A stretch of DNA of 64,000 nucleotides from Thraustochytrium sp. TN22. Its lineage: Eukaryota > Sar > Bigyra > Thraustochytrida > Thraustochytriidae. The notes under the pieces were generated by a model. It searched no databases, was not told where the DNA came from, and saw only the letters and a list, made by a program, of their open reading frames with translations. Both the position numbers and the translations under genes were made by a program. Position 1 is the stretch's first letter. The number at the start of each line of letters is the position of its first letter. The stretch is taken from positions 1 through 64,000 of the forward strand of contig JABLUY010000063.1 of assembly GCA_013306675.1 (NCBI GenBank). Reading direction: 5' to 3'. Positions 1 through 64,000 of this stretch are shown piece after piece.

Positions 1-407
1 GGGACCCCCGCGTGGTAGGCGGATACGAGTAAGCATAGAGGTGTGATTGGGATAGGGCTGCCTGTCAAGAGGCAATCAAGCACGATGTCGACCCAGGGCG
101 AGGGCTCCGTGAGCCCGTGCCACGGCGGCCACGGCGGCCACGGCGACCGAGGCGGGCTGGGCTGGGCTGGCTGCCTTTGGGCTGCCGGCGCAGCTGGCAC
201 GCTCCAGAACAACTGAGAAGGCTCTAGCTAGATAGCTAGCTAGCCTCGCGGCATGGCAGCTCGGATGCGATGCCAGACGTTTGCGTTGCGTTGCCAAGGT
301 TGGACAGTGTCGGGAAGCGTGCACGCGGGTCGTTCGCAACTTGAAGGCAGGCCAAGGCCCGGCAGTAGGTCGCCGAGGTTGCTGACGCGCTCGGCCACGG
401 TGGCGGG

Positions 408-529
408 TCAGTCAGTCAATCCAATGTAAAGTCTGTCTGTCTGTCTCCAGCAAGCTGGCGAGACAATCAGTCAGTCAATCCAATGTAAAGTCTGTCTGTC
501 TGTCTCCAGCAAGCTGGCGAGACAATCAG
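408..529. repeat. 59-bp direct tandem duplication
   Basis: Two head-to-tail copies with a 59-bp period, 408-466 and 467-525, identical as far as I can read, and the match runs on to 529. Each unit contains a short (GTCT)n run. Perfect identity suggests a recent duplication. Confidence 0.92.
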
Positions 530-1082
530 CCGTCCCTCTTTCGGCGCGCGCGAGCCGAGATGGGAGCCGAAGGGGGAGGAGCACCGAGAGAGAGAGTTCG
601 CGCAACCAATCAAGAAGCGAGCATGCATACCTGCGAAGTTTCGCCCCTTGAGGGGCGGCCAGTGGCCCACGGGACGCTCGAGCCGTGAGCCCGTGCGTTC
701 GAAGGAAACGCAAGCTAAAACACCAAAGGAAGCAAAGCAGACCACCCCCCTCGGCTTCGCAGCTCACGCAGAAGATGGTCCCCGGTAGAGCCAGAGGTGA
801 GCCATGCAACGCGAGGCGGCAACCGACGGCCCCGGCCTTGCCTGCAGTGTTGCACGCATGTTCTGAGAGAGAGTGGGCCGCCCGTTGACTCGCCCTGCAG
901 AGCGCCGTAGGCGCCTTTTATGGGTGCAGCCCGCGTTGCCTGGCTGTTGGCGCTTTTGGGCTCGCTCGCTCGGCCGCGTCGGTCGCAAGCCAAGCCGAGC
1001 AAGCTACCTTATCACGTGTGCGCGGTTGCCGCTGGCCGGCCGAACCTGCATCCCTGTCTCTGTAGCTAGCTAGCAAACTCTC

Positions 1083-1107
1083 TAGAGCTCTCTACTAGAG
1101 AGCTCTA
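1083..1107. repeat. Perfect 12-bp inverted repeat, 1-nt centre
   Basis: Arms 1083-1094 and 1096-1107 are exact reverse complements (TAGAGCTCTCTA / TAGAGAGCTCTA) around a single C. It lies in a CTAG/GAGA-rich patch at about 1060-1130 and could extrude as a hairpin. No gene is assigned to it. Confidence 0.9.
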
Positions 1108-2221
1108 CTAGCTAGAGAGAGAGAGAGGAGCTCGTGCTAAGTTAGAGTCGAAAACCCAATGTCTGCAAGGCCTGAGCCCGTCGCTCGCTCGCAGCTACCT
1201 TAGCGTCGGCTCAGGCTGTATGAATAGTCCGACGTCCTCAATATCATGCAATCTCGCTCGCCGGGGAGCGGCGGCTGGAGGTGAGGTAAACGAGAGTGCG
1301 CCGCGTCTTGGAGAGGATTGATCTTTACCCCTCGCTTGAGCTTGCTCGCTCGCTCGCTAGGCTAGCTAGCTCTTTCGCCGCCGCCGCCGCTGCGTTGGTG
1401 AGGCGGGCTGGCTCGCTGACGCGACCGAGGCTTGGTCGCGATTTCCGTGCTGCGTTGCAATGCGTTGCGAGCGTGAGAGGCTGCTAGGCGGCCCTCCGTG
1501 CCCGGACCGTCCGGATGTCGATCAGTAGCATCTCGCTTCCAGGTCGCCCCACACAGTGGTCGGGCACACAGCGCACAGGGCAGCCACACAGGGCAGGACT
1601 ACTGCGGGTGCCCAGTGGCTGCAGCACGTGGCACCTCACACACAACAATGCTGGACCGCAAAGCTGCAGCTCACGGACGGACGCGAACTGCCTTCCGAGG
1701 CAAGTCCCAAGCGGGCCGGCGCCGTCACGGTCGCGTACATCGGCCAGCCGGCCCGGGCCTGCCGTGGCGGCCATGGCCAGTGCGTGCAGTGGCGGTGGCG
1801 GCAGGCTGCGGCCACCGCACAGCCGCACGGAGTCGAAGGCCGACCAACGCCCGCTGGAAGGCACGACGTCACGGTGCAGGCGTGCTGGCGGATGGCTTGC
1901 TTGGCTCATCAGGCGGCTGGCTGTCGCTACGGCGTGCGCCAACTTGGTCGCCCTTGGAGCCGACGCCACGGCGGCGTTGTGGTTGGTGGACGATTCAGAG
2001 CGAAGCGAGCGATGGCTTTGTCGCGCCCCAGCGAGGACATGCTGGGCGAGATCACCACCGGTTTTGCTTCTTCTTGCGACCACGAAGGCGCTGCGCGGCG
2101 GGGGACTGTCGAGGCGGCACGGAAGGCTTCGTGTCGAGGCGACTTGGAGATGACTTGCGATGCGTGATGAAGGAAGACGCAGCGAGCCACGCGAAGCGAC
2201 GCATTGCGACGTTTTACGTGA

Positions 2222-2312
2222 CACGAGACGAGACGCGAAGCGAAGCGACGCGACGAGACGTGGCGAGGCGACACGAGACGAGTCGAGACGAGACGAGACG
2301 AGACGAGACGAG
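2222..2312. repeat. (GAGAC)n pentanucleotide microsatellite
   Basis: A degenerate then perfect run of GAGAC units, perfect at about 2284-2311. It creates spurious Asp/Glu/Thr/Arg-rich frames. The complementary tract lies at 36579-36626. Confidence 0.9.
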
Positions 2313-2509
2313 GCAACGCGAGGCATCGATTCAGCTGTGCGCGGCGCCTCGCGGGCCGGCCGGACGCGAGCCGCGCGGCCCTGCTGCAGGTGCCTCCAGC
2401 ACGATTGCTCCAAGCTCCGATCGTCGGCTCGGCCGGAATCGAAACGTCGCCTTTTTTCGGTGTGCGGCTCAAGTCTTACAGTTAGTTTGTTTGAGAAAGA
2501 CACGGCTAA

Positions 2510-2580
2510 GAGCTCGTCGAGCTTTCGACGAGAGCTCGTCGAGCTTTCGACGTCGGCGAGAGCTTGCCGAGCTCTCGACC
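2510..2580. repeat. Imperfect tandem repeat of a self-complementary unit
   Basis: Three imperfect copies of GAGCTCGTCGAGCTTTCGAC begin near 2510, 2532 and 2560. Each contains a GAGCTCG/CGAGC palindromic core, so single strands could fold into stem-loops. Confidence 0.75.
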
Positions 2581-3824
2581 GTGACTGTGAGGCGCTGCGC
2601 GGCACTGTGCACTGCAGTGTTGCGTGCCACGTAGTGATCGTACCTGCAGCAGTGGCAGCATGAGAGCATGCACCTACTACTAGTAGGCCTAGCGAACGGG
2701 CACTGGGTGAGTAAAGACAGACGCCAGTGACAGTGCGAGTGGCCCTGTTCCGAGTCGAAGATCGGATGAGGTTGTGAACGCCGACCTGGAGAGAACGAAC
2801 GAACGATCGCCGGCATCGGTAACAACGGGAACAAGCCTGACGGGGGGGACTCCGGGTCCTCGTGCTGGCTGGGCCAGCACGCCGCGTAGTGGGCCTCTCC
2901 CAGAGCTAGCCAGAGCGAGAGAGACGGGCGCAATCAACGCGACGGGCGCGATCAATCAGCCGCCGGCCGGCTTGCCCGGCCGGCTCGTTCGGTCTTTTGA
3001 GTTGAGAAAGCGCGAAATGCCGCGCAGCCTGATCAGGCAGGGCTGACTCGAACAGGTTCAACAGCCTGAGGCGTTCGGATTCGCTTGGCTGCTTGAAATG
3101 GGACGGGCTTCGCTCGAAGCTCGATGCTCGACGCTCGACGCCGCCCGAGACCTGGCCGCTCGCTCGTGCGTTGCTTGTGCTCAGAAAGACCTCTCCGAGT
3201 CGCAGAGTGTGGCTGAATTCGCTCAACGCTGCGCTTGCAAGGGCGCCGGCCCGGTTGTGGACTTGGACTCGAGTTTCTCTGCCAACTTCAAGGAATCATG
3301 CCTGCCCGGCTGCTTCGATACAAGCACGCGCCAACACGGCAGAACTTGAAGATAGTCTATACGTGGAGTAGGGGTATGATCTTCCGCCACTGGCGCTGTG
3401 GTCCCCTGGCGCCGGCCAGAGGGCCACGGAAGGTGCGGACCCTCGGCAAGGCCAGCCCGCGCCCTCTCTAGCATCAGAGGCCAGCGCAGGGGCAGTGGCA
3501 AAGCCTGGCAGCGATGCTTCCGCGGCCGGCCCCACTGCCCCAGAGCGTGCGTGCGCTCTGGATCTTGCCTCAGGCTGTGTTCAATCCGGCTGTTTGGTTG
3601 GACTCGAGGCTGCTCGCGGATCCTGGCTCCTTCTTTCCCGCGCGCGTACCCACCCAAGCCGCCTTGCCGATGTATCTTCGCCTCCGGCAAGATCAAAGTC
3701 CAAACCCGAGAGCCCCGAAGGAAAGCGAGCTCACCCGCGCGCGCCGCGCCGCCCCTCTCGCTCGGCGGACCCCGGCCCGCTCGGCGGCGCCGTCACTGCC
3801 GTAGCGGCCTTGCCCACCTGCGCC

Positions 3825-4835
3825 ATGCGATCGGCATCGCTCATCGCCATGGCCATGGCCATGGTGGCCATGGCCATGCCGACCGTGGCAGAGGAGGCCG
3901 AGTTCTCCATGGAGGAGTTTGCGGCCGGCAGGCCGTACTACGGCGGCTGCGGCTTCAAGTGCCCGGCGCACTCCAAGAAGAAGAAGAACATGGAGTAAGT
4001 GAAGCCGCGTGTGAAGGCTGCAGGCGGGCGCGGCTGGGGCTGGCTGCCAGTGGGGAAAAGCGTTAGGTAGGATCCTGGCCGGCTGACAGACGAGGACCCG
4101 CGCAGGTGCTGCAACTCGATCTACGGCTGCAAGTGCGACGAGGGCTACCGCCGCAACGCGCACAAGGGCATCTGCGTCGAGCGCAAGCCGACGCCGGAGC
4201 CGACGCCGGAGCCGGGCAAGCCCAACTGCCTCAAGCGCAAGTGCGAGACGTACTGCTACGGCGACAAGGGGTACTCGAACGCCGGCGGCCGCATTACCGA
4301 CCCGGACTACGAGGAGGACGAGGAGCCGGATGAAGATGACCAGGGCGACGCCGCCGACGATGGCGAGGTGGCGGACCGCTATGGCGTCATCATGCTCCAG
4401 GACGAGGAGGAGGAATCCTTCTCGCTGCGCGCCTCGATTCAGAACGCCCTGACCGAGGACAAGAAGGGCGGCTCCGGCTATGGTTCCGGTTACGGCTACG
4501 AGTGCCCGGGCTACATCTGCGAGCGCGGCACCAAGCCCAAGTACAAGCACAAGTGCCCGGCGAGCCAGAAGGACTGCAAGTGCTCCTGCAAGGACGGCGT
4601 GTACAAGGGCAAGTACACCGGCTGCGAGTGCCCGCCCATCACCGACCCTCCCGCCAAGCCCTGCGGTCACGAGATCAACTGCCCTGGCAAGCAGTACCCG
4701 AAGCGCAACAGCAACGGCGAATGCTACTGCAAGTGCGGTCGCGGCATGGAGAAGACCAAGGACGGCTGCAAGCCCAAGGAGTGCATCAAGAAGTGCCAGT
4801 GCCTCAAGCGCGAGGAGACTGAGGTCTATCACTAA
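3825..4835 (+). CDS. Secreted Cys-rich (EGF-like) protein, copy 1, two exons
   Basis: Spliced gene: exon 1 is 3825-3994, the intron 3995-4105 has a GTAAGT donor and a CGCAG acceptor, and exon 2 is 4106-4835, giving 299 residues. Unspliced, the frame stops within the donor. The splice is phase 2 and joins ...KKKKNME to CCNSIYGCKC. Residues 1-22 form a signal peptide of alternating Met-Ala. The mature protein has an EGF-like Cys cluster (about 50-85), a Pro-Thr-Glu linker, an acidic middle and a second Cys-rich block after an ECPGYICERG motif. It is probably secreted or cell-surface; the function is unknown. The next gene is a clear tandem paralogue with the intron at the same place, which strongly supports the model. 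Confidence 0.88.
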
Positions 4836-5523
4836 CTTAGAGGTGTTAGCAAGCAAGCAAGCATCGTGCCTGCACGCCTCCGCCGCCACTGGCCTGGCCC
4901 TCGTCGCTGCGCGCGCCTTGCGATACTTTTCGCGCGCGTCGCGACGCAACAAGATCTCCGCAACCAACTAACGTACAAAGAAGACAACGTCCCTATCTCT
5001 GACATGAGTTCAAGTTGCTGGCGGCGGGCGAGACGCCGCGCAGGTCCTTTGTTGCTGCGAAAATTTTCACCAGGGGTCCACCAGGGCGTGCGTGCTGTGC
5101 GACCCTGGCCAGCGGTGACGGCTGGCCGGCGGACTTGGACTCGGAGGGAGTCGGAAAAGGCGAAGAGGACGCAAACTTGAAGAGCTGCGCGAGAGAGAGT
5201 CGGAAGAGACACACCGCCGCCACCGCGCGAGGAGCCGAGGACCCACCTCCAGGCTGCAGCGCAGCAGCTGAGCCGCGTCTTGCGGCGAGCGGGGGGCCTT
5301 GTGTCACTTTTGGAGACATGGATCTTCCTTCACGCGTCCGCTGCGCGCAGCAACACACGCACGGCGTCGCACGCAAGCCCACGAGCACGCAAGGACGCCC
5401 TGCGAGTTACCGTCGTCGCCGCCGTGAGGCGAAGTTGCTTCCCGGCCTGTGCAGAGGCAGAGGCCAACTCCGAGCCTGGCTCGCCAGCCGCGCATCAAGC
5501 TCAACCCATCCGGAAGGCAGCCT

Positions 5524-5547
5524 AGGCCTAGCTAGCTAGCTAGGCCT
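5524..5547. repeat. 24-bp perfect palindrome
   Basis: AGGCCTAGCTAG followed directly by CTAGCTAGGCCT, fully self-complementary over 24 bp and about 375 bp upstream of the second Cys-rich gene. Similar CTAG clusters lie near 224-244, 1066-1118, 6226-6253 and 57409-57428. Confidence 0.92.
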
Positions 5548-5864
5548 GCCTGGCCTGGGCCTGGCAAGCGGCCCGAGGTCGTCCGCCACGCAGCCCGAGC
5601 CTAGCCTGAAACCTGCGCGGCTTTGGCAGGCAGCCCGCCGCCACCCGCTTGCTGCCGGCAAGCGACACGCGAACCTGGATCTTTGGGGACGCGCGACGGG
5701 TGTCCGAGGCCGAGGACCCGCGCGATCCTGGCCGGCGCCGCGCAGCACGGCCAGCCCGGGCCGCGCGCGCGTCCACACAGCCTGAGCAGGCAGCAAACCG
5801 CAAACAGCCCCGACCCGAGGCAAGGACCCGCCCGCGCCGGCGTGCCCGCCCGCCCGCTCGCTCC

Positions 5865-5897
5865 CTCGCTTGCTCGCTCGCTCGCTCGCTCGCTCGC
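5865..5897 (+). repeat. (GCTC)n microsatellite in 5' leader
   Basis: An uninterrupted GCTC/CTCG run ending about 25 bp upstream of the ATG at 5921. Similar tracts (either strand) lie just upstream of the starts at 12616 and 35775. Confidence 0.85.
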
Positions 5898-5920
5898 GCG
5901 CGCGCCCGCCGCCCAGCACG

Positions 5921-7022
5921 ATGCGCGCCTGGCTCGCATTGGCCATGGCCATGGCCATGGCCATGGCGATGCCGGCGACCGCCACGGAGGAGTTCTCGCT
6001 GCAGGAGGTCTGGGGCAGCTCGACGTGCGGCTTCAAGTGCCCGGCGCACTCCAAGAAGAAGAAGAACATGGAGTAAGTAGAGGAGCGGCCGCCTGCCTGG
6101 CGGCCGCCAGGCGGGCTGACGAGTCGGCCCAGCGGAGGTGCTCGAGCCGCCCAGCCCCGGCCGCAGGCGCTGGCTCGCGCTCTGGCCTTGTCCGGTAGGC
6201 AGAGGCTAGTGAGGGCGAGACCCGTAGGCAGAGGCTAGCTCTAGCTCTACTAGTGAGGCCGAGAGATGGGGATGATGACTAACTCATGTATCACTGCACA
6301 GGTGCTGCAACTCGATCTACGGCTGCAAGTGCGACGATGGCTACCGCCGCAACGCGCAAAAGGGCGTCTGCGTGGAGCGCAAGCCAACGCCTGAGCCGAC
6401 GCCCGAGCCGGGCAAGCCCTCGTGCATTAAGCGCAAGTGCGAGACGTACTGCTACGGTGATAAGGGCTACGCGAACGCCGGCGGCCGCATTGCCGACGCC
6501 GAGTACGAGGAGGACTCCGAGGCGGACGACGACGACCAGGGTGATGCCGCCGAGGGCGCCGAAACCGACCGCTACGGTGTCATTCTTCTTCAGGACGCCG
6601 CTCTGCTCGAGGACGAGGAGAGCTCCTCCGTGTCGCTCCGCGCTTCCATCCAGAACGCGCTCACCGGCGGCTCCGAGTCCACGCTCTCCGAGGAGTGCCC
6701 GGGCTACATTTGCGAGCGCGGCACCAAGCCCAAGTATCCCAAGAAGTGCCCGGCCAGCCAGAAGGACTGCAAGTGCGTCTGCAAGGATGGTGTCTACAAG
6801 GGCAAGTATGCCGGCTGCGAGTGCCCGCCCGTCACTGATCCCCCCGTCAAGCGCTGCAGCAAGAAGGACATTGACTGCCCGGGCAAGCAGTACCCGAAGC
6901 GCAACAGCGACGGCGACTGCTACTGCAAGTGCGGCCGCGGCATGGAGAAGGCCGACGGCACCTGCGTGCCCAAGGAGTGCGTCAAGACGTGCACCTGCCT
7001 TGCGTACGAGACCGTCGCCTAA
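5921..7022 (+). CDS. Secreted Cys-rich (EGF-like) protein, copy 2, two exons
   Basis: Tandem paralogue of the gene at 3825. Exon 1 is 5921-6072, the intron 6073-6301 has a GTAAGT donor, a CTAAC branch-site-like motif about 25 bp before the end and a CACAG acceptor, and exon 2 is 6302-7022, giving 290 residues. The intron phase and site match copy 1, although the intron is twice as long. A (Met-Ala)n signal peptide comes first, then a Cys-rich motif (CGFKCPAHSKKKK into CCNSIYGCKC), a PTPEPTPEP linker, an acidic segment, and a second Cys-rich half with ECPGYICERG and PGKQYPKRNS motifs. Sequence divergence is greatest in the acidic linker. It is probably an extracellular structural or adhesive protein; the function is not recognised. 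Confidence 0.88.
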
Positions 7023-7051
7023 GACTTGGCCTCGCCACAATCAACCCACAC

Positions 7052-7103
7052 AAGAGCAACGCGCTCCGGCGCCTTGCAAGAGCAACGCGCTCCAGCGCCT
7101 TGC
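7052..7103. repeat. 26-bp tandem repeat in 3' UTR of copy 2
   Basis: Two 26-bp units (7052-7077 and 7078-7103) differing at one position, directly after the copy 2 stop codon. Confidence 0.85.
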
Positions 7104-7161
7104 GTCTCAAAGTCTCTGTCATAATGCAATGCAATGCAGCAGTTTTCTTTATGTCCGCTGA

Positions 7162-7274
7162 CAAGGCCCAAGGCACCTGCATGCCCGAGGAGTGCGTCGT
7201 GTCCAGTGAGTGCGCCGTCGCCGGAGACTTGGCCTCACCACAATGATCAATCACAACTAACACGAGAGCAACGC
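7162..7274 (+). pseudogene. Duplicated 3'-terminal fragment of Cys-rich gene
   Basis: This stretch aligns with the last codons plus 3' flank of the gene ending at 7022. GGCACCTGC.TGCCC.AGGAGTGCGTC and later GACTTGGCCTC.CCACAAT recur, the second straddling the former stop position. Substitutions have removed the equivalent stop codon and several Cys residues. It has no start or signal peptide, so it is a relic of a partial duplication, not a gene. Confidence 0.75.
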
Positions 7275-8007
7275 CTCCTGCTGTCAATGAGCCACTGCCT
7301 AGGTCACAGGCGGTCAAATGCGTCCTCCGTTCTTCCAACACACCAACGGCATGCGCATTCCTACCTTCCGACTTGGCGAAACTGTGCTGTAATGCTGCAC
7401 GCGCGCGATACAACAGAAGCCTTCTGCGGCGGCAAGCCGGGCAAGGCCATAAGGCAGGTCAGGTCTGCCGATGCCAGGCGGGCAAACGCGGCGTTCGCTC
7501 GCTGCTGCGCACGGCGCCGCCGCTCGCTCGCTGGCTAGCTGGAGAGATTGCTCAAGAGATCGCTCAAGACTTGGCCCGCCACGGCGAGCTGCATCCGCGC
7601 GTGCGGCGTTGGCACGATGAAGCGCGACGAGGCCGCCGCGGCGCCGTCCGCCGCCCGGGCGGGGCCCGCTGCCGCACTACGGTCGCGATCGACCTGGCGA
7701 AGGACAAAAGCCTGAGCCTGAGCCGCGGCCTGCCAGCCGCCTCAGTTCAAGTTGAAGCCAGAGCCTTGCCGCCTCTGCCAGAAGCTCGCGGCCCGCGGCG
7801 GCGCCTTGCTGGTGGTGGCTGCTGCTTGCTTGTTTGCATGCTTGTTTGCTTGCTTGAATGCTTGCTTGCTTGCCTGCTTGCTTGCTTGCTTGCTTGAGCG
7901 CCAACCGTGCCAGTGCTTGCAGCCTTGCAGTGTAAGGCGAAGAAGCGGCGGTCCAGCTCGCACGTGCGACACGAGGGCAGCAGAGGCGCAACGCAGGCGC
8001 GGGACGG

Positions 8008-8039
<32 letters not shown>

Positions 8040-8131
8040 GCAGCGGCGGCGGCGGCGGCGGCAGCGGCAGCGGCGGCGGCGACGACGACGACGACGGGGC
8101 GGCGGCGGCCGCCGAGACAGTTGGCGCCGCC
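7275..8131. other. Upstream region of ALG8-like gene
   Basis: No supported gene. It has a (TTGC)n tract at about 7826-7896 and a (GGC)n tract at about 8006-8080 before the chosen ATG. The frame is open upstream to 7907 but encodes only poly-Gly/Asp/Ala there, so I treat it as leader. Confidence 0.55.
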
Positions 8132-10705
8132 ATGGAGGGCGGTGCCAGGTTGCGGCGGCGCGGCGACAGCGAGAGCGGCAACGGGCCAACCACGGCAGAG
8201 TCCGTGGGCGTGATCTGGCTGCTGTCGCTGGCGCTCAAGCTCATGATGCTGCCGTCCTCGCAGGGTCCCGAGTTTGCACGGCAGACCGCTTGGACAGCGC
8301 GGACGCTGCACGTGCCGCTCGTGGGCTGGTACGAGCAGCTGCAGCAGCAAGGCGAGGGCGCCGCCGCGGCAGCCGCTCACGTGGGCACCGCGGCGCTGGC
8401 ATGCGCGCCGGGCTTTGCGCTCTTCAAGGGCTTCGTTGGCCGGCTCGTGTGGCTCGTGGCGCCAGGCCTCGTGCCAACGCCCGGAGACCTGCTCGCGGCG
8501 GCCATCGGCAACAGCACGGGCAGCGCGGTAGCGGCCAACAGCAGACTTGGCAGCCTGGCTGGCAGCGGCGGTCTGTCCGGCGCGCCGCAAACCTGGGTCT
8601 TGATCCAGCGCGCCACGGTCATTATCACGGAGCAGCTGCTGCTGCTGGGCGTCCTGCTCTTTTGCACGACCTGGCCGTCCAAGACGACCACCGACATGGA
8701 GTGGTCACGCAACAAGGTGGTGGTCGTGGTAGCGCTCACGCTCTTCAACCCAGGAATGCTCCTCGTGGACCACATCAACCTCCACTACACCGGGTGCGCG
8801 GTGGGTCTGCTGCTCATTGCCGTGACCTGCCTGCGCCGCGGCGACGACCTGGGCGACCTGCTTGGAGCAGCGGCGCTCGTGGCGACCGTCATGTTCGATC
8901 ATGCGCTCGCGCCGCCCATGGTGCCCCTCTTCCTCGTCTACCTTTTCCGGCACTACTGCTCCTTGCCTATCAACGCGCGCACCGCCGCGGCGTCCTCGAT
9001 ACTCGTGCGAGCGCGCACCACCTCGGCGTCCGAGGGCGGCCTCACGAGCGACTGCTGCACGAGCGACGGCGTGAGCGGCCATGCGGGTGACGACGACGAA
9101 GACGACGAAGACGACCACGACCACGACCACGACGACAATGACGGCGGCGGCGCTGAGGACGATGAGGACCTCCACGAAGGAGGCGGCGACGACGGCCAGG
9201 AGGAGGGAGGCGTGCGCGCGCTCTCGAGATTCTCTGGCCTGCGCTTGCGCGCTGCGCAGAACCCGCGGCGGCGGCGGCGGCGGCGGCGGCGCGCCGCGTC
9301 CTCTGAGGACGCTTCCGAGGACGCCTCCGCGTCCGGGTCGGACGGCGGCGGCGACGCCGTGCCGGCGCGGCCCAGCAGTGCGCATCGCATTCTGCAGGTG
9401 ATGCGCGAGATGGCCGCCGCCGAGGGGCAGCGACCCGCACGTGGGCGCGACGGGAGTGCGGCCGGCGCCAGCGGCAGGAACGCCACCAGCAAACACCAGC
9501 GGTCGCAAAGCGATATCTCACAAGGGCTACGCATCCAGGCCGCGTACGAGCGGTTCAAGGCGGACCACAGCTTCAAAAAGCTGCTGGCGCGACCGCGCGC
9601 GCGGTCCACCGTGGAGGTCTCCTCCGTGGTGCGCACGGTGCGGCCGCGGCGGGTGCTGGCCCTGGCGGCCGTGCTGGCGGCCGTGCTGGCCGGCTACGCG
9701 GCGCCCTTTGCGGCGGCCGGCCTCGGACCCACGCAACTCGCGCGCCAGGTCTGGGCACGCCTCTCGGCACCCTGGGGCCTGCCAGGCGGCGTGTGCCGGC
9801 CCTACTGGGCGCCCAACGTGTGGGCGCTTTACAAGGGGCTGGACCGCCTCTTGTATGCGGCCAACCTGCACCTCGACGTCTTCGAGGCGCCGAGACCCGA
9901 GGCCGCCGTGGCGTGCTCGCTGAGCGAGCCGGGCCAGTGCCCCTTCCTCGTCCTGCCCGAGGTGCACCCGCTGGCCTGCGTGGCACTCATGGCGGCCGCC
10001 ATGTGGCCCGCGCTTCGCGTGGTCTGGGACCTTCCGCATCAGGCCGTGCTCATGCCGGTGCTCGTCTACCTCATGACGTGCAGCTTCATGCTCGGTTACC
10101 ACGTGCACGAGGTCAGCGTGCTGCTCATCATCCTGCCCCTCACCATCACGTCCTGCGACTCCACCATGGACGCGCGCCTCTACCTCCTCATGTCCTGGAT
10201 CGCGCACATGTCGCTGCTGCCCGTGCTGCAGACCACGGACCTCAAGGCCATCAAGCCCGTCCTCCTGCTCCTGCACTGCTTCTCCTCCTTCATCGCGCTC
10301 GACCAGTACCACATGATGGCGCGTCGCGCTCGTCGCATTCGCGCCGAGCCCAACGGCGGCGGCGTTTGGCTGCGCTACGCGGACCGCGCCTACTTTGTCG
10401 GCCTCGCCGCCGTCTACCTGTGCTCCGAGGTGCTCACACCCATCGCCGCCTTTTTCGGCGCCGCACCGGGGCTCTTTGGAGACATGCCGCCCAGCCCGGA
10501 CCTCTTTCTAGTCTCCGTCTACTGCGCCGCGGGCCTCGTGCATTCCTGGGCGCTCGCCTACCGCCAGGTCGTGCGCAAGGTCGCGCTCATCGAGAGCTAC
10601 CGATCCTCGCCGAAGGCCTCCTCCTTCTCCTCCTCCACCTCCTGGTCGCCGGACCGCGGCCTCGTCGCTTGGCCGCCTTCCGGCTCCTCGCGCTTCGTCC
10701 TGTAA
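8132..10705 (+). CDS. ALG8: ALG8/ALG6-family dolichyl-P-glucose glucosyltransferase
   Basis: Predicted multi-pass ER enzyme of 857 residues that adds glucose from dolichyl-phosphate-glucose to the lipid-linked oligosaccharide used in N-glycosylation. Family features are NPGMLLVDHINLHYTG (compare the ALG8 NPGLL.VDHIHFQYNG pattern), then CRPYWAPNVWALYKGLDRLL, and LGYHVHEVSVLLIILPL (compare the FGWHVHEKA motif). About ten hydrophobic segments flank these. Residues about 290-490 are an insertion unlike the family: an Asp/Glu/His-rich run followed by poly-Arg and Ser-rich sequence, within a loop. The normal family length is about 500-550, so the insertion explains most of the excess. ALG8 fits better than ALG6 through VDHI, but the choice between them is not certain. 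The start was set at ATG 8132, before the first membrane segment. Confidence 0.85.
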   Translation: MEGGARLRRRGDSESGNGPTTAESVGVIWLLSLALKLMMLPSSQGPEFARQTAWTARTLHVPLVGWYEQLQQQGEGAAAAAAHVGTAALACAPGFALFKGFVGRLVWLVAPGLVPTPGDLLAAAIGNSTGSAVAANSRLGSLAGSGGLSGAPQTWVLIQRATVIITEQLLLLGVLLFCTTWPSKTTTDMEWSRNKVVVVVALTLFNPGMLLVDHINLHYTGCAVGLLLIAVTCLRRGDDLGDLLGAAALVATVMFDHALAPPMVPLFLVYLFRHYCSLPINARTAAASSILVRARTTSASEGGLTSDCCTSDGVSGHAGDDDEDDEDDHDHDHDDNDGGGAEDDEDLHEGGGDDGQEEGGVRALSRFSGLRLRAAQNPRRRRRRRRRAASSEDASEDASASGSDGGGDAVPARPSSAHRILQVMREMAAAEGQRPARGRDGSAAGASGRNATSKHQRSQSDISQGLRIQAAYERFKADHSFKKLLARPRARSTVEVSSVVRTVRPRRVLALAAVLAAVLAGYAAPFAAAGLGPTQLARQVWARLSAPWGLPGGVCRPYWAPNVWALYKGLDRLLYAANLHLDVFEAPRPEAAVACSLSEPGQCPFLVLPEVHPLACVALMAAAMWPALRVVWDLPHQAVLMPVLVYLMTCSFMLGYHVHEVSVLLIILPLTITSCDSTMDARLYLLMSWIAHMSLLPVLQTTDLKAIKPVLLLLHCFSSFIALDQYHMMARRARRIRAEPNGGGVWLRYADRAYFVGLAAVYLCSEVLTPIAAFFGAAPGLFGDMPPSPDLFLVSVYCAAGLVHSWALAYRQVVRKVALIESYRSSPKASSFSSSTSWSPDRGLVAWPPSGSSRFVL

Positions 10706-12615
10706 CTGTAGGTAAAACGTAGGCCTAGTTGCGACCAGCGTTAACTTAACTTTGATCATGCGGCAGAGCACGAGCACAACTTCGAACAAAGCCAGACCGT
10801 TACGGTCAGGCGCCGCCGGGCCGCCCCGGCCGTGTCGTCGCCTCACGTCGACTTGGACTCGTGACCTGAAGGCTTGCGCAAGCCTTGTGGCGCTCTCAGC
10901 TCATCCTGAGACCGTGCGCAAGGTGGCGCTCTCATCTTCTCGCCCGTGTCGAGCGATCGATGAGCCATTGACGAGCCACCGCCGGAGAAAAGCCCCGCCT
11001 CCTCCTAGCCCGTCCCCGTAGCCGGGTTCGTCGCCTGGGCCGGCCTGGCCGCCTGGTTGCAGGGCCTCCGGCCACTCGGGCTTCGTCGCCTGGCTGACGT
11101 TTCCAGTAGCGAGAGCGTAGCAGTTGCGAGCGTTGGCCCGGGCAGCGGGCCTCAGGCCCTCAGCTGTCGAGCAAGCTAGGAGAACAATTCCCCACTGCAC
11201 CGCACGCAGGCCATGCGCAGCCTGAGGCGGCAGGCCATGCAGGCTCGCGTCGACGTCGGCTCGCCTTGTCCGAGCTCGCTTCCCCCCCTCGCCGCACGCG
11301 GCACTGCCAGTGGCAGGCGCCCGCAGAGTCGCAGATGCAGTCAAAAGACTCGCCATCGAACAGATCGCTGACATGTTGATTGCGTACGGCAAAGCGTAGC
11401 CGTCGCCGACTCGCCGGCTCGCCGCACCGCGTCACCTTTTGACGAGCAAAAAAAACAAAGGACTCGGCGGAACTGGCCGCAAGGTACCATCACTGTCAGG
11501 CTGTGTTGCCGGTGCGGTTCCTGCGCCTGCGAGGAAGTAGGTTGTAGGTTATCAAGTTAGCACGTGGTAGACCGAGCGAGTCTTCCTGAATGGCAGAATA
11601 GCGGACTCGGAGGTCCATAGCGGCCGTCTCCCACATCGATGGCGAGTGAGCGACCGCGTGTGCAGGCAGCGCGGCGCGCAGCCTGCAGCCGCAGCGCGGC
11701 GTGAGTCACTGCAGCCAGAGGTGCTGCTGACGGCCGTGTCTCGGGAGCCAGGACGGGACAGGAGGTGCCCCGCGGCGCGAGCAAGCTACCTGCATTGCAC
11801 TGCGCCAGCCAGGCCGCGAGCTGACAGCGCAGCGCACTGCGCAGCGCACAGCTGGCCTCCTCAGCTGGCCGGCCGTACTTTCTTTGATTACTCATCTTAC
11901 ACAGCCAGCGCCGCGCCGGCCGGGCCAGCCGCCAGTGGCCGGCCGGCCGGCGCGGCCACGCTGCCATGAAGCTTCTGACGGCGCGACCGGCCAGCTCAGG
12001 CTTGCGCGGCCAGCAGAGGCAGCAGAGAGAGAGAGATTCCCGCCGCGGCGCCAAGCCTGCTTTCTTTCTTGCGCGGCAATGCGCGCCGCGATCTTGGTGG
12101 CCTGCTCCGGCTCGACGGCGGCGACGGCGGCCAGCGCGCGCGCGCGCGTGTGCTGCGCCCCCTCGGCGGCACCGGAGCAACCTCCACGGGGGGCAGCGAG
12201 CACGAGTTCCGGGCGGCGCGTGCAAAATTGGCGCGGCGCGAGGGGGGGCGGGCCGCGGGCTGGCGGCCCGGAAGGGCGCGCGCGCGCCCATCGGGACCCC
12301 CCGGCGCCGAGAGGCGGCGCTTCCGGGCGCGTGCACACGCGCTGGGCTGGACTCGCCGCCTCCCTCCTCCAGCGCCCTCGGCCTCCCTCTCCCCCTCTGG
12401 GCGGGCGGCGGCGGCGCGCGCGCGAGGGCAACAGACCGATTGCTCGGGCGGCGCGCGCGGCAGCGGCGCGCGGCGGCTCGGCGGCGGGCGAGCGGCGGCC
12501 GGCGCGCGGCGGCTCGGCGGCCGGCGGCGCGAGCGGCGGCGAGCGGCCAGCGAGCGAGCGAGCGAGCGAGCGGGCGAGCGCGCAGGCGGGCGGCACCGAC
12601 TGGAGCGAGCGCAGG
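10706..12615. other. Intergenic region upstream of WW-domain receptor-like gene
   Basis: I see no supported gene in these 1.9 kb. The frame of the next gene is open back to 11884, but that part is Ala/Arg/Gly-rich, lacks domains and precedes a clear signal peptide, so it is taken as leader. A (GAGC)n run at about 12550-12580 sits roughly 40 bp upstream of the ATG. Confidence 0.5.
12553..12579 (+). repeat. (GCGA)n microsatellite in 5' leader
   Basis: A short uninterrupted run of GCGA units about 40 bp before the start codon at 12616. Confidence 0.8.
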
Positions 12616-15600
12616 ATGATGGCGGCCAAGGCCGTGGTCGTCGCCGTGCTGGCGCTGGCGGCGGCCGCGGCAACGGATGCCGCGGTGGCCACGTTCGAGC
12701 CTGCGGGGCGGTACCAGTCTAACCGTGTGCAGGGTGATGCGTTGGTGATCATGCCGCTGCTGCAGGCCGACTGCGAGGTGGGTAACTTTACCGATGCGGT
12801 GAGTGACGACTACCTAGGCGGCATGTTCTACGCGAGTGGCCTCGATTCGTCGACGAAGTGCCCGTCAACCACCGTTGGCCTGAACACTTTCCCGCTTTCG
12901 AGCAACGGTGTCGTTTTTGATGCTGCCTATCAAGCGACGAACTATCCTGGCCTGATGTCGAACGGAAATGTCAGCACGCTCGGCCTGGAGTCAACGGACT
13001 TCACCATCGAGTTGTGGGTGACAGTGTCAGTTCCGCTGGTGTCTGGTGCATCGTACATTCTGTGGGAGTTTGGCGAGGAGGGGCCCACGACGGTGAACGC
13101 CGATACATGGGATTTTGATGATTACGGCTACCGCTTGCGGTATGTGAACACTGGCGGAGGCCAATTTCTCATCGAGTATCAACCGTTCGGACAGACCTCA
13201 TTTGGAGTTACTACCCTTTCTTCCGGCAATACGTACTACATCACGATTCAGGTGGAACACGATACCCCAAGTTCTGGTAACATGCAGTGGACTTTGACTG
13301 TGTACACGCTCGGGAGTTCTACTGCCTCCTTTGCTAATTCCATTGTCGCCTACGGTAGCACCTTCTCGGTGACCACCACCGCAAAGGTTCACGTGGGCGC
13401 TTCACCTGCAGTTCAGTCCACTGCTAACACCCATCGCTCCTGGCCCGGTAGTGTCCTCTTCTTTGGACTCCACGACACCGCGTTGGGCAGTACTGACATC
13501 GCCAGTAACTTCGCCGCCGGTCTCCCGAACTCCCTGCCGGTGATGGCAACGACAACAACGACGGAGGAGTCGCTCCTTGAGGACGCCCAAAGCGCCGACT
13601 TTCTGGTCAAGGTTACTCCGTTGGTGTACGACTTCGATGAGGACACCTTCGGCGAGGACGCGCCCACGATCACGCTCGTTGACGTGGACACTGGTACTGG
13701 GTTGCTGGGCGCGTCGGTGTTCGTCGATGCCGTACTGGTGAACAACTCGCTCGTTTCGTCTGAGACGCCGGTCGATGTCGCGTCGAACATTACGTTTGCG
13801 GCGGACGCTGACAAGTACGGCGAGGGAACGATTCTGTACTTCGGTGCCAACGACGGGTATGGCGCTGCGCTTTCATCGGTCCCTGTTTCGATGGCGGTAA
13901 CTGGCACGAACGACGCTCCGGAGGCGGTTTCGGGCGACTTTGGCCAGGATCTGCCTACGCTGGACTACTCGGGCTACACGTCGCAGAGTACGTACTCGGT
14001 GATCACCCTGACGGCCAGGGACATCGACTGCTTGGATGGCGGCGCGAGTCCAACGACCCCCTACCTGGACGACTCGTGCACTTCCTTCGGCTTCTCGAAG
14101 AAGTTCCGTTTGCACGGCTACAATTCGGATGGCAGCGTTGCGGATGGTCCATCGTCGCCGTTGGGCCGGCTCTACACTCCGATCACGCCTTCTGGATCCG
14201 AGAGTGTATGCAGCGGCGACCCGTCCGGTCGCTGGCTTACCGCGGGCTCCGCGTACGAGACGTCGGTGTCGGACTACGACAACGTGACGCTGACGCTCTG
14301 TTTCCAGGCGTGTCTGGGCACCACCGGGGATAACCCGTGCCCGGCCGATCTGCAGAACGCTTCGACGCTGGGAGATGCGACGTTCACCTGGTGGGTGGAG
14401 GACCTAGATGGCGAGGTATCGGACAGCTTGAATGTGAGCACGACGGTGACCTCGGTGCTGGACGCGAATGTGGAGGATGTCTTTGTTGTACTGGAGGACG
14501 AGGTCTCTGAGATCCAGCTGACGGGCTTGGACAACTACTGCATTCAGACGGGCGACTGCGCTGGTCGTACGCTGACATTCGTGGTGACGGAGCTGCCGCC
14601 GGTGAGCCAGGGCGTTCTGTACACGGACGCGAACGCGACCGACGAGCTGGAGGTTGGCGAGGAGACCTCTGGCCTGCTCTACTTCAAGCCGGCGGCCAAC
14701 TACGCGAATGCCGAGCTGTGGCCCTTCTGTGGCAACGGACTGGACGACTTTAGCAAATGCGCGGACGAAGATGCGGGCTTTTCGGACATAGCAGCGCTGT
14801 GGCCGTGCACCGGCCCTCTGTGCGACGCGACCATTGCTGGCGACCAGTATTCGACAACCGACTTCTCTGGGGACGATCTTGGCCTCATCGATGGGTGCAC
14901 CGCCGGCGCCGACCGGGGCTGTCCGGTCGTGCTCACGTACAAGGTCCTCTTGGAAGTAGGCGCCGAGTCTTACGAGAGCGTGCCGTCCACTGGCGACCGC
15001 GGTGCAGTCATTTTCGTGCGAAACGTCAACGACGCGCCAGAGCTCAACCTCCCGTTCGAGACCATGACGGACCTCAAGATCTCGACTTACTACAACATCA
15101 GTTCCGGCACCAACTATGTCAGCATTGATGACAGTGTGGACGGCGATTTGCGCTTCGTCGACGTTTTGATCCAGTGTACGGACAGCGAGGGTAAGGTGAG
15201 CATCAGCGGCATGTCGCCGAGCGACACCTTCGCATGGCTCTCAGGCTCTGGTGCTAGTGCTTCCGGCTTGACGAGCCTGAGTTTTAAATCCACGGTTCCC
15301 CAGGCGAACGAGGCGCTCAGCAGGCTCCAGTACGTCACCACCTCGAGCGGCGGCTCGGATGAGATTACCATCACGGTCTTCGATCAGTCTCGTAACGGCG
15401 ATGGCACCGGTTTCTCAGTGCCTGTTGGCCAGGAGAATGCGTACTACGCCGTCTCCAAGTCGATCGCCCTCACTCTGGTGGTGGAGACGAACGAGAAATC
15501 GGTGCAGTTGACGCTCCCGACGTTGGCGATCTACGGCATTGTCGGTGGCGGCGTCCTCTGCTGCATTGGCTTCTGCGTCGGCCTCATCTGCGCCATCGGC

Positions 15601-16098
15601 TCGTGTGCGAAGCGTGGCAACCGCACTGCGCACTGGATCCTCCATAACGTGCTCTGTTCGAGGATTGAGCGCGCCGACGACGACGATCTGGACCAGGAGA
15701 TGCGCTCGGCGGCGAAATCCTCCGAGGCTGCCATCCACGCCGAGCACCTGCGCATGCATCGCGTCGTCTGGTGCGCCAAGGTCATGCATATCATCTGCCC
15801 CTGCCTTGTCAAGTTTGACCCCTCGGACAACATTGTGCCCGACGAGGAGACCATGACCGTCGCGGTCACGGACCGCCTTAAGCAGGAGCGCGCCTCGCGC
15901 CACGTTCCCAAGGGCACGCGCGAGAAGTCCGTGCGCCTCATTGTCCCGCCCGAGGATCTCTTCAACTGGGAGCGCCACATGTACCACGACGAGGCCACCG
16001 GCCGCGACATTCCCTACTACTTCAACTCCAAGACGAACCAGTCCTCCTGGCACCGCCCCAAGGTTCGTGACCAAAGCGACCCGCCCGATGAGGTCTAA
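12616..16098 (+). CDS. Type I membrane protein: LamG/cadherin-like ectodomain, TM helix, cytosolic WW domain
   Basis: 1160 residues, no intron needed. The signal peptide is at residues 1-22. A concanavalin/LamG-like region (about 110-310, with DFTIELWVTVS) is followed by repeats resembling cadherin-like or tandem-95 domains with NDAPEA and NDAPEL boundaries. Many N-glycosylation sites are present. One TM helix (about 964-996, IYGIVGGGVLCCIGFCVGLI) leads to a basic cytosolic tail ending in a WW domain (about 1115-1149). Its first Trp is in FNWERH, the aromatic pair in PYYFN and the second Trp in SSWHRP. The architecture suggests a surface adhesion or receptor protein that recruits Pro-rich partners inside the cell. 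No ortholog name is justified. Confidence 0.85.
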   Translation: MMAAKAVVVAVLALAAAAATDAAVATFEPAGRYQSNRVQGDALVIMPLLQADCEVGNFTDAVSDDYLGGMFYASGLDSSTKCPSTTVGLNTFPLSSNGVVFDAAYQATNYPGLMSNGNVSTLGLESTDFTIELWVTVSVPLVSGASYILWEFGEEGPTTVNADTWDFDDYGYRLRYVNTGGGQFLIEYQPFGQTSFGVTTLSSGNTYYITIQVEHDTPSSGNMQWTLTVYTLGSSTASFANSIVAYGSTFSVTTTAKVHVGASPAVQSTANTHRSWPGSVLFFGLHDTALGSTDIASNFAAGLPNSLPVMATTTTTEESLLEDAQSADFLVKVTPLVYDFDEDTFGEDAPTITLVDVDTGTGLLGASVFVDAVLVNNSLVSSETPVDVASNITFAADADKYGEGTILYFGANDGYGAALSSVPVSMAVTGTNDAPEAVSGDFGQDLPTLDYSGYTSQSTYSVITLTARDIDCLDGGASPTTPYLDDSCTSFGFSKKFRLHGYNSDGSVADGPSSPLGRLYTPITPSGSESVCSGDPSGRWLTAGSAYETSVSDYDNVTLTLCFQACLGTTGDNPCPADLQNASTLGDATFTWWVEDLDGEVSDSLNVSTTVTSVLDANVEDVFVVLEDEVSEIQLTGLDNYCIQTGDCAGRTLTFVVTELPPVSQGVLYTDANATDELEVGEETSGLLYFKPAANYANAELWPFCGNGLDDFSKCADEDAGFSDIAALWPCTGPLCDATIAGDQYSTTDFSGDDLGLIDGCTAGADRGCPVVLTYKVLLEVGAESYESVPSTGDRGAVIFVRNVNDAPELNLPFETMTDLKISTYYNISSGTNYVSIDDSVDGDLRFVDVLIQCTDSEGKVSISGMSPSDTFAWLSGSGASASGLTSLSFKSTVPQANEALSRLQYVTTSSGGSDEITITVFDQSRNGDGTGFSVPVGQENAYYAVSKSIALTLVVETNEKSVQLTLPTLAIYGIVGGGVLCCIGFCVGLICAIGSCAKRGNRTAHWILHNVLCSRIERADDDDLDQEMRSAAKSSEAAIHAEHLRMHRVVWCAKVMHIICPCLVKFDPSDNIVPDEETMTVAVTDRLKQERASRHVPKGTREKSVRLIVPPEDLFNWERHMYHDEATGRDIPYYFNSKTNQSSWHRPKVRDQSDPPDEV

Positions 16099-16357
16099 AA
16101 GGCCTCTAGCAAGAGCCCAAGACTGGCGCGATCCTCTTCCCCACTGTCTCACGACGAACGGCACTCGTAGGCCAGGCCATCCACCATTATCGCTTCTGCC
16201 GCCGCCGCCGCTGTTTCGTCACCACCATCTATCATTGTTGTTGTTGTGTCACGAAATCCCTGGAGAATGACGTTGAACTTGTCGGAGCTGCTGCGGCGTG
16301 GCGCGGCCCGGCGCGGCGCTTGCTGCATGATTCGCCGGGTCACCGTTACTGATTACT
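16099..16357. other. Flank between WW-domain gene and IS607 element; possible guide-RNA region
   Basis: Contains the 3' UTR of the plus-strand WW-domain gene. Read on the minus strand it lies just 3' of the Fanzor ORF. In characterised TnpB/Fanzor systems the guide (omega) RNA arises from the 3' end of the ORF and the element end, so some of this stretch may belong to the transposon. A GC-rich imperfectly repeated patch (GGCGCGGCCCGGCGCGGCGC, 16299-16318) could fold. The exact element end cannot be read from one copy. Confidence 0.35.
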
Positions 16358-16373
16358 TGACTAGTCCTAGTCA
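16358..16373 (-). repeat. 7-bp perfect inverted repeat across the Fanzor stop codon
   Basis: TGACTAG (16358-16364) and CTAGTCA (16367-16373) are exact reverse complements around 2 nt. The stop codon of the nuclease (16367-16369 on minus) lies within the right arm. It could be part of the element's end structure or of the guide-RNA scaffold; this role is inferred. Confidence 0.7.
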
Positions 16374-17701
16374 GAGGTTATGCCGTAACTAGCAATGAAT
16401 TGCCCGAAGAGTACTGTCCATTCACCAACGTTTACCATTGACGAGGGACTTATGTAGATGTTGCGCGCACCGTTGATGTCGCGGCCAAGCTGGAGGCCGC
16501 AGCGAGTGCAGTTGTAGATCTCGGCGGATCCGAGATCATCCTTGATGTTGCCGCACCAAGTGCATGTTTTGGATGTGTACTCTTCGGGCACGGCCAGCGT
16601 GGTTCTTGACTGACCGTGGTCCTTGATGAGTCTGTCGCGAAAGCGACAGTGTGAGAGCATTGCGAGAGCTCTCTTGGACTTCTTGTTGATGTGCCTGGAC
16701 TTCAGTACGCTCTTGATGTCGATCGCGCCTACCCGATTTTGAAAGTTGTCGACCAGGAAACGTAAAGTCTTGTCGTGCGTGTCCTTGACTTTGTTCTTGA
16801 TCTTGGCCCAGAGCATCTGTTCCTTGTGTTTGAAACTTGTGACTCGGCGCCTGGTTGCAGGGTCAGCATGCGTCGCGAGTCCCATGGCAGCTGCGCTACG
16901 AGTCGTGTCGATCTTGTTGAGCAGGCCGCCGATGCTGTACTGCTTGGCCGTGCCTTTGGCACGCGACCCCACCGTGCGGAGCAGGGGGTTGATGGCGCCG
17001 GCAAGCTTTGCGTCGTCAGAGTAAAAGGTTTGAAACGTGCGACCTCCTGGGTCAAGCGTGACGTCCTTGAAGGCGGGCCGATTTGCACGGCGAGGCTTCA
17101 TGTAGGGAACAATCATGTACCACCGCCCGGGCTCCTCGTAGATCAGCTTGCAGTCCTTTTTTAGCGCCGGCAACTTGCGCCTGCGCCGCTTGCTTCCTTG
17201 GCGTTTGTAGCGAAGGGGACCAAAGCCCACCTCACGTTCGCCATCAGCGTCCTTGATAGGAAACTTGCGCTGGGGCCAGAGGTTGAAATGGTCATCGGTG
17301 CAACGCATCTTCTTGGAGAAGTGGCACTTCTGCATGGGGATCTCGATGAAGCCGCGCTTCTTCTTGCGGCTCTGGAAGTGCAGCTGGAACCGATGAATGT
17401 TCCTGTTCTTGAGATTGCTCATGCCGGACTTGTGTGCAGAGGCCAAGCGCCGCAAGGTGTCGCCACGTAGGTGGTATGGGATGCTCTCCAGTTCGTCGTC
17501 GAGCGCCCGTTGTGCAGGATCGCTGCGATCCAGCGCGGCACGACTGGGCCCTGCGAAGAATTTCTTCAATGCGGGATAAGTGGGCTTCACTTTGTTGGCG
17601 TTGACATGCTCGACCGCAAGGTTCCAAAGGGCGCGCAGGGCGTGATGAATCTTGGCGAGAATCATGCGTTGCCGCTTTGTCGGCAGTACCCGCACCTTCA
17701 T
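16367..17701 (-). CDS. Fanzor/TnpB-like RNA-guided DNA endonuclease
   Basis: 444 residues from the first in-frame ATG; the frame is open to a TTG at 17755 but no ATG lies there. The N-terminus (MKVRVLPTKRQRMILAKI) resembles the TnpB/OrfB helix-turn-helix start. A basic middle contains a KKKRG segment, then a RuvC-like nuclease with motif I Asp217 (LDPGGRTFQ), and a zinc finger of Cys380/Cys383 and Cys398/Cys401 (TCTWCG, NCTRCG). Motif III is Asp408 (RDINGARN). The canonical motif II Glu is replaced by Asp328 (GAIDIKS), while Glu373/Glu374 (VPEEYTSKTC) stand 45-46 residues later, as in the rearranged active site of eukaryotic Fanzors. The product likely cuts DNA guided by an RNA from the element's 3' end. 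The frame is fully open; activity is not shown. Confidence 0.9.
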   Translation of the reverse strand: MKVRVLPTKRQRMILAKIHHALRALWNLAVEHVNANKVKPTYPALKKFFAGPSRAALDRSDPAQRALDDELESIPYHLRGDTLRRLASAHKSGMSNLKNRNIHRFQLHFQSRKKKRGFIEIPMQKCHFSKKMRCTDDHFNLWPQRKFPIKDADGEREVGFGPLRYKRQGSKRRRRKLPALKKDCKLIYEEPGRWYMIVPYMKPRRANRPAFKDVTLDPGGRTFQTFYSDDAKLAGAINPLLRTVGSRAKGTAKQYSIGGLLNKIDTTRSAAAMGLATHADPATRRRVTSFKHKEQMLWAKIKNKVKDTHDKTLRFLVDNFQNRVGAIDIKSVLKSRHINKKSKRALAMLSHCRFRDRLIKDHGQSRTTLAVPEEYTSKTCTWCGNIKDDLGSAEIYNCTRCGLQLGRDINGARNIYISPSSMVNVGEWTVLFGQFIASYGITSD

Positions 17702-18251
17702 GACTCGCAGGTCGCTTGGCGCGGCGGCTTCGGGCACCGTGCAAGCGGCAGCCAAAGACGGTGATGATGGAGACGAGGTCTTTGACGAGCTCTTCCTCGG
17801 GTCCGCCTACATCGACTTCGCCGTTTGAATGGACAACACGAATGGTGCCACGGTTGGAAGTTCCAATCCAGTCGATGAGATCGAAGGCGGAGCGACACAG
17901 TCGGTGGCGGTAGGCAACCACAATCTCGGCGAGGTCGCCTCGCATTGCGCATTCCAGAATGGAACGAAGGCCGCAACGGTGGTCGTCTTCTTGCGCTTTG
18001 CTCGAGACGCGCGCGTAGCAGATGCGTCGCTTGGGCACCGCTTTCGCTTCGACCGACCCGGAGTTTGCGACGCCGTGGCAGAACAAGACGTCGCGAAGGC
18101 GCAGTCTGCGGTGGCCGGAGGGAGTCCTTGTGGCGCTAATGTCGCCCACATTCGCGTACCTACGGATGGTGTTTGGGTGCACACCGAGGAGCTTGGCGGC
18201 GGCTCCGGTGGAGACGAAAGCGTCCTCGTCGACATGCTGCTGGTCATGCAT
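17292..18251 (-). pseudogene. tnpA: IS607 serine recombinase (TnpA), decayed
   Basis: The N-terminus is a MerR-like HTH (AAKLLGVHPNTIRRYANVGD, TPSGHRRLR). The resolvase start CYARVSSKAQEDD follows, with nucleophile Ser83. About 28 residues that normally follow, including the second half of the active-site motif and the GSGLN..R region, are missing: QEDD runs directly into HRCGLRSIL. The usual DRLCR motif reads HRLCR (His for Asp). The E-helix region DLVSIITVFGCRLHGARS is recognisable. The frame then stays open to 17292 with no resolvase similarity, inside the Fanzor gene. A normal end near residue 185 would give a modest tnpA-tnpB overlap as in prokaryotic IS607. I judge it inactive as a recombinase. 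Confidence 0.78.
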
Positions 18252-18688
18252 TCGAGGCCGCTGCGTTGCGGGTCTGCCGACGCCAACGCGAGGATGTTGA
18301 TGTCAGGTCGCGTCGGCTCGGGAAATGGCTGCGCATCCGTCGCCCTGCATGTGTACGTGAAAACAACCATTTTGGAGCAGCTGACCGCGTGTTCCGCACT
18401 GAGCTCCAAGTCGCTCAGGACCTTTGTCGTGCGATCATTTGCCGACACTGGCATTGGGTTGGTGGCTTCGTTAAGGCAGACGAGTCTACATGAGAGCTCA
18501 GGACCGTGACCTGCTTCCATGACACGCCAAGATGAATCTGTGGCCGCTGTGGCGCGTTTTCATGCACAGGGACGAGGACTGGGTACGACTCAAAGACAAC
18601 CATGGCGCGGGTGAGCTGATCAATGAGCGTAGCTTGATCCATGTCGAGCACGTCGCAGCCTGAGCGGCCCGCCAAGACCTGTCGCCAC
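18252..18688 (-). other. Coding-like remnant between IS607 and XPG-like gene
   Basis: No intact gene. Minus-strand frames here look protein-like in two registers, for example NKWRQVLAGRSGCDVLDMDQ near 18640-18700 and VVFTYTCRATDAQPFPEP near 18320-18370. They could be the frame-shifted C-terminus of the neighbouring nuclease. The 5' end of the IS607 element probably also lies here. Confidence 0.35.
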
Positions 18689-19963
18689 TTATTCACGCAC
18701 CCGCAGAGCAAACCCCTCCGATGGACGAAAAAAGTCGACAGGATCGCCGTGCGAGGATGCCTCCAGGAGGCGAACGGCGCGCGAGTAGATCTGGACGCAG
18801 CCGCGGATGACATCAGCTGCCGCAAGCTGGTCCGGCCCGCCCCTTCCCATCTTGACCCCGGGCGTCACATCGTTGCCTAGCAGCGCGGCAAGTAGGCGGA
18901 AGTCCTCGTGCGTGAACTCCTGCATGCCTGCTTGCTGGAGGACCTCTTCGTTAATCCGATATGCAGTGGGAAGCTGCGAGTTGCCCATGTACTTGAAGCC
19001 CAGCAGCACATTTTCCTTGTGCTTGGAGAGCACGTAGAGATCAGAGTCCAGGCCGACGACGAAGACTTCACTCTCAGGCTCGGCCTCCGCCAACAAGTCA
19101 CGAGTCACCACGACCTGAGCATCCGCTTCGTAGAGTGCTCCGAGGAAGACAACCTCATCAGATGTCCACATCTCGACGGCGCGCCTGTGGAACTCACGCA
19201 GGCTGTGAATGCTCCAGCGAACACCCTGCGCCTTCTGAGGCTCTAAGATACCGGTCAAGAGGCTTCTCACGAGCTCGCTCGCTGCATTCTGCCCTTCTGC
19301 CGTTTGTTCCAGCGCCTTCCATCCTTGTTCCTCGAGCTTCGTCCACAGCACGCGCGCCCACGTGGTCGGTCGAAGCTCCATCGCACGCAGCACCAGGATG
19401 GGCCAGATGTCAGGCGTGAGCTGCTTATCCAGTTCCAGTCGGAGGTCTTCCGGCCAGGTCCAGTCTTCTTCGAACCAGGTCACCTGGAGCCGGCGTTCAT
19501 TCTCAAGATGTCGCCCTGCTGCCTCGAGCCACGCATCCAGGACAGCCACACCACCAGCCTCAACGAATGACCCCTCGAGGAGCTCCCGCAGACGTCCCAC
19601 GCCGCCCCCATCCGGAGCAGCACGGGCTGCACAAGCCATCTCGCGGACTTTGTCAACAACACTGCGAAACCTCGCCGCAGCGACGCTGCGCGTGACGGCC
19701 CTGGCAACAGCCCAACGCCCGAGAGCACGTTGCGAAGTACGAGTTCACGTCGCGGTTTCGTCCGCCTTGGGCGTCCACTTGCTGTTCGCGCCATCCATGA
19801 CGATGTAGAGCTTGCCACAGCACTTCTTCAGCTGCTTGACCACGTCCATCAGACGCCTCACGACAGCAGGAGAGAAGCATCCAGGGCTCTGCCACTGCTC
19901 GCGCACGGCATCCGCGCTCTTGCACGCCGCAAAGGCGGCACCGAAGTCGAAGACGATGCGCAC
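18689..19963 (-). pseudogene. XPG/FEN1-like nuclease gene, broken
   Basis: One reading frame shows both halves of an XPG-type nuclease. The N part has VFDFGAAF and KLYIVMDGANSKW (compare the FEN1 VFDG block). The internal part has ALYEADAQVV (EAEAQ-like metal ligands), VFVVGLDSDLYVL and a GNDVTPGVKMGRGGPD segment like the helix-hairpin-helix entry of FEN1. A single in-frame TGA at 19745-19747 divides them. The reading after the I-domain ends at 18689, while similar-looking coding continues in another register. No ATG or MGI.GL N-terminus is visible. I infer a decayed or misassembled gene; a short intron removing the TGA is possible but no good donor/acceptor pair is evident. Its closeness to the IS607 element may be coincidental. 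Confidence 0.6.
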
Positions 19964-20300
19964 CTGATCGATCGGCTTTGTCGCGCGCGTCGACCAAACA
20001 ACCCTCCCCTCCCTCGCCTCCGCCGCTGCCGCCTAAGCCCGCGAGGGCCCGCCTGATAGGCCTAGCGCGTTTGCCTCTCGCGCCTCGATCTTAGGCTCGC
20101 GCCCGCGACCGAGGCGGCGGTACCCGAGAACGCGACACCGACGTCGGTTTCTGTGCCCCGCCGTCGAGCATGGGAGCGAGGGAGCGAGCGAGCTCGGCCG
20201 AGGCGCGGCTGAGCGAGAATGAGGCACGGCCGCGCGCGCATCCACGCGGAGGCAAGCAAATCCAGAACATAGACAACGCACGGACTCTGCATCGGACCTG
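19964..20300. other. Intergenic, divergent
   Basis: No gene seen. GC-rich spacer upstream of the secreted orphan gene on plus and the broken nuclease gene on minus. Confidence 0.5.
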
Positions 20301-21638
20301 ATGCTGCGCAGAATGCCGCGGTTCTACGCCTGCATGAGCGCCATCACAGTGGTGGCAGCGACTGTGAGCGCCTCGCTTTTGCAGGTCTCACAAGCGGAAG
20401 TAGATGCGCAGTCCTTCATGAGCGCTGCATACGCCTGTCTGACCTTCAACGAGCCATGCGAGAGCGAGGACTGCATCCTTGAGGCTCTCTTCCTGAGCGA
20501 CCAGCCTGTATGCGAGCAGGGTCTCGAGGACCTCGCCGCACTCGCGAGTGACGACTCTAGCGAGGGCGACTCCATGGGCACCATCGCAATCATGGCAAAT
20601 GCCCCCGTGCCCGAGGCACTCGTGCCTGGGATCTGCGCCAGCTTTCGCAACGACGCTTTTGCATCAGAGTGCGTGTTGCCCGCCCCGCTCGCTAGCATCG
20701 CCGCCACCCTCGAGAACGCAACTCAGAGCGTCGGGTGCGCGGCCCTGGGCGAGGAAATCTTCGCGCTCTATCAGGACAACGTGGGCGCCCTCACCGATGA
20801 GATCGCTGGGCTCGGCTTCAATCCTAGCCTTCATCTCCTCGGCGGAAACGCCAACATGACCCTGGACCAAGAGCTCGTGGTCGAAAGCGCGGTCGAGGCC
20901 GTCATCGCGCTGCTCAACGTCTCTGCAGATGACATCGGCGCCATCACCTTCGAGCTGGGCGAGCGCGGCCTCTCCTGGTCGGACTTTTTGGCCAGCAACC
21001 TCGGTTTCCAGGCCTCTGACGACTGGTCCGCCCTGGCGCAAGCTTGCGACCACCCGGGCGCCACGCCAGATGGTGACGAGGACTTCGCGTCTTGCTTTGG
21101 CCTCGCCAACGAGACCGCTGGCCGACTCATCGACGCCCTCTACGCGCCCTTCCCGCTTGACGACCAGTATGAGTTCCGCACCGCGGCGCTTTGGAACGCG
21201 GCCTGCGCGCTCGCACTCCAGAACCTCACTGACAACGCCGATCCTGTCATCGTCAACAGGCGCACCTGCTACGTGACTGCCCTCTTTCAGACCGATGCGG
21301 GTTACCTGCTCACAGGGACGGCTCCCGCCTCCATGGTCATGGACACCGTCATGTCCTTGGGCTCCGTCCTGGACAACTTCAAGGGCACCTGCGCCGAAGC
21401 CGGCGTCATTTTCGATGAGACTCCCGTCTGGAACGCGACCAACGTCACGGGCGGCTGGAGTGCGAACACTACCACCGCACCCGGATGGGATCCCGAGCCC
21501 GAGCCTGCGCCGCGCGAAGACGACGACTTTTATCCGCAGACCAGCGACAATGCGGAGGATTCATCCTCTTCATCTGCGCTCTTTGCGAGCCACCTGCTCG
21601 CGGTCTGTGTTGCACTTAGCACCGTCTTTTCGCTCTGA
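20301..21638 (+). CDS. Secreted or GPI-anchored orphan protein
   Basis: 445 residues. The N-terminal signal peptide (hydrophobic stretch about 9-27, ACMSAITVVAATVSASLL) and a C-terminal hydrophobic tail (about 422-445, SSALFASHLLAVCVALSTVF) preceded by an acidic/Ser linker are typical of GPI-anchored proteins. Several N-glycosylation sequons (NATQ, NMTL, NVSA, NETA, NLTD) and about 14 Cys residues indicate an extracellular, disulfide-bonded fold. I recognise no domain and assign no function. The start is the first ATG; the Met at residue 5 is equally possible. It is convergent with the Hook-domain gene across an AT-rich GATC-dense spacer. Confidence 0.8.
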   Translation: MLRRMPRFYACMSAITVVAATVSASLLQVSQAEVDAQSFMSAAYACLTFNEPCESEDCILEALFLSDQPVCEQGLEDLAALASDDSSEGDSMGTIAIMANAPVPEALVPGICASFRNDAFASECVLPAPLASIAATLENATQSVGCAALGEEIFALYQDNVGALTDEIAGLGFNPSLHLLGGNANMTLDQELVVESAVEAVIALLNVSADDIGAITFELGERGLSWSDFLASNLGFQASDDWSALAQACDHPGATPDGDEDFASCFGLANETAGRLIDALYAPFPLDDQYEFRTAALWNAACALALQNLTDNADPVIVNRRTCYVTALFQTDAGYLLTGTAPASMVMDTVMSLGSVLDNFKGTCAEAGVIFDETPVWNATNVTGGWSANTTTAPGWDPEPEPAPREDDDFYPQTSDNAEDSSSSSALFASHLLAVCVALSTVFSL

Positions 21639-21937
21639 CGGTGTGACGGTGGCGTTGACGAACGAACTCCTGCTCCGTCTGGCTCTTGCAAAGGTGCTGA
21701 TGAAGAGACGCTGACGAAGCGCTGTGCTTCTAAAGCACGCTGATGACGAAAAGGAACGCGACAAATTGTCTGATCCAAAATCTTCTGAGAATCTTACACA
21801 CTACTGCGCGAATCGATCTCTTCATTGTGATCGAAAGATCGCTCCATCGCTTGATCACAGATCAAATGATCGATTTTAAAATGATCGAAGGATCATTCGG
21901 ACGATCACACTCTTCCTGTCTGTCTCTGAGGCTGCCG
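21639..21937. other. AT-rich convergent spacer with GATC cluster
   Basis: The spacer between two convergent genes. Ten GATC tetramers lie between 21772 and 21906, against about 0.5 expected by chance. Several are in longer self-complementary contexts (TTGATCACAGATCAA, ATGATCGATTTTAAAATGATCGA). It is much more AT-rich than its surroundings. It may help 3'-end formation on both sides; this is inference. Confidence 0.7.
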
Positions 21938-24900
21938 TCATGACGATGCGTCCTTGCTGCTGTCCATGGACTCATTGAAGATGCGCCGCGCGGCGCCCCT
22001 TGCTGTGCGCGGAGGTAACCGCTGTGCATGCCGCGCGTGGGTCAGCTGGTCGCGACCCTGCAGCGCGCGAAAGAAGGACTCGGACGATCTGCGTGCGTCT
22101 TCGGCATCAGCAGGCCTCCGTGCATCACCGGCCGCGTCCAATGTCGCGTCCGTGTCAAAGGAGCTGTTGGCGTTGTGCCGCTTGCGCCGTGCATACGCAG
22201 CCACCTCTGCCGAGGACCACGACGCGACCGAGCCAGCGGGGCTTGCCGGAGGCGCCCGGAACAGGCCAGAGCGATCCTTGGCGCCGCGCTTACCACCAAA
22301 GGCAGGTACCACCGGGGCTAGGCCCTCCTCGCTCCCAAATGGCGTCGCTGCCGTTGCTTCCGCCGCCGCCGCAAGACCCGTCGCAGACGTAGCTGGTGCC
22401 ACTGTCTCCGGCGCGACCACAACCGTGGACGTATTCGGCGTGCAGAAGGCGGACGACGGCAACAGAGTGTTGTCGCTCTTCTTCCTCTTGTCTTTGGTTC
22501 CGCTCGCTCCCGTAGCGCCGGTGCAATTGGCTTGGGTAGAGCGGTTCTCCTTCTCACCGGCGTAGGCGTCCTCGGCGTCCACCGCTGCGCTCAGGTCGAC
22601 ATCGTCTGCGGGCTGCGCAGCCTGTGTAGCCTGCGCGGCCTGCGGAACCGCCGCTGGCTCTTCGTCGCCGCCGCTTGCCTCGTCCACGCGCTCCAGCTGC
22701 GCGTGAAACCACGAAGTGATAGCCTCAGACGGCACACGCTTCTCGCGGATCGTCTTGGAGCTGGCGTGGATGCTGCGCAGCCGCAGCCGGTCCACCTCCT
22801 TGCGCAGAGCGTGCACCTCCATCTGCATACGCGCGCGCTGGTCGATCTCCGCCACGTTCGCCTCGCGGAGCGCAGCGTTCTCGCGCTGCAGCTCCGTTAG
22901 TGCCTTGCGCAGGTGACGCACAGCGCCGCCCGCGCGCGCTGCGCTGCCGCCTGCAGCAACGAGCGCGTTGGACGGTTCCTGAGCGCTGTCGAAGTCTATC
23001 GCGGGGCTCGGTGGCGGCCCGCGCGCCTGGAACTGCTCCCGGAGCCACGCGTTCTCACGCTCCAGTCGTTCGTTGGCAGCCCGTGCATGTGCCAGGCCGG
23101 CGACCTCGGCTTCGCCTTGCGCCGCGTCTCGCTCCATCAGCCGCCCCACGCGCGGCGTGCGCACCAAGTCCTGAATCATGGCATCCAGATTCTCACGCAC
23201 GCGGGACTGACCTCGACCGCCCGGCGACCCAGCGTCGCCAAACTGCTGCAAGAGCTTGCGCAGCGCGGGCTCCTCGGCGTCTTGCAGCGCCGCCACGCGC
23301 TCCTGTACCTGGGCAGCCACCTGCCGCGGCACCTCCTGCACGAGGCGCTCGTACTTTGAGCACGCCAGCTGCCGCGCCTCGCGCTCAACTTCGAGCTCGC
23401 CCTGGAGGCGCTCCAGCTTCTTGAGCAGGTTGCTGAGCTTGCTGTTGAACTCGCGCACCAGCCGCCGCTTCAGCGCCTGCGCGCTGCCCTGACGCATGGC
23501 CGCCTCGTGGTCCTCCGTCTGCATGCGCTGCGTCTCCAAGGCGCAGCGCAGCCGCTCGCGAAGGGAGTCCCGCTCCTCACTTGCCTTTTTGGCATCGCCG
23601 TGCAGGTCCTGGTACGAGTGCGACCAGAACTCAATCTCGCGCTTGCTCTCCGCCTGCAGCTTCAGGTGCTCCTTGTGCAGCGCCTCCAACGTGGCGGCCG
23701 TTTCGCGCAGGCGAGCCGCCAGCTTCTCCTTCTTCTCGCGCTCCGACTCCAGCGAAACCGCATACTCGGACCACTCCTTGATTTCCGCCTCGGAGGTCAC
23801 CCGCAGCGCGCTCAGTTCGTCCTCTAGCGCGGCGATGCGCGTGTCGGCTTCGCGTTTCCCCGACTCCAGCGCCTGTGCCTGCCGCTCCAGCCGCGCGTTG
23901 AGCGCCTGCAGCGCCTTCACCTTGGACGGCGACGGCGACGCACGCGCACCGCCACTCTCGCCGCTCGCAGCCGAAATCGCCTCCAGCGCGTGCTGCAGCG
24001 AGTTCTTCTCCTCCGCCAGCGCTTTGGCCATCGCGCGGTGCGCTTGCACCTCACTCACCAGCTGCTGCACGGCGCCTTCGCTGCGCTGTACTCGTGCACG
24101 CAGGTCCCGCGCGCCGGCCGACTCAGCTTCCAGCGCGCACATGCGCGAGCGCATCTCCTCCAGCGACGTCTTCATGCGCGCGCGCCCAGACTGGCCGTCC
24201 ACGATGCGCTGCCGCGCCTCTTCAAGCAGAGCGCGCGTCTCTTCCAGCTCCTTCTGCAAGGCTGCCGCCTCCTGGGCGACAGCGCCGCGGGTGCCAGGCC
24301 TGCGCTCGTCGTCGCCGCCGCCGTTTCCGTCGCCGTTGTCATCGCCATCGCCATTGCCACGCTCGGACCGGAGACCGCCGGACTCCTTGTTTTCCTCGTT
24401 TGTTTCGTCGCCCTCACGCTCGCCGCCCTCGAGCAACGACACGGACTGCGTGCGGACCGCCGCCTCGTTCACGAGCGTCTCGGTCAATTCCGAGGCGCGA
24501 GCCTCTGCCACGCTGGCCCGGACACGCAGCGCCTCGCAAACTCCGTCCCTTTCAATCACCTTCTGCTCTAGTGCAAGCTTGTCCTGCATCAGCTCGTGCA
24601 CGCGCGCCTTGCTGCGCTCCAGTTCGTCCAGGAGACCGCCAGAGGAGTCCACGGAAGCATCCGCCAAGCTTGCATGCACCGCAGCTGGCTCCTCCTCCAC
24701 CTCGCACTCACAGTGCGCCTCGGCAGTCCGCCGCGCCGCCTGCGCGTTGTCGTCTGGCCCCGGCTCCTCTTCTTGTGCCGCGCCTGTGCCTGTGCCGGGC
24801 TCTACTACGTCTTCGGCATCCTCGAGCCGGTCCTCCTCCTCCTCCTCCTCCTCCTCCCCCTGCACCTGAGACCGGATCCAGTCGAAGAGGTCCTCAATCT

Positions 24901-25246
24901 CGCCTTTCAGCGCAATCTGCGTATCCGCGTCAAGCGTCAGGATCGACGCAATGTACGCGTCGCGCTCTCGGCACTCCACGGCGCACCCAAGCAGTACTTG
25001 CGCCGCGTGCTCCTCCAAGGAGCGGTGCGAGCGTGGCGGTCGCCGCAAGCAGCCCTTGGGTACCCTAAGGAACTGCTCCGCCAGGGGCAGCACCTGCGAC
25101 TGCAGATCCTGGCAGCTGCGGCCCAACAGCTGCGCCGCCACTGCGAGCAGCGCAGGCTCCGCGAGCCGCACGCTGCCATCCGGCCCGCTCACGCTCGCGC
25201 GCCGCGCCGCGCTCTTGAATGGAAACCCTTGCAGCCAGGCCTCCAT
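21938..25246 (-). CDS. Hook-domain (HkD) long coiled-coil protein
   Basis: 1102 residues. The first about 135 residues resemble the HkD fold of Hook/CCDC88/NuMA proteins: an AWLQGFPF helix, and VLLGCAVECRERDAYIAS followed by ILTLDADTQIAL (compare Hook LLGCAV.C....EYI..I..LEE.VQ). A long heptad-rich coiled coil follows (about 210-840), with a short acidic/low-complexity gap, and then a disordered Ala/Thr/Pro tail. Hook-type proteins link dynein/dynactin or kinesin to cargo or to spindle poles, so a microtubule-transport or centrosomal role is likely. ATG 25246 is the first Met; the frame extends to a TTG at 25297. A TATATATA at 25259-25266 lies too close to the ATG to be its TATA box. Confidence 0.7.
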   Translation of the reverse strand: MEAWLQGFPFKSAARRASVSGPDGSVRLAEPALLAVAAQLLGRSCQDLQSQVLPLAEQFLRVPKGCLRRPPRSHRSLEEHAAQVLLGCAVECRERDAYIASILTLDADTQIALKGEIEDLFDWIRSQVQGEEEEEEEEDRLEDAEDVVEPGTGTGAAQEEEPGPDDNAQAARRTAEAHCECEVEEEPAAVHASLADASVDSSGGLLDELERSKARVHELMQDKLALEQKVIERDGVCEALRVRASVAEARASELTETLVNEAAVRTQSVSLLEGGEREGDETNEENKESGGLRSERGNGDGDDNGDGNGGGDDERRPGTRGAVAQEAAALQKELEETRALLEEARQRIVDGQSGRARMKTSLEEMRSRMCALEAESAGARDLRARVQRSEGAVQQLVSEVQAHRAMAKALAEEKNSLQHALEAISAASGESGGARASPSPSKVKALQALNARLERQAQALESGKREADTRIAALEDELSALRVTSEAEIKEWSEYAVSLESEREKKEKLAARLRETAATLEALHKEHLKLQAESKREIEFWSHSYQDLHGDAKKASEERDSLRERLRCALETQRMQTEDHEAAMRQGSAQALKRRLVREFNSKLSNLLKKLERLQGELEVEREARQLACSKYERLVQEVPRQVAAQVQERVAALQDAEEPALRKLLQQFGDAGSPGGRGQSRVRENLDAMIQDLVRTPRVGRLMERDAAQGEAEVAGLAHARAANERLERENAWLREQFQARGPPPSPAIDFDSAQEPSNALVAAGGSAARAGGAVRHLRKALTELQRENAALREANVAEIDQRARMQMEVHALRKEVDRLRLRSIHASSKTIREKRVPSEAITSWFHAQLERVDEASGGDEEPAAVPQAAQATQAAQPADDVDLSAAVDAEDAYAGEKENRSTQANCTGATGASGTKDKRKKSDNTLLPSSAFCTPNTSTVVVAPETVAPATSATGLAAAAEATAATPFGSEEGLAPVVPAFGGKRGAKDRSGLFRAPPASPAGSVASWSSAEVAAYARRKRHNANSSFDTDATLDAAGDARRPADAEDARRSSESFFRALQGRDQLTHARHAQRLPPRTARGAARRIFNESMDSSKDASS

Positions 25247-25373
25247 GGCTCCGCGCTCTATATATACCCCGCGCACGACCGCCTCGCCGCGCGCCAAAGG
25301 CGCCGCCGCCGTCGCCGGTGGTTGGGCCGCGCGCTGTCGCGCGAGCCCTCCGCGCGCCTCCTCCTCCTCCTTT

Positions 25374-25420
<47 letters not shown>

Positions 25421-26243
25421 TCCTTCCTCCGGGCGCTCCGCCGCAGCGCGCAGCGTCTTCCCGCCGCCGCTCGTTGCCGCCGGCGCTCGCCCGCCCGCCC
25501 GCCCGCCCCAGCGCGCGCGCGCGCTGCCCTCCGCCTTGCGCGATTGACTTCGATTTCGTGTTTGCCTCGACGAGGCGGTTGGCGCCGCGGCGAATCCCGG
25601 CGTCCATGGATGGGGTACTGTGCATCTTTTAATTTGCCCGCAGCATCCTTCCTATGGGGTATGCATGGGCATCATCCCTCGTAGAAACTTGTTGCGACCA
25701 CCCTACCCCCCTGCCCTCAGCGAGGTCTTTCGATGAAGAGAAGAGACCCAACCGCGCCGCGCCGCGCCGCGCCGCCTGCGCTCTGCGCCCTGCGCGCGGC
25801 AGCGGCAGCTTGGCGGCGCTGGCGGCGGCGGCGGCGCGATGTGCTGCTAGGTGACGACGCGCGGCGCGACGACTCGCGGTGCTCGACCGGATGCTCTGAT
25901 CCGTGCCTCGACGCCTGGCAAAGCGTGCCTGGACGCGGTGGTTAGGTGGGGCAAGTGTCTGCGTGGCACGTGCCAACGCCGCCGTTGGTTGCCTGCCCTG
26001 CTAGCGGCGCTCCAGCTGGAGCGAGCGGTGGCTTTCGCAAGCGAACGGCCTGGCGTGTAGCATGTCAGGTGTCCACGCTGGTGGTGGGTCCTTCATAACA
26101 TCAGGCTGGCAGACAGTTGCCAAGTGACTCCCTCCTCTATGCGTGCGTTTGCTCGTTGCAAGTACATCTTGGCCACAGCATGGGCCAGCTCAGATCAGCA
26201 GCAGAAAATCAGAAACGTCTCCCTTAAATCAGGCCAAAGCAGC
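25247..26243. other. GC-rich spacer
   Basis: No supported gene. Upstream of the Hook-domain gene there is a (GCC)n tract (about 25381-25421) and a (CCCG)n run near 25489-25507. The part next to 26244 should hold the PRORP 3' UTR. Confidence 0.5.
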
Positions 26244-28197
26244 TCAGGCAGCAAGGGTCTTCTCCTTCGCGGGGGCACTAGCCTCCGTAGAAGTCGCCGC
26301 CTTGAGAGTGGAAGGTGTGGCGGAAGTGGCAGCCCTGTTGTCGTCAGACTCGGCAGCGCCGGGCTTGCGGGAGATGCAAGTCCACTCGAAGCTGTCGGGC
26401 AAGGTAATGAGGTTCTCTTCGGTCGCAGCGGAGTGGATCTGCGGGACGGTGTCATCAACGCGGCGCGGGAAGTGGATACAGTCAGCGTCGATCTGGCCGC
26501 GGACAGAGAACTTGGGCGGGTAGTAGACGCTGATTTTGCGGACGTTCTTGTGGCCGGCGCGGTACATCTCGACAAAGATCTGGTTGCGCTCCTTCCAGAG
26601 GAGAAACTGCTTGCTGACGAAGATGGCAAAGGCGTGATCGCGCAAGAAGTCGTTGCTGACAAAGGGCACGCCCAGCTTGAGCGCGGCGAGCTGCCAAAAG
26701 AGGTCATCGTTGCCGCTGTGAGTGTAAATGATCTCGCACGATGGGTCCGCAGTGAGGCGCTGCAAGGCGTCCTTGTCCTCTCGCGTCTTGCAATGGTGGC
26801 GCCTGTGCATGGTGTGCATGATGAGCAGCTTGCGCGTGCCCTCGCCGAGCGCATCCACGACCTGCTCGACCTGCGGGAAGGACCAGCCGCCCCCGGCATA
26901 GTTCTGCTTGTAATAGGCGATGTTGGCACCGTCGATGACGACGTCGATCTTGCCTTGAAGCCCATCCACCCTCTCCTCGAAAGTGGACAGCGTCTCGGCG
27001 GGCGTGTAGTTGCCCTTGTCAGGCAGATTGTTGATGCAGAGCCGCCGCATCTCTTCAATCATGAGCTGCGTCTTATCGGCGGACAGCTCGATCGACCTGA
27101 GCTTGTGCCCGCATTGCGAGCATGCACATGACTCCGAGTCCACCTTCACGCCGGTCGCGATGCTCCACGTCGCGGCGTCCAGCGCATAGCGCGCACGAAT
27201 CGTGTTGGCCAGGTCGTCCTCGGGGCACGAGGTGTCCTCAAAGAACTCCCTGAGCATCGTGTCGAACTCGTCCAGGGCCCGCCTTGCGAGCGCCTCGTCT
27301 TGCCTATCGCGGGCGGCGCGCGCCGCCGTCAGAAACGCCCGCAAAAACAGCGACGAGGTCTCCTCCTGGGGGGGCACTTGGGTCGTGGACATATTGACGC
27401 GCCCCAGCGCCTCGTTCACGCCCCGCTTCAGAACTTTGAGCTGGTCCACATGTTCCGCGGTCGTCGCATGCTCCGCGAGGAAAGTGAGCAGCCCGATGAA
27501 GGTCCGCACGCGCGGCTTGATGCCCGCCTTCTCCTCCATCACCTGCACCAGTTCGACGCCGCGCTGCACGTCGCCCTTGAGCGAGAGCCACTTGATGATG
27601 TTGGACCACGCCGCCTCGTCTCCGTCGGCGGGAGGCCCAGTCTTGGACTGCAAGTGCTCCAGCATGAGCTCCATGAGGTCGTCGCGCTGGCTCATGGTCA
27701 GGAGGCGGATCACGCCAGGCCACAGATCATTGCGCTCAAGAATTACCTCGCGCTTCGCCTTGAACCACGCGCTGAACAGGTCCAGGTCGCCCAACCTTTG
27801 GATGCGCTGGTGCTCGATCGTCAGAAGCAGCTTCTCGTACTGCTCCTGGGACGTGTCGCGCAGCTTGAGCAGACGTTTGTACTTGGCCGGGTCCACGAAC
27901 GCCTCAAGGCTCGCGTACTGGCTCAGCGGCTCCCCGCCGGGAGGCACATTCTGACTCGAGTAGTCCTCGTCCAGGATTCTTTTGACGCGGCGCGGCCGTG
28001 GCCGCGCCTCTCGCATCAGGTCCGCGGAGAATTCCTCCATCCGCTGCGAAGATTTCGGCTTGCGCGGCTTGGGCGAGGCCTCCCTCCTGGCGGCCTTCTG
28101 CCCTCGCCCCAGCTCTTTGCCGCGCGGCGACCCTGGCGACCGGCCCGGCGACGCCCGCCGCTTCCCGCCTCCGCTGCCGTCTGGCGACGCCGAGGCG

Positions 28198-28245
<48 letters not shown>

Positions 28246-28247
28246 AT
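26244..28247 (-). CDS. PRORP: Protein-only RNase P (PRORP)
   Basis: 667 residues. Single-protein RNase P that cuts 5' leaders from pre-tRNA. A disordered poly-Ser/Pro, basic N-terminus (about 1-75) precedes a helical PPR-like region (about 110-340). A zinc-binding linker (CACSQCGHKL, about 373) leads into the NYN/PIN metallonuclease: DVVIDGANIAYY (about 432), SGNDDLFWQLAALK (about 511) and SNDFLRDHAF (about 530). These supply the conserved catalytic aspartates, and WKERNQ matches the family pattern. No clear mitochondrial presequence precedes the Ser tract, so nuclear, mitochondrial or dual location is open. The frame is open far upstream but only as antisense to the DNAAF5 leader. It diverges from DNAAF5. 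Confidence 0.92.
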
Positions 28248-28869
28248 CGCCCTGGCCTGCCTCCACGCCCACGTCCCCGTCCACGCCGCGCCGGCCCGCG
28301 CCTCGCCGGCGCCGCGCAGCCGCAGCGCGCGCGCGAGCTCCTGCGCGTCCACCTGCTGCTGCAGCTGCTGGACCTGCTGCAGCTGCTGCAGCTGCAGGCC
28401 GCAGCCGCTGCGCGCGCGGGCGGCGGCCGCCGGCGCGGGGCGCTCGCGGGCCCCGGCTCGCGCTCGCGCCGCCCCTGCCCGCGCGAGCCGCGCGAGCATC
28501 AACCAAGCGCAGCGCGGCGGCGGGCGGCGCAGGCTTCGACTCTGCCTGCCGCCTGCGCCCGCGCGCGCCGCGCCATTCGTGCGGTTTCCCCGCTGGGGGG
28601 CGGCGCCGGAGTCCGCGCGGCGCGGCGCGGCGCCGGCGCCCGGCGCGCCGTGCCGGGAGCAGGCCCGCGCGGCAGGGCAGGATGCCCCGGTGGAGCCGGC
28701 GCGCGCCGTGTCTCGCCGGCGCGCGGGATTCGCCGGCGTCAACGTTCGCGAGCCCGCGCGGCGGCAGACCGCGATTGGCCGGTTGCGCGGCGTTGCGCGG
28801 GTGCTCGCGCGGGCGCTCGCGGCGGCGGCGGCGGCGGCGGCGCGGCGCGCGCGGCGCGCGAGCGCGAGC
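28248..28869. promoter_or_regulatory. Shared divergent promoter region PRORP/DNAAF5
   Basis: A 622-bp, extremely GC-rich spacer between two divergent start codons, presumably holding both promoters. No TATA box seen. A (CGG)n tract lies near 28821-28843. Confidence 0.4.
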
Positions 28870-31563
28870 ATGGACCCGGTGGTGTCCAGGTTCCAGCGCG
28901 ACCTGAACTGCGCGGGGGATGAGGACAGGAGCACGAGGACGCGCGCGCTCAAGAAGCTGGAGGAGGCCGCCTTCGGACGCAGACCCGCGGAGGAGCTGGA
29001 GGAGGAGGGCGCCAGGGCGAAGCTGCTGGAGCAGGGGCTGCTGAAGGCGCTCGTGGACAGGTTTGCGGACCCGGCGGAGAAATGTAGGGAGCTGGCCGTG
29101 GGCATGCTCGCCAAGTTCGTGCGCGAGGACGGCGACGCGGCCTGCGGCAAGGAGCGCAGGCTGGGCGCGCCCGTCGTCGTGGCCATCGCGGCAGCGGCGC
29201 TCGAGGCCATGGAGCCGCGCCTGTGCGAGGTGCCCTTTCCGGAGCAGGCCGAGGAGATCCGCCTCGCGCTGCTGGAGCTGCTGGCCGCGCTCATCGCCCA
29301 CCCTGACGCGCGCCCGGCGCTGGCGCGCGACCTGGGCAAGGTGGCCCGCGTCGTCTCGCGCGCCTCGGCCGACAGCTTCCCGGACAGCAAGAAGGAGGGC
29401 GCGCTCTGTGTGGCCCGGCTGTGCGAGGCCTTCCCCGACACGGTGCATCAGCAGTTCGAGACTCTGCTGGACGCCGTCGTGACCAACCTGACCCACCAGC
29501 ACGCCAAGGTGCGCCAGGCGTGCCTGGACGCCGTCAAGGCGCTCGTGGTGGCCTGCGCCGGCCGTGCGGCCGCTGCCGAGGACGTGATGCGCGACAAGGT
29601 GGTACCCGCCATTCGCAACATCAACCACGACCGCGCCTCGGCCGTGCGCATTCGCGGCATGGAGCTCATCTGCGAGCTCCTACGCACCATGCCCAACTCC
29701 GAGGCGTACCGCAAGGACCTCGTGCCCATTCTGCTCTTCGGCCTGGCCGACCAGGCGCGCCAGATCCAGGAGATGACGCTCGAGGCGGTCGAGCGCCTCG
29801 GCGCCTCGCTGGCATCGGCGGACCAGGGCGCCGCGGCGGCCGTCGAGGCCGAGCCGGTGGCCCTCCCAGAGCCCTTCGCAACGCGTCCCGGCGCTGGCGC
29901 GCGCGCGCTCATCGTGCAGATCCTGCCGTCGGCGCTGCCCACCTTGCTGCAGGAGGCGCACGACTGGACTGCGCAGGAGCGCTTCCGCGCAGTGGCATTG
30001 CTTCGTTGCTTCGTGGTCTTTGCCGAGGGCGCCATGCAGCCCTTTCTGCGCGAAGTCTGCGAGACGCTCTACGCGGCGGCGCTAGATGACGAGCAGGGCG
30101 TGCGCGAGGTCGCCACGGATGCGGCGCGCCTTCTCGCGCACTACTGCGAGCCCTCGGCGCTGCTGGACCTCGTGCTGCCGGCCTGCCTGGGCCAACGCGC
30201 GGCGCCCGGTGCCGAAGAGGCAGCGAGTCGCCGCCTGGGGGCTCTGGCCTGCCTGTCGGGCGTCGTGGCGGGCCTGCCGCGCCGGCCTGCAGCGCCGTCC
30301 GCCTTGCAGACTGACCTGGCCCGCGTCGCTGCCACGCTGAACGACCCGTCGCTCGAGCATGCTGCGTCCGTAGAGACCGCCGTGCAGGCGCACGTGCTGC
30401 AGGCCGCCACCGCGCTGCTAGAGCGCGCGTACGCGGCGCAGACGCACGATGGCCTGTCCGAGCCGCTCGACCGCGTCACCGTGTGTCACATGCTACGCGC
30501 GCTCTTTGTGCTGCTCACGAGCCCGGGGGACGAGGCACTGACGCGGGGCGCCGAGGAGGCACTCGTACTGGCGGCGGCCTGCAGCGGCTTCATGGTCGAG
30601 GGCGAGGGCGAGGGCGAGGGCCTTGCCCCGAACGTGCCAGCCATGGTTGAGGCGTGCGCCGTGGCGCTCCTCCCTCTTGACCCTGCGTCGGCTGCAGGCT
30701 GGACCAAGTACGCGGCGGACCGGCGCGTTTTCGACCAGACTGTGAGGCGCGCTGGCGTCGAAGGACTGGCACGTCAGGACCAGCTGCAGCGCGTTGTGGA
30801 CGTGCTTATCGCCACCACGCCCGCGGAGCGCGACGCAGATCTGCGCCTCGGCATGCTGTCCCTGCTCGAGGCCATGATCGGCTCATGCGCCGAGACCGAG
30901 AAGGAGAACCGCGGGCCGCTAGACCGGTTCGCGCCCGCGCTTGTGGACAAGGTCATCCTGCCAAACCTGGTCTGGCGCGCGGGGCGCGTGCCAGCGACGA
31001 TTCGCAAGGTGAGCATCTTCTGCCTCAGCCGCCTGGCGGCCGTGACCAGCGCTGCGCAGGCGACCTGGTTCGCGCAGGAGCTGGAGGCCGTCTTCCCAAC
31101 GCTCAAGGCTTGCCTGGACGACCTCGAGACCGACACGCGCCGCTTCGCCTGCATGGCGCTGCGAGACATCTTTGGGCTCCTCGCCGCCCACGGGCTCTCG
31201 CTCTCGCGCACTGTCGTGCTCGACGGCTACCACGACCTCATCAAGCGCCTCGACGACGCTGACGACCGCGTGCGCATCGTCGCCTGCGAAGCGCTTGCCA
31301 GAATGGTTTTGCTCGCCCCGGACGACGCGCTCCGCGGCACCGCAGCTGACTATATGGTGGACGCAGCGCTCATCCACATGGACGACGCCGAGGCGCCCGT
31401 GCGGGCCGCCGTCTTTGGCATCGTCGACGCTCTCGTGCACCGCCGCGTCGATCTGGCCAAGATTTCCTCCAAGGCCGCCGCGCATCGCACGCGCCATCGC
31501 AGCCCCGAGCTTTGCGATCGTCTTGTTGCTCTCTGCGAGGCGCAAACTCCATCGACCGTGTAG
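28870..31563 (+). CDS. DNAAF5: Dynein axonemal assembly factor 5 (HEATR2-like)
   Basis: 897 residues, almost entirely helical HEAT repeats. HEATR2/DNAAF5 features include an opening VSRFQRDLN..GDEDRSTRTRALKKL, RFADPAEKCRELA, the VVTNLTHQHAKVRQACLDAVK repeat, and later DDADDRVRIVACEAL near the C-terminus. DNAAF5 is a cytosolic factor needed to preassemble axonemal dynein arms, so the organism should build motile cilia. Other HEAT proteins such as condensin subunits were considered but match the N-terminal pattern less well. ATG 28870 follows an Arg/Ala-rich open stretch that I treat as leader. Confidence 0.82.
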   Translation: MDPVVSRFQRDLNCAGDEDRSTRTRALKKLEEAAFGRRPAEELEEEGARAKLLEQGLLKALVDRFADPAEKCRELAVGMLAKFVREDGDAACGKERRLGAPVVVAIAAAALEAMEPRLCEVPFPEQAEEIRLALLELLAALIAHPDARPALARDLGKVARVVSRASADSFPDSKKEGALCVARLCEAFPDTVHQQFETLLDAVVTNLTHQHAKVRQACLDAVKALVVACAGRAAAAEDVMRDKVVPAIRNINHDRASAVRIRGMELICELLRTMPNSEAYRKDLVPILLFGLADQARQIQEMTLEAVERLGASLASADQGAAAAVEAEPVALPEPFATRPGAGARALIVQILPSALPTLLQEAHDWTAQERFRAVALLRCFVVFAEGAMQPFLREVCETLYAAALDDEQGVREVATDAARLLAHYCEPSALLDLVLPACLGQRAAPGAEEAASRRLGALACLSGVVAGLPRRPAAPSALQTDLARVAATLNDPSLEHAASVETAVQAHVLQAATALLERAYAAQTHDGLSEPLDRVTVCHMLRALFVLLTSPGDEALTRGAEEALVLAAACSGFMVEGEGEGEGLAPNVPAMVEACAVALLPLDPASAAGWTKYAADRRVFDQTVRRAGVEGLARQDQLQRVVDVLIATTPAERDADLRLGMLSLLEAMIGSCAETEKENRGPLDRFAPALVDKVILPNLVWRAGRVPATIRKVSIFCLSRLAAVTSAAQATWFAQELEAVFPTLKACLDDLETDTRRFACMALRDIFGLLAAHGLSLSRTVVLDGYHDLIKRLDDADDRVRIVACEALARMVLLAPDDALRGTAADYMVDAALIHMDDAEAPVRAAVFGIVDALVHRRVDLAKISSKAAAHRTRHRSPELCDRLVALCEAQTPSTV

Positions 31564-31681
31564 ACAGACAGACAGACAGAAAAACAACAAACAGAGAAAC
31601 GAACGAGCAAACAAACAAACACAAACTTAGCCAAACTCGCGCAAGGACGCACGATGCATGGATGCTCTGCACCCTTTTTTT

Positions 31682-32014
31682 TCAGTGGTGGTTAAAGCGA
31701 GCCAACCCGCGCGACGCGAGCTCGTCGTCGTGCTGGTCCTCCTCGGCGGCTAGAAGCGCCTTGAGTCGCGCGCGCCGCGCGCGCACCAGATTCTCGCTCT
31801 CAAATCGCAGCTCCTGCTCGCACGCAGCATCGAGGCGTGCATCGGCCTCGCGGTTCGTCGACCGCTGGTGCTTGGTCTCCCACTCTGCACGCGCCTCCGC
31901 GGACTGGCGGTCCCTGAGGTCGTCCAGCGCACGTGCCACAGCCATCTCCTTCTTGACCAGCTCGCGCACGTTGTCGTCGGCGCGCCGCGCGCGGGGCCGC
32001 GCCGCCGCGCTCAT
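31682..32014 (-). CDS. Small CFAP141-like ciliary protein (tentative)
   Basis: 110 residues, highly charged and helical. The C-terminal half (RRARLKALLAAEEDQHDDEL then ASRGLARF) matches the pattern of CFAP141, a microtubule inner protein of axonemal doublets about 100 residues long: R..L..L...E...Y..EL...G.A. The position supports the call, as it converges on DNAAF5 with 118 bp between stop codons. The frame is open to a GTG at 32092; ATG 32014 gives the family length. The assignment rests on a short motif and a similar size, so it is tentative. It could instead be an unrelated coiled-coil protein. Confidence 0.5.
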   Translation of the reverse strand: MSAAARPRARRADDNVRELVKKEMAVARALDDLRDRQSAEARAEWETKHQRSTNREADARLDAACEQELRFESENLVRARRARLKALLAAEEDQHDDELASRGLARFNHH

Positions 32015-32452
32015 GCTCGCTAGCGGAATGCTCGCTCCCTCGCTCGCTTGCTTGCTCAGGACCTCGAACGCTTCTACACCGCCGCTCCCCACGCGCGCTG
32101 CGATCGCGTCGAGCTTGCGATTGCGTCTCGCCTCAGCGTCCGCGACTTGAAGCTGGTGATGGCTTGGCGCGACGGCCGCCCACTGCGTGCGCCACTCCGT
32201 CCCGCATACTCACAGCTTTCTCGCCTCGCTTGGGGCCAACTTGGGAAAAAGAGGCGCTCAACGGATAGTTGTCATCGGAGGTGGCGTTCCAAAGGGTGCG
32301 CGCGATCGATGATGAGGAATAGCGGTCGGTGCGTGGCGAGAGAGCGGGTCGACGAGACTCGCACGAGTGGTCGATAATCTCGAGCGCGCGCGGCGGCCGC
32401 GCGCGCGCCGCTCCTGGCGCGCCGGCCTGGCTGGCGAGCGCGCCGGCACAGC
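32015..32452. other. Divergent spacer
   Basis: No supported gene. Presumed promoters of the small CFAP141-like gene (minus) and the F-box-like gene (plus). Confidence 0.45.
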
Positions 32453-34620
32453 ATGGGCGGCGCCGCCAGCCGCGGGAGCGGCGGCAGCGCGTACCAGCAC
32501 CGCGCTGCGCGCGTGGCGGCCGAGGAGGACGCGGAGAATGACTGCAAGGTCGCGGCGTCGGCGCTGAGCGTCGCCGCGGCGCGGGACGGCGGCGTCGCCC
32601 CGACGAAGGGTCTGCCACAGCCGGCGCCGCGCATGGCGCAAAGCACGATGCTGCGCTTGAGTGACCCTTTGCGGCAGACGCGACGAAAGATCACGTCGCT
32701 GGCCGTGTACCGGCGTCTGACGGCGCGGCTGAGCGGCGCCGGCCAGAAGCGTTTCCGCACGGGCATGATCGCACTGCGGTTCCTGGCGACCAAGGGCAGC
32801 GGGTCCCGCAGTCCGAACACGCAGGAGGGGGCAGCTCATGACGAGCTGATTCTGCAGCAGCGGGACGCCAGACTGCGCCTTGGCATGCTGCACGTGCTGA
32901 GCTTTCTCGATTTCCAGGACCTCGCAAAGGCCGGCCTGGCGTGCTGGTCGTGGCAGCGGCTCGTGCGGAGACACCTCCGGGTCGTCCAAGAAGGCTTTCC
33001 GGAGGAGGAGAGCGCGTGGATCCGTGCACAGCTTGGCTACAATCATTCCTTCTTCTTGCGCTTCCTCGTGCAGCTATTGAGTGAGACGGTGTCCACCGCC
33101 TTCCAGACCGGGCCAGACGCCAAGGTCTCCGAGGAGACGATGGCGGCTTTGAGCGCCAAGGTGCGCAAGCACAACTATCACTATGCAACGTGCCCATCCG
33201 TGGCTATGGCGATGCTGAGCGGCGAGCCTGGCGCACATGAGGCCAGCGCAAGGCACGAGGTGGTCTTCCGCGCCAAGTACTCGCGCGAGGTGGCGGAGAT
33301 TGGGGACCTCAGCGTGCTGGGACTCATCGTAGACGCGCTCCAGGTCTGCATGGCGAGCCTCCGCGCAGCCGTTGAGGAGGCGCGCGAGTCCTTGGGCGCG
33401 GCGGCCGAGGAGGAGGCTCGGCAACGCGCCCTGGCCTTCTTTGGAGACGAATCAAGCACGGACGCACGTTGCTGCACAGCGGCGGGCATCTACCGGGGCG
33501 ACATTATTACCTCGTGCCAGCAGTATTTTGGCACGATGGAGGCGAAGGTGGATGCTGCAAACGCCAAGCTCTGCCGCGCGGTTCGAGACAGCCTGCAGAA
33601 GCTGGCAGCCCACATGCCCGGACCGGACCCGCTGCACAATCTGCTCGCGCCAGTGCCTCCGCTGCACGTCAGGAGCGCCGCCGCTGGCTCGCTCAAGGCG
33701 GTGGTGGCCGCGGCCGCCGTGTCCGCGAGCGCCGAGGAGCGGCGCATGCCGGCGATTGCCTGGCTCTCGGACGCGTCTTTGCAGAGCACGGACGTGAAGA
33801 CCTTTTTGCTGACGAACTGTGCGCAGCTTGGCGCTGCCATGGTAAAGCAGTGCCTCGTGGTGCACGTCCGCAACGACCTGCTTACGGAGGACTTTTGGCA
33901 GCCAGGGTGCTGGCCAAGGTCAAGAGCCTCATCACAACGTGCACGCCGTCTACAAGCATCGTGCAAGAGTCGTACTGCGCGCTCCTCGGCCTCTCGTCGA
34001 CGACGACTGGTCTGCCGACGAAAAAGCTGGACCTGACCGGCCCGGAGACCGCCCTTCTGGCCGTGGAGACGCTGATCGATGAGTACTTGGACTACTTTCT
34101 CGATCGGCGCTTCTCCGTCGCCGGGGTCGCGAGCCCAGCGCCCGCGCCGCACTTCCCGCGCACGCCTGAGGAGGTCACGGCGCGGCCTCAAGGCTGGCTT
34201 CTGGACGAGCTGTGCTCGGTGTACGAAACCTTTTTGCAGCGCAGCGACCCTGAGGTTTGCCTCACGGACCAGTGCAGGCTGCAAATCCACCGGCTGGCTT
34301 TGCGTCGCTACGTGCACCATACACTCATGAAAGAGCACGCGCGGCACAGTCTAAGCCACGCACCGCACGGACACATCCTTGTGCCCGTTGAGAAGCGCAA
34401 CGCGCTGGCCACCGCGCTGGTGCCCATGCTCCTGGCGTCTGTGGAGCGTGACCTGGGGCCATCCGCGCAACCGGACGACCTGGAGCGACGCATTTTCGAC
34501 GAGCACGCGAATCTGCTCAAGGTGCTGAGTGCGCTCGCGTTGCAGGAGCTTGTGCAGCTGATCGAGCTCAAGCGTCGCGATATTCAAGCGTACGAGAAGC
34601 AGAGTATTCGCGCAGACTGA
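32453..34620 (+). CDS. F-box-like large orphan protein with one frame disruption
   Basis: The coding signal runs through two registers, 32453 to about 33896 and then to 34620. The switch lies at a run of four T (33893-33896). With one more T the text would read ...DLLTEDFLAARVLAKVKSL without a break, so a single-base loss, real or a sequencing error, is the simplest explanation. The whole would be about 720 residues. Residues about 140-175 (RLGMLHVLSFLDFQDLAKAG, then LACWSWQRLV) resemble an F-box helix set, which would bind Skp1 and place it in a cullin-1 E3 ligase. The remaining helical region is not recognised. No good intron borders were found at the switch. Function remains unknown. Confidence 0.65.
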
Positions 34621-34887
34621 ACATTGGCTGGCTCTGGCGGCACCAAAGTTTCACCTTTTCCCTTTTTTTTTTTTTGGTGTGGGTGGCAAAGCGCCTTGAG
34701 CAAGAACTTGGAAAGAGGAGAGAGAGAGAGAGAGGGAGTGTCCTGGAGTGAAAGAAATCGAGATCGAGATCGAAGTCGAGTTAGGTCATCAGAGAGCAGC
34801 ATGCATGGCTGCCCCTTGGGCTTGGCAGGCTTCGTTGGTGCGTCTACACGCAGAGTTTTGGAAACTAGCGTGAGTAGGGCAGGGCGG
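34621..34887. other. Spacer with homopolymer and GA tract
   Basis: Convergent 3' flanks. Contains a long T run near 34661-34675, a (GA)n tract at about 34718-34734 and a short GATCGA repeat. No gene seen. Confidence 0.55.
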
Positions 34888-35775
34888 TCAGACCTGCAGG
34901 CCCGGAAGCACGAGCGGGCTCTGCTGCACAGCGGACTTGAGGTAGAGGTAGCAGAACTCGCCCATGACGGCAACGTGGAGAAGCTGCGCGAAGAGCACGA
35001 AGAGGCCAACCCAGCCCCCGGTGATCCCGATCGAGTGCTTGTCCGTCAGCTCGTGATACGAGCTGGCCCAAAAGACGGTGAGGAAGAGGCGCGAGAGGCC
35101 AATGGAGAAGACAAAGTGCGACACCCAGGGCTCGACGGCGCGGCTCGCCTTTTGCAGCAGGTAAAACTGCGGCAGAATGGCGACGACCTCGAGATAGAGA
35201 GCAAAGGTCCAGGCGATGTCGGTGAAGACGTTGCGGTTGAGCGAGGGATGCAGCAAAATGGCCAGGACGAGGCACGGCAGGATGAGGACGATGGGCCCCG
35301 CCTGCGCTGGGATGCTGTTGATCTTGCCGAAGCCATCCTCGTTGGCGTTATAGGTGTTCTTGTACGTGACGACGGTGACGAAGATGAGCAGGCCAACGAT
35401 GAGGAGCGACGCGATCTCAACGGCCTGGTACAACCAGTCGCCGGACTTGTCATAAGGAAGGTAGCCCTCGTAGAAGAGGATGGAGCTGAGGCGCGCCAGG
35501 AAGACCAGTGCATACAGTTCGAGCGTCTTGAGCGAGACGCCTGCGCAGGAACGGTCACTGCGGAACTTGACCAGCAGCACCACGAAGCCGAACATGCGCG
35601 TCATGGCGCCCAGCGTCAGCAGAAAGCTGAAGTCGCCGTCGCTGAGCAAGTGATACACGAACATGATGCACGCGAACCCGGTAATGTACAGCACGATGTT
35701 GAGCCGGTTCTTGTTCACCCACTCCTTCCTCTTGACCGGGTTCTGCATCATCTCCGTGAACTCTCTGAGCGACAT
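34888..35775 (-). CDS. ER lumen protein-retaining receptor (KDEL receptor) family
   Basis: 295 residues with about eight hydrophobic segments. The core matches the ERD2/KDEL receptor fold (PQ-loop related): AMTRMFGFVVLLVKFRSDRS, GVSLKTLELYALVFLARLSS, and further on EVVAILPQFYLLQKA and SRLFLTVFWASSYHEL. KDEL receptors return escaped ER chaperones from the Golgi. Relative to the classical about 215-residue receptor there is an N-terminal extension with a further membrane segment (about 23-42), as in the longer ERD2-like group of plants and protists, so cargo specificity may differ. The frame is open far upstream, antisense to a GC-rich spacer; ATG 35775 is the natural start. Confidence 0.88.
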   Translation of the reverse strand: MSLREFTEMMQNPVKRKEWVNKNRLNIVLYITGFACIMFVYHLLSDGDFSFLLTLGAMTRMFGFVVLLVKFRSDRSCAGVSLKTLELYALVFLARLSSILFYEGYLPYDKSGDWLYQAVEIASLLIVGLLIFVTVVTYKNTYNANEDGFGKINSIPAQAGPIVLILPCLVLAILLHPSLNRNVFTDIAWTFALYLEVVAILPQFYLLQKASRAVEPWVSHFVFSIGLSRLFLTVFWASSYHELTDKHSIGITGGWVGLFVLFAQLLHVAVMGEFCYLYLKSAVQQSPLVLPGLQV

Positions 35776-36968
35776 CCTGCCTCGCTGTCGCTGCCTCCTC
35801 CTCCTCCTCCTCCTCCTCCCCGCCGGGCTTGGTCGCCGGTCTGCGGCTCGGCCTTCTCCGAGCTGTTTTTCAAAATAATGCTCCGCAGGATCCCGTCCTC
35901 GGGCGAGCCAGCGCCGCGCAGCCCGCTCCCGCCGTCGCCGCGCGGGCGGGCGAGCGAGCAAGCGAGCGAGCGAGCGAGTGAGCGAGCGAGCGAGCGAGGA
36001 GCGGCCCTCGCGCGACCGTGATCGAGGTCCGCCGCGCCTCCTGCGCCGCCGACGCCGCCGCCGCCGCCTCCTCCTCCTCCTCCTCCTCCTCCACCTTGGC
36101 AAGCAACGGCGGCCGGCCCGGCGCGCGGCGGGCGATCCTTGCGCGCGGCGGCGCGCGCGGGTCCCGTGCGGCGGCGCGGCGCGGCGGGGCGAGCGGGCGC
36201 GCGCCGGGTGGCGCGCGATTATCGACCCGGCGCCTCGCGGCGGCGGCGGCGCGGCGCGGCGGCGGCCCTGCGCAACGCAATACGGGCGCGTTCCGCGCGG
36301 TGCCGCGACGCGCGCGAGCAGGCGGCGCGGCGCGGCGGGCGAGGCCGCCTCGCGCCCAGATCGCGTTCGTTCGCTCGCTCCGGGCGCGCGGTGGCGGCGG
36401 CGGCGGCGGCGGCGGGCGCGGGCGGCGGCGGGCGCGGGCGGGCGGGCGGCGTTCGGGCGGCGCGCGCTGCGCAGGGCAGGTGCCGAGCAGGCTGGCTGGC
36501 AGCGCGCGGGTGGGCGGGCGGCGCGGCAGTTTGAAAAGCGGCGGCGGCGGCGGCAGCAGGCGAACTCTCGGCGCTCTCCTCTCGTCTCGTCTCGTTTCGT
36601 CTCGTCTCGTCTCGTCTCGTCTCGTCGCGCTCCGCCTCGTCGCGGGCGCGGGCGCGGGCGGTGTCTGTCGCTCGGGCGGGGAAGCGCGCGGCGCGGGCGC
36701 CGCTGCGTGCGCGCGCGGGCGCTCTGCGCGGGGGCTAGGGCACGCACGGCCCGCGCGCTCAGGCCGGCAGGCGGCGGCGGCTCGAGAACGGGGACGAGGC
36801 AGAGAGCGCCGCGGTTGTCGTCCGGTCTTGTGTCGTTCTCCCGGGAGTCCTCCTCGTGTCGTCAAGGACGTCTTGTCGAAGACTTTGACAAGGACGTCAA
36901 CGTCGACGTCGTGGTGGTCCTCTTGGCCGTGCCGTCGGTGAGAAGCAGAAACACAACAACAAGGCACG
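35776..36968. promoter_or_regulatory. Divergent promoter region KDEL receptor-like / cullin-1
   Basis: 1.2 kb, very GC-rich, between divergent starts. It holds a (CTC)n run near the KDEL receptor-like start (35793-35820), a (GAGC)n tract (about 35950-35998) and a (CTCGT)n tract at 36579-36626. No supported gene. Confidence 0.4.
36579..36626. repeat. (CTCGT)n pentanucleotide microsatellite
   Basis: Near-perfect CTCGT units, the complement of the GAGAC tract at 2222-2312. Confidence 0.9.
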
Positions 36969-39266
36969 ATGGACGAGGAAATCATTATGCTGGAGGAGGG
37001 CTGGGCGGAGATCGACAAGTCGATCGAGAAGCTGGTGCGCATCCTGGGGCAGGAGAATCCGCAGGAAAGCTTGTCGCGCGAGGAGTACGCGCACGTGTAC
37101 ACCAAGTGCTACAGAATGTGCACGCAGCGCAGTCCGCACAACTTTAGCCAGGAGCTGTACTCGCGGCACGGCGACCGCATCAAGAACTATTTGGAGGACG
37201 TGGTGATGCCGGTTCTTCGCGAGAAGCGGGACGAGTTTCTGCTCAAGGAGCTAGTGGTGCGTTGGAAGCACCATGAAACGATGGACAAGTGGATGCGGCG
37301 GTTCTTCATGTACCTTGACCGGTACCACGTCAAGCATCACAGCCTGCCGGAGCTGCACGAGGCGTCGCTGAAGCTCTTTCGTACGATCGTCTTTGACGAG
37401 GTGCAGCCGGCTTTCGTGGCGGCCATTCTAGCGCAAATCAATAAGGAGCGCGAGGGCGAGGTGGTGGACCGATCGCTTCTGAAGCAGTGCGTGGCCATCT
37501 TTGGCGAGATGAAGCCGCAGCTGGCCGTGTACACGCAGGCGCTGGAGGAGCCTCTGCTGGAGGATACACGCGAGGTGTACCGGCAAAAGGCACAGGAGTG
37601 GATCGAGCAGGACACCTTGCCCGTGTACTTGCGCAAGGCGGAGGCGGCGCTGGACGCCGAGGGCGATCGCGTGGATCAGTACCTGGAGTCGCAGACCAAG
37701 AAGAAGTTGCAGGGCGTGGTGATGGACGAGCTGCTGGCCCAGCACGAGACGGCGCTTCTGGAGAAGGAGGGCTCGGGCTGCCGCGCGCTGCTGCGCGATG
37801 ACAAGAGGGAGGACCTGGCGCGCCTCTTCAAGCTGTACCAGCGGGTGGAGAACGGCGGCCTGGACCCCATCGCGGCCATTGTCAAGGAGCACGTGACCAA
37901 GCAGGGCGTGGAGATCGTAAAGAAGCGTGAAACGGCGCTGGCCGCGGCGCAATCCCAAAAGGATAAGGACGCGGAGGACCCTGCCTTTGTGCAGAGCCTG
38001 CTGGATCTGCACGAAAAGTACCAGGGCCTGGTCAAGACGGAGTTCGAGGCGGACAGCCTCTTTCAAAAGGCGCTCAAGGAGGCTTTTGAGACCTTTGTGA
38101 ACCAGGACGTGGGCAAGCGCTCCAACGCGGAGCTGCTGGCCAATTTCTGCGATCGCATCCTCAAGACGGGCGGCGTGAAGCTGTCCGACACCGAGATGGA
38201 GAACTTGCTGGAGCGCACTGTGCAGCTCTTCAGCTATCTGTCCGAGAAAGACACCTTCGCGGACGTGTACAGAAACCAGCTGGCCAAGCGCCTTCTTATG
38301 AACAGGTCGGCCTCGGACGACGCCGAGCACTCCATCATTAGCAAGCTGCGCCTGCGCTGCGGCGCGCAGTTCACGTCCAAGATGGAGGGCATGGTCAAGG
38401 ACCTGCTCACGGGCAACGACTTCAAGAAGGCCTTCAAGGACCTCGTGCGCGCCGAGCCCGCCAAACTCGCCGAGGCCGCGCGGGGCGCCGCCTCCACCAA
38501 GGCCCCGACGCTTTCCGCCAACGCCCCGGCCGACCTCGTCGTCGTGGACGGCGTCGAGTTTTCCGTCGAGGTGCTCACCACCGGTCACTGGCCCTCGTAC
38601 AAGATGGTCAATGTCGCCCTCCCGCCGGAGCTTGAGATGTGCATGGCCGTCTACAAGGCCTTTTACGACGAGAAGACCTCGCAACGCTGCCTCAAGTGGG
38701 TCCACTCTCTCGGAAATTGCTCTGTGCGCGCTCAGTTCAAGCGCACCTACGACCTCCAGGTCACCACGCTCCAGGCCTGTGCCCTCCTCAAGTTCAACTC
38801 CGTCGCCGAGGGCGAATATGTCTCCTTTGTCGACATGGAGACCTTTCTCAACGTCGAGGAAGAGGTCGCCAAGCGCATCATGCATTCGCTCTCCTGCGCC
38901 AAGCACCGCGTGCTCGACAAGGAACCCAAGTCCAAGGGCATCTCGCGCACCGACAAGTTCAAGTTCAACGCCAGCTTCCAGTCGCCCATGCGTAAGCTTC
39001 GCCTCCCAATGGCCTCTTTGGACGAGTCCTCCAACCCCAAGCGGGTTCAGGAGGACCGCTCCATTGCCATCGAGGCCGCTATTGTGCGCATCATGAAGGC
39101 GCGCAAGCGCCTTTCCCACTCCGAGCTTGTCGCCGAGGTGCTTTCTCAGCTTCACTTCTTCTCCCCGGCACCGCGCGTCGTCAAGCGAAGGATTGAGCAT
39201 CTCATCGAGCGCGAGTACCTCGAGCGCGACGAGTCCCAGGCCAACTTTTACAAGTACCTCGCCTGA
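36969..39266 (+). CDS. CUL1: Cullin-1, SCF ubiquitin ligase scaffold
   Basis: 765 residues, full family length, no intron. Cullin repeats fill the N-terminal half (LEEGWAEIDKSIEKLVRIL, YRMCTQRSPHNFSQELY), which binds Skp1/F-box adaptors. The cullin homology domain follows, with YLSEKDTFADVYRNQLAKRL, and then the winged-helix end AAIVRIMKARKRLSHSELVA. Lys710 in IVRIMK is the expected NEDD8 site, and the chain ends in the typical YKYLA. It scaffolds the RING protein Rbx1 and substrate receptors in ubiquitin ligation. The MCTQ..PH signature and N-terminus favour CUL1 over other cullins. An F-box-like gene lies about 2.3 kb away, probably by chance. Confidence 0.95.
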   Translation: MDEEIIMLEEGWAEIDKSIEKLVRILGQENPQESLSREEYAHVYTKCYRMCTQRSPHNFSQELYSRHGDRIKNYLEDVVMPVLREKRDEFLLKELVVRWKHHETMDKWMRRFFMYLDRYHVKHHSLPELHEASLKLFRTIVFDEVQPAFVAAILAQINKEREGEVVDRSLLKQCVAIFGEMKPQLAVYTQALEEPLLEDTREVYRQKAQEWIEQDTLPVYLRKAEAALDAEGDRVDQYLESQTKKKLQGVVMDELLAQHETALLEKEGSGCRALLRDDKREDLARLFKLYQRVENGGLDPIAAIVKEHVTKQGVEIVKKRETALAAAQSQKDKDAEDPAFVQSLLDLHEKYQGLVKTEFEADSLFQKALKEAFETFVNQDVGKRSNAELLANFCDRILKTGGVKLSDTEMENLLERTVQLFSYLSEKDTFADVYRNQLAKRLLMNRSASDDAEHSIISKLRLRCGAQFTSKMEGMVKDLLTGNDFKKAFKDLVRAEPAKLAEAARGAASTKAPTLSANAPADLVVVDGVEFSVEVLTTGHWPSYKMVNVALPPELEMCMAVYKAFYDEKTSQRCLKWVHSLGNCSVRAQFKRTYDLQVTTLQACALLKFNSVAEGEYVSFVDMETFLNVEEEVAKRIMHSLSCAKHRVLDKEPKSKGISRTDKFKFNASFQSPMRKLRLPMASLDESSNPKRVQEDRSIAIEAAIVRIMKARKRLSHSELVAEVLSQLHFFSPAPRVVKRRIEHLIEREYLERDESQANFYKYLA

Positions 39267-40002
39267 AGAGGCAAAGAGAGACCAAGAAAACCACCGCCAC
39301 ACTCTCCACGACGATTTCGACCCCCGCTCCCCTGCTTGCTTTTGTCTGAAAACCTACCATGGTATGGTATCACCACCACTCCTCTCGCTTTCTGCTGATG
39401 TCTCCCATTCGTTGACACGTGTAAGCACGTGCGCGCATTCTCTCCTCCCTGACCGTGCGTCCTCCGACGCCTGGTCAGGCATGGCCTTGGCGAGCCTTGG
39501 CGGCGCATTTACTGTGAAAATTCACCTGGCTGATGGAACCGAGTTTTGTTGTTGGAACCAGGCATGTTGCCGTTCGGCAGACAGGCGAACAGTGGCAGCC
39601 CTGGACCAGTTGCGCGCAATTGCGTGCAGGTGGTAGCTGCGACTTCCATACCATGGTTCTCGCATGATCGGCCTTTCGCTTGGAGGCGGCGACTCGCACG
39701 GAGAGAATTCGTCATTCGTCCGGTGCGGCGTTGGGCACAGGTACTGTGCGGTGGCGTGCTGCGCGGAATCTCCATGTGCCATTGACTGCGCTGCACTGCA
39801 CTGCACTGGCACAGGGCCGGGCCGCTCGCTGTACAGGCCTCAGTCACAGTTGCACCACGCGCTCCACCACCCTGCACCGGATCTGTGCGGACCTACTGTA
39901 CGCTGGTATCGCACTGTGCTCCAGCTTCTTCACTGTCAACTTGAAGTTGTCAGTCAAGTTGGCAGCCGTCGCACAGTCAGGCTCGCTTTTTCTCAGTCGG
40001 CG
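39267..40002. other. Intergenic spacer
   Basis: No supported gene. Contains short palindromic CCATGGTA motifs near 39356-39368 and 39650-39658. The frame of the next gene is open to 39664 but is Cys/His-rich and unlike its membrane core, so it is taken as leader. Confidence 0.45.
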
Positions 40003-42282
40003 ATGAGGTGCCCGGCAAGGGCAAAACCGACGCCGCTGGCAGCGGCGGCGTCGCGCAGCGCGGCGCAGCTGGCGGGGGCGGCCCTGCCGCACATGAGCGG
40101 CGCCATGAAGGCGCCGCTCCCCCGTGCAGCCAGCTGGGCGGAATTATCCGCTTCGTCCGTGAGGGTGCCGATGCAGGGCTCCGCGAAGGAAGAGGCGGTG
40201 CTGCAGCGCGTGGCGACCGAAGAAGCGCCGCGATTGAGCGCATGGCAGTCGCCCGGCACGATGACAAGGCTGTCAACATGGCAGACGGTCCGGAGGCTCA
40301 GCTCGCAGGACAGTTCCTTCTCTGCGGCCGCGCCGATCAGCAAGGTGCGGCTCTTCTTTCGCGCGCTAAGGCCTGCACTCTTCTTCAGCCTGGAGATCAT
40401 GGCGTGGTCCATCCTCTTTGTTGGCATGGTCCCGGTCTCGTCTCTTTGGCTCAATTACATCACGGTGGACAATGATAATTGGAGCGTCGACACGGAAGCA
40501 CATGCCGCAGCCGTGCTGCACAGCGCGGCTTTCATGCAACACAAGCCGATCTACGTGGCAGTCCTAGAGTGTGCGGCCGTACGGCATTATCCAGTTATGT
40601 GGATGCCCACGCTTATAGCTTTCGCACTGCAGATAGAGGACACGCGTCGACGCAGAATCCTGCGCGCCTTTTTCTTGGCGCTCGCGCTCCTCTATGCCTA
40701 TTTTCTCTACGTCGAGCTCGCGTTCAGATTGGACGGATTCGTGCTCACGCAAGCCTACTACATCGTGTGCCTCCTCGGGTTCAAGTATCTTCTCCCATGG
40801 AAGAGTTCTGTTTGGCGCATTATGCTCGCCATGCTAGTCGTGCTCGGCGTCGCGCAGACAGTAATCTCCCTCCTACAGTCTTTTGGCACGCGCGGCGACA
40901 TCGAGAGGCTGTGCGTCTCCATCTTTATCCTTCCGTTGGCTAGGGAGATCTCCATTGCCTCCCTTCGATACGTGATGCGCATCTTCATGGCGGAATCCGG
41001 CAACCCTGTGGAGTCGGTCGTGCGCGTGCCGCGAGCACTCTGCATCTGCCTTTCACTCTTTGTTAACACGGCAGTCTCCATCTTCATGCGCCTCATGACG
41101 CAGTCCATCGCCTCGCCGGGCCTGCTAATCATCTCCGTCATCTCCCAGAGCGCGCTGGAGATCGCTCTGCGCCTCACCATGCACCAACGTGACAAAGCAC
41201 TGCTGCGTTGGATGCAGCGCTGCACTGGACGTGTCGCGCCCGAGCGGCTTGCGCAGCAAAGACGCGGCTCCAGCTTCCGTCTGCGCCGGTTTCACGTCTT
41301 GAATACGGTGCCGATCCGATCGGTCTCGCTCGTCAAATACGTGGCGCCCGATGCGTCCAGGCTCACGGCGCTCTTCGTAGTGTGCGAGATGGCCTGTGAG
41401 TACATGAGCATCTTCACCGCTCTCATGCTCACGTCCTTCATGTACCCGCTTCGCTTTGCGTTTCCCTTCCAAGTCTATTCAGACGCTTTGGACGCCAGTG
41501 GAGAATTTGACCCTCGATGGGTCGTCTTTGCCGGCATCACTATGCTCGTCTTTGAACTGACCGTCGACACAATCTGCTGTAGTTTCGAGGTGGTTCGCAT
41601 CAAGATGTCACTCGCAGAGGCCTGGCTCAGCGAAAGGGGGTTCCGGCGTGTCGCCATCTTTGCGGTCAGCGTTTCGTTTGCCACATGCGGCACGCTCAAT
41701 GCCGTCTTCAGCATGGCGCACTACGATGTGTCATCCTGCTTTGGGGCCAACCTCTGCTACTGCGCTGTAGGCGGCGTCAATGACCTGCTAGTCGAGTACT
41801 GCATGGAGCAGTACCCGCTCACAGATGGTCAGCCTGGAGGTGTCCAAGCGGTCTTTGTGCTCCCAGAGGACGCCCAGCACGTCGAGGACTTTGCTTTCTC
41901 CGCCATCGAACGCGAGTGGGTGTATCCACATCACCCGAACGTGTCCATGGCGGGCTACTTCACGGACTTTGGTCGCAACACCTACGGCGCGCTTTCTGAC
42001 CAGGACCTCGCCAGTCGAGTCTACGACCTCGTCGACGTGCGAGCTGAGCATCTGGGCCATAACTTCGTGGCCACTCGCCCGGGCACAGCCGTATTCGTCC
42101 TTTTAGAGCCCACCGCTGCTCTCGAGCCTGGCGCCCGGGCCGTGGTCGGCGACCTTTGTGGTGAACTCCCACCCATCGTGGTGCTCACCGCGGCGAACCA
42201 GAATCTTTTCCACGCTGAAGTCCTGCGCCTGCTCTCCACATCCATTGGCCCGCCCTGGCGGCCATGCACGTCTTCCGGCTGA
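40003..42282 (+). CDS. Polytopic membrane protein, unrecognised family
   Basis: 759 residues from ATG 40003 (an alternative ATG is at residue 31). A Ser/Ala-rich N-terminus (about 1-120) is followed by roughly ten hydrophobic helices in two blocks: about 125-370 and about 450-590. Between them is a basic loop (MHQRDKALLRWMQRC and QQRRGSSFRLRRF). The C-terminal part (about 600-759) is soluble and acidic. There is no transporter, channel or glycosyltransferase motif I recognise. It has codon use like its neighbours and no sign of disruption. Confidence 0.75.
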   Translation: MRCPARAKPTPLAAAASRSAAQLAGAALPHMSGAMKAPLPRAASWAELSASSVRVPMQGSAKEEAVLQRVATEEAPRLSAWQSPGTMTRLSTWQTVRRLSSQDSSFSAAAPISKVRLFFRALRPALFFSLEIMAWSILFVGMVPVSSLWLNYITVDNDNWSVDTEAHAAAVLHSAAFMQHKPIYVAVLECAAVRHYPVMWMPTLIAFALQIEDTRRRRILRAFFLALALLYAYFLYVELAFRLDGFVLTQAYYIVCLLGFKYLLPWKSSVWRIMLAMLVVLGVAQTVISLLQSFGTRGDIERLCVSIFILPLAREISIASLRYVMRIFMAESGNPVESVVRVPRALCICLSLFVNTAVSIFMRLMTQSIASPGLLIISVISQSALEIALRLTMHQRDKALLRWMQRCTGRVAPERLAQQRRGSSFRLRRFHVLNTVPIRSVSLVKYVAPDASRLTALFVVCEMACEYMSIFTALMLTSFMYPLRFAFPFQVYSDALDASGEFDPRWVVFAGITMLVFELTVDTICCSFEVVRIKMSLAEAWLSERGFRRVAIFAVSVSFATCGTLNAVFSMAHYDVSSCFGANLCYCAVGGVNDLLVEYCMEQYPLTDGQPGGVQAVFVLPEDAQHVEDFAFSAIEREWVYPHHPNVSMAGYFTDFGRNTYGALSDQDLASRVYDLVDVRAEHLGHNFVATRPGTAVFVLLEPTAALEPGARAVVGDLCGELPPIVVLTAANQNLFHAEVLRLLSTSIGPPWRPCTSSG

Positions 42283-42983
42283 CAACCATGTTGTGCCCAG
42301 AGGCAAGGAAAGCATGCTCCACGAGGCGTTGCTGACGGGTGGAGGCACTGACAGTGAGCGAATGCCTTGGCGGTACCTCGCGCTGCACTTTCGGTCGGCT
42401 ACATTTCCCGTTCTGTCACTGGTCTGCAATTGATTTGCAGTCTGGGAAGGGAGCTTTTGATGACTAATTTGAGTTCGAAACGGTGCAGCTCGTTGCCATG
42501 GCCACCGTGTCGAAGTGCCCCATTGTGCGTGTGGTGGTCGGCACCGCCCTGACGTTTTCTCTCCTTTGCAAGCAATGTGCAGCAGCACATCCATCGTTGA
42601 TAGCAGATCAAATAGGTGGCAGTGCGCAAAGCGCGTAGTTTGCGTGCGGAAACCTCTCGCATGCCAGAGTTCTGGAGTATTTCTTCCGCCTTTGCTGCAT
42701 GCAGGTAGGCTGGCGTACGCTCATCTCACAAGCAGAGATGGCTCGCGGCGTGCGGCGCGTGGCGCGTGACCTCCGAGTCTGGGACGCCGCCGCGGCGCCA
42801 GCGCAGGCCTGGCTACGGCCTCACAGTCAGGCTGCAGCGGCGAGAGTGCCCGGCTCTTGACAGGGATCTTATGTTAGTTCGACGAGAACTTGAAGTTCCT
42901 CGTCTCGGAGACGTCCTGCAAAGACCCAAGTCGAGCTGCGGCACGGTGGCGCTGCGCGACGCTGCGCTGCGCGCGGCGGCAGC
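42283..42983. other. Intergenic spacer
   Basis: No gene seen. The last about 150 bp before 42984 presumably include the promoter of the aldo-keto reductase. Confidence 0.5.
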
Positions 42984-44288
42984 ATGGTGGAGGCGGTGCG
43001 ACTGGGCGGGCTGGCGCAGCTGGAGCTGGGCGTGCCGCTGGGCGTGGGCACGCTGCAGTGGGGCACAACGCCGCTGGACGAGCCCCTGAACAGCGGCGGA
43101 CGGCTGCCGGAGGCCACGGCACGCGACGTGCTGGCCACGCTCGTGCGCGGCGGCGTGCGGTTCTTCGACACGGCCGAGGGCTACGGCGGCGGCACCTCGG
43201 AGGCCCGCCTGGGCCGCCTGGCGGCGCAGCTGGCGGCGCGGCAGCCGCAGCCGCAGGAGCAAGAGCTCGAGCAAGAGCAAGAGCAAGAGCAAGAGCAAGA
43301 GCAAGAGCAAGAGCAAGAACAGGAGCACCGCAAGGGCGAGGCCGCGCTCGGTGTGGCGCCGCTAGTGCTGGGCACCAAGTTCCTGCCCACGCTCTGGCGC
43401 TGGACGCATGCGTCCTTCGAGGCGGCGCTGCGCGCTTCGCTGCAACGCCTCGGTCGCGAGCGCTGTGACGTGTACTTCTTGCATTCGCCCGTGCACCCGC
43501 GCGGTATCGAGTTCTGGGTTGAGGCGGCGGCCATCTGCAAGCGCAAGGGCCTCCTGCTGTCCATGGGCCTCTCTAACTGCAACGCGGATCAGGTGCGCCG
43601 CGCCGTGGCGGCCGGTAAGCACTTTGGCGTGCCCATCACCTGCAACCAGATCATGTTCTCGCTGCTTGATTACAAGAGCCAGGTCTTGCAGGACACGCTG
43701 CGTTCCTGCCGCGAGCTCGGCGTCTCCGTGATCGCCTATTCGCCCATTGGCCAGGGCATCCTCACCGACAAGATGACCGCGGAACGCTTCGCCACCAACC
43801 GTGTCGCGCGCATGACGCGCCTCAGCTGGGATGGCCTCGCTCCGCTGCGCGCTGAGCTGCACACCATCGCGCAGGCCCGGGGTAAGACCATGGCGCAGGT
43901 GGCCATGAACTGGTGCATCTGCCACGACACCATCCCCTTGGTCGGGTGTCGCAGCGTCGCGCAGGCGCAAGACTCGCTCGGCTGCCTTGGCTGGCGCCTT
44001 GATCCCGACGAGGTGCGCCGCCTCGACGACGTCGCGCTCGCGCGCTCCACGCTCGAGAGCCCGCCTTGGCGCCGTGCAATCTTTGTATTTCTCGCCGGCG
44101 TCCTCATGATCGCCTACCGCTTCTCCAGACTCTACGAGCGCCTCTTTGGCCGTCCCGCCGCGTCCACGTCCAAGGTCCACCGGCCCCTCGCCACCAACGC
44201 CCAGGTCGGCGGCACCAACGCCAAGGTCGAGCCCGAGTCCGATGCCACGGCCAAGGCGGCCTCCAACGCCAAGGACAAGGCCGCTTGA
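42984..44288 (+). CDS. Aldo/keto reductase with C-terminal membrane anchor
   Basis: 434 residues. NAD(P)H-dependent oxidoreductase of the AKR superfamily (TIM barrel). The catalytic tetrad is visible: Asp62 and Tyr67 (FFDTAEGYGGG), Lys132 (VLGTKF) and His167 (YFLHSP). SNCNADQVRRA, CNQIMFSLLD and YSPIGQGIL fit the cofactor and barrel strands. Two oddities: residues about 92-115 are a Glu-Gln repeat coded by (GAGCAA)n, inserted between the strand carrying Tyr67 and that carrying Lys132. A TM helix (about 369-388, AIFVFLAGVLMIAY) plus a basic tail suggest tail-anchoring to a membrane. The substrate is unknown. Confidence 0.9.
   Translation: MVEAVRLGGLAQLELGVPLGVGTLQWGTTPLDEPLNSGGRLPEATARDVLATLVRGGVRFFDTAEGYGGGTSEARLGRLAAQLAARQPQPQEQELEQEQEQEQEQEQEQEQEQEHRKGEAALGVAPLVLGTKFLPTLWRWTHASFEAALRASLQRLGRERCDVYFLHSPVHPRGIEFWVEAAAICKRKGLLLSMGLSNCNADQVRRAVAAGKHFGVPITCNQIMFSLLDYKSQVLQDTLRSCRELGVSVIAYSPIGQGILTDKMTAERFATNRVARMTRLSWDGLAPLRAELHTIAQARGKTMAQVAMNWCICHDTIPLVGCRSVAQAQDSLGCLGWRLDPDEVRRLDDVALARSTLESPPWRRAIFVFLAGVLMIAYRFSRLYERLFGRPAASTSKVHRPLATNAQVGGTNAKVEPESDATAKAASNAKDKAA
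43257..43326 (+). repeat. (GAGCAA)n hexanucleotide repeat within coding sequence
   Basis: In-frame repeats code Glu-Gln dipeptides in the aldo-keto reductase. Being a multiple of three, length changes would keep the frame. Confidence 0.92.
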
Positions 44289-44538
44289 AGGCTGCTCTAA
44301 CCAATACGATCAACGAGGGCTGCAACGTAACGTTCATGCAAGTACAGTGCGTCCGCGCGCCGCTCTTCGCGCGCATCGGCTTGCGTCCTTCGTGCCAGTG
44401 GCGCCCTCTCTCTGCGCGTGCAGAAGTCCGTCCACTGGCCACGGCACTGCGTGCTTGCTTGCAAAGCGCAGTCAACAGTCTGCGCACGGAATCAGAAGCA
44501 CTCTCTCCTCCTGAGAGAGACGAGACCTGCGAAGCGCG

Positions 44539-45642
44539 ATGTCCCTCGGGGCGCTGGCCGGCGCGGCGGCGGCCGGCGCGGCGCTGGGCGCCTCGCTCAC
44601 CGCGCTGGCGCTGCGGCAGCTTGCGACGCGGCCTGGCGCATCACCAGAGCACGGGCATGGCGAGCCCGCAACCAAGCACGGCAAGGCGCAGCAGCAGGTG
44701 CAGCAGCCGCAGGAGCCGCAGCTGCACGAAGGCGAGGCGGTCACGGAGCAGCGGCAGCCGCATGTGCACGGCGTGACAGCGCCCTTTGGCCTGCCCAGGC
44801 CGGCGACCGTGGAGCGCGACCTGCATGGGTTCGCGGTTGGCTACGACCGGCGGCTGCGGCTGGCGACCTGGGCGTACGAGCGGCTGACACCAGCGAGCGT
44901 GGAGGGCGAGGCCAAGCGCAAGACGAACTTTGACGAGGACGGCGCCCTGGCACCCGCGTACCGTGCGCGCGTCGCGGATTATCGCGGCAGCGGCATGGAC
45001 CGCGGCCACCTCGTGCCGGCGGCTGACCTGCGCAACAGCCAGCGCGGCATGGACGACTCCTTTCTGCTGAGCAACATCGCGCCGCAGGATCCCAAGCTTA
45101 ACCGCGGCTACTGGAAGCGCCTCGAGGATTGGGTGCGCGGGCTGACGCTTGTCTTCGACGAGGTGCACGTCATCACAGGACCGCTCTTCGCTCCTTCGCC
45201 CACCAGCGACGGCGGCTGGGAGACCTCGTATCGTGTCATCGGCCACCCGCACAGCGGCGAGAGCGCGGCTGACCGGAAGGCTGCTGATGCCTGCGATGGC
45301 TCCGTCGCGACGCTCCATCTCGCACCCACGCTCCCTGTCCCAACGCACTTTTACAAGGTGGTGCTTGCGCGTAAGAGCGCCGTGCTCTGGCCCTTTTTGG
45401 CCGCCTTCGTCGTGCCAAACAAGCCCATTGAGGAGGACGCGCCGCTCATGTCCTTTCTGGCGCCCGTCGGGCTCGTGGAGAGCCTCTCGGGCCATCATTT
45501 CTTCCCACGCTTGTTGCACCGCAGCGAAGTTGGCCCAGGCCCCGCTCAGCCCCGCGACCTCTGTGCCGAGATCTCGTGCGAGTTTGTCACTCGCGCGACG
45601 CGCAAGGCGCTGGCGGCCAGATCCCAGAGCGCGCGCTTCTGA
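44539..45642 (+). CDS. EndoG-type DNA/RNA non-specific endonuclease
   Basis: 367 residues. Beta-beta-alpha-metal nuclease that cuts DNA and RNA without sequence specificity. The signature is MDRGHLVPAADL with DRGH at 154-157, His157 the general base, and Asn188 (KLNRGYW) the expected magnesium ligand. SNIAPQDP and FDEDGAL also match EndoG. The N-terminus (1-30), Ala/Leu-rich with Arg26 and Arg31, could be a mitochondrial targeting or membrane segment, as in mitochondrial EndoG. A Gln/Glu/His-rich linker follows. The C-terminus resembles the EXOG/EndoG extension but is not clearly assignable. It follows the aldo-keto reductase at 250 bp on the same strand. Confidence 0.9.
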   Translation: MSLGALAGAAAAGAALGASLTALALRQLATRPGASPEHGHGEPATKHGKAQQQVQQPQEPQLHEGEAVTEQRQPHVHGVTAPFGLPRPATVERDLHGFAVGYDRRLRLATWAYERLTPASVEGEAKRKTNFDEDGALAPAYRARVADYRGSGMDRGHLVPAADLRNSQRGMDDSFLLSNIAPQDPKLNRGYWKRLEDWVRGLTLVFDEVHVITGPLFAPSPTSDGGWETSYRVIGHPHSGESAADRKAADACDGSVATLHLAPTLPVPTHFYKVVLARKSAVLWPFLAAFVVPNKPIEEDAPLMSFLAPVGLVESLSGHHFFPRLLHRSEVGPGPAQPRDLCAEISCEFVTRATRKALAARSQSARF

Positions 45643-46177
45643 CCTCTCTCTGGCAGCGCTCGAGGCTCACGCGAAGTTAACTTTGTTTTGGTGCTCATCG
45701 TTCCACCGCAAGTCCTTGATGCCAACTTGGTCGCCCGGGTGGCACCATTGGCAAGCTTCGTCCCCGGCCATGTCCCGGCCATCGGCGTTACAAAGTCCTT
45801 GGGAACCACGGCTGTGACGGCTCGTCACAGCTTATCATGAGCAGCTAACATAAGATTATCTTGCATACCAGCAAGCGTTGTTGCCGCCATCGACGATCGA
45901 GGACTTTGAGAACGTTAGGCCAACCATGGACGGGCATGAACGGTGAAAGAAACCCTGGCCACTGGCACTCAGGCTGGCAGGCCTGGCCAGAGTGACTCGG
46001 ATGAGCGAGCAAACGACCAACAGCGCTGGCACTTCAACTCGCGTGAAGCGCGAGCGGAAGCGGCGGCGCCCCACGGCGGTACCACGGCGACGCCACGGCG
46101 GTCCCGCCGGCAGGGCGGCGGCGTGTGGTGCGGTGGGCAGCCGCCATCATCAGGGCTTGGGACACGAGTTCAACGCC
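45643..46177. other. Intergenic spacer
   Basis: No gene seen. The GT92-like frame is open back to 45992 through an Arg-rich segment that could be a longer cytosolic N-terminus, but ATG 46178 matches the paralogue better. Confidence 0.45.
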
Positions 46178-47893
46178 ATGGCAACGCTCGTCTCCCGCTG
46201 GGCACCACCACCGCGGGCGCGAGGCGGCTACAAGCTGGCGGGCGCCCTGATCGCGACGCTCGCAGCGCTGGGCGGGACGCTGCTGTGGCGCGAGATGGGT
46301 CTTGTCGCCGGCCTGCGTCTTGGGAACGCGTTGGACCTGGAGGGCTCAACCAAACAAGACGGCGTCCAGCGCGTCCAGAACGAGATGGAGCCCCATGCTC
46401 AAGATCTAGCATGCTGGACGCCGCGACGTGAACGCCTAGACAAGGATGGATTTGTACGAGCGGGCTGGCTCCCGGACCTAGACGTCATCTTGCTTGAAAT
46501 GATGTGGCTCAATGAAACGACACTCTACGTGCTGGGCTTCGACCCCGCGCTGGTACGAGTCGATCGCAAGACCGGCAAGATCATCCCATGGGATAAGAAG
46601 CATGACAAGGAGCTCCCCATCACGCGCAAAAAAGAAGTGGAGGACGCGCCCGCCGCCGACTTCGAGGTGGGCGCGATCGCAGATATTGAAGACTACGTCC
46701 AGAGCTTCTTCTTGCCCGGCCCAGCAACCTGTCCGCGATTGAAGTGCTCTCCTGTCCCGGCCAACGTCGGGCACGGCAACGGGCCAACACGGAGACTGCT
46801 CTGTCACGTGGCGCCTGGCGCCTCTCTGCAGCGAGCCGCCGAGACGACAGGCTCTCGCCGGCGATTGCAAGGCCAAGGCAAGAACGCGCCGTCCGAGCCA
46901 CCCGGAGCGCCACGCTCGCTTTTGCCTCCTGCACACGTTCGCGCGCTGCGGACGTCGATATGGAAGCACTCCCTGAGGCGCGTGCGGCCGGAGCGACCCA
47001 TGGCGCCTGGCCCAAGGCTGTCGGTGGTAAACCCGGTCCACAACTACAACGTGCACGCGAGGGAGCTTGTGAACCACATGTACAAGATCGAAGTGGCGCA
47101 CCTGTACCTGGGCATCTGCGAGGATGAGGACAGTGAGACCTTTGTCAAGTACCTAGATGCCCTGCGGGACTACGTGGACTCCGGCTTCGTCTCGCTCATC
47201 CCCATTGGCAAGCTTGCGGTTCCAGACGCCAGATTTCGACAGAGGGACTTTTCGACCGTAAGCACGTGCCAAGCCATCGTGAACCAGCTGGGGCTGTACG
47301 ATGCCAAATGGCAGGGCGACGACCTCATCTTCGTGTCTGACCTGGACGAGATGCTCGTTCCCATGACCGACGACATCCGTCTTCCGGTGGCATTGGAGCG
47401 TGCCCTCTCGCTCGTGCCGTACGCGCTCGAGGACCTGTGCTATTTGTCGATACAGCAAGATCAGGCAGTGCGGCATCCGGACCGCAAGAGTGACACCACC
47501 CCCGCGGAGGAGGGCAATCTGGCCTACCGTTTCCCGAATCGGTGCGCGTGCAGCCGCCTTGAGCCCAAGGACCGCGGAACGGATACATATGGCGATGCGT
47601 GCGGGGCCCAGACGTACATGAAGTCGATCGCCAATGTGCGCACGACCTTCTTTGCGGGTGTGCATTGGCATGGAGCTTGTACAGCGCGCAACAACTACGC
47701 GTGGAGTCTCAGACATGCCAAGAACAGTCTTGACAACCCGCCGATTCAGTACTGGCTCGATCAGGACGTTTTGCGCGCTCTTCACTTCCCCAACCTCTGG
47801 TCCATCCGAGTTGGCCTGACCTGCGGCGCCGGTCGCTCAAATCCACGCATGATACCTGCGGAGTATACCACGAACAAGTTCACCGACGCTTGA
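46178..47893 (+). CDS. GT92-like type II membrane glycosyltransferase, copy 1
   Basis: 571 residues. A short cytosolic N-terminus, one signal-anchor helix (about 18-36, KLAGALIATLAALGGTLL) and a lumenal domain indicate a Golgi or ER type II enzyme. The catalytic-like region starts at LSVVNPVHNYNVHARELVNH and continues MYKIEVAHLYLGIC, with a DxD-type motif in DDLIFVSDLDEMLVP. This fits the GT92 (DUF23) pattern of 'H...Y..D.DE'. Paired Cys residues (CACSR, GDACG, HGACT) probably stabilise the fold. Donor and acceptor are unknown. Nearly colinear with the next gene, so they are tandem duplicates; the stem region differs most. Confidence 0.78.
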   Translation: MATLVSRWAPPPRARGGYKLAGALIATLAALGGTLLWREMGLVAGLRLGNALDLEGSTKQDGVQRVQNEMEPHAQDLACWTPRRERLDKDGFVRAGWLPDLDVILLEMMWLNETTLYVLGFDPALVRVDRKTGKIIPWDKKHDKELPITRKKEVEDAPAADFEVGAIADIEDYVQSFFLPGPATCPRLKCSPVPANVGHGNGPTRRLLCHVAPGASLQRAAETTGSRRRLQGQGKNAPSEPPGAPRSLLPPAHVRALRTSIWKHSLRRVRPERPMAPGPRLSVVNPVHNYNVHARELVNHMYKIEVAHLYLGICEDEDSETFVKYLDALRDYVDSGFVSLIPIGKLAVPDARFRQRDFSTVSTCQAIVNQLGLYDAKWQGDDLIFVSDLDEMLVPMTDDIRLPVALERALSLVPYALEDLCYLSIQQDQAVRHPDRKSDTTPAEEGNLAYRFPNRCACSRLEPKDRGTDTYGDACGAQTYMKSIANVRTTFFAGVHWHGACTARNNYAWSLRHAKNSLDNPPIQYWLDQDVLRALHFPNLWSIRVGLTCGAGRSNPRMIPAEYTTNKFTDA

Positions 47894-48838
47894 GTGCGAG
47901 CGCGGCCTGCGCTTGCGACTGGCTACCGGGGTCGTTCAAGGCGCCTGCCTGTCTGCGCTGCCTGTCGGGCTCGTGGAAAGCTTTTCGCGCGCGAGGCTTA
48001 GCCCGCGGCCTCTCCCGATCTCCGTAGTGGTAGTAGTATACTATAGCTCGAGCGTCCACCGGTCCGAGTCCACCTCTTGTCTTTGTCGAGCGTCCGAGAC
48101 CTTGTGCACAGCCTCTCAAGACCGCCGCTTCGCCCATCAAGCGGACGGCGCCGGGACCTGGACCATGTCCTCACCGCCAGGGAGCGCGTGCTCCACTGGC
48201 AGACCTCGGCCAGGCAACCAGGCAGCCAGCCTGGGAGATCTTTGCGTGGCCAAAGAAGCCCTGGGCCATTGTACCAGTACCGAGTCACCCCCCGCGGCGC
48301 GTACCACCACTGGCACCGCCGTACCGACGGTACCGTACCTTGCGTGACTCGAAGTCGGGCCCAAACTCGGACTCGAGTCGTACTGGTACTAGTAGCACAC
48401 GCGCACGGGGGCAATTCAGCACGCGCACATGAACCGAATGACAAAGAGAGCGGGCAGAGCGGCCTGCCCGGGCCAGAGATGAATGAGCTCGACAATGAAT
48501 GAGCTCGACAAGGTATGAGCTCGACAATGAATGAGCTTGACAATGACACCCACTGTGAAGAGTGAACGCGCACGAGCTGAGCTGGCCGGCCCGGGCCTTC
48601 GAGAGTCTCGCATTGTACGCACTGCAGTGATGACTGCACGCGCCTCGGTCCCCGTGGCGCGGCCGAGCCCGTGCCCGCCCCTCACCCTCGAGCTCGCGCT
48701 CGCACAGGCCGGCAAAGCGGGGGCGTGCAGCGGGGACAGCGCGGCGCGCGGCGGGGCGCGGCGGCGCGCGGCGGCTGGCCGGCGGCGCGGCGCTCGCGGC
48801 GGCGGCGGCGCGCTGGCCTCGGCCTCGGCAGGCTCAGG
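47894..48838. other. Spacer between GT92-like paralogues
   Basis: No gene seen. Contains four tandem 16-bp units at 48483-48546. Confidence 0.5.
48483..48546. repeat. Four tandem 16-bp units
   Basis: Unit ATGAGCTCGACAATGA repeated four times (48483, 48499, 48515, 48531) with one to three substitutions. It includes the SacI-like core GAGCTC in three units. Confidence 0.92.
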
Positions 48839-50650
48839 ATGGCCGTCAAGGTGGCGCCGTGGAGCACGTCGACGGGCACGGGGAGCTTGGAAGCGACGGG
48901 CGCGCGCTCAACGCGACGCGCGCAGACGCAGCGTGGCTTCAAGCTGGCCAAGTGCATGATTGTGGCCATGCTGACGCTCGCGGCGCTCGGCGGCACGCTG
49001 CTGCGGCACGAGATGAACCTGCTGAGCACGTCCGACCAGCAGGGCGAGGAGGCCTCCGGGTACATCAGCGTGCCCGTACAGCACGCGTTTCAGCTCGCGC
49101 AGGAAGAGACAGAGCCGCCCTCGCAGGGGTGCTGGACGCCGCGACGAGAGCGCCTTGACGAAAATGGCTTCGTGCGAGCGGGCTGGCTCCCGGACCTCGA
49201 CATCATCCTGCTCGAGATGATGTGGCTCAACGAAACGACACTCTACGCGCTGGGCTTCGATACCGCACTGGCACGAGTCGATCGCAAGACCGGCAAACTT
49301 GTCCCATGGAGCACGGAGCTGGGCACGGTGGCCCCGTACAAGAGTCGACAGGCGAAGGCGGAAGCGAAGGACTTCCCCGCCGACTTCGATGTGGGTGTTC
49401 TTACCTCCCTCGACGACTATGTGAGGAGCTTCTTCATGCCCGGCCCTGCTAGCTGTCCACGACTGCAGTGCTTTGAAGTCCCCAGCAATACCGGGCATGG
49501 CGCAAGCGTGATGCGAAAACTGCTCTGCCACGTAACAACCCATCGGGCCGACCATCGGAAAAGCTCGCGGCGCAAGCACCAGCTGGGCGGGCCGGCCCCA
49601 AGAGTGCCGCCGTCTCTCCTGCCTCCCGCAAATGTTCGCGCGCTGCGGACGTCGATATGGAAGCACTCGCAGAGGCGTGTGCGGCCAGAACGACCCATGG
49701 CGCCCGGCCCGAAACTCTCAGTGGTGAACCCGGTCCACAACTACAACCTGCACACAAGGGAGCTCGTGGACCACATGTACAAGATCGAAGTGGCGCACCT
49801 ATACTTGGGCATTTGTGAAGACGAGGGTAGCGAGACCTTTGTCCAGTACATGGACGACCTGCGGGACTACGTGGACCTCGGCTTCGTCTCACTCATCCCC
49901 ATCGGCAAACTTGCGGTTCCAGACGCCAGATTTCGACAGACGGACTTTCCGACCGTATACGCGTGCCAAGCCATCGTGAACCAGCTAGGGCTGTACGATG
50001 CCAAGTGGCAGGGCGACGACCTCATCTTCGTGTCAGACCTGGACGAGATGCTCGTGCCCATGATCGACGACATTCGTCTTCCGGTAGCATTGGACCGTGC
50101 CCTCTCGCTCATGCCGTACGCGCTCGAGGACCTGTGCTATTTGTCGATACAGAACGATCAGGCCGTGCGGCATCCGGACCGCAAGAGTGACACCACCCCC
50201 GCGGAGAAAGGCAACCTGGCGTACCGTTTCCCGAATCGGTGTCAGTGCACCCGCACTGAGCCCGAGGACCGCGAGACTGATACAGTTGGCGATGCGTGCG
50301 GGTCCCAGACGTACATGAAGTCGATCGCCAACGTGCGGACCACCTTCTTTGCGGGTGTACACTGGCATGGAGCTTGTACGGCGCGCAACAACTACGCATG
50401 GAGCCTCGGGCGCGGCAAGAATCGCCTCGACGACCCGCCAATCCACTACTGGCTCGACCCAGACATCGTGCGTGCTCTTCACTTCGTCAACCTCTGGTCC
50501 ATCCGAGTCGGCCTGACCTGCAGACTGGGAAAGGACCCGCAGTTTGTTCCAGCGGAGTTTGCCACAAGCAAGTTTACCAAGGTTCAAGCGACGCCCGCAG
50601 ATTCCTCAGGCCTTGGCGGGCCTGCGCCTGCCAGCATTCTTCAGAAGTAA
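48839..50650 (+). CDS. GT92-like type II membrane glycosyltransferase, copy 2
   Basis: 603 residues, paralogue of the gene at 46178 with long stretches of near-identical DNA in the lumenal half. Signal anchor at about 37-56 (KCMIVAMLTLAALGGTLL). Shared motifs: CWTPRRERLDENGFVRAGWL, ILLEMMWLNETTLY, VHNYNLHTRELVDHMYKIE, DDLIFVSDLDEMLVP and GVHWHGACTARNNYAW. It differs in a shorter stem and has an extra about 20-residue Ala/Pro/Ser tail. The high conservation of the DxD block suggests both are active. Its stop is only 89 bp from that of the convergent SET-domain gene. Confidence 0.78.
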   Translation: MAVKVAPWSTSTGTGSLEATGARSTRRAQTQRGFKLAKCMIVAMLTLAALGGTLLRHEMNLLSTSDQQGEEASGYISVPVQHAFQLAQEETEPPSQGCWTPRRERLDENGFVRAGWLPDLDIILLEMMWLNETTLYALGFDTALARVDRKTGKLVPWSTELGTVAPYKSRQAKAEAKDFPADFDVGVLTSLDDYVRSFFMPGPASCPRLQCFEVPSNTGHGASVMRKLLCHVTTHRADHRKSSRRKHQLGGPAPRVPPSLLPPANVRALRTSIWKHSQRRVRPERPMAPGPKLSVVNPVHNYNLHTRELVDHMYKIEVAHLYLGICEDEGSETFVQYMDDLRDYVDLGFVSLIPIGKLAVPDARFRQTDFPTVYACQAIVNQLGLYDAKWQGDDLIFVSDLDEMLVPMIDDIRLPVALDRALSLMPYALEDLCYLSIQNDQAVRHPDRKSDTTPAEKGNLAYRFPNRCQCTRTEPEDRETDTVGDACGSQTYMKSIANVRTTFFAGVHWHGACTARNNYAWSLGRGKNRLDDPPIHYWLDPDIVRALHFVNLWSIRVGLTCRLGKDPQFVPAEFATSKFTKVQATPADSSGLGGPAPASILQK

Positions 50651-50739
50651 GCAAGATTGTGTGTGTGTGTGTTTTGCGGCGCTTCGGAGTCAGCCTTTCG
50701 TTTTCTTTTCTACACGACTCGGGAGTCGAAGTGCCAAGC

Positions 50740-52167
50740 TCAATCCATGTCCTCCAGGCCTGCGAGGTCGTCGCCGGGCGCTGGGGCTGGCGCCGGCGCC
50801 TGCGCTGGCGCCACGGCGGCCTGCTTGGGCTGCTGTGCTGCCGCCGCCTCCTCCTCCTGCACTTCGCCCTCGCCCTCGAGGTTGGCGATGAAGGTATCGA
50901 GAAGCGCGAGCGCCTTATCAATGATGCTGGTCTCCACCATGCGCACGTAGAGCGCCATGCGCGCGCGATCAGACGGGAGGCGGTCCGCGATGAAGAGCGC
51001 CAGGTCGGCCTTGCGGTTGCCGCCGCCATACATGGAAGCCTTGCGGTCCTCGAGGGCGCGGCGCAACTCCACCAGGACGCCGCGGTTCCAGGTGGCCGTG
51101 GTCGGAACGCCGAGCCCGCGCTGCACGTGAAGCGCAACGAGCAGGCTCACCGGGACCGGATCCTTTGGCTTGAGCAGAAAAGGCGCGCGGTTCGGGTCGC
51201 AGCCGGGCAGCACGTCAGCGAGCTCGCGGACCACCTTGTCGAAGTGCGGCGCACGCGGGTCCATGGGCGCCCAGAGCTGCACGCACTCATACATCTCGTT
51301 GCTGGGCGGTCGCGGGACGAATCCGTAGAGCTGCAACAGGCGCGTGCTGGATGTGGGCGTGTAGTTGATAAAGATCTGGTCGCCCGCCTTGTAGTTCCGG
51401 TTTGCGCGCAGCTGCACGGACCGCGAGGAGAGCACGTAGGTGTGCGTGACCGGGCCCTCAAAGTCTGTGTTGAACATGTCGGCGAAGGGCACCATAGCGC
51501 GGAAGGTGGAGCCGTCCCGGCGCTGGAACTCCATGGCGCGGCTCCAAACGATGCCCAGCGCCCACTTGAACTCCTTGTAGGTGAAGCCGTCATTCAGGGG
51601 GAAAAGGTCCGGGAACTTGAGCAGGACGTCGGCCACGATGCGGCCGAAATCCTCGCGCACCTGGCTCTTGAGCTGCGTCGCGATGCCATACGAGTCCGTG
51701 CCGCGCACGAGTTCCAGCTCGTCCTCGGTCCAGAACATGCTCTGGTTCAAGGGGGCGGGCCCAGCCTCCACCTCGGGAAGCAGCGCCAGGTACTCCACAA
51801 AGGCCGGCGCGAGGTGCGCATGGTTCGTCGGCCGCCGCGCCCACATGAGGAAGATAGCCAGCAGGCTGGTCTCATCCAGCACCTTGTCCGCCTCGCGCAG
51901 CGCCCCTCGCAGCGCCGCGTGCTCGCGGCCGCTCACCAGCTTGCCCTCGGGTTCTACCAGGTTCTGCCGCGTCACCAGGCAGCCGAGCGGCGCCTCCACC
52001 AGCAGCTCGCCGGCCGCCACGTCCTGCACGGCGCGCACGCCACGCCCGGTCTTCTCGCCCTCGAAGTCGCAGAGCTCCACCAGGTCGCTGCGCAGCGACC
52101 CGCCGGCCTCCACCACGAGCCGGCCCCACGCCGCCGAGGACGCGGCTGCCGCATCCTGGTCGCCCAT
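50740..52167 (-). CDS. SET-domain methyltransferase, SETD3/LSMT type
   Basis: 475 residues. Lysine or histidine N-methyltransferase of the class with a split SET domain and a C-terminal substrate-binding region. GRGVRAVQDVAAGELLVEAP is the N-SET start, MVPFADMFNTDF corresponds to the conserved PLADM.NH block, and GDQIFINYTPTSSTRLLQLY with GFVP is the C-SET cofactor/Tyr motif. The family includes RuBisCO large-subunit methyltransferase-like proteins and SETD3 (actin His methylation); the substrate here is not predictable. The usual NH of the ADMxNH motif reads NT. The tail is Ala/Pro/Gln-rich. The longest frame starts at a GTG; ATG 52167 was chosen. Confidence 0.88.
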   Translation of the reverse strand: MGDQDAAAASSAAWGRLVVEAGGSLRSDLVELCDFEGEKTGRGVRAVQDVAAGELLVEAPLGCLVTRQNLVEPEGKLVSGREHAALRGALREADKVLDETSLLAIFLMWARRPTNHAHLAPAFVEYLALLPEVEAGPAPLNQSMFWTEDELELVRGTDSYGIATQLKSQVREDFGRIVADVLLKFPDLFPLNDGFTYKEFKWALGIVWSRAMEFQRRDGSTFRAMVPFADMFNTDFEGPVTHTYVLSSRSVQLRANRNYKAGDQIFINYTPTSSTRLLQLYGFVPRPPSNEMYECVQLWAPMDPRAPHFDKVVRELADVLPGCDPNRAPFLLKPKDPVPVSLLVALHVQRGLGVPTTATWNRGVLVELRRALEDRKASMYGGGNRKADLALFIADRLPSDRARMALYVRMVETSIIDKALALLDTFIANLEGEGEVQEEEAAAAQQPKQAAVAPAQAPAPAPAPGDDLAGLEDMD

Positions 52168-52739
52168 GCTCGCCAACCTCACTGCCAGCTCGCACCGTGC
52201 CTTTCCTGTCTGCCGCGCGTCGGCTGCTCTGGAAGACTAGTACGCCGCGAGCGCCTTGGACCGCGACCGCGCTGCGCCGCCCGTCGCGAGCCGTGAGCGC
52301 CAGTCATCAGGATGTTGAGGACCCACGTGTGCGCAAAAGCGAGCCCGCGGCCCTCACGTGCCACTGCACGGTGACTGTCACGGTCGTGACTCATCATGCT
52401 CACACTCAGCTCAGGTTCGCCACAGCTCGAGCCTGGCAATCCAAAGTGCCAGCCCAAGGCCTGCTCGCTGCCACGGTGAGTGCCAACGCGGGCCAGGTCG
52501 GGCGGCATGGCCTATAGACCTTGCTCCATCATCCGTGATTGATTGATGTGAGGCCCAAAGTCCCAAGCTGGCCGGGAAGGGCGACCCCGCCCTGAAACAG
52601 AGAGCCCGAGTGAAACGAACGAAGCCTGACTGCAAGCGAGATCGCGCGCTACCAGGGAGCGACCAAGGGAAAGAATCGAACGTGACCGAATGAGCGAATC
52701 GATAAGAAAAAAATAAAAGTGAGTTGCCTTGTCTCGTGA
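52168..52739. other. Intergenic spacer
   Basis: No supported gene. An A-rich AAAAAAATAAAA patch lies near 52700-52711 at the 3' flank of the hydrolase. Confidence 0.5.
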
Positions 52740-53753
52740 TCATGTACGCGAGAGCCAGAGGCCGCCGCGCTGCTGACTGTGAGCGTGCGGCGCATGCATG
52801 TCCGCTTCGACGTCATGGTCAGCGTGATCGCAGGCGGACGCGGCGGTGGCAGCGTGGTTGGCGACTTCGTGTTGGTGGCGGTCGAAGAGGCGGCGCGCGA
52901 CGCCGAGGTAGTCCGGGAGCGGGAGGTGCGCGGCGACGGGTTCGGCGCCAATGGAGGCAGAGCCAGACTGCTGGAAGCGCTCGATGGCCTGCTGCATCAT
53001 GACATTCATGTCGCGCTCATTCGTAATGGTGGAGTGCGCCGGGAGCGCGTAGTTGTGGCCGGGCAACACAATGGTGCCTCCGGGCAGCGCCGAGAGACGC
53101 GCGAGGGATTTGAGCATATCGGACACGTTGGACTCCGGCAGGTCGGTGCGGCCGCAGCTCATGATGAAGAGCGTGTCGCCTGTAAAGAGCGCGCCGGGCC
53201 CGTCGGGCCGCTTGGCCAGCAGGAAGCAGACACTGCCGGGCGTGTGGCCGGGCGTGGCGAGCACGTTGAGGGAGACGCGGTCGTTGAGCGGGACCAGGTC
53301 GCCCTCGTCGAGCGCCGTGATGCGGTCCAGCGGGATGTGAGCCTGCTTGGCGACGGCCTTGGCGTCCTCGCGGCCCACGTAGCACGGGATACCTCGCTCC
53401 ACGAAATCGGCGATCCCCGGCAGCACGACGTCCTCGCGCGTGCCGGTCATGGCGCGCGGCACGCGGCCGCCGGTGTGGTCGAAGTGGCGATGCGTCCACG
53501 CCGCGCCCTTGACGCGCACCTTGAGGTCCTGCTCGCACACGCGCAGCACGCCCTCCACGTCCCAGCACGGGTCCACCAAGAGGGCCTCGCCTCGCTGCTC
53601 GTCGCAGACCACGTACATATAATTCGCCATTTGGTACGCAAACTGGTGCACGCGGTTGCCCCTGATGTCGCGCGCCACCTCGCGACCGCTCAGCAGCTGC
53701 TGCACGCTCACGCCCTCCGGCACCACGTCCGCCACCTCCTCCACGCGCACCAT
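52740..53753 (-). CDS. Metallo-beta-lactamase-fold hydrolase (glyoxalase II-like)
   Basis: 337 residues. Metal ligands of the MBL fold are visible: His88, His90, Asp92 and His93 (THRHFDHTGG), His170 (TPGHTPGS), Asp193 (FTGDTLF) and His233 (LPGHNYA). The GDTLF and PGHTPGS spacing fits glyoxalase II/hydroxyacylglutathione hydrolase-like or persulfide dioxygenase-like enzymes that act on thioesters. The C-terminus is His/Asp-rich (CDHADHDVEADMHAPH) and unlike the family, perhaps metal-binding. The frame extends upstream antisense to the CWF19-like gene; ATG 53753 is the natural start. Confidence 0.88.
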   Translation of the reverse strand: MVRVEEVADVVPEGVSVQQLLSGREVARDIRGNRVHQFAYQMANYMYVVCDEQRGEALLVDPCWDVEGVLRVCEQDLKVRVKGAAWTHRHFDHTGGRVPRAMTGTREDVVLPGIADFVERGIPCYVGREDAKAVAKQAHIPLDRITALDEGDLVPLNDRVSLNVLATPGHTPGSVCFLLAKRPDGPGALFTGDTLFIMSCGRTDLPESNVSDMLKSLARLSALPGGTIVLPGHNYALPAHSTITNERDMNVMMQQAIERFQQSGSASIGAEPVAAHLPLPDYLGVARRLFDRHQHEVANHAATAASACDHADHDVEADMHAPHAHSQQRGGLWLSRT

Positions 53754-54141
53754 GGTGCCCGCCGGTCCCGCGCCGAGGCCGCGAGCCCAGGCTCGCAGGG
53801 AAAAGCCGGCTGGCGGCGCCCAGGGGCTCTCGGCTGGCCGGGCGAGCGCCGCGCCGCACCTCCGCGCCGCGCAGCTGCCGATCGCGCTCTGGCTGCCCGC
53901 CGCGAGCCGTCGTTCTGCGGCCCCGCTCCGATCTCGCCTCGCCTCGCCGCGCCGCGCCTCTCTCCCTGAACTTGAAGGGACCCGGACCTGGGGCCGCGTT
54001 GCGCACGCCGCGGCGCGCGTTGCGGCGGCGGGGCGGCGGGCGCGTTGCGGCGGCGCAGCAGGACTGGAACGGGCGGCGGCGCGCGGCGGCGCGGCGCGGC
54101 GGCGCGGCGCGGCGGCGCGCGGCGGCGAGGAGGGCGCGAGC
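53754..54141. promoter_or_regulatory. Divergent promoter region hydrolase / CWF19-like
   Basis: 388-bp GC-rich spacer between divergent start codons; no TATA box seen. Confidence 0.4.
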
Positions 54142-56121
54142 ATGGACGGCGTGTCCTTCGTGCGCGCGTCCGGCGGCAGGGGCGGCGATGGCGGCGATGG
54201 CGGCGGCGCGAGGGAGGCCGCGCTGCGCGAGGCCGCGCGCGAGGAGCTCGCGTACAAGGAGAGGAAGCGAGAGCGAGAGCGCAGGAAGCAGGAGCTGCTG
54301 GGCGAGCTGGCGACGCGGGAGATGGCGGCCAAGGCCAGGCTGGACGCTGGGCGCCGCGGAGGCGCCGACGACGGCGGCACCGTTCTTGGAGAAGTCGCCG
54401 CCTCCTCGTCCTCCTCCGGCAGCGATGACGATGCGGCGAGCCGCGACAAGAAGAGGAGGAGAAAGGAGCACAGCAGCAGAGACAAGAAGGAGAGAAAGGA
54501 CAAGAAGAGCAAGAAGAGCAAGAAGGAGAAGAAGGAGAAGAAGAGCAAGAAGGAGAAGAAGAGCAAGAAGAGCAGACGCAGTCGCGACGGACCAGCGAGC
54601 GGGGACGAGACCCAGGATGAGGCCGAGGCAGCGGCGCGCCGTGCGCGTCTTGCTGAGGCCCGCCGCGCCGCAGGACTGGACTGGTTCGCTGCTGCGCCGG
54701 CCCAGGCACCGGCTCAGCCACCGGCTCAGGCTCAGGCTCAGGCCCAGGCGCCTGTTGTGGCGGCTCCCCAGGCCACACAAACGAGCCCTGCGCCGGCAGC
54801 GCGAACTGCGGCGTCTGCGGCGACGGCAGCGAGCGGCGATCCAAACAAACTTGTGGCCCGCGCGATGCGCGCCAAGCTCAAGGGGGACATGGCGCTGCAC
54901 GACACCTTGCAGGCTCAGGCTGCGGCACTGCGCGCGGCCGCGCAGGCGCCGCGTGCCCTCACGCCAGCTCGAGATGGCCCAGTAAATGGGCTTGCCAGAC
55001 ACGAGGAGAGCGGCGACGCAGTGCTTGCTCCGCTTGGAGCGGACGGCCGGTACCTGCGGTCGCTGGACGCGACGGAGGAGCACATGCTGACAAATGCCGA
55101 CGGACGCAAGCGCAAGCGCGGCCTCTATCGCGAGAAGGAGCAGGAGGTCCGCGAGAAGGACATGAGCGTGGCGGAGCTGGCGCGGCGCGAGCGGGAAGAA
55201 GTGGACATGGATACGGCGTTCGCGCAGAACCTGCTCAAGCCCGGGCGGCGCGGCGCGCTGTCAGCAAAACAGCTAGCAGAGGGCCTTGGGGGCGGCGACG
55301 ACGAGCTGGAGACGGCCGCGGAAGCGCAGAGCGCGGCCATGTTCCAGTCGCGGCGGTCGCACATGACGGATGCGCGCGCCGCCGAGGTGGACCGGCAGGA
55401 CGCCATCAACGCGCACGTGCGCGCGGAGCGCGCGGAGCGTGCGTGTCCGTTCTCGTTCGAGTCGCCTCTCTTCAAGAAGCACCTCGTAGTGGCCGTGGGC
55501 GAGTTCGCCTACCTGATGCTCCCGGTGCACGAGATCGCGCCGGGCCATGTTCGCATCGTGCCGCTAGACGCGGTGCCGGCCATGACCTCGGCGTCGGAGG
55601 GGCTCCGTGCTGAGGTGGACCGCTTCAAGGCTCGACTCGAGCGCATGTACGGCCGCGGCGACGACCCGCAGTCGCTCGTGTACATGGAGACGGTGCTCCG
55701 GCCGGACCGCGCCGGCTGGCACACATGCATCGAGTGCGTCCCGGTGGACGAGAGCGAAGCGGAGATGGTTCCCATCTTCTTCAAAAAGGCGCTCGACGAA
55801 GCCGGCGACGAGTGGTCAGCCGCCGCGCACAAAGCCATCGACACGGGCGGCCGGCCCATCACGCAGGCCATCCCGCCCAACTTTGCCTACTTTCATGTTG
55901 GCTGGGGCGGCGGCGGCTACCCACCTGGCGGCCTGGCGCACCGCATCGAGGAGACGCACATGTACAAGCCGGAGTTCGGGCCCGATGTCTTGCGCGGGCT
56001 TCGGGGCGAGGCGGGCGTGAGGTTCGGGCGCGAGCGCAGCTCAGAGGCGGCCGAGCGGCGCCGCGTGGCGGCCTTCAAGGAGCGTTGGGCAACTCTGGGT
56101 AACTTGGACGCTGCGGAGTGA
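54142..56121 (+). CDS. CWF19L2: CWF19-like spliceosome/debranching factor
   Basis: 659 residues. A low-complexity charged N-terminal half (Lys/Ser/Glu-rich repeats around 105-150, a Gln/Ala/Pro tract around 190-215) is followed by the CwfJ C-terminal domains 1 and 2. Domain 1 starts at CPFSFESPLFKKHLVVAVGE and includes a HIT-like LPVHEIAPGHVRIVP and RAGWHTCIECVPV. Domain 2 contains PNFAYFHVGWGGGGYPPGG and an IEETHMY segment. CWF19-like proteins act with the intron-lariat debranching enzyme and late spliceosome, consistent with the presence of spliceosomal introns here. The N-terminus is poorly conserved in the family, so the start is less certain. Confidence 0.9.
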   Translation: MDGVSFVRASGGRGGDGGDGGGAREAALREAAREELAYKERKRERERRKQELLGELATREMAAKARLDAGRRGGADDGGTVLGEVAASSSSSGSDDDAASRDKKRRRKEHSSRDKKERKDKKSKKSKKEKKEKKSKKEKKSKKSRRSRDGPASGDETQDEAEAAARRARLAEARRAAGLDWFAAAPAQAPAQPPAQAQAQAQAPVVAAPQATQTSPAPAARTAASAATAASGDPNKLVARAMRAKLKGDMALHDTLQAQAAALRAAAQAPRALTPARDGPVNGLARHEESGDAVLAPLGADGRYLRSLDATEEHMLTNADGRKRKRGLYREKEQEVREKDMSVAELARREREEVDMDTAFAQNLLKPGRRGALSAKQLAEGLGGGDDELETAAEAQSAAMFQSRRSHMTDARAAEVDRQDAINAHVRAERAERACPFSFESPLFKKHLVVAVGEFAYLMLPVHEIAPGHVRIVPLDAVPAMTSASEGLRAEVDRFKARLERMYGRGDDPQSLVYMETVLRPDRAGWHTCIECVPVDESEAEMVPIFFKKALDEAGDEWSAAAHKAIDTGGRPITQAIPPNFAYFHVGWGGGGYPPGGLAHRIEETHMYKPEFGPDVLRGLRGEAGVRFGRERSSEAAERRRVAAFKERWATLGNLDAAE

Positions 56122-56232
56122 ATCAGCGACCTGTGTGAGCCACGCTTGGAATCCATGCATGCCGCGGGCATGGCTGGCGCCAGGTTTTGATTGATTTTAT
56201 TGACTGTAAAGTTTAGCCATGCCGCACGGAAG

Positions 56233-56335
56233 CGTTTGCTACGTCTGGGCGTGATGTTGGTCGCTTCGATCCACGCCGCGCTGGGCGCGAGGCACTGGAC
56301 CACGCGCTCGCCGATGCGCTTGTCGGCCTCCACTG
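56233..56335 (-). pseudogene. Duplicated 3'-terminal fragment of SAM-like gene
   Basis: Aligns with about 56471-56590, including the last codons of the SAM-like gene plus its 3' flank: TACGTCTGGGCGTG, GCGCGAGGC.CTGGAC.ACGCG and CTCGCCG.TGCGC recur. There is a gap of about 27 nt that removes the original stop region. It has no start, so it is a relic. Confidence 0.7.
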
Positions 56336-56392
56336 CAAGGAGTGCTGGGAAATGGAACGTGAGAACACGGATGCTGGCTGGTGCTGGTATGG

Positions 56393-56407
56393 AATAAATG
56401 AAATAAA
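56393..56407 (+). terminator. Candidate polyadenylation hexamers
   Basis: AATAAA at 56393-56398 and again at 56402-56407, about 270 bp after the CWF19-like stop. Possible 3'-end signal, but this lineage's use of AATAAA is not established here. Confidence 0.3.
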
Positions 56408-56515
56408 TTAGGGCGCGAGCCACGGCGAGCGTGGCTGTTGCTAGATTCTAACTTTCGCCGCGCAGAGGTTTCCACTACGTCTGGGCGTGCGGATGGCGCG
56501 TCACTCCACGCTGGC

Positions 56516-56911
56516 TCAGAGCGAGTCCTTCTTGCTGAGCGCGAGGCGCTGGACGACGCGCTCGCCGGTGCGCGCGGCGGCCTCGAAGCGCTTCTGCTTC
56601 ATGATGGCGTCCTTGAGTGCGCGCGAGGCGCCCACGGAGACGCCAGCTGCCTTGAAGTCGCCGTCCGTGAGCTTGTACAGGAGGCCAAGGTTGACGACCT
56701 GCGCCTCCTTGAGCGCGCTGATGGTCTCCGTGGAGAAGTCCGCCAGGCCCACATCGCGCATGGCGTCCGACACGAAGTCGTCGATGCCTACGGCGGAGGT
56801 CGCCTCTACCGTGAGCGGGCGCACCAACGCCAGCTGCTTCTGCTGCTGCGTCGTCAGCGCGCCGCCGCGCACCGCGCCGCGCCGCGCCGCAGAGAACCCG
56901 AATCGCAGCAT
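56516..56911 (-). CDS. Small SAM-like (sterile alpha motif) protein, probably mitochondrial
   Basis: 131 residues. An Arg/Ala-rich N-terminus (MLRFGFSAARRGAVRGG) looks like a mitochondrial presequence. The C-terminal half is helical with a SAM-like core: LGLLYKLTDGDFKAAGV followed by a basic ALKDAIMKQKRF helix. SAM domains mediate protein or RNA contacts; no function is assigned. The small size and convergent, compact position with a 3'-end relic next to it are noted. The start is the first ATG. Confidence 0.65.
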   Translation of the reverse strand: MLRFGFSAARRGAVRGGALTTQQQKQLALVRPLTVEATSAVGIDDFVSDAMRDVGLADFSTETISALKEAQVVNLGLLYKLTDGDFKAAGVSVGASRALKDAIMKQKRFEAAARTGERVVQRLALSKKDSL

Positions 56912-58904
56912 CCTGCTCTCCGCCGGCGAATGCCACTGCGAGCCGCCTGTGTTTTCCTCCCTCGCTGCGGGGTCTGAGATCAGCCAAGCAACGCGCTGCG
57001 ACGAGCCTCGGCTGGAACGAGCGCACGGGGGCGGCTTTGCTGCTGGCGAGGCGAGCTTGCGGGTTTGCCGCTGGCGCGCCGGTTGCGCTTGCCCAGGCTG
57101 GCTGGCTGGCTGGCCGGCAGGCTACTAGCTCTCGGCGGGCGACCGACCGACCGATCGACCGACCAACCGGTTGGTAGCTGGCGATTGGACCCGCACAACG
57201 TTCTGCTCTCGCCTCTGTCCTCTCTCGTTCAATGCTCCCATCTCTGCGCAACGAGGCTGAGTCTGCGCCCGCCGCCGGCGCAACTCGCACCTAGGCGGCC
57301 AGGCCACTGGCACGGCACGGCACCGGCCGGCCGCCGGCGTCAACGACGCGCTGGCTGGTGGCTGGCGGCGGCGGCTAAAGGTTTGCTCAGCATAGCTCCG
57401 TGTGACTAGCTCTAGCTAGCTCTAGAGAGTTGGCGAATCTGGCTGCAGAATCGAAGACGTCCAGAAAAGGCATCTGCGCCTTTTGGTTGATGTGAGTCGA
57501 GACGGAGGCACGCACGTAACTCATGGGTTGCTCAAAGTCTTGCGCCGGACTTGGTTGGCCGCAGTGGCTGGCCGGCCTGCAGACCGCGCAGGTGCGGCGG
57601 CGGCGATGCCGCGTCGCATCACGCCGCTTCGCATCGTTCCATCGCATCTCCGAGAGTCGAGTCTTCGTTGCACTGACATGTGATTCGTTCTAAAAGTCAG
57701 GCAAGCGAGCCTGGTGGGCTGAGCGGTGCCGATTCCCACGACAGACAGACAGCGACACGGAGTCAGAGTGCGTTACAGCTTCACTGTCTTTGTCAAGCTG
57801 GCCTCGGAGTGGACCAGCGCGGACTTTCTTAGTAGCTGAGAGGAGAGTGGCTGGTGGGTCATCCGACTCGATCCTCGCAGTGCGAGCCGGTCGGTCGGCT
57901 AGAAGTGAATAACCAAGTAGGCGCCGCCACCTGGTACCAGCGGCAGGAGCTGCACGCACAACCCGCACTGAAGAAATGGAGCGTCCGAGATGATGTGTGC
58001 GAACCGGCCGAAACCATGCGCATCTCCGAGTCTCGCTTGCCGCCACCGAAGGAATGCACAAATGAAAGGGGCGGGGCGGGGCGGGCTCAAAGCGCGACAG
58101 GACAAGGCTTGTACGGGCTCAGATCGCACACCTTTTGAGACCGCGTGTGCTCTGGTCACCAAAGATGCAGCGTTTCAGAAGGACTCGAGTGCCAGCATGC
58201 AAAGACACGAGTCCTCAGCTCACAGCACGACACGACGACTTACAGAGCGCTCCAGAGCGTGAATGGGGCCGTGCTCCTCTGCAGTTTCATTTATGCGCAG
58301 GCAGGCAGGCAAGGCAGGCAGGCAGGCAAGCAGGACGCAGGCAGGCAGGCACCCCGCTGCCCTGCACGCAGGCGCCTGGAAGTCGAGCTCCCAAACTGCT
58401 TTTCCATCGCTTAACGTTACTCCAGCAGTGCTTTATTAAAAATGCACAGCGCGCAGCACGCAGAGTTCGCGCTCCCAAACTGCATTTCCATCGCTTGCTC
58501 CTTTTCAACTTACTTGCCCAGCAGTGCTTCGGATGCACTGTAGCGCGCTTGCTGCTGCGCTCTGCTTGTGCCGACGCCGGCACCGACACGTGCTTGAGCG
58601 TCCAGTAGCCATCATGATCACGCGCGGCCGCGGCGACGACGTCCCGCCGACCGTGACCTCGACCTCTGGTCCCTCAACTGGGCTGCTGCACGCTCCACCA
58701 ACTTGAAGAAGTTCAAGTTGAAGAGGTGGACGCGCGGCCCGGGCCGCTCAGCAGCGGTTAGGCCGTATCTTGCGCGCGCAGCGGACCCGGCGGCAGATGG
58801 GGCTTGGGAGCGGCGACGCGCCGGGTCCGGTACGCACAAACCACCCGGCGTCGCGAGCCGCAGATCGTCGCGGCGCGCGGCAGAAGGGCATTGCGACCTC
58901 ACGC

Positions 58905-58946
<42 letters not shown>

Positions 58947-59233
58947 ACGGCGTGGAAGGCACTGCAGCAGGCCCGGCGCTGATTTTGAGCGCAGCCTTTG
59001 TCGCGAGGTTCGAAGGCGCGCGTCCGGGACCGGGAGCGCCAGGGCTGGGCCAGCGAGGAGGAGGGCGAGTCCAAGCTCCGCACGCGCGGCGTGCAGCTGT
59101 ACGAGGGAGGCGGCGCGCGGGATACCGGGGAGGCTAGCGAGCAGAGAGGGAGCAGGCCACTAGGGACCTGCGCTCGAAAGCGAGGTTGAGGATACCAGCG
59201 AAGGGCAGGGAGTTCTGAGGAAGCAAGGAGAGG
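56912..59233. other. Gene-poor region with repeats
   Basis: No supported gene in 2.3 kb. Contains a CTAG-rich patch (57405-57430), a (GGCA)n tract (about 58300-58350), a direct repeat (58387-58437 and 58471-58532) and a (GGC)n tract (58908-58943). The last part should contain the Tudor-SN promoter. Confidence 0.5.
58387..58532. repeat. Imperfect direct repeat of about 50 bp
   Basis: GCTCCCAAACTGC then TTTCCATCGCTT occurs at 58387-58412 and 58471-58496, and CCAGCAGTGCTT recurs after each copy (58421 and 58515 areas). Period about 84-94 bp with indels. Confidence 0.75.
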
Positions 59234-62143
59234 ATGGCGACCGGCTTCGCGACGGTGAAGGAGGTGCTGTCGGGCGACACGCTCGTGCTGATTGGGCAGC
59301 CGCAGAATGGGCCACCGCCCGAGCTGCGGCTGACGCTGGCGTCGCTGGCGGCGCCGCGCATGGCGCAAAAGGACAAGGGGCCGGACGAGCCTTTCGCGTG
59401 GCAGTCCCGCGAGTTCCTGCGGCGGATGTGCGTGGGCAAGAGCGTGTCGTTCCAGGTGGAGTACTCGGTGGCGAGCATCAACCGGCAGTTTGGCGCCGTT
59501 CGGCTGATGAACGAGACCAAGGACAACCTGTGCGTGGTGGTGGCGCGCGCCGGGTGGGGCCGCGTGAAGCGCGAGGCTGCTGGGTCGAAGGAGCGAAGCG
59601 CGGACTACGAGCAGATGGTGCGCGCGAACGAGCAGGCGGAGAAGGAGGGCCTGGGCGTGTTCTGCCCGGACCCGTCCGTAGTGGAGGCGTCGGTACGCAA
59701 GGTGAGCTTCGAGCCGGACTCGCCGGAGACGCTGCTGGACAAGATCAAGGGCGAGCCGCAGCGTGCGATCGTGGAGTACGTGCGCGACGGCGCGGCCTTC
59801 AAGGTGGTGCTTGTGGATTCCATGGTATACCTGAACCTTAACCTCGCCGGCGTGCAGTGCCCGCGGGTGAACGGCGCTGGTGGGGACAAGAGCGAGAAGG
59901 AGGCCGGGCAGCCGTTTGGACCGGAGGCCAAGTACTTTACGGAGATGCGCCTGCTGAACCGCGATGTGCACGTGGTGGTGAACGGACTGGACGACCGTTT
60001 GAAGACGTTCTACGGGCGTATCGAACACCCGGCAGGCGACATTGGCGTGGAGCTTCTCAAGAACGGGCTGGGCCGCGTGCTGGACTGGTCGATGCAGTAC
60101 ACGGACATGCAACACGCAACGACGCTCCGCGCGGCGGCGCGGGACGCCAAGGGCGCGCGGCTGCGCATCTGGAAGGACTACGTGGCACCCAAGGTGACTG
60201 GCGCGCAGACGTTCGAGGGCGTGGTCGCGGAAGTCCTGAGCGGCGACACCTTGTACGTGCGCGTGGGCTCGGCCGTGGATCAGGTGGAGGCGCCGTGGAA
60301 GTGCAAGGAGGAGCGCGTGACGCTCTCGTCGATCCGAGCGCCGCGGCTGGGCATGCGCATGCGCGAGGACTCGGGCGAGCCGCTGGCGGCCGAGGCGCGC
60401 GAGCTGCTGCGGTCCAAGACGCTGGGCAAGCGGTGCCAAGTGATGATCGAGTACGAGCGCGCGCCCTCGGACAGCCACGTTGGCATGCAGCCGCGCAAGT
60501 TCGGGTCGGTCTTTGTGCAGACCAAGAAGGGCCAGCTGAATGCGGCGCTCGTGGTGGTGGAGGAGGGCCTGGCCGAGGTGCTGCGGCACCGCGCGGACGA
60601 CGAGCGATCGCAGTTCTACGACGAGCTGGCCGTGGCGCAGGAGGGCGCCAAGGAGAAGCAGCTGGGCCTTTTTGGCCTGGAGACGGCGAACGGCGCCACC
60701 GCGGGCTTCAACGGCGCGGAGGGCAAGAAGGGCAAGAAGAAGCCGCCGGCGCGCGCCATGGTGCCGTCGCGGCCTCTGGACCTGACGGCCAGCAAGGAGC
60801 GCGCACGCGCGCACCTGACGGTGCTGCAGGAGACGAGCTCGCCCGGGCTGGACGCCGGCTCGCACCGCGCCATTGTGGAGTACGTGCACAGCGGCTCCCG
60901 CTTTCGCGTCGTGCTTCCGGGTGCGAACTGTATACTGAACCTGGCTCTGGCTGGCATCACCTCGCCGCAGCGCGCGCGCGCCGCCATGCACGGCCGCCCG
61001 GCCACGGCCGCCGAGCCCTGGGCGCATGAGTCGTACGCGTATGCGCGCGCCATGGCGCTGCAGCGCGATGTCATCGTGGACGTGGAGTCCATGGACAAGG
61101 CCGGCACGGCCATCGGGCAGCTTTGGCTCAAGCGCGGCCAGGACAAGTTCAACCTTGGCGTGCACATGCTCCAAATGGGCCTCGCCACGGTGCACGAGAC
61201 CTCTGTGCGCTACACGCCCATCGGCGAGGAGCTCAAGCGCGAGCTCGCCGCCGCGCAGTCCCGCCGTGTGCGCATGTGGGCCAACTACGTGCCGGAGGCC
61301 GCCGCCGCCGAGGGCGGCCCGGCCATGGCCTGGGGCCCCGGGTCCGCTGCCGCCGCCGCGGGGGGCGCGGCGGCCGCCGGCGCTTCCAAGCCGCTCGAGG
61401 TGCAGACCGTGACCGTGTCGGAGATTGTGGATGGGAGCAACTTCTTCGCGCAGAACCAGGCACCCGCGGCCCAGCAGAAGCTCGCCGACATCACCAAGGC
61501 CATGGCGGACCTTGGCCGCGAGCACGGCCTCCAGCCCAGCGCCGCCAACAACGGCATCGACGAGCCTCGCCGCAACCAGATGATCGCGGCCCTCTTTGAT
61601 GACGGCTCCGGCATGGCCTGGTACCGCGCCCGCATCCTCGGCGTTCTGCGCAGCGGCTCGCAGCCCCGCCTCAGCATCCGCTACGTGGACTTCGGCAACG
61701 AGGGCACGGTCGAGATGGACAGCGTCCGCCCGCTGCCCGATGGCCCGCTCTGCGCCGGCCCGCCCCTTGCGCACGAATGCACGCTCGCTTTCGTCAAGGC
61801 GCCGGGCCTGGACCGCGACTTTGGCCGCGACGCCGCCATGCTCCTTAGCGATCTCGTCTTTGGCAAGCCCGTTACGGCCAAGTTGCACCCGGCCTTCAAC
61901 GACCTCGGCCGTCAGCTCGTCTCGCTGTACGTCAAGTCCGACGCCGACCCCGACGGTCTCTGCGTCGCCGAGGTGCTCCTCCGCGAGGGCCTCGGCTACT
62001 GCGATCGCCGCGACGCGCGCTTCGCGCGCTCCAAGGAGGAGACCGACCTCCTCGCCTCCCTCGAGGCCACCGAGCAGCAGGCCCACCGCAACCACATCAA
62101 CATCTGGCGCTATGGCGACCCTCGTGACGAGGAGGAGATGTGA
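59234..62143 (+). CDS. SND1: Tudor-SN (SND1), staphylococcal nuclease domain protein
   Basis: 969 residues. Four tandem SN-like domains (about 5-160, 172-315, 325-490, 540-690) are followed by a Tudor domain (about 745-845) inserted into a fifth SN fold. Repeated starts are visible: VKEVLSGDTLVLIG, RAIVEYVRDGAAFKVVL, VVAEVLSGDTLYVR and RAIVEYVHSGSRFRVVL. The Tudor core is AWYRARILGV with IRYVDFGNEG, the aromatic cage that binds methyl-Arg. Tudor-SN works in RNA metabolism: transcription co-activation, splicing, stress granules and decay of edited RNA. The layout is the full canonical one with no missing domain. ATG 59234 is the first Met of domain 1. Confidence 0.95.
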   Translation: MATGFATVKEVLSGDTLVLIGQPQNGPPPELRLTLASLAAPRMAQKDKGPDEPFAWQSREFLRRMCVGKSVSFQVEYSVASINRQFGAVRLMNETKDNLCVVVARAGWGRVKREAAGSKERSADYEQMVRANEQAEKEGLGVFCPDPSVVEASVRKVSFEPDSPETLLDKIKGEPQRAIVEYVRDGAAFKVVLVDSMVYLNLNLAGVQCPRVNGAGGDKSEKEAGQPFGPEAKYFTEMRLLNRDVHVVVNGLDDRLKTFYGRIEHPAGDIGVELLKNGLGRVLDWSMQYTDMQHATTLRAAARDAKGARLRIWKDYVAPKVTGAQTFEGVVAEVLSGDTLYVRVGSAVDQVEAPWKCKEERVTLSSIRAPRLGMRMREDSGEPLAAEARELLRSKTLGKRCQVMIEYERAPSDSHVGMQPRKFGSVFVQTKKGQLNAALVVVEEGLAEVLRHRADDERSQFYDELAVAQEGAKEKQLGLFGLETANGATAGFNGAEGKKGKKKPPARAMVPSRPLDLTASKERARAHLTVLQETSSPGLDAGSHRAIVEYVHSGSRFRVVLPGANCILNLALAGITSPQRARAAMHGRPATAAEPWAHESYAYARAMALQRDVIVDVESMDKAGTAIGQLWLKRGQDKFNLGVHMLQMGLATVHETSVRYTPIGEELKRELAAAQSRRVRMWANYVPEAAAAEGGPAMAWGPGSAAAAAGGAAAAGASKPLEVQTVTVSEIVDGSNFFAQNQAPAAQQKLADITKAMADLGREHGLQPSAANNGIDEPRRNQMIAALFDDGSGMAWYRARILGVLRSGSQPRLSIRYVDFGNEGTVEMDSVRPLPDGPLCAGPPLAHECTLAFVKAPGLDRDFGRDAAMLLSDLVFGKPVTAKLHPAFNDLGRQLVSLYVKSDADPDGLCVAEVLLREGLGYCDRRDARFARSKEETDLLASLEATEQQAHRNHINIWRYGDPRDEEEM

Positions 62144-62419
62144 GTCGCAAGTTTCGAGCCGCTACCTACCTACTGCTGCCGCCACTTCATGAGACAACAA
62201 GAGACGTTTGATTGGTCAACTGCATCCCTTGCGCGTTTCTTAAAATGGGCTTGAGAGGGTGCCCTCGGCCCGGGACGTAATACGTGCCGCATGCGAAACA
62301 GCGTGACCTGTCCTACGCGGCGAGCCCTGATGCTTGCTTCCGAGCCACGCACACAAAGCTACACACGTGCGCGACTCTTCTCCTTTCTCACTCGTCTTTT
62401 TGGGTGCACGCCTCGCGCA
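62144..62419. other. Convergent spacer
   Basis: 3' flanks of Tudor-SN (plus) and the small membrane protein (minus). Nothing further recognised. Confidence 0.5.
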
Positions 62420-63148
62420 TCAGACGATGTTGTCATCGTCCGGGTCAGTCCGGGCCGAGGCCGCCTGTGCCGCATCAGGCTTGGGCGAAGACACCATCTG
62501 CGTCTCGTTGGTAGGGTCGCGTGGCTGCGCCGGGCCATCTCGCAGAAATAGAATGTGGAAAAGGATGGGCCAGTCGGGTCGAAAGGTGTTGTGCAGCTCC
62601 TTGTACATCCAGCTGACCAAAACAAAGTTGATAAAGGTCAGCACGATAAATGGAATGCGAATCCCAAGCGTCGCCGCATCGGACGAGTTGCGCATGATGA
62701 AGTCGATGTCGCCGATGATGAGGAAGCCCTCCACGTAAAAGGCGAGAATGAGCGAGTTGCGCGTCACGTCCAGCTCGCGCTTGGCCACACCGACGAGGGT
62801 CTGGTAGCCAAGCAGCGCCGAGACCGTGGTAAGCGCGAAGAAGTCTAGCCGAAAAGGGATCTTGGGCACGACGTGGCCCAGCATAAGAAACTCCAAGACC
62901 ACCTCGGCGAGGAACATGAAGAGCGCGTTCCAGCCGATGACGCTCGCCGCGCGCGTAATGTTGCGGCTCGTGATGTTCGCGTGCGGGTGGCGGCTTCCCT
63001 GCAGCACGTGCGTCACCGCCGTCACGGCCGCCGGCACCACATCGGCCAGCCCCGTCGGCAGCACCTCGCGCAGCTCGTGTTCCAGCTCGCGCTCCAGCCG
63101 CCCCATGTTGCCGCCGCCCACGCGGGACAGCCGCCCGCTGCTCTTCAT
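62420..63148 (-). CDS. Small polytopic membrane protein, unrecognised
   Basis: 242 residues. Charged N-terminus, then about four hydrophobic helices (about 65-90, 105-125, 135-155, 165-190; e.g. ALFMFLAEVVLEFLMLG, IPFIVLTFINFVLVSWMY). The C-terminus is acidic and Pro/Thr-rich. No family motif recognised. The first ATG is used. It diverges from the TCTP gene. Confidence 0.7.
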   Translation of the reverse strand: MKSSGRLSRVGGGNMGRLERELEHELREVLPTGLADVVPAAVTAVTHVLQGSRHPHANITSRNITRAASVIGWNALFMFLAEVVLEFLMLGHVVPKIPFRLDFFALTTVSALLGYQTLVGVAKRELDVTRNSLILAFYVEGFLIIGDIDFIMRNSSDAATLGIRIPFIVLTFINFVLVSWMYKELHNTFRPDWPILFHILFLRDGPAQPRDPTNETQMVSSPKPDAAQAASARTDPDDDNIV

Positions 63149-63933
63149 CGCCTGCGCTGTTCAGCAGCACGGGCCGCGACCTCCGCGCGAGCCGACCCGA
63201 CGCCCAGCCTCTGCGAGCCCGATCGACTCTGCTCGTACCGCCGCAGCCCAGGCTCCGCCCGCCTGCCAGCGTGAGGTCCTGCGCGCGCGCCGCCCTGGCG
63301 ACCGCCGCCTCCGGCGCGTGCACCCACAGACGCCGAGTCGGCGTCGGCCGACAGGAGGGCCGCTCCGGCCGCCACTCGGCCCTGCGCCGCGTGTGCGCAG
63401 CGCGCCCCCGGTGCGCAGCGGTGTGCGACGCCAGGTTGGACTCGGGCAGACCGCCTTAACTGCCACTGCAGAGCTGGTGGGGAGTGCACGCAGGGAAGGT
63501 AAGGCGGGTCGCGGAGGGCTGCGGGGCGCGTGGTTGGCATCTTGCCACCTCGGGCGACGGGGTTCCCTGCAGCGACGTGCAGTTAGCACTGGCCCACATG
63601 GATGTTCTGTGGAGTCGAAGCAGGCTGATGGACTGTGTGGTGGCGAGGGGAAACGGCCTGGGTGGAGGGGGGAAAGCAGGAGAAGACTCGAGGGGGGAGG
63701 CGTGATGGCGGGAATAGGACAGTGGAGGCAGGGGGACTGCGGGAGGCGGGAGAGCGGGACGGCGGCCGCGGCGCCAGCCAGTAGCCTCGAGCGGGTGGCG
63801 CTCGATCGATCGCGCCCGGGCGCGGCCGAGCAGAGCAGCAAAGAGCACGCGGGCAGGCAGAGCGGCGTCGCGAGCGGTAGGCAGGAGAGCAGCAGCGCAG
63901 CGAGGTTCCAGAGCCCCACCCGGCAGCAGCAAG
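63149..63933. promoter_or_regulatory. Divergent promoter region membrane protein / TCTP
   Basis: 785 bp between divergent starts; no gene supported. Presumably holds the strong TCTP promoter. Confidence 0.4.
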
Positions 63934-64000
63934 ATGATCGTGTACACGGACATCGCCTCGGGCGACCAGGTGCTTAGCGACTCCTACGAGCAGGTGCCGC
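63934..64000 (+). CDS. TPT1: Translationally controlled tumour protein (TCTP), N-terminal part
   Basis: Only the first 22 codons lie in the window: MIVYTDIASGDQVLSDSYEQ continues to the edge. The start matches the TCTP N-terminus (MI.Y.D...GDE..SD.Y). TCTP is an abundant cytosolic protein of about 170 residues linked to growth control, translation and calcium or tubulin binding. It runs off the end of the window. Confidence 0.85.
   Translation, partial: MIVYTDIASGDQVLSDSYEQVP

Follow-up and report, generated by a model that had tools for sequence, protein, structure and literature searches.

Two overlapping genes on the minus strand make up the locus described here, an IS607-type transposase gene (TnpA) and a gene for a TnpB-like nuclease. 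An earlier note on this DNA had described, without giving a strand, a MerR-HTH/serine recombinase gene followed by an overlapping TnpB-like gene, and Pfam and NCBIfam find both in the window, by which we mean the whole 64-kb stretch of DNA analysed. The interval proposed for them, 16358-18251, covers both genes, although it starts 9 nt beyond the nuclease stop codon. The genes are placed as follows:

17662 to 18251, minus strand: probably defective IS607-type TnpA, combining a MerR-type helix-turn-helix with a serine recombinase catalytic domain; from Pfam, NCBIfam and alignments
16367 to 17701, minus strand: ORF of the putative Fanzor2 nuclease, 444 aa, with DPG and a displaced Glu in RuvC and a Cys4 finger

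The TnpA frame begins at an ATG at 18251 and stays open to 17292 (319 aa), with recombinase homology stopping near 17710, and the nuclease runs from its first ATG at 17701 to a stop codon at 16367-16369 (the ORF listing starts at a TTG at 17755). The two ORFs overlap in different frames, an arrangement described as common for orfA and orfB of IS607 (PMC6188088). TnpA matches MerR (1.8e-08) and Resolvase (3.7e-08) in Pfam and the NCBIfam IS607 transposase model NF033518 (3.4e-29, at 101.7 bits below the curated cut-off of 110), and it aligns with IS607 TnpAs at 35-48% identity. The nuclease is recognised as TnpB-type by Cas12f1-like_TNB in Pfam (1.7e-13) and by guided_TnpB in NCBIfam (3.2e-25, at 89.2 bits below the curated cut-off of 100). 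Its frame is indeed fully open over 444 codons, and we rejected chance as the reason, given that 500 dinucleotide shuffles of the gene carried a mean of 10.47 stops and left a longest open run of 293 codons. The element is present in one copy within the window. Active IS607 transposons end at GG dinucleotides, without TIR or TSD; here, repeats between the presumed end regions were no better than in shuffles. Rfam at gathering thresholds gave zero matches in the window, and a search for tRNA genes with the bacterial code found none.

The surroundings are plainly eukaryotic, as had been claimed. Pfam identifies among the neighbours a cullin with a neddylation (Nedd8) domain, a protein-only RNase P (PRORP), a KDEL receptor and an SNase/Tudor protein, and the gene adjacent to TnpA is interrupted by an intron:

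18689 to 19963, minus strand: adjacent host gene, not counted in the element, two frame pieces joined by an 87-nt GT-AG intron at 19748-19662

This gene ends 438 nt from TnpA; its spliced product has no match in Pfam or the PDB, and its EADAQ...GLDSDLYVL stretch resembles what we take to be an XPG-I nuclease motif. The window contains zero Ns. The GC content of the element is 57.9%, against 65.5% for the window, and third-position GC is 0.72 in the nuclease gene and 0.69 in TnpA, with ten host ORFs or parts of ORFs spanning 0.69-0.91. Elsewhere in the window, two adjacent plus-strand ORFs (45992-47893 and 48671-50650, the latter with no Pfam match) share long near-identical stretches (SVVNPVHNYN...) and are probably paralogues, and positions 408-529 hold a perfect 59-nt tandem duplication in 2.1 copies.

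Understanding what kind of nuclease the element encodes depends on its motifs and fold. The RuvC and Cys4 motifs noted earlier are in place, together with a basic patch:

17051 to 17053, minus strand: codon of RuvC1 Asp217 (DPG), computed from the residue number
16583 to 16585, minus strand: codon of the displaced (alternative) RuvC2 Glu373, six residues before the Cys4 finger
16478 to 16480, minus strand: codon of RuvC3 Asp408 (RDINGARN)
17174 to 17191, minus strand: KRRRRK basic patch, residues 171-176, NLS-like

The DPG stands at residue 217, the Glu at 373, the first finger cysteine at 380 and the RD at 408, the finger and its continuation reading CTWC...CTRC...GRD. The protein thus carries the pattern DPG...ExxxxxxCxxC...CxxC...D, which we wrote after the first RegEx given in PMC10711439; in that paper (Yoon et al. 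2023, PMC10711439), the fingerprint of Fanzors combines a RuvC1 DPG with a Glu placed six residues ahead of the zinc finger. The canonical Glu position is occupied by a Lys (IDIKS), and in our alignment the same is true of the Mimivirus protein L79. Against PDB sequences, L79 (9b0l) came first both with phmmer (2.3e-24) and with a profile of alignment A4 (9.2e-61); A4 (30 rows) and A6 (14 rows) consist of hand-picked rows. An AlphaFold2 model built on A4 (mean pLDDT 73.6, pTM 0.61) has as its first Foldseek match 9b0l, the Acanthamoeba polyphaga mimivirus Fanzor2 (E 2.6e-17), followed by ISFba1 TnpB, ISDra2 TnpB and Cas12f, with GtFz1 as a weak match (1.1e-03). The TM-scores are modest (0.43 for 9b0l), so that the placement of domains in the model is uncertain. 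The basic patch is the sole stretch of six K/R in six among 146 homologues (the window protein included), 10 of which have at least five consecutive K/R, again counting the window; it borders a loop modelled with low confidence (pLDDT <50 at residues 155-173) and may serve as a nuclear localisation signal.

These features place the protein among known systems. It shares with the Mimivirus Fanzor2 the DPG, the displaced Glu, the Cys4 finger and the Lys at the canonical Glu position, while identity in the fold alignment is 22%, L79 has some 135 extra N-terminal residues, and the TnpA in the window is damaged. The Mimivirus Fanzor2 elements are described as IS607-like with a serine recombinase (PMC3627910). 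The pro-Fanzor TnpBs of IS607 elements, mostly cyanobacterial, have the same RuvC fingerprint and the same TnpA family but are prokaryotic (PMC10711439). Canonical TnpBs of IS200/605 and IS607 elements (ISDra2, ISFba1) and Cas12f agree with the nuclease in overall fold, but typically have D-hydrophobic-G, with the canonical Glu some 50 residues ahead of the finger. Fanzor1 proteins such as SpuFz1 and GtFz1, like the window protein, combine DPG and displaced Glu with a eukaryotic or viral host, whereas they are longer and reside in non-IS607 transposons, according to PMC10711439. The sequence evidence therefore supports the proposal that a eukaryote here carries a Fanzor2 within an IS607-type element: DPG and displaced Glu are in place, and the Mimivirus Fanzor2 leads the PDB matches in sequence and fold alike. 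By analogy with the Fanzor1 SpuFz1 (PMC10432273), the protein is probably an RNA-guided DNA endonuclease. The view that such nucleases are known from few sequenced hosts is outdated: Fanzors have been reported from many eukaryotes and large viruses (PMC3627910, PMC10432273), and descriptions of Fanzor2s within IS607-like elements, eukaryotic and viral, go back to 2013 (PMC3627910). In the literature searched, with most subscription papers outside its scope, nothing was recognised as this locus.

Where the nuclease came from is an aspect on which tree and searches bear. The tree drew on 114 rows left after dropping 11 named loci, 13 motif-less or short ones and exact duplicates, reduced to 68 RuvC-region rows after removing those at least 80% identical; the only published Fanzor2 in it is L79, a partial sequence. 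The maximum-likelihood tree splits 59 rows from nine (support 100/98), nearly all of the 59 having DPG and the nine showing D-other-G motifs at RuvC1, some with a displaced Glu. The window protein falls among the 59, flanked by L79 and the viral contig L007, on long branches and outside a 56-row set that holds all bacterial-genome rows and all DPG-type prokaryotic rows, at a fork (89/90) that we draw as open. AU tests reject none of three placements, with L79 and L007 (p 0.241), with L79 (p 0.321) or with the cyanobacterial-type rows (p 0.199); with these results and the long branches, the position is a weak one. The p of 0.39 for a placement with the nine rows is uninformative, since all that changes is which of two basal long branches comes first. 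The tree with IS607-associated homologues called for earlier places the protein outside the prokaryotic DPG set, including the pro-Fanzors, but not significantly so.

Could the nuclease instead be the TnpB of a bacterial IS607 element, either a contaminant or acquired from a bacterium very recently? Cyanobacterial pro-Fanzors do share its fingerprint, and the AU test leaves a cyanobacterial grouping standing. Against this count the spliceosomal-type intron in the adjacent gene, whose end lies 438 nt from TnpA, the eukaryotic genes on a contig without N, the position of the protein in the tree and the distance of its bacterial matches. In 386 genomes of the phylum of locus L061, 105 had matches at E <=0.001, the best by E-value reaching 38% identity over the RuvC half (some shorter ones up to 47%), and near-full-length matches among the 80 loci kept of 253 did not exceed 28%. 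We judge a bacterial source highly improbable, contamination being disfavoured by the eukaryotic neighbours, the adjacent intron and the distant bacterial matches alike.

Two further observations concern the relatives themselves. Many TnpBs on bacterial and viral contigs have DPG and displaced Glu without the Cys4 finger, with a SWTGEI-like sequence instead (loci L056, L059, L060, L061, L077, L084, L092, L101, L102, L104, L114 and others), on contigs classified not only as Cyanobacteriota but also as Chloroflexota, Bacteroidota, Synergistota, Poribacteria or Pseudomonadota; since many of these contigs are MAGs, binning errors are possible. Pro-Fanzors are exclusively cyanobacterial according to the discussion of PMC10711439. 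In Microcoleus phage My-WqHQDG (L003, 1059-2744), one annotated 561-aa hypothetical protein consists of a wrong frame over an IS607 TnpA ORF (1100-1639), followed by a pro-Fanzor-type TnpB.

Delivery by, or within, an integrated giant-virus segment is another conceivable origin. The Mimivirus Fanzor2 is the best PDB match, and L007, a viral contig of 21% GC, lies near the window protein in the tree and is, by inference, probably from a giant virus; four ORFs of L007 and the overlapping locus L164 gave in Pfam DUF2264 for one and ResIII/SNF2 for another, and three of their ORFs had no match in PHROG. On the other hand, the immediate neighbours and GC are host-like, and Pfam recognised no giant-virus gene in the 10 flanking ORFs, which span part of the window. 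Pattern searches of viral contigs with the nuclease alone or TnpA alone returned no close relatives, the L79 stretch had no match there, and a search with alignment A3 found relatives in viral contigs as well as genome contigs. On balance, we regard a viral route as improbable.

The other gene of the element tells a different story from the nuclease, because the transposase is damaged. TnpA matches occurred in 120 of 167 loci, of which 94 with both genes of usable length were compared with the window, redundant copies included. The segment between the ...QxDD and RKG motifs, with a consensus of about LxRQVxYMxSxYPxAEIIxDIGSGLNFK, comprises at least 26 residues (median 27) in all 94 of these TnpAs, which come from bacterial and viral contigs, and zero in the window:

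17979 to 17984, minus strand: point between ...QEDD and HRCGL... at which TnpA lacks a core segment of about 27 residues, from the alignment

The near-invariant Asp of the DRL motif, present in 93 of the 95 rows (one has Gly), is His in the window. From work on resolvases, we take this Asp and another in the missing segment to belong to the serine recombinase active site. In an AlphaFold2 model of the window TnpA (mean pLDDT 68.7, pTM 0.41), residues 79-95 form neither helix nor strand; the catalytic core of IS607 is described as a four-stranded sheet with four helices (PMC4058570). The active-site Ser (ARVSS), the HTH and the open frame are all kept, the loss being in frame and without a stop codon. 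By comparison of sequences, then, the TnpA is very probably defective through loss of the core segment and replacement of Asp by His. As TnpA looks inactive, the description of the locus as a transposon carrying a nuclease overstates its mobility, while that of an IS607-type element with a Fanzor holds.

With the nuclease preserved and the transposase damaged, the element is in an unusual state, which could be read as that of a decaying relic whose TnpA broke first and whose nuclease has stayed open for lack of time, neither protein being active. Conservation fits such decay: TnpA keeps 33 of 53 well-conserved positions, and the nuclease 45 of the 71 that are at least 80% conserved among the 52 other rows, each the third lowest of 53 rows. 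This divergence means that the nuclease, too, may be drifting. Smaller conserved shares of TnpA are found at L059 (27/49) and L033 (30/50), neither of which lacks the segment. The single copy in the window and a guide-RNA-like signal missing from the relatives' usual place, described below, also speak for decay, whereas 444 open codons where shuffles carry about ten stops, the retention of three RuvC acids and four finger cysteines, and a structured 3' region speak against it. We consider inactivity of both proteins doubtful, while giving it real weight.

The structured region lies in the 3' end of the nuclease ORF, where an inverted repeat and folding energies outline a candidate scaffold:

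16380 to 16599, minus strand: candidate reRNA/omega-RNA scaffold region in the 3' end of the nuclease ORF, from folding z
16577 to 16590, minus strand: 5' arm of a 14-nt perfect inverted repeat (candidate guide-RNA scaffold stem)
16401 to 16414, minus strand: 3' arm of the same repeat (candidate guide-RNA scaffold stem)

A Fanzor2 would be expected to have an reRNA with a pseudoknot at the 3' end. Among 19 inverted 14-mer pairs spanning at most 400 nt in the 64 kb, this repeat is the only one not made purely of G+C. The segment 16300-16600 folds at -116.1 kcal/mol (z -4.10; none of 100 shuffles as good), and of 150 sliding windows over 15900-19079 on both strands, with a lowest z of -4.48, the five lowest all fall within 16380-16759, the minus strand accounting for four. 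Positions 16350-16480, which miss one repeat arm, are not unusual (z -0.18). For comparison we hand-picked 38 loci, three of them without 3' flank, and scored 35 relatives, in which the strongest mean signal spans the stop codon (z -3.07 at -160..+40, -2.32 at -80..+120). At the same two positions the window gives only -0.5 and -0.9, its lowest values being -3.8 at -320 and -3.1 at -400; L007, the nearest viral row, has no strong signal either (lowest z -1.9). Because the window departs in this way from the pattern of its relatives, the structure remains a candidate guide-RNA scaffold, placed further upstream than in most of them, and it may belong to the coding sequence alone. Our confidence in the explanation preferred below is lowered by this comparison.

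Taken together, we think it likely that the locus is an IS607-family Fanzor2 element in the genome of a GC-rich microbial eukaryote with introns, immobile or dependent on help in trans, with a probably functional RNA-guided nuclease. In such an element, the nuclease would be made and enter the nucleus through the KRRRRK patch, bind an RNA matured from the 3' part of the nuclease transcript (with 16380-16599 as candidate scaffold), take its guide from the sequence downstream of that scaffold, and cut matching DNA next to a short TAM. Cutting of this kind probably serves, in intact relatives, to put the element back into emptied sites through homologous repair. Here TnpA is probably unable to excise or insert the element, so that this copy would be stuck or dependent on a TnpA encoded by a second one; the nuclease, for its part, may still be active.

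A variant of this state is domestication, in which the host keeps the nuclease for a role in, for example, defence or holding related transposons in check, perhaps along with TnpA as a non-catalytic DNA-binding protein, its HTH being intact and its frame open. The inactive-looking TnpA beside an intact nuclease, the in-frame loss, the NLS-like patch and the third-position GC of the nuclease gene, at the low end of the range of neighbouring host ORFs, all point in this direction; immobile copies, however, also arise through simple decay, and we hold domestication to be unlikely. It is likewise unlikely that the eukaryote kept both Fanzor2 and guide-RNA scaffold after TnpA had lost catalysis, as a domesticated or trans-acting locus with TnpA possibly a DNA-binding regulator. 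Immobile unless helped in trans, the copy would be either a relic whose nuclease has not yet broken or a locus whose nuclease is kept for its own sake, the evidence fitting both.

TnpB and Cas12 have eukaryotic relatives in the Fanzors, whose role for their hosts is, to our knowledge, not known. A compact Fanzor2 of 444 aa, with a scaffold candidate and a dead-looking transposase, would offer a direct way to study what a Fanzor does once helping its transposon is no longer possible. If it is not domesticated, the locus still adds one more compact and divergent member to the Fanzor2 class, from a protist rich in GC.
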